Positions 1 to 37,389 are shown, numbered from the stretch's first letter. The stretch is 37,389 nucleotides of DNA from Deltaproteobacteria bacterium (GCA_023265595.1 JAHFSU010000021.1:1-37389); one strand, 5' to 3'. A program made the numbers and translations. The notes: generated by a model not told the origin, from the sequence alone.

Positions 1-4
1 ATTT

Positions 5-1357
5 GTGAACACCTACATGCCTTACAATTATCTGATCGGAAATGAGGCCTATAGTTATCTGATGAACATATTCTCGACGGCGTCCGAGACATATCGTCAA
101 CACTGGGTTGAAAACCATCTCTCCCGTGAAACCATCGAGGCGATCCCCGAATTTGGCACCATTGCCGCATTGATGAAGAAAAAGGCGGAACCGACACCGG
201 AACTCAAGGAAAAATTAAAACGCCGTATGGTCCTTTATGAAGACTTCTCCAAGAGGCCGGAAGTAGCCAAATATTTCTCCGATGTCTGGAAAGGCGAAGT
301 CGAAAAAAATATTGCTGTCTTAGAAGAATATATTTCTAATAACCAATGGAGCGATCTCCAAGATTCATTCGATAAGTTTGATAAAATGGGGGGGATGGCA
401 GTCAATTATAAGGTTTTAGGACAGGCCGCCATGAAAAATGTTGTCCTTTGGGAAAGCGTTTCTCTTGTTTATAACCGCGTGGTGCGGAGTCTTCTGGCGA
501 TTGGTAGCGGTATTTTTGCGGTGGTGGTCGGTTCTCCCGCCGCTGTGCCGGCCGTGATGGCCCTTTTCGATTTTTCGGATTCTTCAGGAGAAGAACTGAC
601 AAAAGCCTCATGGCATCCCGATTATACTTTTGGTGATGCAGGAACAAAAATCGCCTACCATGCCCCATTTTCCTTGGCCAAGGGGTTGAGCTTTCAGGCC
701 GGTCCGTGGATAGGTGCCGCCGTATATGGCGGAGTCACTGCCCTTGAAGCAGGCGGAGAACCGTCTTCTTATCCCATCTCTGTCAAAGAGCGTGTGAAGT
801 GGGGTGCCGTTAATGGTGGCATCGCTTTCAGTTCTTCCGCTTCAGGGCTGGTCGCAACGCGTATTTTTTATCCTCCCCTGATGCGGTTTTTTGGCCGCAC
901 CCCAAGCCCTGCAATTTTTCCGAAAAAGGTGACTATAGTTCCGGAATCTCCGTTGCCGGGGACGCGTGTTGTCATTTCTGTCGAACCTGCTTCTCCTACC
1001 CCCGCTGCTTCTGTTCCCGCAAGGATTTCCACCACTCCACCTCCAGCTCCGAAATCACCTCCGTTACGGGTCGCCGCTTCGCCAACAGGATATCTTCTTC
1101 AAAGAACAAGAGAGGCCGAATTGGCTCTCCAAAGATTACAACCCGAGATGAAACAGCCGTTGGATAATCTTCTCATGAGAATAAAAGAGGCCTTGGAAAG
1201 AGGGACAAAATTAAGCCAAATGCGGGGAGTCAGAGCTCTTCCACAGCAGGAGGGTGTCTGGGAAGCAAGCGTTTTTTCCCCCACAAAAGGAAAGGTCCTC
1301 TTTAAAATCACAGGCAGTCAAGGGGAACAGACAATAGAGATCATAGATTACAAATAA
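5..1357 (+). CDS. Unknown protein with hydrophobic segment, Pro-rich linker and small C-terminal domain
   Basis: I do not recognise this 450-residue protein. It opens with GTG at the very edge of the window; the frame is open to the edge, so the true start may lie upstream, or at the ATG four codons in. Residues 1-155 look helical and charged. Residues 159-189 are strongly hydrophobic and could form one or two membrane helices. A second small, Gly-rich apolar stretch lies near 230-250. Residues 299-360 are a Pro/Ser/Ala-rich linker, followed by a compact domain (361-450) with a helical part and then an alternating beta-like end (GVWEASVF, KVLFKITG, TIEIIDYK). That last part faintly recalls RelE/ParE-type toxins, which is only an impression. 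It is first of four co-directional genes; the next starts 12 nt downstream after an AAGGAG ribosome-binding site. Confidence 0.7.
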   Translation: MNTYMPYNYLIGNEAYSYLMNIFSTASETYRQHWVENHLSRETIEAIPEFGTIAALMKKKAEPTPELKEKLKRRMVLYEDFSKRPEVAKYFSDVWKGEVEKNIAVLEEYISNNQWSDLQDSFDKFDKMGGMAVNYKVLGQAAMKNVVLWESVSLVYNRVVRSLLAIGSGIFAVVVGSPAAVPAVMALFDFSDSSGEELTKASWHPDYTFGDAGTKIAYHAPFSLAKGLSFQAGPWIGAAVYGGVTALEAGGEPSSYPISVKERVKWGAVNGGIAFSSSASGLVATRIFYPPLMRFFGRTPSPAIFPKKVTIVPESPLPGTRVVISVEPASPTPAASVPARISTTPPPAPKSPPLRVAASPTGYLLQRTREAELALQRLQPEMKQPLDNLLMRIKEALERGTKLSQMRGVRALPQQEGVWEASVFSPTKGKVLFKITGSQGEQTIEIIDYK

Positions 1358-1369
1358 GGAGTAACATTT

Positions 1370-3760
1370 ATGCCCATCGATATTTCCATAACCGTTTTGG
1401 GGATCAATAATGCCATAGAGGCTCTTCGGGCGGCCCATACGGCGGGCCAACAGCCGGAATTGCAAACGGCCTTGGGTCTTCTCGATCGGGAGATCGAACC
1501 TATCGATCCGGCGGGTACCATCCGCCCCCTTATTCAACGCCTTGCCGGCGGCCGCTCGGCTGTTTCAAAAAAAGATTTGGAGAAACTTGTTAAAATTGTT
1601 GCATCCCATCGGGATCGTTTCGAAAAGGGAGTAGACCCTGCAAAAGCATTGGCCGCCATTGCGGCCCCCATCGGCACAAAAAAAGGAGGCGGCGTTTTAG
1701 GAGAACTGAGTCCCTATCTGCTCCAGATAACCGGGCGTCATTTTCGGCCGAGGCCGGAGCAAAGAAGGGTGATTCAAAATGCCCTCCGGCATTTTGCAGA
1801 AGAGAACAGAGGTGTGTTTCGTCTCGACACCGGGGAGGGGAAATCGCCGACTTACGGCTTTATCATACAGGCATTGAGACAAAGCCTGCCGGAAGTATTT
1901 AAAGACTGCGTTGTTGTGATGGGGTGCCATCAAAAAGAACCGTCGGAAAAACTGGCCAATACCATAAAAGATATTTTTCCCGATGAAGAGGTCGCCTATC
2001 TCGAGGGGGGGATTGCCTTAACGGATTTGGAGGGGGTTACTTTTGTGGCAGGGACCTATCAACAATTGGCCCAGGAAGGAACCAGCGATCTTTTGAAGGA
2101 TTGGGCCGGCAAACGCCGTATCCTTTTTGTTTTGGATGAGGCCGATATGGTTGTCTTCAAGGGGCATCGGGAAGATGGGGCGAGGACCCCAACATGGTTT
2201 CGTATATTGCAGGACTTTGGCCTTTTTAATGATCAAGGTGCTTACAATTCCAAAACACCGCATCGCATGTTGGGTGGTTCCGCTACGTTTGATCGCCCCG
2301 ACGGCATTTATCTTTCAACAGTCTGGGGGCCGGGCAACTGTTTCTATCACAAACCGATGGCAGAAGGGTTGCGTAGCAAAACATTGGTTCCCGTCATAGG
2401 GGAGTTGGTGGAGATGGAGGTCCCCGAAGGGGAAGAACATCGCTTTCGGGAATTTACCCACGTGACCCGAGAGGGTAAAATTGTGGTCGATACGGCCAAG
2501 GTGAGCAGCGCCGCCGGAAGCGACTATGCGGTCAAAACCAGCGTTCGAACCGCATTGGACCGTATGCTCATGAAAATCGGATTGAGCGGTCAGGGAAAAG
2601 CGGTTCGCCGCGGTATCGGGTATGTCTTGGATTCCGCGGCCCTTGAAAAACATATCCGCTGGCAAAGGGAGCTCTTTGAACTGGTTGAAAAAATCTTCAG
2701 AATCTACCAAGGGCTCTCCACCGGCCGGATGTCTGTGGAGGTCATCCTCCGCATTTTGGGCGGCAGACAACATTTGGACGATTTTGGAAAAGAGATGGAA
2801 CGGTTTTTGTATCGCAGGGAGTGGACAATTATTAAACCGATGTGGGAGAAGGCTCAAAGCTCCTTGAACGCCGACAAGAAGGAGGGCGTTCATGACCTTA
2901 TTCAAGCCCTCTATACTATTTTAAAAGTCGATGTCCGCCGCGTTAAGGGGAATCCTTTGGTGGCGACCGGTGTTTGGCAAAGAATGGAACAAGATGAGAA
3001 GGACAAAAAAATTCCGGCCGGTTCCCCGCCGGAAAAATGGCCCAACCTGTTTGGCAACAGAGACGCCACCATGCGGGCTTTCAATGCGGGCCAAATTGAT
3101 TTTCTCTGGAGTATCGGGATGCTCGATCGCGGCTTTGATGAACCGATGGCCTCGCTTGCCGTGGACAACGCCCCAACCCGTTCCAGAAGGAGGGTGGTGC
3201 AGAGGGTTGGAAGGATTTTAAGACCTCCCGATCCGACACAACCCCATGATCACACCTTAAAGCCCGAATCGGTTTATGTGACGGTTACAGCGAATCTGGA
3301 AGCGCACCGGTTAGATTTGTCGGTGCAGGATTTGGCAAGGATCTTTGGCGATGAATTCAAACCGGAGAATCCCGTCATCAAGATAGGGAGGGATGGGGAT
3401 GGTGGCTGGGTTTGGACAACACCCGATCCGGCACAGCTCGATGCAAGGGGGGGGAGCAAGCTCCATGTGGTCCGTGTGGGAGAAAGAACTGTGAAAGCCC
3501 TCATGCAATTTGTCCAAGTTAATTTTGGCAGGGATTACGATCCGGAAATTTTGGCCTATGAAGCGGGTGCCAGCGCCGATGAGATCGATCGTTTGTTGAG
3601 AGGGATAAAATTCCCCAAGGAATCGAAACTGCGGCATTATCTGAAAAACTGGGGGGCAGACGCCGCCACGATTACTAAAATTATGGCCCTTTTTCATTCC
3701 GACCGTGCCGATATGCAGGTGGTTTATGGCCGTCTCCTGAAAGATGTGGAGGGACCCTGA
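1370..3760 (+). CDS. SF2 helicase/SecA-like ATPase of unknown role
   Basis: A 796-residue superfamily 2 motor protein. Visible motifs: Walker A DTGEGKS (153-159), Walker B DEAD (256-259), motif III SAT (304-306), a motif V-like stretch IGMLDRGFDEP, and motif VI QRVGRILR (611-618), which carries the arginine fingers. A Q-motif-like RPRPEQ (about 127-132) precedes the P-loop. The TGEGKS P-loop is closer to SecA (TGEGKT) than to most helicases, but motif VI QRVGRILR is of the helicase type, as in RecG/UvrB/restriction-enzyme motors. Residues 1-115 and 620-796 match nothing I know. It is preceded by a good Shine-Dalgarno (AAGGAG) and lies 2 nt before the next gene. ATP-driven remodelling of nucleic acid is the likeliest activity; a protein translocation motor cannot be excluded. 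The SF2 fold is well supported; the biological role is unknown. Confidence 0.85.
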   Translation: MPIDISITVLGINNAIEALRAAHTAGQQPELQTALGLLDREIEPIDPAGTIRPLIQRLAGGRSAVSKKDLEKLVKIVASHRDRFEKGVDPAKALAAIAAPIGTKKGGGVLGELSPYLLQITGRHFRPRPEQRRVIQNALRHFAEENRGVFRLDTGEGKSPTYGFIIQALRQSLPEVFKDCVVVMGCHQKEPSEKLANTIKDIFPDEEVAYLEGGIALTDLEGVTFVAGTYQQLAQEGTSDLLKDWAGKRRILFVLDEADMVVFKGHREDGARTPTWFRILQDFGLFNDQGAYNSKTPHRMLGGSATFDRPDGIYLSTVWGPGNCFYHKPMAEGLRSKTLVPVIGELVEMEVPEGEEHRFREFTHVTREGKIVVDTAKVSSAAGSDYAVKTSVRTALDRMLMKIGLSGQGKAVRRGIGYVLDSAALEKHIRWQRELFELVEKIFRIYQGLSTGRMSVEVILRILGGRQHLDDFGKEMERFLYRREWTIIKPMWEKAQSSLNADKKEGVHDLIQALYTILKVDVRRVKGNPLVATGVWQRMEQDEKDKKIPAGSPPEKWPNLFGNRDATMRAFNAGQIDFLWSIGMLDRGFDEPMASLAVDNAPTRSRRRVVQRVGRILRPPDPTQPHDHTLKPESVYVTVTANLEAHRLDLSVQDLARIFGDEFKPENPVIKIGRDGDGGWVWTTPDPAQLDARGGSKLHVVRVGERTVKALMQFVQVNFGRDYDPEILAYEAGASADEIDRLLRGIKFPKESKLRHYLKNWGADAATITKIMALFHSDRADMQVVYGRLLKDVEGP

Positions 3761-3762
3761 TT

Positions 3763-5025
3763 ATGGCCCTTGGCGTGATGACCCCACAAACTTATCTTTT
3801 GGATCTGCTGGGACAATTGGCAACACAGTCTGTTTTGTCCGATGAAGTGCAAATTGCAACCACTTTGGAAGAGTTGTCGGAGCCGGCCGGCCAGTTCGTC
3901 GATCCGGCGCTGAAGGAAAGTGTTTTACAGGCGGCAGGAGATTTAAAAAGTGGGAGATGGGGTCGCTCGCAATTTTTGCAATCGCGCCTCTACCACCGGC
4001 TTGAAGGTGTAAGAAATACGCTCGATTTAGGGGAAGGTTCCGTTGCAGAGGCATTGGCCGCTATTTCATCGGTGGATACGGCGGGGAGTCTCCGAAGGTT
4101 GCCCATTGCCAGACCCGCCGTGCGCGCGTCGATCGGTCCTCCGCCGGAAATTCGTTGGGAAGAATTTGGAACGGTTAAAAACCCGATGCATCCACCGAAA
4201 AGCCCCGAAGCCTCTTCTACAGCGGGACGCAGGCTTGCCTATGCCTTGCGCTACATCGCCGCCTGTGCAAGAGCCGGAGAAACGGAGATGGCTGTTGAAG
4301 CCTTCTTAAAAATTTCACCAGAACAGCGGAGAAAACTCGATCGGGGCGATTTTGTACCAAAGGCATTGGGACAGTTCTCATCGGCACAGGTGCAATTCAT
4401 GATTGGGCAGGCCGCCAATGTGGAGAGAAGGTTCGGTCTTCTGGTTCAGGAGCTTTTCATCCACGCTATTTTTGAATCTCAAGGATGGTCTTTGGGGGTG
4501 CCGCTCCCACAGGCCAGCTGGGATATTTATATGTTGTATTGGTTGAGACGTTATGTGGCCCTTCAGATTATCAGCGGCAACAAAAAAATCTTGGAAGATC
4601 CGGCCTTGGTAAAAATCGTTCAGGGAAAATCGCGATTAACCGATACCAAATGGCATACGGGCAAAGTCCGCCGCGATATTTTTGAGCCGTGGCTTGTCGG
4701 CGCCAGTTTTGGGAAACGGGATAAACTCGATGCGATGTGCCGCCGGATCGGCGACGATTTTGTCCGTCTTTGGAAATGGCAGCCTCCAAAAAATGGGAGC
4801 GGGTGGGAATTGCAGGTGCAGTGGATGGTCCGCCAATGGATTGCCTATTATCATTACGGCGTCCTTCCGGCGCGCGGGCTCCCTTTTCATGTTGATGTCA
4901 TTCGCCGTTTTGCGGTGGCCAAACCAGCCAATGTGCAGCCCCAATTTGCCAGACAATTGCTGGCGATGATGCGTGATTATTTTTCAAAAGTGGAACTCGA
5001 CGCCGTCGGAGGTCTTATTAAATGA
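3763..5025 (+). CDS. Unknown 420-residue protein of helicase operon
   Basis: I do not recognise this protein. It starts with ATG 2 nt after the stop of the SF2 ATPase gene and overlaps the following giant gene by 4 nt (ATGA), so it is translationally embedded in the operon. There is no signal peptide or transmembrane stretch. The sequence looks mostly alpha-helical, with a Trp/Tyr-rich middle and C-terminal half (for example WDIYMLYWLRRYVALQ and WMVRQWIAYYHYG). Residues 60-150 include a Pro-rich, likely flexible stretch. No catalytic motif is visible. A structural or adaptor subunit working with its two neighbours is a reasonable guess from context alone. Confidence 0.75.
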   Translation: MALGVMTPQTYLLDLLGQLATQSVLSDEVQIATTLEELSEPAGQFVDPALKESVLQAAGDLKSGRWGRSQFLQSRLYHRLEGVRNTLDLGEGSVAEALAAISSVDTAGSLRRLPIARPAVRASIGPPPEIRWEEFGTVKNPMHPPKSPEASSTAGRRLAYALRYIAACARAGETEMAVEAFLKISPEQRRKLDRGDFVPKALGQFSSAQVQFMIGQAANVERRFGLLVQELFIHAIFESQGWSLGVPLPQASWDIYMLYWLRRYVALQIISGNKKILEDPALVKIVQGKSRLTDTKWHTGKVRRDIFEPWLVGASFGKRDKLDAMCRRIGDDFVRLWKWQPPKNGSGWELQVQWMVRQWIAYYHYGVLPARGLPFHVDVIRRFAVAKPANVQPQFARQLLAMMRDYFSKVELDAVGGLIK

Positions 5026-8000
5026 TAAGGAGTTTTCAAACATTTTCCTTTCTTGTCTCTCCAAACCCGCAGATGGCGGCAGACCTCTTGTTGCAAGCAA
5101 ACGAGGTTGATGTGCGGGCAGACCTTTCTTTTTTGGAGTCTTCACCGTTGTTTGCCTCTCTTAAAGGGGCCGATCAAAATAAAATAGCGGAAACATTAAG
5201 GGCGATGCCGCATGCAGAATGGCGAAGGTTGCGCCACTCCCTTTTTCAGCCTTCTGACAGCAGACGGCATAACCAAATACTCTTGCTTGGGGTTTACGAA
5301 GATTTGAAGGCCCTTTTGGGATCGAGGGAATTTACACTCAAGGCCTCCGCCGAAGACAAAACCTTTTTAAGGACAGTGGTTGGAGGACTGACTCTCTTCT
5401 TGGGTTCTTTGGCCGACAAAGGGGATATCGAAATCGCCGGTATGGCATCGGAAGTCGCGGGGCACCTGGCCGATCGGGCAATACAGCAATTTTTTGAAGG
5501 GGCCCCGGTTTTTGTCGAGAGACCTGCAGAGACACCGTCCCCACTTCCTTCTCAACTTCCTTTTGATTACCATCCGGAGAGTGAAGAAAAAGTGGAGGCG
5601 ATGGCGGAAGATCGGATCCAGCTGGTTCAAAGAAGACTCGAAGATTCCGATATCCATTGGCCTTACGATTTCGTCAAATGGTGCCGGACCCTTTATCTTT
5701 TGGCGGAGGCCGTAGGCAACGGCGATGCCGCGCGTATCAAACAAAATTTTACCAAAAGTTTGCGAAGGCTTTTTGAACTCCCTTCCATCGATGTTTGGGA
5801 TGTCCGCCGTCTTTTGGGTACGGTTGGCTGTTCGGTGGGAAAACCGCTTTGGGCCCTTCCGAATGATTGGCCGAGAGATCTCCCCAACGATTTCGGTTCT
5901 GCCGTCATCCTCCTTTTTGATTCGGGCGATCCGGCAAAGAAAGACATCGAACCGATATTGGCTCATGTGACTGTGGAGCTGTGGCGGGCGGCAAAAGGAA
6001 ATCCGCAGGAGAGGGTTTTGCAAAAAAGCCTTCTGTCGGTCGTCCAGAAATTGGAACGAACTCTTCTGGCAGGCAAAGAATTGGATATTGAAGAGGCTTA
6101 TTCACGCATCGAAACCGTCGCAACAACATTATCACACCCTGTTTCCCTCCCTTCTTTGGGGGACAAACCGGCCCGCGAGGAACCCACTCTCCCCGCTGCT
6201 TCATTGGAAGTGATGTCACAAAAAGAATGGAGTCAAAAGGCGGTTCAATTTTTGAGAGAGCAGATCGAGGAATGGGGAAAAACACCCGGGGTTCTTGCAA
6301 AACGTCTGGAATATATTTTGGGCGTTGAAGAGACATCGCCTGCATGGCTGCAAACCGCATTCCGTTTGGCTGTTTCTTACCGAGAAACATGCGGCGTTAA
6401 AAGCGGATTGGAACATCTCGAAGGAATAGAATCGCCAAGTTATCAGAGCCTGTTGGGCGAGGAGGGGTTATTCCAGTTGCTTTCCTGTGTGACCACGACC
6501 GATCTTTCAACGGTTTCTTCCGTCAGCGAATCCTTTGCCAAGGAACATCCGGAGTTGAGAATGGATGGTTCCATGATCGCAACTCTTTTGGATTATTTCA
6601 TGGGGATATCGAGAAAAGAACCCTCTGCTGAGTGGATGTCCCGTTTGGAAACAGCAGTCCCTCTTGAAACAACGGGTATTGCGTCTGGTTTGGAATCAGA
6701 AGCTGAAGAAGCGACAGGGGAAATGGAAGAGCCCCTCTTCAGGGATCTTAATTTTGACAAATACACACCCTATGGGAGAGTTTTTGCGCTGGCTGTTGTC
6801 AGAGGCAGAGTGATGCGCAAGGGAAAAAACAGCGCCATATTTTTTGGGAGGTTTTTAAATACAACGGAAAAATTGTATCGACTTTATCGGGAGTTGGCCA
6901 AACAAACGGGCGAAAAGAGCTTCGACAAGGCCTTTGAAAAAGTTGTAAATGCGAAATATTGGGATGCCTATCGACCCCGTTATCAGAAAGTTTTTGACCA
7001 ACTTGTGGATATTTTCGGTAAAGATCCGCAGGCGGCCTCAATTGTGGAAAATGCCATTTTGACGGGCGAAATCAAAGTGGTGGCAGATGAGGCGGAAAAA
7101 CTTGCTGTCAGCGGCGGTCCTCCCAAGGAAAAAGGAGAAAAACCGGAGACAGTTTTGGAACCGGCGGCTTCTCCAACAATGCCGCCCCCTTCCGCAGAGC
7201 CAGAGCCGGAAAGGGAACCAGTTTTGTCTCCGTCCCCTTCTGTTCCGGCGGCTCCAGCGGTCTCCGAAGCGGTTTTTTCCGGAATAGCGGTTGTTTCGCC
7301 GGATACGCTGGGAGATTTGCTGGTCACAGGTGCCGTGGAGACCTTTCCCCCGGTTGCAGAACCTTCCCCTTCCATAGTCCTGCCGGATGTTTTTGAAAAA
7401 TTTGTTGCAGCTTGGGAGCTGGGGGCTTCCGAAAAAAAGGCTATCGACGATTTGTCAAAGGCCACCTCGGTTGAAGCAGTTTTGAGCGCCCTCGAAAATA
7501 TAGAAAAGACAAGTCGTGAAATGCCCAGAGGGAAACGAGCTATTCTGACTCATTATGCCCAAGTATTGGAGCAAAACAGAATCACGGCACAGGCCAAGAC
7601 AAGACTTGTGTCCCTGCTTTCCTCTCCGACGGAATTTGGGCGGGCCATGATGTTGTTGTTGATAGCGGCCGTCAAACAATCGGGATTGGTTTTGGATCAG
7701 CTTTTGCCCCTTCCTCTCCAACTCGGCAGAAATGGGCGACAGGTTGTTGTCTCTGACCAAAAGGGAGCGCCTCCCAAGGCTGTTTCCCGTCCGGCGATGA
7801 CTCTTGATGAGGGTTATTTTGCGGAAGAGGCGGTGACCCCCTCCAACACGACTGTTTTATTCTGGGGTCCTGTCAAAGAAGAAGAGGTCGATATCGGTCT
7901 GGAAGGACATAGAATTGTACGCGGTCCCGGCAAACTTTTGGGAAATCTCGCCCGCGCGCGTGGGGCTATCAAGAGCGGCGTTCGCTCTTCTTTGATGCTC

Positions 8001-10613
8001 GTTGTTTTTGCTAATGAGGGGATGACGCCCCGAGCCAGAAGATATTTTTTCCTTCAATTTCGGGAAGAGCGATTACTGGTTTGGAGGGGCAATGGCTTCA
8101 GCATTTTTCGTTTGGAGGAGACGGAACATGGAATCATCGAGAAAGAACTCCGTTTTGACCGGGAGGGGAAAACATTGCCCGGGCAATCGAATCTTTTTAG
8201 ACCCCTTGAGGGAGAACTGGATCGGGTCGAAGTCAACAGGGGAGATCGTCACCCCCAAACGCCTTTCCTGATTGAAAGAATGGTTCGTCAGGGGATGGAC
8301 CGCCTGACAAAAGCCGGCATGGGGCGCAAAGCGATCACCTTGAAAGTGGTCATGAATGCAGCTATCACCGAGGTCGGTTTTTTGCCGCCGGGACATCCGG
8401 ATGCCAGAAATATTCTCGAAATTTGCAATCGGTTTACGAAAAGAGAATTGACATCAGAGGGTATTTTAAAAATTCAGGACGATCTGGATGGTGCCATCAA
8501 GGAAATAGAACGCCGGTTTGAACCCAAAACAGCGGGCGCCGCCGCGGCAATTCCAATGCCGGAGAGAGAAGATGTAACTCCACTTCTTCCCGAAGAAGAC
8601 TTGGCAACCTCTCCGATTTCTCCGCCTCCCGTTGAGGAGAAGCCGGGAGACTCTCAAACAATTGTCAAAAGGATTGGGGAGGATGAAGCCCAAGATTTTG
8701 AAAATACATTGTCGGAAGTCGGTCTCGCTGTGAAAGAGAGAGAAGAGGCCTTGCAGGCGCTGGCCGCTATTTGCAACGCCTATCTCCATTCCCATCAATC
8801 CGAGCTGATCGAAATGGTAAGGGCCTTAAAGAACAATTATCGGGGGAGAGATCTCAAAGAGGCGCACAGCAGACTTCTTAAACTTGGGAGTCTGGCCGCC
8901 AAAGGAAAATCGCTGGAAACGGTGGCGCCGATTATTGTCCGGTATTCTTTCAAAAACGGGAGCGTGGATAAGTCTTTTGAACTCGCCGAACTTTTGGGAA
9001 GAGAGCGCTTTGCAAAATTAATCCGCGACTGTTTCACAGCCACAGGGAATGTGCGTGAAATCTCTTCAGGGAGTATCGAAAAAATGATGACCAATCTTTT
9101 AGCGCTTAAAAAACGGTTGGCAGAGTCCGATACCATTGCCGTGGTCGATGAGTTGTTGGCTGTCTCCGGAGATTTCACCGAGTTCGGACATCTGTTTAAC
9201 CGGTTCATGCTTTTGGCCCGCCTTTGCCGTGAGTCGGATTCGGATATTGTCAAAATATCCCTGAAACAGCCGGGACAGGCCGTGACGCGGGATGAAAAAC
9301 TGGTGCTGATCGGCACGGTGCGATCCGAGCCGTTTGACAATCGATCGGCAGTGGCGAAGGCTTTGACGCCCTATATCCGTGAGGCAAAAAAACAATTAAT
9401 GGAAAAAAAGATTTCAGGAGTTGTGCTGGCCCTGTTCGGTGACAAGGGGATCACGCAACAAGCGAGGGAATCTCTTTGGGATATTTTTGGCGAATCTTTG
9501 GAAATCAGAATTTTGGAGTCCTCGCGGGCGTCGACCGGGCAACGCTACCGAGCTGTTATATCGGAAGAAGGGCCAGGGGAAATTTCTGCCGTTCTTGAAG
9601 AGGAGTCGACCGTGGTTTTTGAGCATGGTCCCGATGGTCTGGTCAAGACAACCCGGACAGGAGACCCCCAAATCCGGATTGTTAGAGATCCGGGAGACCT
9701 TGCCAGACCCAAGCCGCCGCCACCGGGTCCGAAAAAGGCTCCTTTGTCCAAACCCGTTTTTGCATGGGATCCCGCCAAGGCGGATTGGATGAAGATTTTT
9801 GAAGAAGGAGGATACACGGCAAAAAAAATTCAGGAAACACTGGAAGAAATTTTAGGGAGACCCTTGGGAGAGGAGAGTCAATTGACTTATGATGCTTTGG
9901 CAAAACATTGCGGCTATCTGGCCTCTGCCATCAAAGGGCATATTGTGGCCATACAGCCGATATTCCGTGAATCCCTTCACGATACGGTGAATGGGTGGAC
10001 GCAAAGACTCTCCGAAATGGATCTTCAAATTGCCGAGGCCTTTGATAGTTCCCCCACAGAGGAAGAGGGTTTGAAAAAAATCAGGGATCTTCCGTCGGTT
10101 TTTGAGGAAATGAGCGGGTTACTTCGGGATATATTGTCAAAAGAAATTAAATGGTATCAATCGGTTTTAGCAAAGCCGGGAGCCCCCTTTGATCTGACCA
10201 CTCAAAAGGAGATTATTGAGAGCTTATCCGCACAGCTTTCAGATCAGGTCACTTTTTTGAATGAGTGGTTTTTTAGGAATTTGTTGAGGGTTCGGGCCTT
10301 GTTTGTAAATCGTGCAGACACCCTGCATGAATTATTGGCAGCAAAAAGATATGAATTTGGGGATCGTAGTGCTTTGGAACTGCCTCCACATCGGGCCTCT
10401 ATGGAAGATTTGGAAGCGTTTTTGGAAAGATATGGCTTTGTGTTTGACCGCCAGACCAATCGTTCCAAAGTGTATCTACATTCTGCTACGGGTATTGTAG
10501 CCGCCGTTCCTTTGCATGCATCTTATGGGAGTGCTCCACTGAATGCGCGGTTAGAGGCCATCCGGTCTGTTGAAGAGTCTCTGCGCAAACAAGACCGCAT
10601 GGCTCCGGCATGA
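5022..10613 (+). CDS. Giant multidomain protein (1863 aa), unknown function, internal duplication
   Basis: This gene starts with ATG overlapping the previous stop (ATGA). The product has no signal peptide or obvious membrane helix, and no enzyme motif that I recognise. It reads as globular helical blocks joined by Pro/Glu-rich linkers at about 162-182, 700-750, 1177-1212 and 1562-1577. Two blocks appear homologous. Block A has TEFG at 870-873, strand TTVLFWG at 943 and VVFANEGMTPRAR at 994. Block B has TEFG at 1386-1389, strand EKLVLIGTV at 1425 and ALFGDKGITQQAR at 1470. Each ends in a further beta strand (ERLLVWR / SLEIRIL). The beta-alpha-beta pattern with G-[MI]-T-x-x-AR resembles the C-terminal half of Mrr-like nuclease folds, but no D...ExK catalytic set is seen, so any such domain would be degenerate. 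It ends 10 nt before the convergent aminotransferase gene. Confidence 0.8.
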   Translation: MIRSFQTFSFLVSPNPQMAADLLLQANEVDVRADLSFLESSPLFASLKGADQNKIAETLRAMPHAEWRRLRHSLFQPSDSRRHNQILLLGVYEDLKALLGSREFTLKASAEDKTFLRTVVGGLTLFLGSLADKGDIEIAGMASEVAGHLADRAIQQFFEGAPVFVERPAETPSPLPSQLPFDYHPESEEKVEAMAEDRIQLVQRRLEDSDIHWPYDFVKWCRTLYLLAEAVGNGDAARIKQNFTKSLRRLFELPSIDVWDVRRLLGTVGCSVGKPLWALPNDWPRDLPNDFGSAVILLFDSGDPAKKDIEPILAHVTVELWRAAKGNPQERVLQKSLLSVVQKLERTLLAGKELDIEEAYSRIETVATTLSHPVSLPSLGDKPAREEPTLPAASLEVMSQKEWSQKAVQFLREQIEEWGKTPGVLAKRLEYILGVEETSPAWLQTAFRLAVSYRETCGVKSGLEHLEGIESPSYQSLLGEEGLFQLLSCVTTTDLSTVSSVSESFAKEHPELRMDGSMIATLLDYFMGISRKEPSAEWMSRLETAVPLETTGIASGLESEAEEATGEMEEPLFRDLNFDKYTPYGRVFALAVVRGRVMRKGKNSAIFFGRFLNTTEKLYRLYRELAKQTGEKSFDKAFEKVVNAKYWDAYRPRYQKVFDQLVDIFGKDPQAASIVENAILTGEIKVVADEAEKLAVSGGPPKEKGEKPETVLEPAASPTMPPPSAEPEPEREPVLSPSPSVPAAPAVSEAVFSGIAVVSPDTLGDLLVTGAVETFPPVAEPSPSIVLPDVFEKFVAAWELGASEKKAIDDLSKATSVEAVLSALENIEKTSREMPRGKRAILTHYAQVLEQNRITAQAKTRLVSLLSSPTEFGRAMMLLLIAAVKQSGLVLDQLLPLPLQLGRNGRQVVVSDQKGAPPKAVSRPAMTLDEGYFAEEAVTPSNTTVLFWGPVKEEEVDIGLEGHRIVRGPGKLLGNLARARGAIKSGVRSSLMLVVFANEGMTPRARRYFFLQFREERLLVWRGNGFSIFRLEETEHGIIEKELRFDREGKTLPGQSNLFRPLEGELDRVEVNRGDRHPQTPFLIERMVRQGMDRLTKAGMGRKAITLKVVMNAAITEVGFLPPGHPDARNILEICNRFTKRELTSEGILKIQDDLDGAIKEIERRFEPKTAGAAAAIPMPEREDVTPLLPEEDLATSPISPPPVEEKPGDSQTIVKRIGEDEAQDFENTLSEVGLAVKEREEALQALAAICNAYLHSHQSELIEMVRALKNNYRGRDLKEAHSRLLKLGSLAAKGKSLETVAPIIVRYSFKNGSVDKSFELAELLGRERFAKLIRDCFTATGNVREISSGSIEKMMTNLLALKKRLAESDTIAVVDELLAVSGDFTEFGHLFNRFMLLARLCRESDSDIVKISLKQPGQAVTRDEKLVLIGTVRSEPFDNRSAVAKALTPYIREAKKQLMEKKISGVVLALFGDKGITQQARESLWDIFGESLEIRILESSRASTGQRYRAVISEEGPGEISAVLEEESTVVFEHGPDGLVKTTRTGDPQIRIVRDPGDLARPKPPPPGPKKAPLSKPVFAWDPAKADWMKIFEEGGYTAKKIQETLEEILGRPLGEESQLTYDALAKHCGYLASAIKGHIVAIQPIFRESLHDTVNGWTQRLSEMDLQIAEAFDSSPTEEEGLKKIRDLPSVFEEMSGLLRDILSKEIKWYQSVLAKPGAPFDLTTQKEIIESLSAQLSDQVTFLNEWFFRNLLRVRALFVNRADTLHELLAAKRYEFGDRSALELPPHRASMEDLEAFLERYGFVFDRQTNRSKVYLHSATGIVAAVPLHASYGSAPLNARLEAIRSVEESLRKQDRMAPA

Positions 10614-10623
10614 GTCACACCCT

Positions 10624-11790
10624 TTAACATAATTTCTCCAATGCTTCTTTGATCCGTCTCAAACCCTCCCGGATATTTTCAACGGTGGTAGCATAAGAAA
10701 TTCTTAAATACCCGGGGGCGCCGAAGGCCTCTCCGGCAACGACGGCCACGTGGGCCTCTTCCAGCAGCAGGTCGGCAATTTCTTCAGACGACTTTTTGAA
10801 ATTTTTTACATTCGGAAAAAGATAGAAGGCCCCCGACGGCTTGCAGCACGAGATCCCCGATATTTTGTTCAACGCTTCAAAAGCAATATTGCGTCTCTTT
10901 TCAAATTCTTTTCGCATTGCCTCCACCTCTTTGTCGCAGCTGTTGAAGGCAGTAATGCAAGCTGGCATGATGAAAGTCGGGATCGAGGTGATCTCCTGAC
11001 TTTGCAAAATCTGTATTTTGTCGATGATCTCTTTTGGCGCCGCCGCAAATCCCATCCGCCAACCGGTCATGGCGTAACTTTTGGAGGCTCCGTTGATGAG
11101 AATCGTTTTATTTTTCATGGCGGGCGCGGCTTTTACGAAAGAAGTGTGCTGAAAGCCGTCGTAAGTCAGCCGCGAATAAATTTCATCCGACAAAACCAGA
11201 ATGTTTTTGGCGGCACAAATTTCCCCGAAGGCCGCCAGTTCCTCTCTGTTGTAGCAGGCCCCTGTCGGGTTGGAGGGGGTGTTTAGAATCAGCAGTTTTG
11301 TTTTGGGCGTGATCGCTTTTTTAAATTGCGTCGGCGTCATCTTAAAGCCGGTGTCATCGTCGGTTGGAATGACGACCGGTTTTCCCTCGGCCAATAAAAC
11401 CTGCTCATAAAAAGAGACCCAGTAGGGGGCGGGGATGATGACCTCGTCTCCGGAATTAATCAACACCTGCAAAGTTGCATAGATCGCATGTTTGGCGCCT
11501 CCGGTGACGATGATCTCTTCCGCTTTATAGTCGATGTCGCAATGTTGCTTGAGGTTTCCCGCAATCGCCTGTCGCAACGCGAGCGTTCCGGGAACGGGGG
11601 CATAGCGGGTCTGGTTTTCATCAAGCGCTTTTTTGCAGGCCGTCTTGATTGTTTCCGGCGTGTTAAAATCGGGCTCGCCCACGGTGAAGTCGATGACCTT
11701 GATCCCCTTGGATTTAAGCTCCCGCGCCTTGGCGGCGGCCTTGAGCGTGGCTGACGGTTTTATTTTCAAAATCCGTTCCGAAAACTTCAT
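10624..11790 (-). CDS. aspC: Aspartate-type aminotransferase (class I, PLP)
   Basis: A PLP-dependent class I aminotransferase of 388 residues, typical for the aspartate aminotransferase Ib subgroup. It probably interconverts aspartate and oxaloacetate using 2-oxoglutarate/glutamate. Diagnostic segments are NTPSNPTGACYN, LSDEIYSRLTYDG, the PLP-lysine motif NGASKSYAMTGWRMGF (Lys about 237) and, near the end, PSGAFYLFPNV with GYLRISYA. The start is set at the ATG that overlaps the coaD stop as ATGA. The frame stays open 18 codons further upstream, but that part lies within coaD and is not credible. It is last gene of the rsmD-coaD-aminotransferase operon. Substrate range within the subgroup (Asp, aromatic residues, prephenate) cannot be fixed from sequence alone. 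Confidence 0.93.
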   Translation of the reverse strand: MKFSERILKIKPSATLKAAAKARELKSKGIKVIDFTVGEPDFNTPETIKTACKKALDENQTRYAPVPGTLALRQAIAGNLKQHCDIDYKAEEIIVTGGAKHAIYATLQVLINSGDEVIIPAPYWVSFYEQVLLAEGKPVVIPTDDDTGFKMTPTQFKKAITPKTKLLILNTPSNPTGACYNREELAAFGEICAAKNILVLSDEIYSRLTYDGFQHTSFVKAAPAMKNKTILINGASKSYAMTGWRMGFAAAPKEIIDKIQILQSQEITSIPTFIMPACITAFNSCDKEVEAMRKEFEKRRNIAFEALNKISGISCCKPSGAFYLFPNVKNFKKSSEEIADLLLEEAHVAVVAGEAFGAPGYLRISYATTVENIREGLRRIKEALEKLC

Positions 11791-12263
11791 TTCAGTTTCT
11801 CTTTCAATTTTTTTTCCACCAACGGATGAATCATTCCTTTGCAAGAACCGCCTGACATTAAAATTTCTTTTATAAATGTGGAACGCAAGTGCGAATATTG
11901 GCCTTCGGTCATCATGAAAATCGTTTCCAATTCGGGATAGAGGGCCTTGTTGACCAAGGCCATTTGCGATTCGTATTCGTAATCGCCCATGTTCCGAATG
12001 CCGCGCAAAAGGGTGGTCACTTTGCGCTCTTTGGCAAAATCGACCAGAAGCCCGTCAAAAGAGGTCACCTCGATATTTTTGTAATTTGTCAAAAGCTCTT
12101 TCAAAAGTAGAATACGCTCCGCAACGGTCAAAATCGGTTGTTTCGAGGTGTTGTTCGCCACAGCCACAATGAGTGTGTCGAAAATATTCAGCCCCCGTTC
12201 GATAATATTGAGATGACCCAATGTGGGTGGGTCGAAACTCCCTGCACAAATGGCTTTTTTCAT
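11787..12263 (-). CDS. coaD: Phosphopantetheine adenylyltransferase
   Basis: CoaD, 158 residues, transfers AMP from ATP to 4'-phosphopantetheine, the penultimate step of coenzyme A synthesis. It has the nucleotidyltransferase signature near the N terminus (AGSFDPPTLGHLNIIERG, containing TxGH), the LLRGIRNMGDYEYE segment and a C-terminal YSHLRSTFIKEI region. The last usually reads closer to SSSxVKE, so this copy is somewhat divergent there. Length is normal for the family. Both ends overlap neighbours by 4 nt (ATGA with rsmD upstream and with the aminotransferase downstream). The rsmD-coaD pairing is common across bacteria, which supports both calls. Confidence 0.96.
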   Translation of the reverse strand: MKKAICAGSFDPPTLGHLNIIERGLNIFDTLIVAVANNTSKQPILTVAERILLLKELLTNYKNIEVTSFDGLLVDFAKERKVTTLLRGIRNMGDYEYESQMALVNKALYPELETIFMMTEGQYSHLRSTFIKEILMSGGSCKGMIHPLVEKKLKEKLK

Positions 12264-12817
12264 ATTTTGCCCCCGCTTTTTTTAAAAAAGCTGATGGTTG
12301 TCTGCCCATATTTGCGCTGATCCGTCAAGCAAAGCCCCTCCATCACGGGGGGGGTCTCTTTGGGGTGATGCTCGCTGATGACAAGGGTATTTTCATGAAG
12401 CAAGGGGCTTGTTGCTAATGCCCCCAATGTTTTTTTGATGAAATGTTTTTCATAAGGGGGATCGACAAAAATCAGATCGAATTCTTTTTTTTGTTCCGAC
12501 AAAATGCGGATCGCCTTGGCCGCGGTCATTTCCAAAACCGTTCCCTGTTCGGCAAAATGGCAAGACTCCAGATTTTTGCCGATCAGCCGAACAGCCCCCT
12601 TCAAAACATCGACAAAATAGGCGTACTGGGCGCCGCGGCTCAACGCCTCGATTCCCATCGCACCCGTTCCGGCAAAAAGGTCTAGTACTTTCATCCCGTT
12701 AACATCAAAAAGAATATTAAAAATCGCCTCTTTAACCTGATCCAACACCGGACGAATGGCATCGGTTTTTGGGGTGAAAAGACGCCTCCCTTTGGCCGTG
12801 CCGGCAATGACTCGCAT
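12260..12817 (-). CDS. rsmD: 16S rRNA (guanine966-N2)-methyltransferase
   Basis: RsmD, 185 residues, methylates N2 of G966 of 16S rRNA using S-adenosylmethionine. It shows the N-terminal RVIAGTAKGRRL segment, the SAM-binding DLFAGTGAMGIEALSRGA (motif I at about 46-63) and the catalytic FVDPPYEKH (DPPY at 119-122). Length fits the family. It is first in the minus-strand operon, with its ATG overlapping nothing upstream; coaD begins on its stop codon (ATGA). The start lies only 5 nt from an FNR-like palindrome that separates it from the divergent SHOCT-domain gene, so its expression may be linked to that site. Confidence 0.95.
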   Translation of the reverse strand: MRVIAGTAKGRRLFTPKTDAIRPVLDQVKEAIFNILFDVNGMKVLDLFAGTGAMGIEALSRGAQYAYFVDVLKGAVRLIGKNLESCHFAEQGTVLEMTAAKAIRILSEQKKEFDLIFVDPPYEKHFIKKTLGALATSPLLHENTLVISEHHPKETPPVMEGLCLTDQRKYGQTTISFFKKSGGKI

Positions 12818-12822
12818 GGGGC

Positions 12823-12836
12823 TTGATTTAAATCAA
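12823..12836. promoter_or_regulatory. FNR-type palindrome between rsmD and SHOCT gene
   Basis: The 14-bp sequence TTGATTTAAATCAA is a perfect palindrome and matches the FNR consensus TTGATNNNNATCAA exactly. It lies in the 62-nt space between two divergent genes, 5 nt from the rsmD start and 43 nt from the SHOCT-gene start. From its position it could activate or repress the SHOCT gene, and would block rsmD if bound. A CRP/FNR-family regulator is inferred; none is encoded here. Confidence 0.55.
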
Positions 12837-12879
12837 AAGACTCGATATGGCTACCCAAAATCTTTAAAAAGGAGCCGCC

Positions 12880-13686
12880 ATGCAACGCAAATTGACAACG
12901 ATTATCTTAATGACCATTTGGCTGTTGTCTCCTGTTTTAGCTCATGCCGCCAAAACCACCTACATTTTTACCGACCGGAAATTCAACTATGTCAAGAGAA
13001 TGGAGCTGAAAGAAAAAGAGCTGAAAGATCTCAAACTCAACCATCCCTATACGTTTACTGAGTTGCAATTAAGGGAGATGTTGGCCGCTATCCGTTTCAA
13101 TCGCAAAGTGATGTTTCAAAAAGAGACTGAGGAGGTCGCTGTCTTTGACCAGAATGCCCTCGATTTTTTGGTTCCTTATTTGGTGAAGGGGTTTACAGAT
13201 GTGCAGGCGAACGAAGTGATTGTTTTTTCCGTGCTCAACAGAAAACTTCAGTTTTTGGTTCGGGATGATCGGCTGAGCATTGTTCGCGCTTGGATAGAAG
13301 AAAATCGGCTGCATCTCGATTTTAATAAACTGATGGCAAGAGTTTCCCCAAATTATGACAAGATGTCCGATGTGAGTGCGGCGATCAATCGTGCGGAGGG
13401 GATGCATGTGGCTTTGGATGTGGGGCCGGGCCAGCAATTCGGGAAAAATACGGATGAATTGTTGGTGGACATTCCCAATGCCGAAACGCTGGCAACGGCT
13501 GTGGCGCAATCTACCGCAATGGATAACAAAGAAAAGGCAACAGCTACCGCGACACCACCTCTGCCGGAGAAAGTCGATGGTTCTATTGAGGGCCGCCTGC
13601 AGCGCCTCGACAATCTCCGCAAAAAAGGTCTGATCAATCAGGACGAATATCAGGCAAAGAAAAAAGAGATTCTGGAGAAGTTATAA
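12880..13686 (+). CDS. Secreted/periplasmic protein with C-terminal SHOCT domain
   Basis: A 268-residue protein with a Sec signal peptide (residues 1-24, cleavage likely after AHA). Residues 25-215 form an unrecognised domain with mixed alpha/beta character and several FNRK/FNK-type segments. A low-complexity Ala/Thr/Pro linker (about 205-230) leads to a C-terminal SHOCT domain (233-268: EGRLQRLDNLRKKGLINQDE...). This short helical hairpin is found at the ends of many unrelated bacterial proteins and is thought to mediate oligomerisation. The start is well supported by AAAAAGGAG 7-8 nt upstream. The gene is divergent from rsmD, with an FNR-like box in between, and is a single-gene unit ending before the convergent nucleotidyltransferase gene. 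Confidence 0.85.
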   Translation: MQRKLTTIILMTIWLLSPVLAHAAKTTYIFTDRKFNYVKRMELKEKELKDLKLNHPYTFTELQLREMLAAIRFNRKVMFQKETEEVAVFDQNALDFLVPYLVKGFTDVQANEVIVFSVLNRKLQFLVRDDRLSIVRAWIEENRLHLDFNKLMARVSPNYDKMSDVSAAINRAEGMHVALDVGPGQQFGKNTDELLVDIPNAETLATAVAQSTAMDNKEKATATATPPLPEKVDGSIEGRLQRLDNLRKKGLINQDEYQAKKKEILEKL

Positions 13687-13707
13687 GATTTTATGGGGAT
13701 GACTGTT

Positions 13708-14172
13708 TTAGCAACCCTGTTTTTTGCGGGCTTCAAGAAGTTTCTCTACATCCGTTGAATCAATAGGTCTTCCCGCCGCTTGTTTGGCCCGAATCAAGTC
13801 TTCAATATCAAGAAGAAACGCCTTTTGCTGTCCAAAGTCGGCGATTTGTTTCCTGTTCCATGCTGTTTCAAAATCGGCCCCCTTAATGCTCATAATGATA
13901 TCAATACGATTGGGCTCCACACCGATTTGATAAACCATTTCGGAATCGCAAAGATCATTTACAGTCAGTTCTTTAATAGGAGCTCCGAAATTTTTTAAGG
14001 CATTTAACACTTTTTCCGCATTGTCTGGTGTTGTACGAACCCAAACATCGATGTCCTTTGTATAACGAGGTTCCGTATAGATGATAACAGCATACGCACC
14101 GACGATGAGATATTCAACTTTGGCGTCGTTTAAGCAACGTATGAGATCTTCGAAGTCGGGATTGTGGGGCAT
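13708..14172 (-). CDS. Nucleotidyltransferase-fold protein, probable toxin-like partner
   Basis: A 154-residue small nucleotidyltransferase-fold protein. Its hallmarks are an N-terminal LIVGAYAVIIY followed by the metal-binding PRYTKDIDVWV (DxD at 40-42) and a later NRIDIIMSI strand with the third acidic residue. This pattern belongs to the AbiEii/MNT-like nucleotidyltransferases often found as mobile two-gene modules. Its start overlaps the end of the small upstream gene by 59 nt in another frame; the sequence MPHNPDFEDLIRCLNDAKV is a typical N terminus for the family, so this start is kept. The target (tRNA or protein AMPylation) cannot be read from the sequence. Confidence 0.85.
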   Translation of the reverse strand: MPHNPDFEDLIRCLNDAKVEYLIVGAYAVIIYTEPRYTKDIDVWVRTTPDNAEKVLNALKNFGAPIKELTVNDLCDSEMVYQIGVEPNRIDIIMSIKGADFETAWNRKQIADFGQQKAFLLDIEDLIRAKQAAGRPIDSTDVEKLLEARKKQGC

Positions 14173-14305
14173 ATTTAGGATTTATCCTTCCAAGATCCAG
14201 CACCATTTGCCATGCGGCTTCCAATTTGCCAAGGACGCCGATTCTGTTCCAGAACTCAATGTCAAAGGCATGGTCCATATCCTTCCATCGGATCAGCCGA
14301 CTCAT
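14114..14305 (-). CDS. Small partner protein of nucleotidyltransferase
   Basis: A small protein of about 63 residues, on the same strand and overlapping the nucleotidyltransferase gene by 59 nt. It has the character of the short proteins that accompany such nucleotidyltransferases: DIEFWNRIGVLGKLEAAWQM in the middle and a basic QSRLRRSHTLLKRR end. The ATG at 14305 is chosen because AAGG lies 5 nt upstream; the ATG nine codons earlier (14332) has no ribosome-binding site but is possible. Because the nucleotidyltransferase begins inside this gene, the two are probably translated together. An antitoxin-like role is inferred only from the gene pairing. Confidence 0.65.
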   Translation of the reverse strand: MSRLIRWKDMDHAFDIEFWNRIGVLGKLEAAWQMVLDLGRINPKYAPQSRLRRSHTLLKRRQS

Positions 14306-14386
14306 GACCACCTTTTTTTGTGGTGCGGACATGAGGGAAACATAGCATAAAAACGCCGGATTCTTAAGCCCTATTTTTTGTCACTA

Positions 14387-15511
14387 TTACGGTATTTCCA
14401 ATCTCTTCGGGTAACTCGGAAACCTTTCACAGCCTTTTTTGGTGACGCAGACAATGTCTTCAAGCCGCACGCCGCCGTATTTCCTGTAATAGAGCCCGGG
14501 TTCCACCGTGACCACATGATTTTCTTTTAAAATAAAATCGCGCGGGCCGATGCGGGCCGGTTCCTCATGAACCTCCAGCCCAATTCCGTGGCCGGTGCCG
14601 TGGATAAAGCCCTGTTTGCATCCGTCAATTGTCCCCGTTTTAAAACCCTCTTTTTCAAAGGAGGCAACAATCGCTTGATGGATGGTCTTGCCGTTGACCC
14701 CTGCTTTGATTTTTTGGATCGCCATCTCTTGCGCGGTTTTTACGGCGGCATACATTTTTTTGAGCTCCGGCGAGGCCTTACCCTTGCAAAAGGTCCGTGT
14801 GGCATCGCCAAAAAATTTTGTTTTGTCGTGACGCGGAAAAATATCGACGATGATTGCTTGATGCGCCTTCAAAGGGCCGCTTCCGATGCAGTGCGGATCG
14901 GTCGCCTGCAGGCCGCAGGCTACAATCGGCTGCATCGTATTATGAAAACCTTTTTGAAGCAAAAATTGTTCAATCTCAAAACGGAGTTTTTCCGAAGTCA
15001 AAATTTTTTCGTGCCAATAAAGTCCCCCGCTTTTTATTTTCGATTCCTTCAGAATCTTTTCGGCCAGCGCCATCGCTCTGAAAACCGTTTTTTGTGACTC
15101 TCGCAACCATTTCTTTTCTTTTGGTGTTTTGAAAGTCCGTTCGATGTAGAAAGGGGTATCCCCCGCTTCCACTTTGTATCCCTTTTTTCTCAAGGCATCC
15201 ACCAATGCAAAAGAGGTGCTTTGCGGAACGGTCATTTTTTTGATTTTAAATTCTTTGAGTAGCGTGTCGATGATGCCGACCATCCCCTCTTTCCCCATTT
15301 TTTTGGCCTTTTGCGCGATGGCGCTAAGGGATAAAATCGTGTCGATTTCGGCTTCTTTTTTCCCCCGCTCCAATTCCAAATCGGAAAGGATCAGATATTT
15401 TTTGCCGCGCGATTCCAGATATAAAATATTGTCGGGTGCTTCAAAATGGGTGGCGTAATAGAGGTCGGCGTTTCTTTCTGTGCTGTCGTAAATCAGTTTG
15501 GCGTTTGACAT
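14387..15511 (-). CDS. M24-family aminopeptidase (Xaa-Pro type)
   Basis: A 374-residue metallopeptidase of family M24B (pita-bread fold), probably cleaving N-terminal residues before proline. The N-terminal creatinase-like domain (1-130) is followed by the catalytic domain. With this start the five metal ligands fall at about D223 (IIVDIFPR), D236 (GDATRTF), H308 (HGTGHGIGLEVHEEP), E337 (TVEPGLYY) and E351 (VRLEDIV), all present. The N-terminal domain is shorter than in E. coli PepP, as in PepQ/YpdF-type enzymes. ATGs exist at 15526, 15523 and 15511; none has a clear Shine-Dalgarno, and the last is preferred because it matches the family start. It is divergent from the proline dehydrogenase gene, with starts only about 30 nt apart, so their promoters must overlap each other's coding sequence. 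Confidence 0.9.
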   Translation of the reverse strand: MSNAKLIYDSTERNADLYYATHFEAPDNILYLESRGKKYLILSDLELERGKKEAEIDTILSLSAIAQKAKKMGKEGMVGIIDTLLKEFKIKKMTVPQSTSFALVDALRKKGYKVEAGDTPFYIERTFKTPKEKKWLRESQKTVFRAMALAEKILKESKIKSGGLYWHEKILTSEKLRFEIEQFLLQKGFHNTMQPIVACGLQATDPHCIGSGPLKAHQAIIVDIFPRHDKTKFFGDATRTFCKGKASPELKKMYAAVKTAQEMAIQKIKAGVNGKTIHQAIVASFEKEGFKTGTIDGCKQGFIHGTGHGIGLEVHEEPARIGPRDFILKENHVVTVEPGLYYRKYGGVRLEDIVCVTKKGCERFPSYPKRLEIP

Positions 15512-15543
15512 AAGCGGTGGCATCATATAGAAAATTTACCTCG

Positions 15544-16404
15544 ATGCAATCTGTTTCTGCTATTATCAAACCATTTTCCAAACGTTTTATCGGCGGCGAA
15601 ACGCTTCCCGAAGCAATCGAAACTTTACGGCGGCTGAAAAAAGAGGGGTTCATGACCACGCTCGATTTTTTAGGGGAGAGCAATCTAAGCCGTGTTGATG
15701 CTCAAAAAGCGACGGCGGAGTATATTGAAAATCTTAACGTCCTAAAAAAAGAAGGGTTGGATCGCAACATCTCCGTCAAATTGACGCAAATAGGTCTCGA
15801 CATCGATGAAAATTTTACAAAGGAAAATTTAATCGAGATTGTCAAAGTGGCGGCGGCGATGAACGGTTTTGTCCGAATCGACATGGAGGGATCTCCTTAC
15901 ACCGAACAGACTTTGCGATTGGCAGTCGAGGCCCACAAAAAAAATAGGTCGGTCGGTATGGTGTTGCAGTCGATGCTTCGCAGAACTTCGGAAGATGCGG
16001 TGCATCTTTTAAAAGAGGCAATCCCCATTCGTTTGGTGAAGGGGGCTTACAAAGAACCGCCATCGATTGCATTTACAGACAAAAAAGATGTCGATCGCCA
16101 ATATGTTACCGTGATGAAGCGGTTGCTGACCTCCGGAATTTATCACGCCATTGCCACGCATGATGAAAAAATCATCAAAGAGGGAATGGCCTTTGTCAAA
16201 AAAGAAAAAATTTCCAAAGATTCGTTTGAATTTCAGATGCTTTTTGGCATTCGCAACAAATTTGCTAAACAGTTGGTGCAAGAGGGCTGGCGGGTGCGTA
16301 TCTATGTCCCTTACGGCGAATTTTGGTTTCCCTACATGGTGAGACGCCTTCGCGAACGAAAAGAAAATATCTGGTTCGTCATCAAGAATATTTTTAGGGG
16401 GTAG
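15544..16404 (+). CDS. Proline dehydrogenase (monofunctional)
   Basis: A 286-residue FAD-dependent proline dehydrogenase that oxidises L-proline to pyrroline-5-carboxylate and feeds electrons to quinone. Family marks are ISVKLTQIGLDID, FVRIDMEGSPYTEQT, the PIRLVKGAYKEP segment (substrate/FAD-binding Lys-Gly-Ala-Tyr), IATHDEKII, and the C-terminal signature RIYVPYGEFWFPYMVRRLRER, which carries the proline-binding Arg pair. Length equals that of monofunctional PutB-type enzymes; it is not a truncated PutA. The ATG at 15544 is preferred over an upstream GTG at 15517. The M24 peptidase gene diverges just upstream, so release of proline from peptides and its oxidation may be co-located functions. 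No P5C dehydrogenase is visible in the window. Confidence 0.92.
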   Translation: MQSVSAIIKPFSKRFIGGETLPEAIETLRRLKKEGFMTTLDFLGESNLSRVDAQKATAEYIENLNVLKKEGLDRNISVKLTQIGLDIDENFTKENLIEIVKVAAAMNGFVRIDMEGSPYTEQTLRLAVEAHKKNRSVGMVLQSMLRRTSEDAVHLLKEAIPIRLVKGAYKEPPSIAFTDKKDVDRQYVTVMKRLLTSGIYHAIATHDEKIIKEGMAFVKKEKISKDSFEFQMLFGIRNKFAKQLVQEGWRVRIYVPYGEFWFPYMVRRLRERKENIWFVIKNIFRG

Positions 16405-16420
16405 CCATTCCCCTTATCCA

Positions 16421-17557
16421 TCACGACTCCAACGGATGGGCAGGTTCTCCCTTTCTCTGCAATCTCCCTTTTCTGTCGACGGTGTAGGCGGCGATCTCTG
16501 CTTCTATCATATCGGCAATGGCATTCATTCTTGTAAATAGCCTGTGGAAGGGGCTACTTTCTAGCAAGGCCCTTGCTTCTCCGAGGGTGGAAAGTTGTCG
16601 CCGCTCTTCTGTAAGTTTGCCGACATCGGAAATTGTATTCAGCCAAAGTTTGCCTGTGGCAACATCCAATGCTGTTTTTGCCTCTCTTTCGATTCTGTCG
16701 ACAAGGGCACCGATGGCTCTTAAAACTCTCTCGTGCAGCCATGTCTCAACGGCATCCAGAGCGATATCAGGGATTAGCCAACCCATAAATTTTTCATAAT
16801 CTTTGATATCGGATCGCATCGCCCAGATTTCCGCCAGCGTTTCTTGGACAATGAGATGGGGAGTGATGGGAATAAATTCTGTTATATACACCGGCATAGT
16901 ATTGAAATCACCGGCGACTTCGACTCTTGTCTCTGCTACGTATCCCCCGATCTCTTCTCCAGTCAGCGCTTTAAGCCGTGCCAGTTTTTCCAAGGCAGAG
17001 TCTGTGTTGGCAAAATCTTTTGCATGCCCTCTCACATATTCTTCAACGGTCGGAATAACCGCCAGCCATTTTTGTCCGGTAGCAAGGTCGGGAGCTGTTT
17101 TAATCCCTTCCTCCAATCTTTCTATCAAACGTCGAAGATCGTGTCCTAGCGTGAGGGATCCGAATAATGGCCATTTGGGAAATGCGCCGATGGCCTCCAG
17201 CCTTTCTGCTACCAGTGTCTCTGCGTCGTTTCTTGCAGTGGCGGGGGTTGAAGTATCACCACTCGCGACATCCATGAGTCTCATCACTTCACTCCCTCCA
17301 ACGCCTCTTTTCATTCCGCCAGTTATTGTATGGACAGCTGCAAATTGACTGGGAGATGCGGTCCTTCCTCTGTGGGCCTCGAGAAAAGCAAGAGCCGAGG
17401 TATCGAGTCGTGTATAGGCATCTATTGGTGGATTACTGCCGATGGATGTCGCTACTCCAGCCGCGCTGGCCAGTCCGGTATTTTGTGTCATCACTCCTGA
17501 GGCGTTTGCCGTCATGAACACTTGAGCCCCCAATGCCACATCATTCATCATCACCAT
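16421..17557 (-). CDS. Unknown 378-residue protein with internal repeat, sigma28-like promoter
   Basis: I do not recognise this protein. The start at 17557 is fixed by a strong GAGGAGGAA ribosome-binding site; the frame remains open 22 codons upstream, but that stretch contains the promoter. Residues 1-45 are Ala/Ser/Thr/Gly-rich and probably disordered, without a Sec signal; such N termini occur in type III or flagellar export substrates, which is a hypothesis only. The rest is helical. Two segments are clearly related: 144-174 (ERLEEGIKTAPDLATGQKWL) and 285-315 (DRIEREAKTALDVATGKLWL), so the protein contains a duplicated helical unit. It is convergent with the proline dehydrogenase gene and has no operon partner. 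A GCCGATAA-type promoter lies about 50 nt upstream of the start. Confidence 0.75.
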   Translation of the reverse strand: MVMMNDVALGAQVFMTANASGVMTQNTGLASAAGVATSIGSNPPIDAYTRLDTSALAFLEAHRGRTASPSQFAAVHTITGGMKRGVGGSEVMRLMDVASGDTSTPATARNDAETLVAERLEAIGAFPKWPLFGSLTLGHDLRRLIERLEEGIKTAPDLATGQKWLAVIPTVEEYVRGHAKDFANTDSALEKLARLKALTGEEIGGYVAETRVEVAGDFNTMPVYITEFIPITPHLIVQETLAEIWAMRSDIKDYEKFMGWLIPDIALDAVETWLHERVLRAIGALVDRIEREAKTALDVATGKLWLNTISDVGKLTEERRQLSTLGEARALLESSPFHRLFTRMNAIADMIEAEIAAYTVDRKGRLQRKGEPAHPLES

Positions 17558-17606
17558 AAATTCCTCCTCGAAAAATTTGAGGCAGATTACTCTGCCACCA
17601 ACACTA

Positions 17607-17633
17607 TTATCGGCACAACCCAAAATAAGTTGC
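17607..17633 (-). promoter_or_regulatory. Sigma28 (FliA)-like promoter
   Basis: On the minus strand, GCAACTT is followed after 12 nt by GCCGATAA. GCCGATAA is the exact -10 consensus of flagellar sigma28 promoters (TAAAGTTT-N11-GCCGATAA); the -35 half matches only partly. It lies about 50 nt upstream of the unknown 378-residue gene and is repeated with the same spacing upstream of the HExxH gene near 27.95 kb. The rest of this 185-nt divergent intergenic region is AT-rich and carries the valS promoter. Confidence 0.6.
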
Positions 17634-17703
17634 GTGTTTTTCTAAGATTTTTTGAAGATTTTTTTGCCATCAAAATCCCCATTGATTATCAGTAGTTGCT
17701 TTA

Positions 17704-17732
17704 TTGACAGCCTTTTAGAGTTCATCTAGATT
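17704..17732 (+). promoter_or_regulatory. Sigma70-like promoter of valS
   Basis: TTGACA (17704-17709) is separated by 17 nt from TAGATT (17727-17732). The valS ATG at 17743 follows the -10 box by 10 nt, with no Shine-Dalgarno, so the transcript would have a leader of only a few bases or none. Confidence 0.55.
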
Positions 17733-17742
17733 GGCCAGCCTT

Positions 17743-20535
17743 ATGTCTGAAGAATTACCCAAAGCCTACGAGCCACAGCAGGTTGAGAAAAAGTGGTACG
17801 ATTTTTGGCTTAAGAAAAATCTCTTCAAGGTCGATCCCCAATCGAAAAAAAAACCGTTTTGTATTGTCATGCCTCCTCCCAACGTGACAGGGGCCTTGCA
17901 CATGGGCCATGCGCTGAACCATACGCTTCAAGATGTTTTGATCCGATGGAAACGGATGCAAGGTTTTGAAACTTTGTGGCAGCCCGGGACCGACCATGCC
18001 GGCATCGCCACACAAAATGTGGTGGAAAAAGAAATTTTGGCCAAAGAGGGAAAAACTCGCCACGATTTGGGACGCGAAGCCTTGATCGAAAAAATTTGGG
18101 GTTGGAAAGAGCAATATGGCGACCGGATTTTGAAACAGTTGCAGGCGCTGGGGGCGAGCTGTGATTGGTCGCGCACGCGGTTTACTTTGGATGAAGGGCT
18201 CTCACGCGCGGTACGCGAATGTTTTGTCGCTTTGTATAAAAAGAAGCTGATCTATCGCGGAAATTATATTGTCAACTGGTGTCCTCGCTGTCAGACCGCA
18301 CTGGCTGATGACGAGGTGGAGCATGAAGAGAAAAAAGGACATCTTTGGCATATTCGGTATGGCAGTTTGATCGTGGCGACCACGAGGCCGGAGACGATGC
18401 TGGGCGATGTGGCCGTGGCGGTGAATCCTAAAGACAAGCGCTACTCAAAGCTCATTGGCAAAACAGTCGTGCTGCCGGAAGTCGGCCGCGAAATTCCGGT
18501 CATTGCTGATCATTTTGTCGATCCGAAATTTGGAACCGGTTGTGTGAAGGTAACGCCGGCCCACGATCCCAACGATTTTCAGATGGGGCTTCGGCATCAA
18601 TTGCCGCAGATCAATGTGATGAACGCCGATGCGACAATGCACTCAAACGTGCCGGAAAAATATCGGGGGATGAAGCGGGAAATCTGCCGCAAACATATTG
18701 TGGAGTCGTTACAAGGACAAGGACTCATCGAAAAAATTGAAGAACACACCCATTCTGTGGGTCATTGTTATCGCTGTAACACAGTGATTGAGCCGTGGCT
18801 CTCCGAACAATGGTTCGTAAAGATGAAACCGTTGGCCAAAAAAGCAGTGGCCGCAACGCGGAAAAAGAGAGTGCGATTTTTTCCGAAACGCTGGGAAAAA
18901 TTTTATCTCTCGTGGCTTCATGAAGTCCGCGACTGGTGTATTTCGCGGCAGATCTGGTGGGGTCACAGGATTCCGGTCTGGTATTGTAGTACGCTCGGAC
19001 TCTCGGACTCTTGGACTCTCGGTTGTATGAGCGAGCGCACGAGCGTCCGAGCGTCCGAGCGTACGAAGTGTCCGCCGATTGTGGCGATTGAGACGCCGAA
19101 AAAATGTCCCAAGTGCGGCGGAAAAAATTTGCGCCAAGACGAAGACGTTTTGGATACTTGGTTTAGTTCTGCCCTCTGGCCCTTTTCCACATTGGGTTGG
19201 CCGGACAAAACACCCGCACTCAAGAAATTTTATCCCAACAATGTCTTGATCACCGACCGTGGCATCATCTTTTTTTGGGTGGCGAGAATGGTGATGATCG
19301 GTTTTGAGATGATGAAAAAAGAGCCGTTTCGTCATGTCCATATTCATGGAACGATTCTCGATGAATTGGGCCAAAAGATGTCGAAGAGCCGGCCGGAGAC
19401 CTGCATCGACCCTATCGATATCATCAACAAATATGGCGCCGATGCGTTGCGCTATTCGCTTTTGCTTTTGGCGACCGAGGGGCAGGATTTGAAACTGGCC
19501 GAATCAAAATTTGATACCGGAAAACATTTTTGCAACAAACTTTGGAATGCAACGCGGTTTGCCCTGATGCATCTCAAAAATTATGATGGCAAACCGGATA
19601 GCGAAGCCAATTTGACATTAGCCGACCGATGGATTTTTAATCGTTTGCAGACAGCCGTGCACTCTATCAACATGGCGCTGGAAAATTATCGTTATATTGA
19701 TGGGGCACAAACCCTTTACAAATTTATCTGGAACGAGTTTTGCGACTGGTATCTGGAATTGATTAAGCCGATTGTTGCCGACAACCATGCCACACAATGG
19801 AATCTGCATCGTGTTTTGGAAACGATTTTGAGACTGGCGCACCCTTTTTTGCCTTTTATTACCGAAGAGCTTTGGCAAGCCCTTCGACAGAGCTCAGGGC
19901 GAACGGTAACCACCGGTCATGGTGAGCTTCATAGAACCGGTCATGGTGAGCTTCATAGAACCGGTCATGGTGAGCTTGTCGAACCATCACTTGTGGTTGC
20001 GGCATATCCCAAACCATTGACAAAAATTCCGTTTGTTAAAGAGGCAACGGAGATGATGCTCATTCAAACGGTCGTGACGGCTGTTCGCAATTTGCGGGGG
20101 GAACATGGTGTCTCCCCTCGCCAGAAAATTCAAGGGTTCATCCATGTCGCCTCAAAAAATAAACGAAACATTTTGATGAAAAACCAAAATGATCTCAAAG
20201 AGCTTGCCCAAATTTCGGAATTGCAATTTATTGAGGTTTCTCAAAAGCCGGAGCGGACAGCCGTTGCCGTGGCCGGCGACATTGAAATTTATGTCCCGAT
20301 GCAGCAGCTTTTTGATGTGGGGGCTGAACGAGAGCGGATCGGAAAAGAGATTACCAAGACGCGGCAGGATGTGGCCTCATTTGAGGGAAAACTTGCCAAC
20401 AAAAATTTTGTGGACCGGGCGCCGAAGGAAATTGTCGAAAAGGAGCGCGCCCGCTTGCAAGAACACAAAGAGCGTTTGCAAAAATTGGAATCGGCATTAA
20501 ACTCTCTCTCCCTTGAGGGGAGAGGGGAGGGGTGA
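17743..20535 (+). CDS. valS: Valyl-tRNA synthetase with repeat-derived insertions
   Basis: ValS, 930 residues, charges tRNA-Val. Class I marks are HMGH (53-56) within PPNVTGALHMGHAL and KMSKS (545-549); the editing domain begins near WCPRCQTALADDEVEHEE, and a C-terminal coiled coil is present (ERERIGKEITKTRQDVASFEG...). ATG 17743 is the first credible start. Three stretches are foreign to the family and coincide with DNA repeats: 25 residues at 417-441 (TLGLSDSWTLGC...SERT) that split a CxxC zinc motif; about 34 residues near 715-748 with GHGELHRT repeats, just before the tRNA-binding helical domain; and the last ten residues (LSLEGRGEG type). All keep the frame, so the gene is probably functional. 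It overlaps or abuts nadC. Confidence 0.96.
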   Translation: MSEELPKAYEPQQVEKKWYDFWLKKNLFKVDPQSKKKPFCIVMPPPNVTGALHMGHALNHTLQDVLIRWKRMQGFETLWQPGTDHAGIATQNVVEKEILAKEGKTRHDLGREALIEKIWGWKEQYGDRILKQLQALGASCDWSRTRFTLDEGLSRAVRECFVALYKKKLIYRGNYIVNWCPRCQTALADDEVEHEEKKGHLWHIRYGSLIVATTRPETMLGDVAVAVNPKDKRYSKLIGKTVVLPEVGREIPVIADHFVDPKFGTGCVKVTPAHDPNDFQMGLRHQLPQINVMNADATMHSNVPEKYRGMKREICRKHIVESLQGQGLIEKIEEHTHSVGHCYRCNTVIEPWLSEQWFVKMKPLAKKAVAATRKKRVRFFPKRWEKFYLSWLHEVRDWCISRQIWWGHRIPVWYCSTLGLSDSWTLGCMSERTSVRASERTKCPPIVAIETPKKCPKCGGKNLRQDEDVLDTWFSSALWPFSTLGWPDKTPALKKFYPNNVLITDRGIIFFWVARMVMIGFEMMKKEPFRHVHIHGTILDELGQKMSKSRPETCIDPIDIINKYGADALRYSLLLLATEGQDLKLAESKFDTGKHFCNKLWNATRFALMHLKNYDGKPDSEANLTLADRWIFNRLQTAVHSINMALENYRYIDGAQTLYKFIWNEFCDWYLELIKPIVADNHATQWNLHRVLETILRLAHPFLPFITEELWQALRQSSGRTVTTGHGELHRTGHGELHRTGHGELVEPSLVVAAYPKPLTKIPFVKEATEMMLIQTVVTAVRNLRGEHGVSPRQKIQGFIHVASKNKRNILMKNQNDLKELAQISELQFIEVSQKPERTAVAVAGDIEIYVPMQQLFDVGAERERIGKEITKTRQDVASFEGKLANKNFVDRAPKEIVEKERARLQEHKERLQKLESALNSLSLEGRGEG
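18991..19065. repeat. 75-bp palindromic insertion of 8-mers inside valS
   Basis: The left arm is four tandem 8-mers (ACGCTCGG, ACTCTCGG, ACTCTTGG, ACTCTCGG; 18991-19022). The right arm is four inverted 8-mers (CGAGCGCA, CGAGCGTC twice, CGAGCGTA; 19032-19063). Together they form an imperfect hairpin. The length is exactly 25 codons and begins on a codon boundary, so the frame is kept. Removing it joins TGT-AGT to AAG-TGT, giving a CSKC zinc motif. Confidence 0.85.
19881..19986. repeat. Palindromic/tandem repeat inserted in valS
   Basis: The left end CCTTCGACAGAGCTCAGGGC and the right end (GGTGAGCTTGTCGAACC) are inverted copies of the widespread TTCGACA-GCTCA-type repeat. Between them a 24-bp unit starting CCGGTCATGGTGAGCTT occurs twice in full (19913-19936, 19937-19960) plus a third variant. 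It is read in frame as repeated TGHGELHR. Confidence 0.85.
20502..20531. repeat. CTCTCCC-TTGA-GGGGAGAG repeat at valS/nadC junction
   Basis: A hairpin-forming repeat (CTCTCCC paired with GGGAGAG across a TTGAG loop) followed by GGGGAGGGG. It resembles the CCCTCCCCCTTGATGGGGGA-type arms at 26.4 kb. It encodes the last ValS residues, and its G-rich end supplies both the context of the ValS stop and a Shine-Dalgarno for nadC. Confidence 0.7.
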
Positions 20536-20537
20536 GA

Positions 20538-21392
20538 GTGGATTACAAAAAAATCATTAAAGAGGCGTTGGAAGAAGATATCGGCACTGGCGACATCACC
20601 ACCGATGCCGTCATCGGCCACAAAACTAAAGCTTTGGCCTCGATCAAAGCGAAGCAAGATTTGGTGATCGCCGGTCTGGAGATTGCAAAGAATGTCTTTG
20701 CCGTTTTGGATCCGAAATCCGAATGGAAAACCCTGCGCGACGACGGCGATTTTGTGAAACGAGGGACCCTTTTGGCAACCGTGGAGGGCTCTGCCGCCGC
20801 TATTTTAAAGGGGGAACGGACGGCGCTTAATTTTTTGCAGCATCTTTGTGGCATTGCCACGCTCACAAGGCAATTTGTCGACGCGATAAAAGGGACCAAA
20901 GCCAAAATATTGGATACGCGCAAAACGATTCCCGGCTGGCGGGAGCTTGAAAAAATTGCGGTCAAAATGGGGGGTGGTCATAATCATCGCGCAGGATTGT
21001 ATGACCGCTATCTTATCAAAAATAATCATATCGACATGGCGGGTTCCATTGGGGCGGCGATTGAAAAAGTTTTGACCCTTCGACAAGCTCAGGGTGAGCG
21101 GGGTTCAAAGCAGCAGGGTCTATTGGTTGAAGTGGAGGTACGCAATTTTGAGGAGCTGAAGGCGGCGCTTCAATATCCAGTCGACATCGTTTTGTTCGAC
21201 AATTTTGAACCCGAAGCTGTGCGGGGGGCGATGCGCTTGTCCCACGGCAAGGTGAAGTTTGAGGTCTCGGGGGGAATTACATTAGAAAATGTTCGCCTCT
21301 ATGCCGCGACCGGCGTTGATTTTATTTCAGTAGGGAGTCTAACCCACTCCGCTCCCGCGGCAGATATTCACCTAACCGTCATCCCGACGTAA
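20538..21392 (+). CDS. nadC: Nicotinate-nucleotide pyrophosphorylase (quinolinate phosphoribosyltransferase)
   Basis: NadC, about 284 residues, converts quinolinate and PRPP to nicotinate mononucleotide, CO2 and pyrophosphate in NAD synthesis. Family segments: EEDIGTGDITTDAVI, GERTALNFLQHLCGIATLTR, KILDTRKTIPGWRELEK, the GGGHNHRAGLYDRYLIKNNH phosphate/quinolinate-binding region, and SVGSLTHSAPAADIHL at the end. The GTG at 20538 is preferred because GGGGAGGGG lies just upstream; an alternative GTG at 20532 overlaps the valS stop. Residues near 181-189 (LRQAQGERG) come from an inserted DNA repeat between a helix and the VEVEVRN strand. The last residues and the stop codon come from another repeat. 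No nadA or nadB is in the window. Confidence 0.95.
   Translation: MDYKKIIKEALEEDIGTGDITTDAVIGHKTKALASIKAKQDLVIAGLEIAKNVFAVLDPKSEWKTLRDDGDFVKRGTLLATVEGSAAAILKGERTALNFLQHLCGIATLTRQFVDAIKGTKAKILDTRKTIPGWRELEKIAVKMGGGHNHRAGLYDRYLIKNNHIDMAGSIGAAIEKVLTLRQAQGERGSKQQGLLVEVEVRNFEELKAALQYPVDIVLFDNFEPEAVRGAMRLSHGKVKFEVSGGITLENVRLYAATGVDFISVGSLTHSAPAADIHLTVIPT
21077..21100. repeat. TTCGACAAGCTCAGGGTGA half-element inside nadC
   Basis: A single arm of the TTCGACA-AGCTCA repeat family, beginning CCTTCGACAAGCTCAGGG, lies within nadC and is translated as LRQAQGER. Related arms are at 19.88 kb in valS and 29.15-29.30 kb between sucC and sucD. Confidence 0.8.
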
Positions 21393-21426
21393 GTCGGGAT
21401 CCAGACTGGACCCCGGTTTTCGCCGG
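21378..21426. repeat. Dispersed-type hairpin repeat forming nadC 3' end
   Basis: ATCCCGAC (21381-21388) and GTCGGGAT (21393-21400) form a perfect 8-bp stem with a GTAA loop. The nadC stop codon TAA is inside the loop. The following GATCCAGACTGGACCCCGG resembles a common genomic repeat type known from many bacteria. Confidence 0.7.
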
Positions 21427-21454
21427 AGCATATGATAGCTGCTACCATATGCTC
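21426..21454. terminator. Possible bidirectional terminator hairpin between nadC and pckA
   Basis: GAGCATATG and CATATGCTC form a perfect 9-bp stem with an 11-nt loop. It lies between the convergent nadC and pckA stops. There is no clear U-tract, so this may be a weak terminator or only a structural palindrome. Confidence 0.4.
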
Positions 21455-21458
21455 TTAA

Positions 21459-22952
21459 CTACGAAAATTTTCTAAAATTTTGTTCGAAAAGTTGGAAAAG
21501 TTTTTCGGCTTGAGCGGCGTAGGCCTTTTTGTCGCTCCATGTGTTGGAAGGTTGCAAAATTTCGGAAGGGACGCCGGGGCACGATTCGGGAATGCTCAAA
21601 CGAAACTTCGAAATCGGTTTGAATTTTACATTTTTAAAATCACCGCGAATACAAGCGTCAATGATCGCGCGTGTATAAGGCAATGAAATGCGCTGGCCCG
21701 CGCCGTAGCCGCCGCCAATCCAGCCGGTGTTGATCAGATAAACCGGCACATTGTGCTTCGCCGTTTTCTCTTGAAACATTTTTGCGTAAACACGTGCGGG
21801 GCGCGGCAAAAATGGGGCCCCGAAACAGCTGCTAAATGTGGCTTGAGGATCTTTCACCCCTCGTTCGGTTCCTGCTAATTTTGCCGTGTAGCCGGAGAGA
21901 AAATGAAACATCGCCTCTTCGGGTGTCAGTTTGGAAACAGGCGGCAAGACACCAAACGCGTCGGCCGCCAAAAAGAAAATAACATTCGGATGTCCGCCCA
22001 TACCGGGAATCGTTGCGTTGTCGATGTATTCAACCGGATAAGCGGCCCTTGTGTTTTCGGTCAAGGAGCCATCATCGTAATTGGGGATTTTTGTTTTCGG
22101 ATCGACGACGACATTTTCCAAAACCGTGCCGCGCCGGATCGCCTTCCAGATTTGCGGCTCTAATTTTTCTGAAAGTTTAATGCATTTGGCGTAGCACCCT
22201 CCCTCGATATTAAAGATACCTCGATCACTCCAGACATGTTCATCGTCCCCGATCAAGCCGCGGCTTGGGTCTGCGGAGAGTGTGGTTTTGCCGGTTCCGG
22301 AAAGCCCAAAAAAGAGGGCGACATCTTTTTTAACCCCAACATTGGCAGAACAGTGCATCGGCAGTAAACCTTCCGCCGGAAGCAAAAAGTTGAGCGTGGA
22401 AAAAATCGATTTCTTGATTTCGCCGGCGTATTGGGTGCCGCCGATCAAAATGATTTTTTTGCTCATGTTTAAAATAATAAAACATTCGGAGTTGGTGCCA
22501 TCGGTTTTGGGATCGGCCAAAAAATTGGGGGCATTGAGGAGGGTAAAAGCCGGCGCCGGAATTTTTTCGCCCTTCGTGTAGCGCAAAAAAAGTTGGGACG
22601 CAAAAAGATTGTGCCACGCATATTCGGTGACAACGCGGATTGGAAAACGAGAGTCTGCGTCGGCGCAAGCAGTGGCATCACGGACAAAAACTTCCCGTTC
22701 TTTAAGGTAGGCCTCCACTTTTTTGTGAAGTTTATCGAAAATTTCCGGAGAGATGGGCTGGTTGACCTTTCCCCAATCGACCGTTTTTTCAGTGAGGGCA
22801 TCCCTTACAATGAAGCGATCCTTGGGCGATCGGCCGGTATATTTGCCAGTCTTGACGGCCAAGGCTCCATTACTCGCAAGTTCCCCCTCACCTTTTTTTA
22901 AGCTGATTTCTATTAATTTTTCGACAGGCAGATTGGAAAACATTTTATCCAT
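21459..22952 (-). CDS. pckA: Phosphoenolpyruvate carboxykinase (ATP)
   Basis: ATP-dependent PEP carboxykinase, 497 residues, interconverts oxaloacetate and PEP. It is the entry to gluconeogenesis from C4 acids. Motifs: GRSPKDRF (40-47, substrate-binding Arg), [11 protein letters not shown] (metal/phosphate-binding His at about 200), the kinase P-loop GLSGTGKT (216-223), the metal-binding GDDEHVWSD that follows it, and the adenine-binding region [15 protein letters not shown]. It is slightly shorter than the E. coli enzyme at both ends but is complete. Its ATG lies 2 nt after the sdhB stop and has no visible Shine-Dalgarno, so translation probably depends on coupling to sdhB. Placement behind sdhCAB links succinate oxidation to PEP formation. 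Confidence 0.96.
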
Positions 22953-22954
22953 TT

Positions 22955-23713
22955 TTATTTTGTTACATCGTTTTTAGCAAATAATTTTTGCCAAAATTTG
23001 GCAATGGGGTCGTAGAAGCGGCTGACGACGCGCTCTTTCAGGGGGATGATGGCATTATCGGTAATGGTGATATGTTCCGGGCAGACTTCGGTGCAACATT
23101 TGGTGATATTGCAAAGGCCGATGTGAAAAGCCTCTTTGATGAGACTCAAACGGTCTTCCACATCCAGCGGGTGCATCTCCAGAGAAGCGAGCCGCACCAA
23201 AAAACGGGGCCCTGCAAATTCCTCTTTTTTGTGATTGCGCAAAACGTGGCAGACATTTTGGCACAAAAAACATTCGATGCATTTTCTAAACTCCTGCACG
23301 CGGTCGGCATCTTCTTGACTAAAGCGCCAAGTACCATCAGCCAAAGGGGCCTTCGGTTTAAAGGGAGGAATTTTTTTATTAATTTCAAAATTCCATGAGA
23401 CGTCACAAACCAAATCTTTGATGACCGGAAAGGTCTTCATCGGCTCTACGGTGATCGGCTTGTCGAGCGGCAAGGTGTCCATTCGGGTCATACACATGAG
23501 TCGCGGTTTACCATTGATTTCGCCGCCGCAAGAACCGCATTTGCCTGCCTTGCAATTCCATCGAACCGCGAGTGTATTGTCCGCGGTGGCCTGAATATGA
23601 TGGATGGCATCCAACACAACCATCCCTTCGAAAAGCGGGACGTCGTATTCTTTATATTCCCCGCCTTTTTCGTCGCCGCGAAAAACTTTTATTTTCGCTG
23701 TTTTCTCGCTCAC
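22955..23713 (-). CDS. sdhB: Succinate dehydrogenase iron-sulfur subunit
   Basis: SdhB, 252 residues, carries electrons from FAD of SdhA to the membrane anchor. The [2Fe-2S] ligands are C54, C59, C62 and C74 ([15 protein letters not shown]...LMC). The second domain has [11 protein letters not shown] (145-155) and [14 protein letters not shown] (201-213), fitting the [4Fe-4S] and [3Fe-4S] clusters. The N-terminal [25 protein letters not shown] style and the following text resemble Sdh1-type enzymes known from mycobacteria. The start is a GTG that overlaps the sdhA stop (GTGA), preceded by GAGGG. It is the third gene of sdhC-sdhA-sdhB-pckA. Confidence 0.95.
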
Positions 23714-25506
23714 GTTGTACCCTCTTTGATTAATATTTCTAATGCAGCCGGCATTTTGGGTAGCGGCTCTTTCTCGACTCTCATCTCTTCCCCTTTTTTG
23801 CGGAGAACAAAATTAAATTTTGCATATTCGGCACTGCTTTCCGGATAATCAATCCGTGTATGCCCCCCGCGCGATTCCTTTCTCTCCATGGCGGCGCGGG
23901 TTATGGCTTCCGAAACAATCAGCATATTTTCCAAATCGAGACAGGTCTGCCAGCCGGGATTATAGGTACGATCCCCCGCCGCTTTCACATTTTTCACTTT
24001 GGATTTAAGTTGTGCCAAAGAATCGATGGCCTTTTGCAATTCTTTTTCTTCGCGCACAATGCCGACATGGGCATCCATCATTTTTTGCAGCTGATCCATT
24101 ACTTCATATGGATTTTCACCATTTTTTTGATTAAAGGGTTTCAGTAGTTCTGTTGCGCATGTATCCAATTGTTTTGTGTCTGCTTTGATGGAAGAATTTT
24201 CTTTTGCATATTGTGCGGCACCAAGGCCGGCGCGCCTTCCAAACACCAACAAATCGGATAACGAATTGCCGCCAAGGCGGTTGGCGCCGTGCAATCCGGC
24301 CGCCACTTCACCGGCGGCAAAAAGTCCCGGCACCGTTGCGGCGCCGGTTTCGGCATCGACCCGAATGCCACCCATAATATAATGACACGTCGGCCCAATC
24401 TCCATCGGTTCTTTGGTGATGTCGACATTCGCCAACTCTTTGAATTGATGATACATGCTCGGCAGTTTTTTCCTGATTGTTTCGACGTCGCGTTGCGAAG
24501 CGATATCCAAAAAAACACCGCCGTGCGGAGAACCGCGTCCCGCTTTGACTTCTGCATTGATTGCCTTGGCCACCACATCTCTTGTCAACAATTCCGGCGG
24601 TCTGCGCGCACTTTTGTCGCCGGCAAGCCAGCGCTTAGCCTCTTCTTCTGTTTCAGCAAATTCTCCTTTGAACATGGGAGGGACATAGCGAAACATAAAG
24701 CGCTCTCCCTTGGAATTTTTTAAAATGCCCCCTTCGCCGCGCACCCCTTCGGTGACAAGGGTCCCTTTAACACTCAAAGGCCAAACCATGCCGGTCGGGT
24801 GAAACTGCACAAATTCCATATCCATTAAATCAGCGCCGGCCTTGTAAGCCAATGCTTGGCCATCGCCGGTATATTCCCAAGAATTGCTGTTGATCCGAAA
24901 CGATTTGCCGATGCCGCCGGTTGCCAAAATAATTGCCTTGGTTTTGAAAAATAAAAATTCGCCGGTTACGCGGCGGTATCCAAAGGCGCCGCAAATTTTA
25001 TTTCCCTCTTTCAAAAAATGGGTGATCGTGCATTCCATAAAAACTTCGATATTTTTTTGATGGACGGCATGATCTTGCAATGTTCGGATGATTTCGAGGC
25101 CGGTCCGGTCGCCGACATGGGCGAGTCTTGGGAACTGATGGCCGCCGAAATTTCTCTGTAAAATTTTTCCCTCTTTGGTTCGGTCGAAAACGGCCCCCCA
25201 TGCCTCCAGTTCATTAACACGGGCCGGGGATTCCTGCGCATGGATTTGCGCCATGCGCCAGTTGTTGAGCATCTTGCCGCCGCGCATCGTATCGCGAAAG
25301 TGGACTTGCCAATTATCGCGGAGATCGACGTTGCCCAATGCCGCCGCCACGCCCCCTTCCGCCATCACGGTGTGGGCTTTTCCGAGGAGTGATTTGCAGA
25401 CAAGGCCAACCGTTGCACCTTGAGTGGCGGCTTCAATTGCCGCACGCAGCCCCGCCCCGCCGGCGCCGATCACAATCACATCGTGTTCAAAAGTTTGATA
25501 GTTCAT
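23710..25506 (-). CDS. sdhA: Succinate dehydrogenase/fumarate reductase flavoprotein subunit
   Basis: SdhA, 598 residues, oxidises succinate to fumarate with covalently bound FAD. It has the dinucleotide-binding GAGGAGLRA (14-22), a candidate flavin-linking His45 in KAHTVMAEGGVAAALGN, the substrate-domain HVGDRTGLEIIRTLQD, the FHPTGMV segment and GGNSLSDLLVFGRRAG near the C-terminal part. The segment HFRDTMRGGKMLNNWRMAQI and QRNFGGHQFPRLAHVGDR are as in the Sdh1 class rather than in the E. coli-type enzyme. The start codon directly follows the sdhC stop (TAGATG, no gap). Direction (succinate oxidation or fumarate reduction) cannot be fixed from sequence alone; Sdh1-type enzymes are known for succinate oxidation. 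Confidence 0.96.
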   Translation of the reverse strand: MNYQTFEHDVIVIGAGGAGLRAAIEAATQGATVGLVCKSLLGKAHTVMAEGGVAAALGNVDLRDNWQVHFRDTMRGGKMLNNWRMAQIHAQESPARVNELEAWGAVFDRTKEGKILQRNFGGHQFPRLAHVGDRTGLEIIRTLQDHAVHQKNIEVFMECTITHFLKEGNKICGAFGYRRVTGEFLFFKTKAIILATGGIGKSFRINSNSWEYTGDGQALAYKAGADLMDMEFVQFHPTGMVWPLSVKGTLVTEGVRGEGGILKNSKGERFMFRYVPPMFKGEFAETEEEAKRWLAGDKSARRPPELLTRDVVAKAINAEVKAGRGSPHGGVFLDIASQRDVETIRKKLPSMYHQFKELANVDITKEPMEIGPTCHYIMGGIRVDAETGAATVPGLFAAGEVAAGLHGANRLGGNSLSDLLVFGRRAGLGAAQYAKENSSIKADTKQLDTCATELLKPFNQKNGENPYEVMDQLQKMMDAHVGIVREEKELQKAIDSLAQLKSKVKNVKAAGDRTYNPGWQTCLDLENMLIVSEAITRAAMERKESRGGHTRIDYPESSAEYAKFNFVLRKKGEEMRVEKEPLPKMPAALEILIKEGTT

Positions 25507-26262
25507 CTAAATAATCCGAATGTCATGAATAATGCCCATCGCGCAAAGACGGATATAAACATCGGCAAAGCCGACCGTACAGAGGCTGATCCATGCCCAA
25601 AGCATATGCCGTTGATTTAAAATACTGACAATGCTCCAAGTTTTATATTGTGCTTTTGCGAGGGAGCAATTCGAAAAGCAATCTCTTTTGCCGCCGATTA
25701 AATGCCGAAACGAATGACACGAAAAGGTGTAAAGACCCAAAAACAGGGCATTGGCCGTTAGCACAAGGCTTCCGACACCGATGCCAAAGTGTCCGTCAAA
25801 CCAGAAGGCCTCATAGGCATCATAAGATAAAATAAAAATAAAAATGGCGGCGAGATAAAAGAAAAAGCGGTGGATATTTTGCAAAATGAAGGGGAATTTT
25901 GTTTCGCCGCTGTAACGATGTTCGGCCAATTCGCCGACGGCGCAGGCCGGCGGGTCTGCAAAAAAGGCGCGATAGTAGGCCTTGCGATAATAATAGCAGG
26001 TGGCCCGAAATCCGAGGGGTGCCCACAAAATTAAAAGGGCGGGGGACCAATGCCACCAATCAAAAATAAAAAGTGGGGAATAAAATGGGGAGAGATAAGG
26101 GCCAAATGCGTAATGGTTCCCTTGCAAGGCTGCCCATGTGGAATAGATACCGAAAGAACCGAGACCAAAAACAACTAAAACGGGTTGCAGCCACCAGTTA
26201 TCTTTCCGCTGTGTGGTACCCAAACCGCTTTTGAACATCGTGTTGGGTGCGAGGCGTGCCAT
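25507..26262 (-). CDS. sdhC: Succinate dehydrogenase membrane anchor, five-helix Sdh1-type
   Basis: A 251-residue single-subunit membrane anchor with about five hydrophobic helices (near 26-46, 68-88, 128-146, 160-182 and 214-236). Typical segments are FRATCYYYRKAYYRAFFADPPACAV, QNIHRFFFYLA, SYDAYEAFWFDGHFGIGVGS and YTFSCHSFRHLIGG, in which His residues may bind heme b. This pattern matches the anchor of Sdh1-type succinate dehydrogenases (as in mycobacterial Rv0249c), not the E. coli SdhC/SdhD pair. No Shine-Dalgarno precedes the ATG; instead a 14-nt palindrome lies 2 nt upstream. It is first gene of the sdhC-sdhA-sdhB-pckA operon. Confidence 0.9.
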   Translation of the reverse strand: MARLAPNTMFKSGLGTTQRKDNWWLQPVLVVFGLGSFGIYSTWAALQGNHYAFGPYLSPFYSPLFIFDWWHWSPALLILWAPLGFRATCYYYRKAYYRAFFADPPACAVGELAEHRYSGETKFPFILQNIHRFFFYLAAIFIFILSYDAYEAFWFDGHFGIGVGSLVLTANALFLGLYTFSCHSFRHLIGGKRDCFSNCSLAKAQYKTWSIVSILNQRHMLWAWISLCTVGFADVYIRLCAMGIIHDIRII

Positions 26263-26264
26263 AA

Positions 26265-26278
26265 AAACTGTATGCAGT
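26265..26278. promoter_or_regulatory. Palindrome directly upstream of sdhC
   Basis: AACTGTATGCAGTT is an inverted repeat (AACTG-TATG-CAGTT) 2 nt upstream of the sdhC start codon. Further upstream on the minus strand is a TTGACA box near 26.31 kb. The palindrome could be an operator or an mRNA hairpin over the ribosome landing site; the sequence does not decide. Confidence 0.4.
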
Positions 26279-26387
26279 TGGCCACTTTCTCTTATTTTCT
26301 TAATAACTTGTCAAGAAGTGACATATGGGGACGTATTGAAAAAGGAGCGCAAGAGATATGTTTTGAGAAAAGCGTCTCGCAGTCCAT

Positions 26388-26550
26388 CCAGAATTCGTCA
26401 GCAAAAATTCCCTCCCCCTTGATGGGGGAGGGTTAGGGAGAGGGTGAACATCACCGACCGGGTGAGATCATTTTCAAGATCACCCTCCCCCCAACCCCCT
26501 CCCATCAAGGGAGGGGGAAAAGTAAGAAAAATTTCAGTGACGAATTCTGG
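26388..26550. mobile_element. 163-bp MITE-like nested palindromic element
   Basis: The outer terminal inverted repeats CCAGAATTCGTCA (26388-26400) and TGACGAATTCTGG (26538-26550) are perfect over 13 bp. Inside are inverted, G/C-rich 39-nt arms (26409-26447 beginning TCCCTCCCCCTTGATGGGGG; 26480-26518), which can pair for most of their length around a 32-nt loop. It has no coding capacity. It fills most of the 304-nt gap between sdhC and the HExxH gene; the remaining 26263-26387 holds the sdh promoter region. The arms resemble the valS/nadC junction repeat. Confidence 0.7.
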
Positions 26551-26566
26551 CTATTTTCAACAATCA

Positions 26567-27931
26567 TTAGTAGTAGAAAAGTTGGGCGCCGAGGCGGGCT
26601 TCGTCGTAGCCGTCGAGGGTCCCGTCGGCTTGATGGGTCCCCAGTTGCGCCCCCAATATATAGCCGGCAAAAACCGAGAGGCCTAATCTTTGAGTCACAT
26701 CGATATCAAGATGAAACTCCAAATCGAGACGGCCGCCTCCCTCGATATTGCCTGAGCCCCTCTGATATCCGGCATAAATAGCGGGGGCTATTTTGGTAAA
26801 AAGATGATCGGAGAGATGGCCATAAAAACCAAAATCGGCGCCGATTTTTGTGTCGGTTTCGATTTTGCTTTTTTCCTCTCCGCCAAAGGCGTGCTCCGCA
26901 AATAATTGAGACCGAAAGGCACCATCGGTCGTATGGGCGAGATCATTTCGGTAATCGAGTGCCTGTTCCAAAGAGGTGCGGAAAAGGCGACTGTAACCAA
27001 GAGTTTGGCGGTTGAGCATGCTATCTATTTTTTCGGCATATTCTCCGGCGGCGCTTTTTCTGATTGTTTCTCCTTCGATGTCAGCCATTACAGTTAGAGT
27101 TGATAATCCGGCCGGCAGATAGAGGAGTCTCTCCTGCAAATTGAGTTCGGTTCCATTTTCAAAATGGAGTGTATCGGAATAGCGACGATAAGTTTCTTGA
27201 ACATAATTTTGGTATTGCACCGTAAAATTGGGATCATTCGTTGCCTTTTGAATTCCATTATTGATTACCTCTAAAGTCTTTACCGCTTTTCTGCCAATCT
27301 CTTCCCCACCCGTCAAAACGATTGTCACCGTATTGGAGAGATAGTATTCCATTCTTCGTTTTTGACCGGCTAGAAAAATAACCTGCCTTGCCGGATCTAA
27401 ACCTTGTTCTATGAAAGCCGTATAGTAGTCTTGTGCATAAAGATAAGCCTCCAATTCTATGGTGGGCGAATCTCCAGAGGTGTTGAGATATTTTTGAAAG
27501 CTCATGGACAAAGTGTCGGAGGCCTCCGGGTTGGCCAAGGCACATTGCAGGTTGCAGGCATCGGGATTCAAATTGTCCGATTGGGCAATATTTCTCCAGC
27601 GGGCCTCGTTTTGGAGTTGGTGTCTAAATTCATGGGCCATGATCAACTCCAAATCCCAGTCTTCCGAACCGGCCGCAACGCCAACCAACATTTCATTGGT
27701 CGGCAAGACGCCGGCCAGTGCCATATCGGCTAAAAAACGCCCGCCATAATGAATAGACCCAAAATTTTGAGGATTCATCCCCCTTTGCCGCATCCTCAAC
27801 AAAACATTATCTATTTTTTGAGCGTAACTTGGAGAGACATCAATGTCTCGATAGAGAATGGCTCTGGCGTCATCTATTGTATCCAAGGAAATGGCCGTTT
27901 GGGCCGACTTATTTACCTTTACATCACCCAT
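26567..27931 (-). CDS. HExxH metallopeptidase-like protein with beta-barrel-like C terminus
   Basis: A 454-residue protein that I cannot assign to a named family. [15 protein letters not shown] carries an HExxH zinc motif (H100-E101...H104). A downstream [12 protein letters not shown] (E159/E161) could give the third, glutamate ligand, as in gluzincins. The middle is helical. The last 100 residues alternate polar and apolar residues in Gly/aromatic-rich strands ([21 protein letters not shown]) and end in [10 protein letters not shown], like the C-terminal beta-signal of outer-membrane proteins. Oddly there is no Sec signal at the N terminus ([17 protein letters not shown]). The ATG lies 7 nt after a sigma28-like -10 box, implying a leaderless mRNA or a later start. 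It is a single gene, divergent from sucC. Confidence 0.75.
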
Positions 27932-27938
27932 ACTATTG

Positions 27939-27965
27939 TTATCGGCAGATCGCCGGAAAAGTTGC
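27939..27965 (-). promoter_or_regulatory. Sigma28 (FliA)-like promoter, second copy
   Basis: On the minus strand, GCAACTT-N12-GCCGATAA lies just upstream of the HExxH gene. The two half-sites and the spacing are identical to those at 17607-17633, though the spacers differ. The gene's ATG follows the GCCGATAA box by only 7 nt. Confidence 0.6.
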
Positions 27966-28005
27966 TTGTCAAGTTTTTGGGGGGGTGCTAAGTGAGCGAC
28001 GCCTC

Positions 28006-29178
28006 ATGAAAATCCACGAATATCAGGCAAAAGAGTTACTCACCCAGTTTGGAGTTTCCATTCCGAAGGGGAAGGTTGCGGCCACCGTTAATGAGGCCAA
28101 AACGGTGGGGCAAGAGATCGGTTTTCCGGTCGTCGTCAAGGCGCAAATCCATGCCGGTGGCCGTGGCAAAGGCGGCGGCATCAAAGTGGCCAAAACGATG
28201 CAAGAGTTGGAAGCCGCCGCAGAAAACATTTTGGGGATGACGCTCATCACCCATCAAACAGGGCCTGAAGGAAAAAAAGTCAAAAAAGTTTTGGTTGAAA
28301 AGGCTTCTCAAATTGTCAAAGAATTTTATTTAAGCGTTGTTTTGGATCGGGCTAAATCGCAACTTGTCATGATGGCCTCTCCGGAAGGGGGTGTCGAGAT
28401 TGAAGAGGTGGCGGCCCGCTCTCCTGAGAAAATTTTCAAGACATGGATCGATCCGGTTGTTGGATTACAGGCTTATCAGGCGAGATGGCTTGGGTTTAAA
28501 CTCGGCTTCGAAAATGCGTTCATTAAAAAATGGCAGCAGTTGGTAACGGGTTTGTATCGTTTTTATGTCGCCACCGATGCTTCGCTCGCCGAAATCAATC
28601 CGGTGGTGCTGACAAAAGAGGGGGAGCTTTTTGCGCTGGATGCCAAAATCAATTTTGATGACAACGCCCTTTTTCGCCATGCCGATATCGCCCAACTGTT
28701 GGATCCCGATGAAGAGGATCAAAACGAACTCGAAGCCAAAGAGCACAATTTAAATTACATCAGCCTCAACGGAAATATCGGCTGTCTGGTGAATGGCGCC
28801 GGGCTTGCGATGGCGACGATGGATATTATCAAACTCTCCGGCGGCGAGCCGTGTAATTTTTTGGATGTCGGCGGCGGGGCCACACAAGAAACGGTGACGG
28901 AGGCCTTTAAAATTATTTTGCAGAATGTAAAAGTGAGGGCGATTTTTGTCAATATTTTCGGCGGCATTTTGAAGTGCGATCTGTTGGCATTAGGCATTGT
29001 GGCGGCGGCAAAAGAATTGGGAGTCAAAGTGCCGCTGGTGGTCCGTCTGCTCGGTACCAACGTGGAACAGGGAAAAGAGGTTTTGAAAAAATCGGGTTTG
29101 AATATTATTAATGAGGATGATTTTGCTACAGCGGCAACGGTCGTGGTTCGACAGGCTCACCATGACCGAACGTCTTGA
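28006..29178 (+). CDS. sucC: Succinyl-CoA synthetase beta subunit
   Basis: SucC, 390 residues, forms with SucD the enzyme that converts succinyl-CoA, phosphate and ADP/GDP to succinate, CoA and NTP. The start at [12 protein letters not shown] is the invariant family N terminus; the open frame upstream is spurious and overlaps the divergent gene's promoter. The ATP-grasp domain ([45 protein letters not shown]) and the C-terminal CoA-ligase domain ([34 protein letters not shown]) are complete. The last nine residues (RQAHHDRTS) are not native: they are translated from a DNA repeat that also provides the TGA stop. Only a weak promoter (TTGTCA-N17-TAAGTG) and no Shine-Dalgarno are visible upstream. 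Confidence 0.96.
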
Positions 29179-29302
29179 GCACCATGACCGAACGTCTTGA
29201 GCACCATGACCGAACGTCTTGAGCACCATGACCGAACGTCTTGAGCACCATGACCGAACGTCTTGAGCACCATGACCGGTCATCCTGAGCCTGTCGAAGG
29301 AT
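29145..29302. repeat. Palindromic element with five 22-bp tandem repeats between sucC and sucD
   Basis: Inverted ends (GGTTCGACAGGCTCACCATG on the left; CATCCTGAGCCTGTCGAAGG on the right) enclose five identical 22-bp units (29161-29270; unit begins CATGACCGAACGTCTTGAGC) plus a partial sixth. The left end lies within sucC and supplies its last codons and stop. The right end carries AAGGA (29297-29301), correctly spaced as the sucD ribosome-binding site. Confidence 0.9.
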
Positions 29303-29307
29303 GAAAT

Positions 29308-30174
29308 ATGAGTATTTGGCTGGATAAAAACACAAAGGTGATTGTCCAAGGCATCACCGGACAGGCCGGTTCCTTTCATGCAAAATCGTGCAAAGAATAT
29401 GGGACTTTGGTTGTGGGAGGGGTTACCCCCGGCAAAGGGGGGCAGGCCGTTGATGCGATTCCCATTTTCAACACGGTCCGCGATGCGGTCGATATCACAA
29501 AGGCCAATGCCTCGCTGATATTTGTGCCGGCACCCTTTGCGGCCGATTCAGTTTTGGAGGCGGCCGATGCGGGGATCGCACTCATCATCTGTATTACGGA
29601 AGGGATTCCGGTTGCCGACATGATTCAAGTAAAAGCGGCATTGCGCGGCTCCAACACGAGACTTATCGGCCCCAACTGCCCGGGCGCCATCACTCCGGGA
29701 GAATGTAAAATGGGGATCATGCCGGGACCCATTCATAAAAAAGGAAAAATCGGCGTCGTCTCCCGCTCCGGAACACTGACGTATGAAGCGGTCGATCAGT
29801 TGACAAAACTTGGGCTAGGGCAGACAACCTGCATCGGCATCGGCGGCGATCCGGTCAACGGCACATCGTTTATCGATTGTCTGGTGGCGTTTGAAAAAGA
29901 CCCCGACACGCAAGCGGTGGTGATGATCGGTGAAATCGGCGGCACGCAGGAGGAAGAGGCGGCCGAATTTATAAAATCGAACATGAAGAAAAAGGTGACG
30001 GCCTTTATTGCGGGACAAACGGCGCCGGAAGGAAAACGGATGGGGCACGCCGGTGCGATCATCGCGGGCGGCAAAGGGACGGCGAAAGAAAAGGTGGCGT
30101 GGCTTGAAAAATGCGGGGTTGCGGTTTCGATGAGCCCTGCTACAATCGGCAAAACAATGCAGGAGGTTTTATGA
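29308..30174 (+). CDS. sucD: Succinyl-CoA synthetase alpha subunit
   Basis: SucD, 288 residues. It binds CoA through its N-terminal Rossmann domain ([16 protein letters not shown]) and carries the phosphohistidine, here H247 in [37 protein letters not shown] and [11 protein letters not shown] are also diagnostic. Length is normal. The start ATG is preceded by AAGGA at 6 nt, which belongs to the repeat between sucC and sucD. It overlaps the DUF192 lipoprotein gene by 4 nt (ATGA). It works with SucC and the sdh operon in the TCA cycle. Confidence 0.97.
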
Positions 30175-30728
30175 ATTTTTTTGCAATTTTAATTTTAGCT
30201 CTTCTTTTTACCACGACGGCTTGTGAGCGGGTAAAAGAAGAAGGACAAATACTGCCGCAACCCCCACCGCTTGGACAAGGGGTTGAGCCGAGTGCAACGG
30301 CCCCCGGCGCACCGGTGCCGTCAGCGCCGTTGGTGGCTCCCAGTCTCAATGTTGCGAATGTTATTTTGGAACCGAAAGCCGGCACCCCCGTTACTTTAGC
30401 CGTTGAAATTGCCAACACTCCCGATGAACGGCGTCAAGGTTTGATGGGGCGCGAAAATTTGGGCGAAAAACAGGGGATGTGGTTTGTTTTTGAAGAGGAT
30501 ACGCAAGACCCTTTTTGGATGAAAGATACGCCGATTTCTCTCGATATTATTTTTGTCGATAAAGATTTTAAAATTGTCGACATCATCGCCAATGCAACTC
30601 CCAATTCCGAGCTCCTTTTGGTGCCGAAGCAAAAATACCGCTATACGCTGGAGGTTAAAGCCGGCACCGCGGCGGCCAACAAGCTGGCGATGGGAGACAA
30701 GCTGGAATACCGCTTAGGCCCTCCTTAA
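30171..30728 (+). CDS. DUF192-family lipoprotein
   Basis: A 185-residue exported protein. The N-terminal hydrophobic segment ends in LLFTTTAC, a slightly irregular lipobox with Cys18, so it is probably a lipoprotein. After a Pro/Ala-rich linker (about 22-60), residues 65-183 form a DUF192 domain: [49 protein letters not shown] and the terminal AMGDKLEY. The biochemical function of DUF192 is not established. The ATG overlaps the sucD stop (ATGA) and has AGGAGG 4 nt upstream, so it is co-translated with sucD. The gene is followed by the AbiE promoter. Confidence 0.9.
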
Positions 30729-30745
30729 CCATGTCCATTTTCAAG

Positions 30746-30775
30746 TTGACAGTTATTATTAAATTATAATAATAT
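30746..30775 (+). promoter_or_regulatory. AbiE operon promoter with overlapping inverted repeat
   Basis: TTGACA (30746-30751) and TAATAT (30770-30775) are separated by 18 nt. A perfect inverted repeat TATTATT-N7-AATAATA (30754-30774) covers the spacer and -10 box. The GTG start follows the -10 by 8 nt without a Shine-Dalgarno, suggesting a leaderless mRNA. AbiEi antitoxins are known to repress their own promoters through inverted repeats, so this is a likely operator. Confidence 0.55.
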
Positions 30776-30783
30776 CTGTACTT

Positions 30784-31401
30784 GTGAAACTAGACCCCAA
30801 AATATTCTTGGCCCTGCAGTCTCTTATTCCGAAACATCGCGGGGTGTTTACCGTCAGCGACTTGAGCAACCTCTTTTTGGCCAAAACGGAGGTTGATATT
30901 CAACAAAAGCTGAAGCCTTTTTTGAAGGAAAAAATCTTAAATCGCTTTTGCCGCGGAATCTACATCGCCCAAAATTTTGATTTGGAGTGGCTTTCTCAAC
31001 GGATTTGCCCCGACTCCGCGATCAGTTTTGGGTCGGTGCTGGCAAAAGAGAGGTGCATCGGATCCATCCCACAAAAAACGGTTTACGCGGTGAAAGTGGG
31101 AAAAACAAGAATCTACAAATCGCCAATGGGACAGGTGGTCCATCTTGGATTCGCCGCTGTCGGGAATCAACTTTGGTTTGGGTATGTGGTGGCCCAAAAT
31201 GGAATTCAATACGCCGATGCGGAAAAAGCCTTTTTGGACACCCTTTATTTTTATCAAAAAGGCCGCAAATTTTCATTCAACATCTACTCGGATATTCAGG
31301 TGGATCGGCTGAATCCAAAAAAGCTGAAGAAATATTTGGGGCGATATAAAAATCCAAAATTCAAAACTTTTGTTAAAGGAGTCTTAAATGGAAACCGTTA
31401 A
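30784..31401 (+). CDS. abiEi: AbiEi-family antitoxin
   Basis: A 205-residue antitoxin of the type IV AbiE system. The N-terminal part (VFTVSDLSNLF...KEKILNRFCRGIYI) is the winged helix-turn-helix typical of these proteins, which neutralise the toxin and repress their own transcription. The C-terminal part has the positively charged, RNA/toxin-facing character of the family (GKTRIYKSPMGQVVHLG; KKLKKYLGRYKNPKF). It starts with GTG close behind a strong promoter and overlaps the toxin gene by 14 nt, which fits translational coupling. The pair is a phage abortive-infection module in the streptococcal prototype; here the role is inferred from homology. Confidence 0.85.
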   Translation: MKLDPKIFLALQSLIPKHRGVFTVSDLSNLFLAKTEVDIQQKLKPFLKEKILNRFCRGIYIAQNFDLEWLSQRICPDSAISFGSVLAKERCIGSIPQKTVYAVKVGKTRIYKSPMGQVVHLGFAAVGNQLWFGYVVAQNGIQYADAEKAFLDTLYFYQKGRKFSFNIYSDIQVDRLNPKKLKKYLGRYKNPKFKTFVKGVLNGNR

Positions 31402-32137
31402 ATCCGATGAAGCGTTGCGCGTGTTGATCATCAATCAATTGGGCAAAAAGTTGGGGGAGCATGCCATCCTCAAAGGGGGCATGGTGCTTAGGCTTCTGGA
31501 TTGCCCGCGCTATACCAACGATCTCGATTATATTTTTATTCCCTTCAAGTCCAAGAAGCAGATTGCACCATTGATCGAAGAGGTTTTAAAGGAAATGGAA
31601 GGTCTTGAAGTCCGGCATCGCTTTCATTCAACGAATGTTCAGTTTGATGTTGTCGTGAAAAATACGTTTGGGACCTTTAAAACTCAAGTTGAAGCCAATG
31701 TCTCCGCCGATTGCGCGGCGCAACCAATGACGACAGGGGATTTTGCAAAACAATTCCATCAGCCCCCGCAAATTATCCGTGTGATGCGGTTTGATGTGAT
31801 GTTGGCGCATAAGCTGATGGCTTGGAATGAACGACGTCTGATGCGTGATTTGTACGATGCTTATTTCATTACCAAACATTTGAATGTTACCCCGAATCTG
31901 GATGTGCTCCGCAAACGGCTGGAGAATATTCATTATGCCAAACGGATGTCTGGAAAATCACTTCCGAAAAAATTGAGTCTCGAGGAATTTTGGCAAGTGT
32001 TGGCATTGGAGTTAAAAACCCTTACGTATGCCGATCTCGAAAATGAATTGAGAGATTCTTTGGATAGACATGAACTCTTGGGTCTTGACAACAAGATCCG
32101 CATCGCACTCATACAGATGATGGAATCCACATCCTAA
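31388..32137 (+). CDS. abiEii: AbiEii nucleotidyltransferase toxin
   Basis: A 249-residue nucleotidyltransferase toxin. Motif I is HAILKGGMVLRLL (KGG at 29-31) and motif II is RYTNDLDYIF (DLD at 45-47, the metal-binding acidic pair). Motif III/IV-like segments are VQFDVVVKN and FDVMLAHKLMAWNERRLMRDLYDAYF with conserved Lys and RDxxD. These are the four motifs of AbiEii/DUF1814 enzymes; related MenT toxins add nucleotides to tRNA. It is co-translated with the AbiEi antitoxin (14-nt overlap). Its TAA overlaps the stop of the convergent PpiC gene (CTAA). Confidence 0.9.
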   Translation: METVKSDEALRVLIINQLGKKLGEHAILKGGMVLRLLDCPRYTNDLDYIFIPFKSKKQIAPLIEEVLKEMEGLEVRHRFHSTNVQFDVVVKNTFGTFKTQVEANVSADCAAQPMTTGDFAKQFHQPPQIIRVMRFDVMLAHKLMAWNERRLMRDLYDAYFITKHLNVTPNLDVLRKRLENIHYAKRMSGKSLPKKLSLEEFWQVLALELKTLTYADLENELRDSLDRHELLGLDNKIRIALIQMMESTS

Positions 32138-33129
32138 TGCTTCTGCCCGTCTCCCTCGCCGTGGGGATGCGCGTGCGGCGCTTCGGAGGCCGGCGATGCG
32201 CCGGCGCCGGGCATCGGTGGAGATTGGGGATCAACGTGGGGCGACGTCTCCGATTGGAGGCCTTCAGCAAAAACGATTTTGCTTTTTTCTTTGAGCGTGG
32301 CCAAAATTTTATTTTTTGCATCACCACGAATTTTGAATGCGATCTGCATTTTCACCTCTTCAAACGGGGCCTGTTCGGCAGGGGCCGTGACGGTGATGAT
32401 GTGATAACCGTCGGCGGTTTTGATGGGACCGGCCAATTCGCTCACTTTCATGGCGAACGCCTTTTCCAATAACGGGGAGAGGCCGCGGCGGGTTATTTTC
32501 GGATCCTCTTTGGAGACAAAACCCAAATCGCCGCCGCTTTCTTTTGTCTGCGGGTCTTCGGAAAATTGTTTGGCGGCGTCGGCAAAATTTTCACCCCCCT
32601 TGATCTTGTCATAAACTTGGTTGGCCAATTTTAACGCCTCCTGTTCCGAATGTTTTGGGGCATTGGGATTGCCGGCCTTCTTGGCGGCCTTCATTTCTTC
32701 CGGTGTTGCGTAGCGAATGACGATGTCGGAAAGCCGGAGTTTTTCAAATTCTTTCTGATTTTTGTCGTAATATTCCTTGGCCTCTTTTTCCATGCTCGTT
32801 TCAACAAAAGATTGGGCCATGATTACTTTTTTATAGAGATCGATTTTTGCCTGAACGTCTCTGTTGTGATCAAGACCCTCTTTTTTGGCGGCTTGATAAA
32901 GGATCTCTTGTTCGACCAAATTGTCCAAAATTTGTTTTTTTCCGAAGGGTGTTGAAAGCTGTGCGGCGATATTGGGATTCAATGTCCCTAAAAATTCGAG
33001 GTCTCCCTCGGTGATTTTGCGACCATTGACATCGACCAGCGTTTTGCCTTTGGAGACTGAGGAACCGCCGCAGGCGGTGAAGATTGTAACAACGAAAAAA
33101 AGACTGAGGAAGGAGACAATTTTCTTCAT
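32134..33129 (-). CDS. PpiC/SurA-type peptidyl-prolyl isomerase lipoprotein
   Basis: A 331-residue periplasmic foldase. A signal peptide with lipobox FTAC (Cys20) predicts a lipoprotein. Residues 30-130 form a SurA-like N-terminal chaperone helix bundle (VNGRKITEGDLEFL...DNLVEQEILYQAAKKEG). A parvulin domain follows (about 125-265): LRLSDIVIRY, ENFADAAKQFSEDP, GGDLGFVSKED, AFAMKVSELAGPIKTADGYHIITV. The C-terminal tail (about 300-331) is Pro- and His-rich (APHAHPHGEGDGQKH) and may bind metal. The start has GGAGG 8 nt upstream. It is the last gene of the PRMT-efp-acyP-ppiC strand group and is likely to act in outer-membrane or surface-protein folding. Confidence 0.92.
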   Translation of the reverse strand: MKKIVSFLSLFFVVTIFTACGGSSVSKGKTLVDVNGRKITEGDLEFLGTLNPNIAAQLSTPFGKKQILDNLVEQEILYQAAKKEGLDHNRDVQAKIDLYKKVIMAQSFVETSMEKEAKEYYDKNQKEFEKLRLSDIVIRYATPEEMKAAKKAGNPNAPKHSEQEALKLANQVYDKIKGGENFADAAKQFSEDPQTKESGGDLGFVSKEDPKITRRGLSPLLEKAFAMKVSELAGPIKTADGYHIITVTAPAEQAPFEEVKMQIAFKIRGDAKNKILATLKEKSKIVFAEGLQSETSPHVDPQSPPMPGAGASPASEAPHAHPHGEGDGQKH

Positions 33130-33177
33130 AATAAAACCTCCGATTTTTGGAAACCTAACGCACGTTTTTTCAAAAGT

Positions 33178-33450
33178 CTAGCCTTGAATGCGAAAATCGC
33201 CGTATTGCGGACCCTCTTCCAGCCATTCGACATCGACTTTTTCAACATCCGCCGCCGGCGGACCCTGATGGCACCAATTGATCAGCTCTTCGAGCTTGTC
33301 GGAAGGACCTTCTGCAAAAACTTCCACGCGTCCGTCGGAAAGATTGCGCACCCATCCGGTCAATTTGAGAGCCGTTGCTTTTTTATGGGTATGGTGTCGG
33401 AAAAAAACGCCTTGAACTCTTCCGGAAATATAAAGATGAACTTGGGTCAT
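33178..33450 (-). CDS. acyP: Acylphosphatase
   Basis: A 90-residue acylphosphatase hydrolysing acyl-phosphate bonds. The signature ISGRVQGVFFRHHTHKKA places the catalytic arginine at about R18, and GWVRNLSDGRVEVFAEG gives the water-positioning Asn at about 36. The length is exactly that of the family. Its ATG overlaps the efp stop by 4 nt (ATGA), so it is co-translated with efp. It is a frequent small passenger in bacterial operons; the physiological substrate is not known. Confidence 0.95.
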   Translation of the reverse strand: MTQVHLYISGRVQGVFFRHHTHKKATALKLTGWVRNLSDGRVEVFAEGPSDKLEELINWCHQGPPAADVEKVDVEWLEEGPQYGDFRIQG

Positions 33451-34010
33451 TTCCCCTTGCCGCGTTCCAGATATTGATCGGTGTTTGGGTTGACGCGGAT
33501 CCGATCTCCCACTTCAATAAATTGCGGCACCTTGATCGCGTGGCCCGTCGAAATTTTGGCATTTTTGTAAGAAGAGGTCGCTGTAGCGGTGCGCAAGCTT
33601 GGTTCTGCCTCGACCACCTCGAATTCCATCGCCGGAGGCAAATTGATTCCGATCGGCTTTTCTTCATAAAAAGTCATCTGCACGTTTGTTTCGGGGACGA
33701 GATAGTGGGCGGCGGGCCCTAACTGTTCGGCGGTCATGCTGTACTGTTCATAGTTTTCGATATTCATGAAATGCAAAGTTTCCTGATCTTTGTAGAGAAA
33801 TTGCATGTCGTGGGTTTCGAGCATCGCCTTTTCGATTTCGTCGGAAGAGGCAAAGCGGATCTCTTTTTGAGTGCCATCTTTCAGACGGACCAGTTTGGCT
33901 TGGATAAAAGCCCTTAAATTTCCGGGTGTTTTGTGCACGGCTTCAGCACAGCGATAAAGGGCCCCATCCATAATAACGATATTCCCGACTCTTAAATCAC
34001 TGGCTTTCAT
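33447..34010 (-). CDS. efp: Elongation factor P with non-canonical tip
   Basis: EF-P, 187 residues, rescues ribosomes stalled at polyproline. Three-domain architecture is complete, with the usual QYLERGKGK-type end after VGDRIRVNPNT. The loop that reaches the peptidyl-transferase centre reads HKTPGNLRAF; aligned with E. coli (KPGKGQAF), the modified Lys34 is Asn31 here, and an arginine follows at 33. Thus neither the lysine of the EpmA type nor an arginine at the EarP position is at the usual place. GAAGGA precedes the ATG. It lies 12 nt behind a PRMT-like methyltransferase gene and overlaps acyP. Confidence 0.95.
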   Translation of the reverse strand: MKASDLRVGNIVIMDGALYRCAEAVHKTPGNLRAFIQAKLVRLKDGTQKEIRFASSDEIEKAMLETHDMQFLYKDQETLHFMNIENYEQYSMTAEQLGPAAHYLVPETNVQMTFYEEKPIGINLPPAMEFEVVEAEPSLRTATATSSYKNAKISTGHAIKVPQFIEVGDRIRVNPNTDQYLERGKGK

Positions 34011-34022
34011 AATTTTTTTCCT

Positions 34023-34802
34023 TCAGGTGCCGCGTATTTGCCATTCTATTTGGGAGTTGTAAAGGGGGTTTTCGGGATGTGCGGCGATTTTTAAAGAGAA
34101 TTTGGCCTTCTCTTGCATAGGATAGCAGGTACTATATGCAAAGAGGGTTTGGTGCCAGTGGGTTTCGGGATGGTTTGGGGAGGCGTCGGTTACAAGGCTT
34201 GGGGCCCAAAGAATACGAGGCCAGACCAAAATTCCTTTGATTTTGTCATTTCTTGATAATTTCCATGATTTTTTGATTAAAATTTCTGTTTTTTTGGCAT
34301 TTTTTGACGATATTTTTGTCAAAATTTGTGGTTTTTTAATAAAATTTCCTCTGGAGCTGACAGGGGCCCCCACCAAAGCGACTTGAGCCGGAATGATTTT
34401 TCCCGACGGTTTCAAAAATCGCTTTTTTGCATCGATCAAAGTCGGCAAAAAATTTTCATCAAACGCAAGCCGGCCGATCGTTTCTTGAATCAACAGGTCG
34501 GCTTTTTCCGTCAGATCGACGTTGCGCGAGTGGTCATTAAGAAAACAGATTTTTTTTTCCATCCCGAGTGTTTTGGCCTCTGCTTGCGCAAAATCAAGAG
34601 AGTCGGAATCGACATCGATTGCATAAACCCTTTTGGCGCCGGCATGAACCGCCGCAAAACTTAAAATGCCGAGACCGCAACCGATATCGACAACCACATC
34701 GCCGGGTTTGACTGTTTTTTCAATCGCGCGGAGGAGCGGCGCAGAACGTTGCATATCGAAGAGCATCGAGGCATGGCGGCGAATAATATTTATCATTTTC
34801 AT
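34023..34802 (-). CDS. PRMT-like SAM-dependent methyltransferase
   Basis: A class I SAM methyltransferase of about 259 residues resembling protein arginine methyltransferases. Visible: VVDIGCGLGILSFAAVHAGA (motif I, SAM-binding), VYAIDVDSDS (post I, ribose-binding Asp), LIQETIGRLAFDENFLPTL (equivalent to the double-E loop, here QET and DEN), and RFLKPSGKIIPAQ (post-III region). The C-terminal half differs from eukaryotic PRMTs and is rich in lysine around 165-200. The start at 34802 is preferred over longer frames that lack an ATG. It is 12 nt upstream of efp, so EF-P, a ribosomal protein or another protein could be its substrate. Its starts lie 30 nt from the divergent BI-1 gene. Confidence 0.8.
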   Translation of the reverse strand: MKMINIIRRHASMLFDMQRSAPLLRAIEKTVKPGDVVVDIGCGLGILSFAAVHAGAKRVYAIDVDSDSLDFAQAEAKTLGMEKKICFLNDHSRNVDLTEKADLLIQETIGRLAFDENFLPTLIDAKKRFLKPSGKIIPAQVALVGAPVSSRGNFIKKPQILTKISSKNAKKTEILIKKSWKLSRNDKIKGILVWPRILWAPSLVTDASPNHPETHWHQTLFAYSTCYPMQEKAKFSLKIAAHPENPLYNSQIEWQIRGT

Positions 34803-34832
34803 TGCTGGCCAAACTAGCGTATAAAGCCTCTT

Positions 34833-35522
34833 ATGCAAACAACGGAAATTTCGGCGAGGGTTTTGGATGAACGGGCATTTATCGCCAAAGTTTATTGGTG
34901 GATGGCGGTGGCGCTTTGTCTAACCGCCGTTGTCTCTTTGTGGACCGCTTCTACGCCGGCGCTGCAACAAATCATTTTGGGAAACCAGATTGTTTTTTTT
35001 GGCCTCATGATTGGTGAGCTGGCCCTTGTTTTTTATCTCTCTTTTCGCGTGGCCAAGATGTCAGTACAAGCGGCCTCGATTGCTTTTCTTGTCTATTCGC
35101 TTTTGAACGGATTAACGTTGTCGATTATTTTTCTCAGTTTTACCGCCGCCTCGATTGCCTCCACTTTTTTTGTGACGGCCGGCACTTTTGGCTTTATGAG
35201 CGCTTACGGTTATTTTACCAAAACGGATCTCACCCGCATCGGAAATATTCTCTTCATGGCGTTGATCGGTCTTGTTTTGGCAACACTCGTTAATATTTTT
35301 TGGCACAACAGCATCCTTTATTGGATCACCACCTATGCCGGCATTCTGATTTTTGTGGGGCTGACCGCCTACGATACGCAAAAAATCAAGCGGATAGGAC
35401 AAACGCTGGATGAGGCGAGCGATGAAGGGAAGAAGGCGGCAGTGATCGGTGCGTTAGCCCTCTACCTCGATTTCATCAACCTCTTTTTGATGATGCTTCG
35501 CCTGTTTGGCCGCCGGCGTTAA
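34833..35522 (+). CDS. BI-1/YccA-family inner membrane protein
   Basis: A 229-residue integral membrane protein of the Bax inhibitor-1/YccA/YbhL family, with seven hydrophobic helices. The family marks are the N-terminal VYWWMAVALCLTAVVS, the ALVFYLSF segment, FMSAYGYFTKTDLTRIG, IFVGLTAYDTQKIKRIG (conserved Asp of the pH-sensing pair) and ALALYLDFINLFLMMLRLFG at the C terminus. Relatives act as calcium-leak channels or as modulators of FtsH protease; the role here is not known. A possible -10 box (TATAAA) lies 8 nt upstream of the ATG without a Shine-Dalgarno. Its stop overlaps that of the convergent mtgA gene. Confidence 0.93.
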   Translation: MQTTEISARVLDERAFIAKVYWWMAVALCLTAVVSLWTASTPALQQIILGNQIVFFGLMIGELALVFYLSFRVAKMSVQAASIAFLVYSLLNGLTLSIIFLSFTAASIASTFFVTAGTFGFMSAYGYFTKTDLTRIGNILFMALIGLVLATLVNIFWHNSILYWITTYAGILIFVGLTAYDTQKIKRIGQTLDEASDEGKKAAVIGALALYLDFINLFLMMLRLFGRRR

Positions 35523-36169
35523 TTTTTAAGAAGTCTCTCAAAAAGTAGGGCCCCTGCCGCTAAAAATTCTTTCGGGATTTTTCCTTTTTGCAACAGGTTT
35601 GGGTTGGGAAGGGCGGCCGCTAGAAAGGCGGCCTCTTTGGCGTCTAACTCTTTCGGAGATTTTTTGAAATAATATTGGGAGGCCTTCGCGACGCCGAATA
35701 TCTGCGGCCCCCATTCGGCGGTGTTGAGGTAGAGCTCCAAAATCCGATTTTTGGTGAGTGTCTGTTCTAATTTTGTGGTGATCAAAATCTCCTTGAGTTT
35801 TCGGAGAAATGTTTTTTGCGGCGTCAGGAAAAGATTCTTGGCGAGCTGTTGTGTGAGTGAACTGCCTCCCCAAACGATTTTTCCCTGCTTCAAATTGATT
35901 CTCAAAGCCAACCCGATATTTTTCCAGTCAAAACCATTGTGCTCAAAAAAACGGGGGTCTTCTGCCAGCAAGACAGCTTTTACCAACATCGGCGATATTT
36001 TTTCCAAACGGATCCAGTCGATTGGACATTCATGGGATTGGCATTTCGTCTCGATGAAAGCGGTGGAGCTGGGATTGTGTGTGATCAAAGGGCCTGCGCC
36101 TGGAAGGGTGAGATAAAAGCCGGCGGTCAGTCCCGAGATTCCAAGAAAGATGAAAAAAAGTTTTTTCAT
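35519..36169 (-). CDS. mtgA: Monofunctional peptidoglycan glycosyltransferase
   Basis: A 216-residue GT51 glycosyltransferase that polymerises lipid II into glycan strands. An N-terminal membrane anchor (about 4-22) precedes the catalytic domain. Motif 1 is LLAEDPRFFEHNGFDW (catalytic Glu70), motif 2 GGSSLTQQLAKNLF (101-114), motif 3 the KLKEILITTKLEQ region and motif 4 RILELYLNTAEWG (second Glu). There is no penicillin-binding domain, so it is the MtgA type. The start codon overlaps the previous lipoprotein's stop by one base (TAATG), so it is second in a two-gene unit. Confidence 0.95.
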   Translation of the reverse strand: MKKLFFIFLGISGLTAGFYLTLPGAGPLITHNPSSTAFIETKCQSHECPIDWIRLEKISPMLVKAVLLAEDPRFFEHNGFDWKNIGLALRINLKQGKIVWGGSSLTQQLAKNLFLTPQKTFLRKLKEILITTKLEQTLTKNRILELYLNTAEWGPQIFGVAKASQYYFKKSPKELDAKEAAFLAAALPNPNLLQKGKIPKEFLAAGALLFERLLKN

Positions 36170-37191
36170 TATCGAAGAGGGGGTTGGTTAATGCTCATCT
36201 TTCGGACGGTTCGTTCGGCAAAGTTTTTGTAATACATCTGCAACGGGACTTGGACATAATCGACGCCCAACACCCATGTTCCTTGTATCAGAAGGCTCCC
36301 CGAACGAATCGGAAAGAAAATGGCCATGTAATTGATGGAGTTAGGATAGGCAGTAGGTGACGAAGAACAGGAAATTTTATCGCGCGCCGCCGACTGAAAT
36401 TTTGCAGAAAGGTGATCCAACACGCAATAATTAAACGGGGCTGCATGTGTGGCGCTTTCGATTTCATTTTGCAAGGCCGCAGGAAGGCTTGCCAATTCGG
36501 CTAAGGGGTCCTCTAACAGGCGATCCAAGGTGTCGGCTTGGCTCCCCAGAAATTTTTGATCATTCCACCATTGACCGCTATCCCAAATGAGATTCATGTA
36601 ATTGAAAGGGTTATTAAGAAGCCGTTCATTGTAGTCATAGTTTAGGGGGACCAAAATATAGGCCTTTTCTACATTTGTAAAAGACCAGTCGATTTTGAGA
36701 GCCCGCTTGCAAATTGCGGTGGTACAGCGAGAGACAGTAATCGTCGGTGGTGTTGATGCTGTTGCTTCAACAGCCGGTGGTCCTTCTGCCGGCGGCGGCG
36801 TTGTCGCTTCGGTCACAGTAAAAGAGGATTCATTCGATTTTTCAGCGCCTCTTTTCACAAAAACTTTGTAGCTCCCTGCGGGAATAGTCGGCACCGTAAA
36901 TTCATATTGATTGCTGGGTGCATTTCTTAAAGAAAGTTTTGTTTCATGGAAAAAAATCTCATCGCTGGTTGTGTTGAAATTAGAAATGGTTGCCTTTACA
37001 ACCGTTCCTGCCGGCCCTTCGGTGGGATTGATGTCGGCAATTTGGGGTAAACTTTTGGAGGCGCTTGGGCTGGAAGGGGGAGAGGGAGGGGTCAAATCGA
37101 GATTGTCCCCGGAATCATTCGAACAGCCGAAGAAAAAAGAGGTGGCCGCCAATCCCACTATTAATGTAAAAACAAAATGCATTTTTTTCAT
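36169..37191 (-). CDS. IPT/TIG-domain lipoprotein
   Basis: A 340-residue lipoprotein with a signal peptide and lipobox-like FFGC (Cys23). After a Pro/Ser-rich stretch (about 30-45), residues 48-125 form an IPT/TIG immunoglobulin-like fold (INPTEGPAGTVVKATISNFN ... IPAGSYKVFVKRG). A second Pro/Ala-rich linker (about 130-150) leads to an unrecognised C-terminal domain (155-340) with several Trp and Cys pairs (SRCTTAICKRALKIDWSF). The ATG at 37191 is chosen because AAGGAA lies 5 nt upstream; a longer frame without a start signal is ignored. Surface adhesion or cell-envelope structure is a guess from the fold. It is co-translated with mtgA (1-nt overlap). Confidence 0.85.
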   Translation of the reverse strand: MKKMHFVFTLIVGLAATSFFFGCSNDSGDNLDLTPPSPPSSPSASKSLPQIADINPTEGPAGTVVKATISNFNTTSDEIFFHETKLSLRNAPSNQYEFTVPTIPAGSYKVFVKRGAEKSNESSFTVTEATTPPPAEGPPAVEATASTPPTITVSRCTTAICKRALKIDWSFTNVEKAYILVPLNYDYNERLLNNPFNYMNLIWDSGQWWNDQKFLGSQADTLDRLLEDPLAELASLPAALQNEIESATHAAPFNYCVLDHLSAKFQSAARDKISCSSSPTAYPNSINYMAIFFPIRSGSLLIQGTWVLGVDYVQVPLQMYYKNFAERTVRKMSINQPPLR

Positions 37192-37334
37192 AAAAATTCC
37201 TTTGTCACCCGCTTGATAGAGCAAATTGCATGCCAGAAAAATACCGGTGAGGATATTATCTAACTGATTGATTTTATTTCAATTTTTGTTTTGTCTAAAA
37301 ATCCGATTTTCAGGAGAATTTGGGTGAAACAGGC

Positions 37335-37363
37335 AAAATCGGGGACTTTATTCCCCGATTTTT
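37335..37363. terminator. Rho-independent-type terminator hairpin
   Basis: AAAATCGGGGA and TCCCCGATTTT form a perfect 11-bp stem around the loop CTTTAT, with a short T-run on either strand. It lies at the right end of the window, where no gene is seen. It may end a minus-strand gene from beyond the window, or act in both directions. The space 37192-37334 holds the AT-rich upstream region of the lipoprotein gene, and I see nothing else in it. Confidence 0.6.
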
Positions 37364-37389
37364 GTAGTAGAGTCCGTAGACTTTGGTGC

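Follow-up and report, generated by a model that had tools for sequence, protein, structure and literature searches.

How does a palindrome built of short repeats come to lie, in frame, within an essential gene for an aminoacyl-tRNA synthetase, and what brought it there? The question is raised by valS in a contig of a Deltaproteobacteria bacterium (GCA_023265595.1, JAHFSU010000021.1:1-37389); the whole stretch analysed, 37,389 nt in length, is referred to here as the window. The genome of the window is designated G000 and that of a sister species in the same genus G001, while other G numbers denote further genomes of the class.

A Hairpin in the Zinc Loop of Valyl-tRNA Synthetase

The product of valS has Thermus thermophilus ValRS (1gax) as its closest PDB match and shares 81% identity with the ValRS of G001. 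It is encoded by the sole ValRS gene seen in G000, where the next match is just 28% identical, as expected for a sister synthetase. The insert that interrupts it (Table 1) is an inverted repeat of degenerate octamers, with 33-nt arms that are 82% complementary and enclose a 10-nt loop. The valS frame stays open through the whole hairpin, and this copy contains no ORF of its own. The hairpin has a predicted folding energy of -52.4 kcal/mol compared with a shuffled mean of -31.1 (z = -5.9; 0/200 shuffles as good), and a stronger palindrome was found in just one other 1-kb tile of the window (~26408-26519) when all tiles were scored identically. A search of Rfam with the insert gave no credible match; a known RNA family was rejected, the search having returned nothing beyond a sub-threshold chance match.

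Table 1. Coordinates of valS, its presumed zinc ligands and its repeat insertions in the window.
Feature	Position	Strand	Description and basis
valS, valyl-tRNA synthetase	17743..20535	+	930 aa, ATG at 17743; Pfam tRNA-synt_1, Anticodon_1, Val_tRNA-synt_C
Cys codon, first presumed zinc ligand	18985..18987	+	directly 5' of the insert; invariant column in alignments
Octamer hairpin element	18989..19065	+	net 72 nt, in frame, between two GTACG repeats
Left arm, CTCGGACT-type octamers	18989..19021	+	inverted-repeat search
Hairpin loop	19022..19031	+	10 nt
Right arm, CGAGCGTC/CGAGCGCA/CGAGCGTA octamers	19032..19064	+	pattern matches at 19032, 19040, 19048
Cys codon, second presumed zinc ligand (CPPIV)	19069..19071	+	downstream of the insert; alignments
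Second presumed zinc ligand pair, C-P-K-C	19105..19116	+	sequence and alignments; both Cys invariant
Second repeat insertion in valS, unrelated, CCCTTCGACA...GGTCATGGTGAGCTTCATAGAACC repeats	19880..19986	+	sequence; predicted disordered

The size of the insert can be read from relatives. The two presumed ligand codons that flank it are 81 nt apart, or 27 codons, while members of the same family have 9 nt at this position (C-GAS-C in G003, C-TKK-C in G004 and C-AKK-C in G005), followed by PPIV as in G000. The net insertion is therefore 72 nt, equal to 24 codons or nine octamers. An initial annotation of this DNA had proposed a palindromic insertion of 75 nt, or 25 codons, whose exact removal would restore CSKC. 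The palindrome is real, built of 8-mers and in frame, but its net length is one codon shorter by comparison with same-family relatives. The flanks (AG/TACG...GTACG/AAG) lead to a predicted empty state of C-S-T-K-C rather than CSKC, and the loop of relatives is likewise C-x3-C; outside this class, the usual state of the zinc loop is C-x2-C. A 5-nt direct repeat, GTACG, lies at either end of the insert (18989-18993 and 19061-19065), which also has terminal inverted repeats, its ends reading GTACGCTCG...CGAGCGTAC. GTACG at both ends belongs to the palindromic ends (GTAC), and because the ends of the element are themselves palindromic no clean target-site duplication can be called.

An AlphaFold model of the protein is confident overall (mean pLDDT 86), with values below 50 at residues 419-438 (the octamer insert), residues 719-743 (the second repeat insert) and the final five residues. 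The octamer insert is thus predicted to form a disordered loop on an otherwise ordinary ValRS. The second insertion, which encodes the peptide TGHGELHRTGHGELHRTGHGELVEPS, makes the protein 29 aa longer than those of other class members at that point. Repeats also occur elsewhere in the window. A tandem 24-nt repeat (GAGCACCATGACCGAACGTCTT) that looks related to the TTCGACAAGCTCAGG palindrome family spans the end of sucC and the sucC-sucD gap (29150-29300), and within nadC a TCGACAAGCTCAGGGTGAGCG-type repeat encodes a stretch of LRQAQGERGSKQQG (21065-21115). The strongest palindrome of the window, with arms of ~42 nt (CCCTCCCCCTTGATGGGGGAGGGTTAGGGAGAGGGTG and its inverse), lies at 26408-26519, upstream of the gene at 26567-27931.

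A Dispersed Family of Octamer Hairpins

The valS insert belongs to a dispersed family of short hairpins, in which the stem consists of two inverted arrays, (CKAGMGYM)n. The two-octamer pattern CKAGMGYMCKAGMGYM matches 42 times in G000 and 24 times in G001, compared with 0 and 1 for a reversed control, and between 0 and 2 matches in each of 58 other genomes. The family occupies about 13-14 loci in G000 (one of which, C65, is weak) and 9 in G001. Most copies are at gene junctions, where they often separate a ribosome-binding site or a stop codon from the adjoining gene. Four copies are coding: those in valS of G000 and G001, one in rnr of G000 (KQALFSKTSARAPERPSVLEEM), and one in a gene of G001 that we presume to be alaS, recognised from ...RVIADH.... 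The rnr gene of G003 lacks the octamer insert.

In valS of G001, the same octamer family (CKAGMGYM) is found at the same codon and in frame, with a net length of 87 nt and a different order of units. The simplest reading is a valS insertion common to G000 and G001, with later turnover of the array; alternatively, the two genomes could have acquired their insertions independently. Elsewhere, sites are often empty. The octamer site at G000:C35:10515-10596 is empty in G001, G004 and G005, and G003, G004 or both have an empty site at the positions of C40, C70, C57 and C10 of G000. Another repeat kind occupies the same gap of G001 at C10, C38, C55, C57, C70, C1a and C1b, and also lies inside rnr, indicating that the same places are targeted repeatedly. 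The valS insert is specific to this genus, and at many of the family's other sites relatives have either no insert or a different repeat.

These observations bear out the idea, put forward in the initial annotation, of a selfish palindrome that entered an essential gene in frame. The uninterrupted short zinc loop that it expected is seen in same-family relatives (C-x3-C), which outside the genus lack the 25 residues in question, and copies of the 8-mer palindrome are scattered through the genome and found in other coding genes (rnr in G000; presumed alaS in G001).

The ValRS Zinc Loop as a Recurrent Target

The octamer family is not alone in entering this loop. Repeat-type inserts of several unrelated kinds are present in the zinc loop of 10/39 class members in which the loop could be read: the octamer CKAGMGYM in G000 and G001, an inverted octamer GTACGTTN in G026, an inverted heptamer GGGACCN in G031, inverted GTGGATN/CCATCCN in G022, GACCTTA in G040, AAAGACT in G041, GTAGGGGCGA in G027, and, by inspection only, GAAGCAG in G019 and CCCCTCCCTTAA in G020. 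Five of these kinds (those of G000/G001, G026, G031, G022 and G027) are dispersed in the genome that carries the insert and seldom or never occur in the other genomes searched; the exceptions are G017, where the G027 kind is also common, and G026 and G001, where the G031 kind matches weakly. The inserts of G040 and G041 match arrays around PF05635 genes of their own genomes. In 69 ValRS sequences from outside the class, none of which has a repeat-type insert in the loop, 26-31 residues separate the first Cys from DVLDTW, compared with 38-57 residues in the ten insert carriers; the zinc loop is enlarged in 14 of the 29 class members aligned. The ValRS zinc loop is thus a hotspot that unrelated repeat families have entered in several lineages.

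PF05635 Genes and Their Flanking Arrays

The octamer family also occurs in a larger form that includes a gene. At G000:C55, octamer arrays at 23428-23483 and, inverted, at 23873-23904 bracket a 118-codon gene (element 23428-23906) that matches PF05635 (E = 2.6e-39) and TIGR02436, and the neighbours of this element are nearly adjacent in G001, G003 and G004. PF05635 is the family of four-helix-bundle (S23/IVP) proteins encountered in intervening sequences of 23S rRNA. G001 has a four-helix-bundle gene at a different locus (C165:3882-4312), likewise between inverted octamer arrays. In both genomes the array beside the PF05635 gene is of the same family as the valS insert.

Period-7/8 arrays, usually inverted, are associated with PF05635 genes across the class. 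In a sample of 45 PF05635 genes from 12 genomes, inverted flanks (local score >= 13) were found for 22/45 genes compared with 10/333 control genes (Fisher 6e-16), some of the controls being taken from loci that themselves carry arrays; about half of the PF05635 loci have no clear inverted pair. Arrays of period 7/8 accompany 29/45 of these genes and 52/333 controls, with no significant enrichment of other periods. The array unit tracks the lineage of the PF05635 protein and not the host (Mantel r 0.52 between genomes; 0/2000 permutations), a signal carried mainly by few close protein pairs. For example, related PF05635 proteins have the unit ATTTTC[CT] in common in G011, G027 and G001, and the unit GGACCAN in G001 and G005; the remaining PF05635 genes of the same genome have different units.

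The valS inserts can be compared directly with these flanks. Scores of 21-29.5 were obtained against PF05635 flanks of the same genome for G000, G001, G026, G040 and G041, compared with mostly 6-14.5 against those of other genomes, except for G000 and G001, which have a family in common. No own-genome PF05635 flank matching the ValRS insert was found for G022, G019 or G031, and the inserts of G020 and G027 are other repeat kinds.

The association extends to plasmids. Arrays were found at 18/21 plasmid PF05635 genes, and inverted arrays at 12/21, compared with 3/34 and 0/34 for control genes; this sample comes mostly from cyanobacteria, with Gemmatimonadota, an Azospirillum and a Riemerella also represented, and includes near relatives. 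The heptamer arrays on these plasmids we take, from their period and form, to be the short tandem heptamer repeats (STRRs) of cyanobacteria. PF05635 was not found in 14 control genomes. A viral home for the four-helix-bundle gene was considered and rejected, none having been found in viral contigs.

Several individual loci merit description. A divergent PF05635 subgroup (L297, L306, L308, L319, L331 and L332, in G031, G040 and G011) consists of back-to-back pairs, mostly lacking clear 7/8-mer arms. Similar-looking junctions in two genera, L182 (G001:C165) and L312 (G005:C143), each contain a four-helix-bundle element; its arms are octamers in the former and GTTCTTG heptamers in the latter, and these junctions are apparently a second recurrent target site. 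Two Nostoc plasmids (L347 and L353) have a conserved gene (WP_104899637.1) in common, with a four-helix-bundle gene on one side of it in one plasmid and on the other side in the other, which suggests separate insertions. In L358 (Picosynechococcus), L343 and L344, array-flanked four-helix-bundle genes are located within CRISPR-cas operons (cas10/cmr3; cas6/cas4).

Origin of the Insert

We consider it probable, at roughly 70%, that the valS insert is a copy, without the ORF, of a hairpin element that resembles intervening sequences and is mobilised via a four-helix-bundle system. The full-length element would be a four-helix-bundle gene between an array and its inverted counterpart, akin to the intervening sequences of 23S rRNA but residing within protein genes and in the gaps between them. 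Lacking an ORF, the valS copy would be a derivative mobilised in trans, in the way that REPs are believed to rely on RAYTs, and the four-helix-bundle protein may act as a specificity factor that recognises the hairpin and so may drive its spread. Because S23/four-helix-bundle proteins are not known to act as nucleases, transposases or reverse transcriptases, we only infer the mobilisation step. Once in place, an insert with a net length divisible by three in a permissive loop would be tolerated. Arrays of period 8 (or 7) can be read in all frames because the period is not a multiple of three, and this property, together with the lack of stops in the valS copy and the loop site, accounts for tolerance within the gene.

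Other origins can be weighed against the same evidence. If the insert were a selfish palindrome of a generic kind, comparable to the Rickettsia palindromic elements, then four-helix-bundle genes would be merely one landing place among many; the in-frame insertions in valS, rnr and presumed alaS fit such a view, as do the arrays at the many junctions where no PF05635 gene is present. We nevertheless regard it as unlikely, given that inverted arrays bracket PF05635 genes far more often than other genes and that, across genomes, the array unit goes with the lineage of the PF05635 protein. Mobilisation of a REP/REPIN-like element by a RAYT (Y1 HUH transposase, PF01797) would be in keeping with the hairpin form, the dispersed copies and the many intergenic sites, and Y1_Tnp genes are present in 14/16 genomes, with five in G000. 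However, 0/5 of the G000 genes are at an octamer array, and the units are tandem octamers and not a single tagged palindrome. Moreover, G003 and G040 have no Y1_Tnp match yet contain array-flanked PF05635 genes, and G040 also has a valS insert, although its evidence is limited by a genome that is only 83% complete. With Y1_Tnp genes away from the octamer arrays and missing in G003 and G040, we reject this highly improbable candidate.

Replication slippage or template switching could have built the palindrome in place, and octamer number and order at the valS site do differ between G000 (72 nt) and G001 (87 nt), so that slippage clearly reshapes the arrays. As the sole origin it has very little probability and is rejected: it is contradicted by the presence of a degenerate octamer family at >10 unlinked sites and by empty sites in relatives, and the valS inserts of G026, G031, G022 and G027 match repeats dispersed in their own genomes. 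It is more doubtful still that the insert is an adaptive feature of ValRS, such as a tuned zinc loop. Enlargement of the loop in 14/29 aligned class members might be expected of such a feature, but the inserts of different lineages show no relation in sequence or length and reflect the repeats of their own genomes, the insert is predicted to be disordered, and many class members keep a short loop. An assembly artefact has a negligible chance of being correct; the window does come from a draft genome of 70 contigs, but the family occupies the same valS codon, again in frame, in a second assembly from the genus (G001).

Returning to an element mobilised via a four-helix-bundle system, a broader proposal is possible, which we offer tentatively and with somewhat less than even confidence. 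The 7/8-mer arrays found across phyla, including the cyanobacterial repeats and the valS insert, may be termini or ORF-less derivatives of one mobile hairpin superfamily whose sole gene is S23/four-helix-bundle, which moves without a known transposase, with a preference for gene junctions and for protein loops that tolerate insertion, the ValRS zinc loop among them. The function of S23/four-helix-bundle proteins and the origin of heptamer and octamer arrays, two orphan puzzles, may then be one. Each protein lineage would bring its own array unit, yielding candidate protein-hairpin pairs. The ValRS loop is a natural insertion trap: many different kinds of repeat have entered this essential gene in frame, which allows repeat families and their activity to be read from a single conserved gene.

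Comparison With Known Systems

Palindromic DNA in frame within protein-coding genes is best known from Rickettsia palindromic elements (RPEs), where a new surface-loop peptide is tolerated (reviewed in PMC10969869). The analogy with RPEs drawn in the initial annotation captures the effect, an in-frame palindrome in an essential gene, and the octamer family resembles RPEs in its presence in several coding genes (valS, rnr and presumed alaS) and its dispersal in the genome. The two are set apart by description: RPEs are ~100-150 bp and have family-conserved peptides, while the insert has 72 nt, tandem octamers and no conserved peptide. The analogy also misses the link with four-helix-bundle (S23/IVP) genes and short-period arrays, which points to a closer relationship of the insert with 23S rRNA intervening sequences and cyanobacterial heptamer repeats.

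Heptamer arrays have been described in two other settings. Cyanobacterial STRRs are short tandem heptamer repeats, and the P6b stem of the Nostoc trnL intron is built of complementary repeat copies (PMC4476775). Period-7 arrays similarly bracket plasmid PF05635 genes of Nostoc, Calothrix and Anabaena; by contrast, the valS unit has 8 nt and its host is not a cyanobacterium, although other genomes of the class have 7-nt arrays. In the papers searched, no link of STRRs with a protein gene was found. The TAACTGA heptamers of Beggiatoaceae also form arrays, but these are direct repeats, abundant just upstream of start codons, for which a regulatory role has been proposed, and the S23/four-helix-bundle gene is not mentioned in that work (PMC4679880). 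Our literature search, which had partial coverage and does not prove novelty, found no paper joining S23/four-helix-bundle proteins with heptamer repeats.

Among mobile elements, MITEs have terminal inverted repeats, as does the valS insert, but PF05635, and not a transposase, is the sole gene seen between octamer copies. REP/REPIN-RAYT systems combine small dispersed hairpins with rare full units in which a gene lies between two inverted copies (PMC2817692, PMC3116915), an arrangement matched by the octamer family. They differ in that the gene here is PF05635 and not a Y1 transposase, that no single GTAG- or CGTC-tagged palindrome is present, and that some genomes with arrays have no Y1_Tnp.

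The 23S rRNA intervening sequences (IVS) of Coxiella and Leptospira are selfish stem-loops with complementary borders, some copies of which carry an S23/four-helix-bundle ORF, and they recur in the same permissive rRNA helices, 9, 25 and 45 (PMC4990558). The valS insert similarly has complementary ends and an extended stem-loop, and full-length copies at G000:C55 and G001:C165 have a PF05635 ORF in the loop. Recurrent insertion at one site is likewise common to both, in rRNA helices in one case and the ValRS loop in the other. On the other hand, IVS reside in rRNA and are excised by RNase III, while the octamer copies lie in valS, at gene junctions, in rnr and in presumed alaS, and the octamer and heptamer stems consist of tandem units. 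REP/RAYT units are the nearest logical parallel to the octamer family, and IVS with an S23p ORF its nearest precedent.
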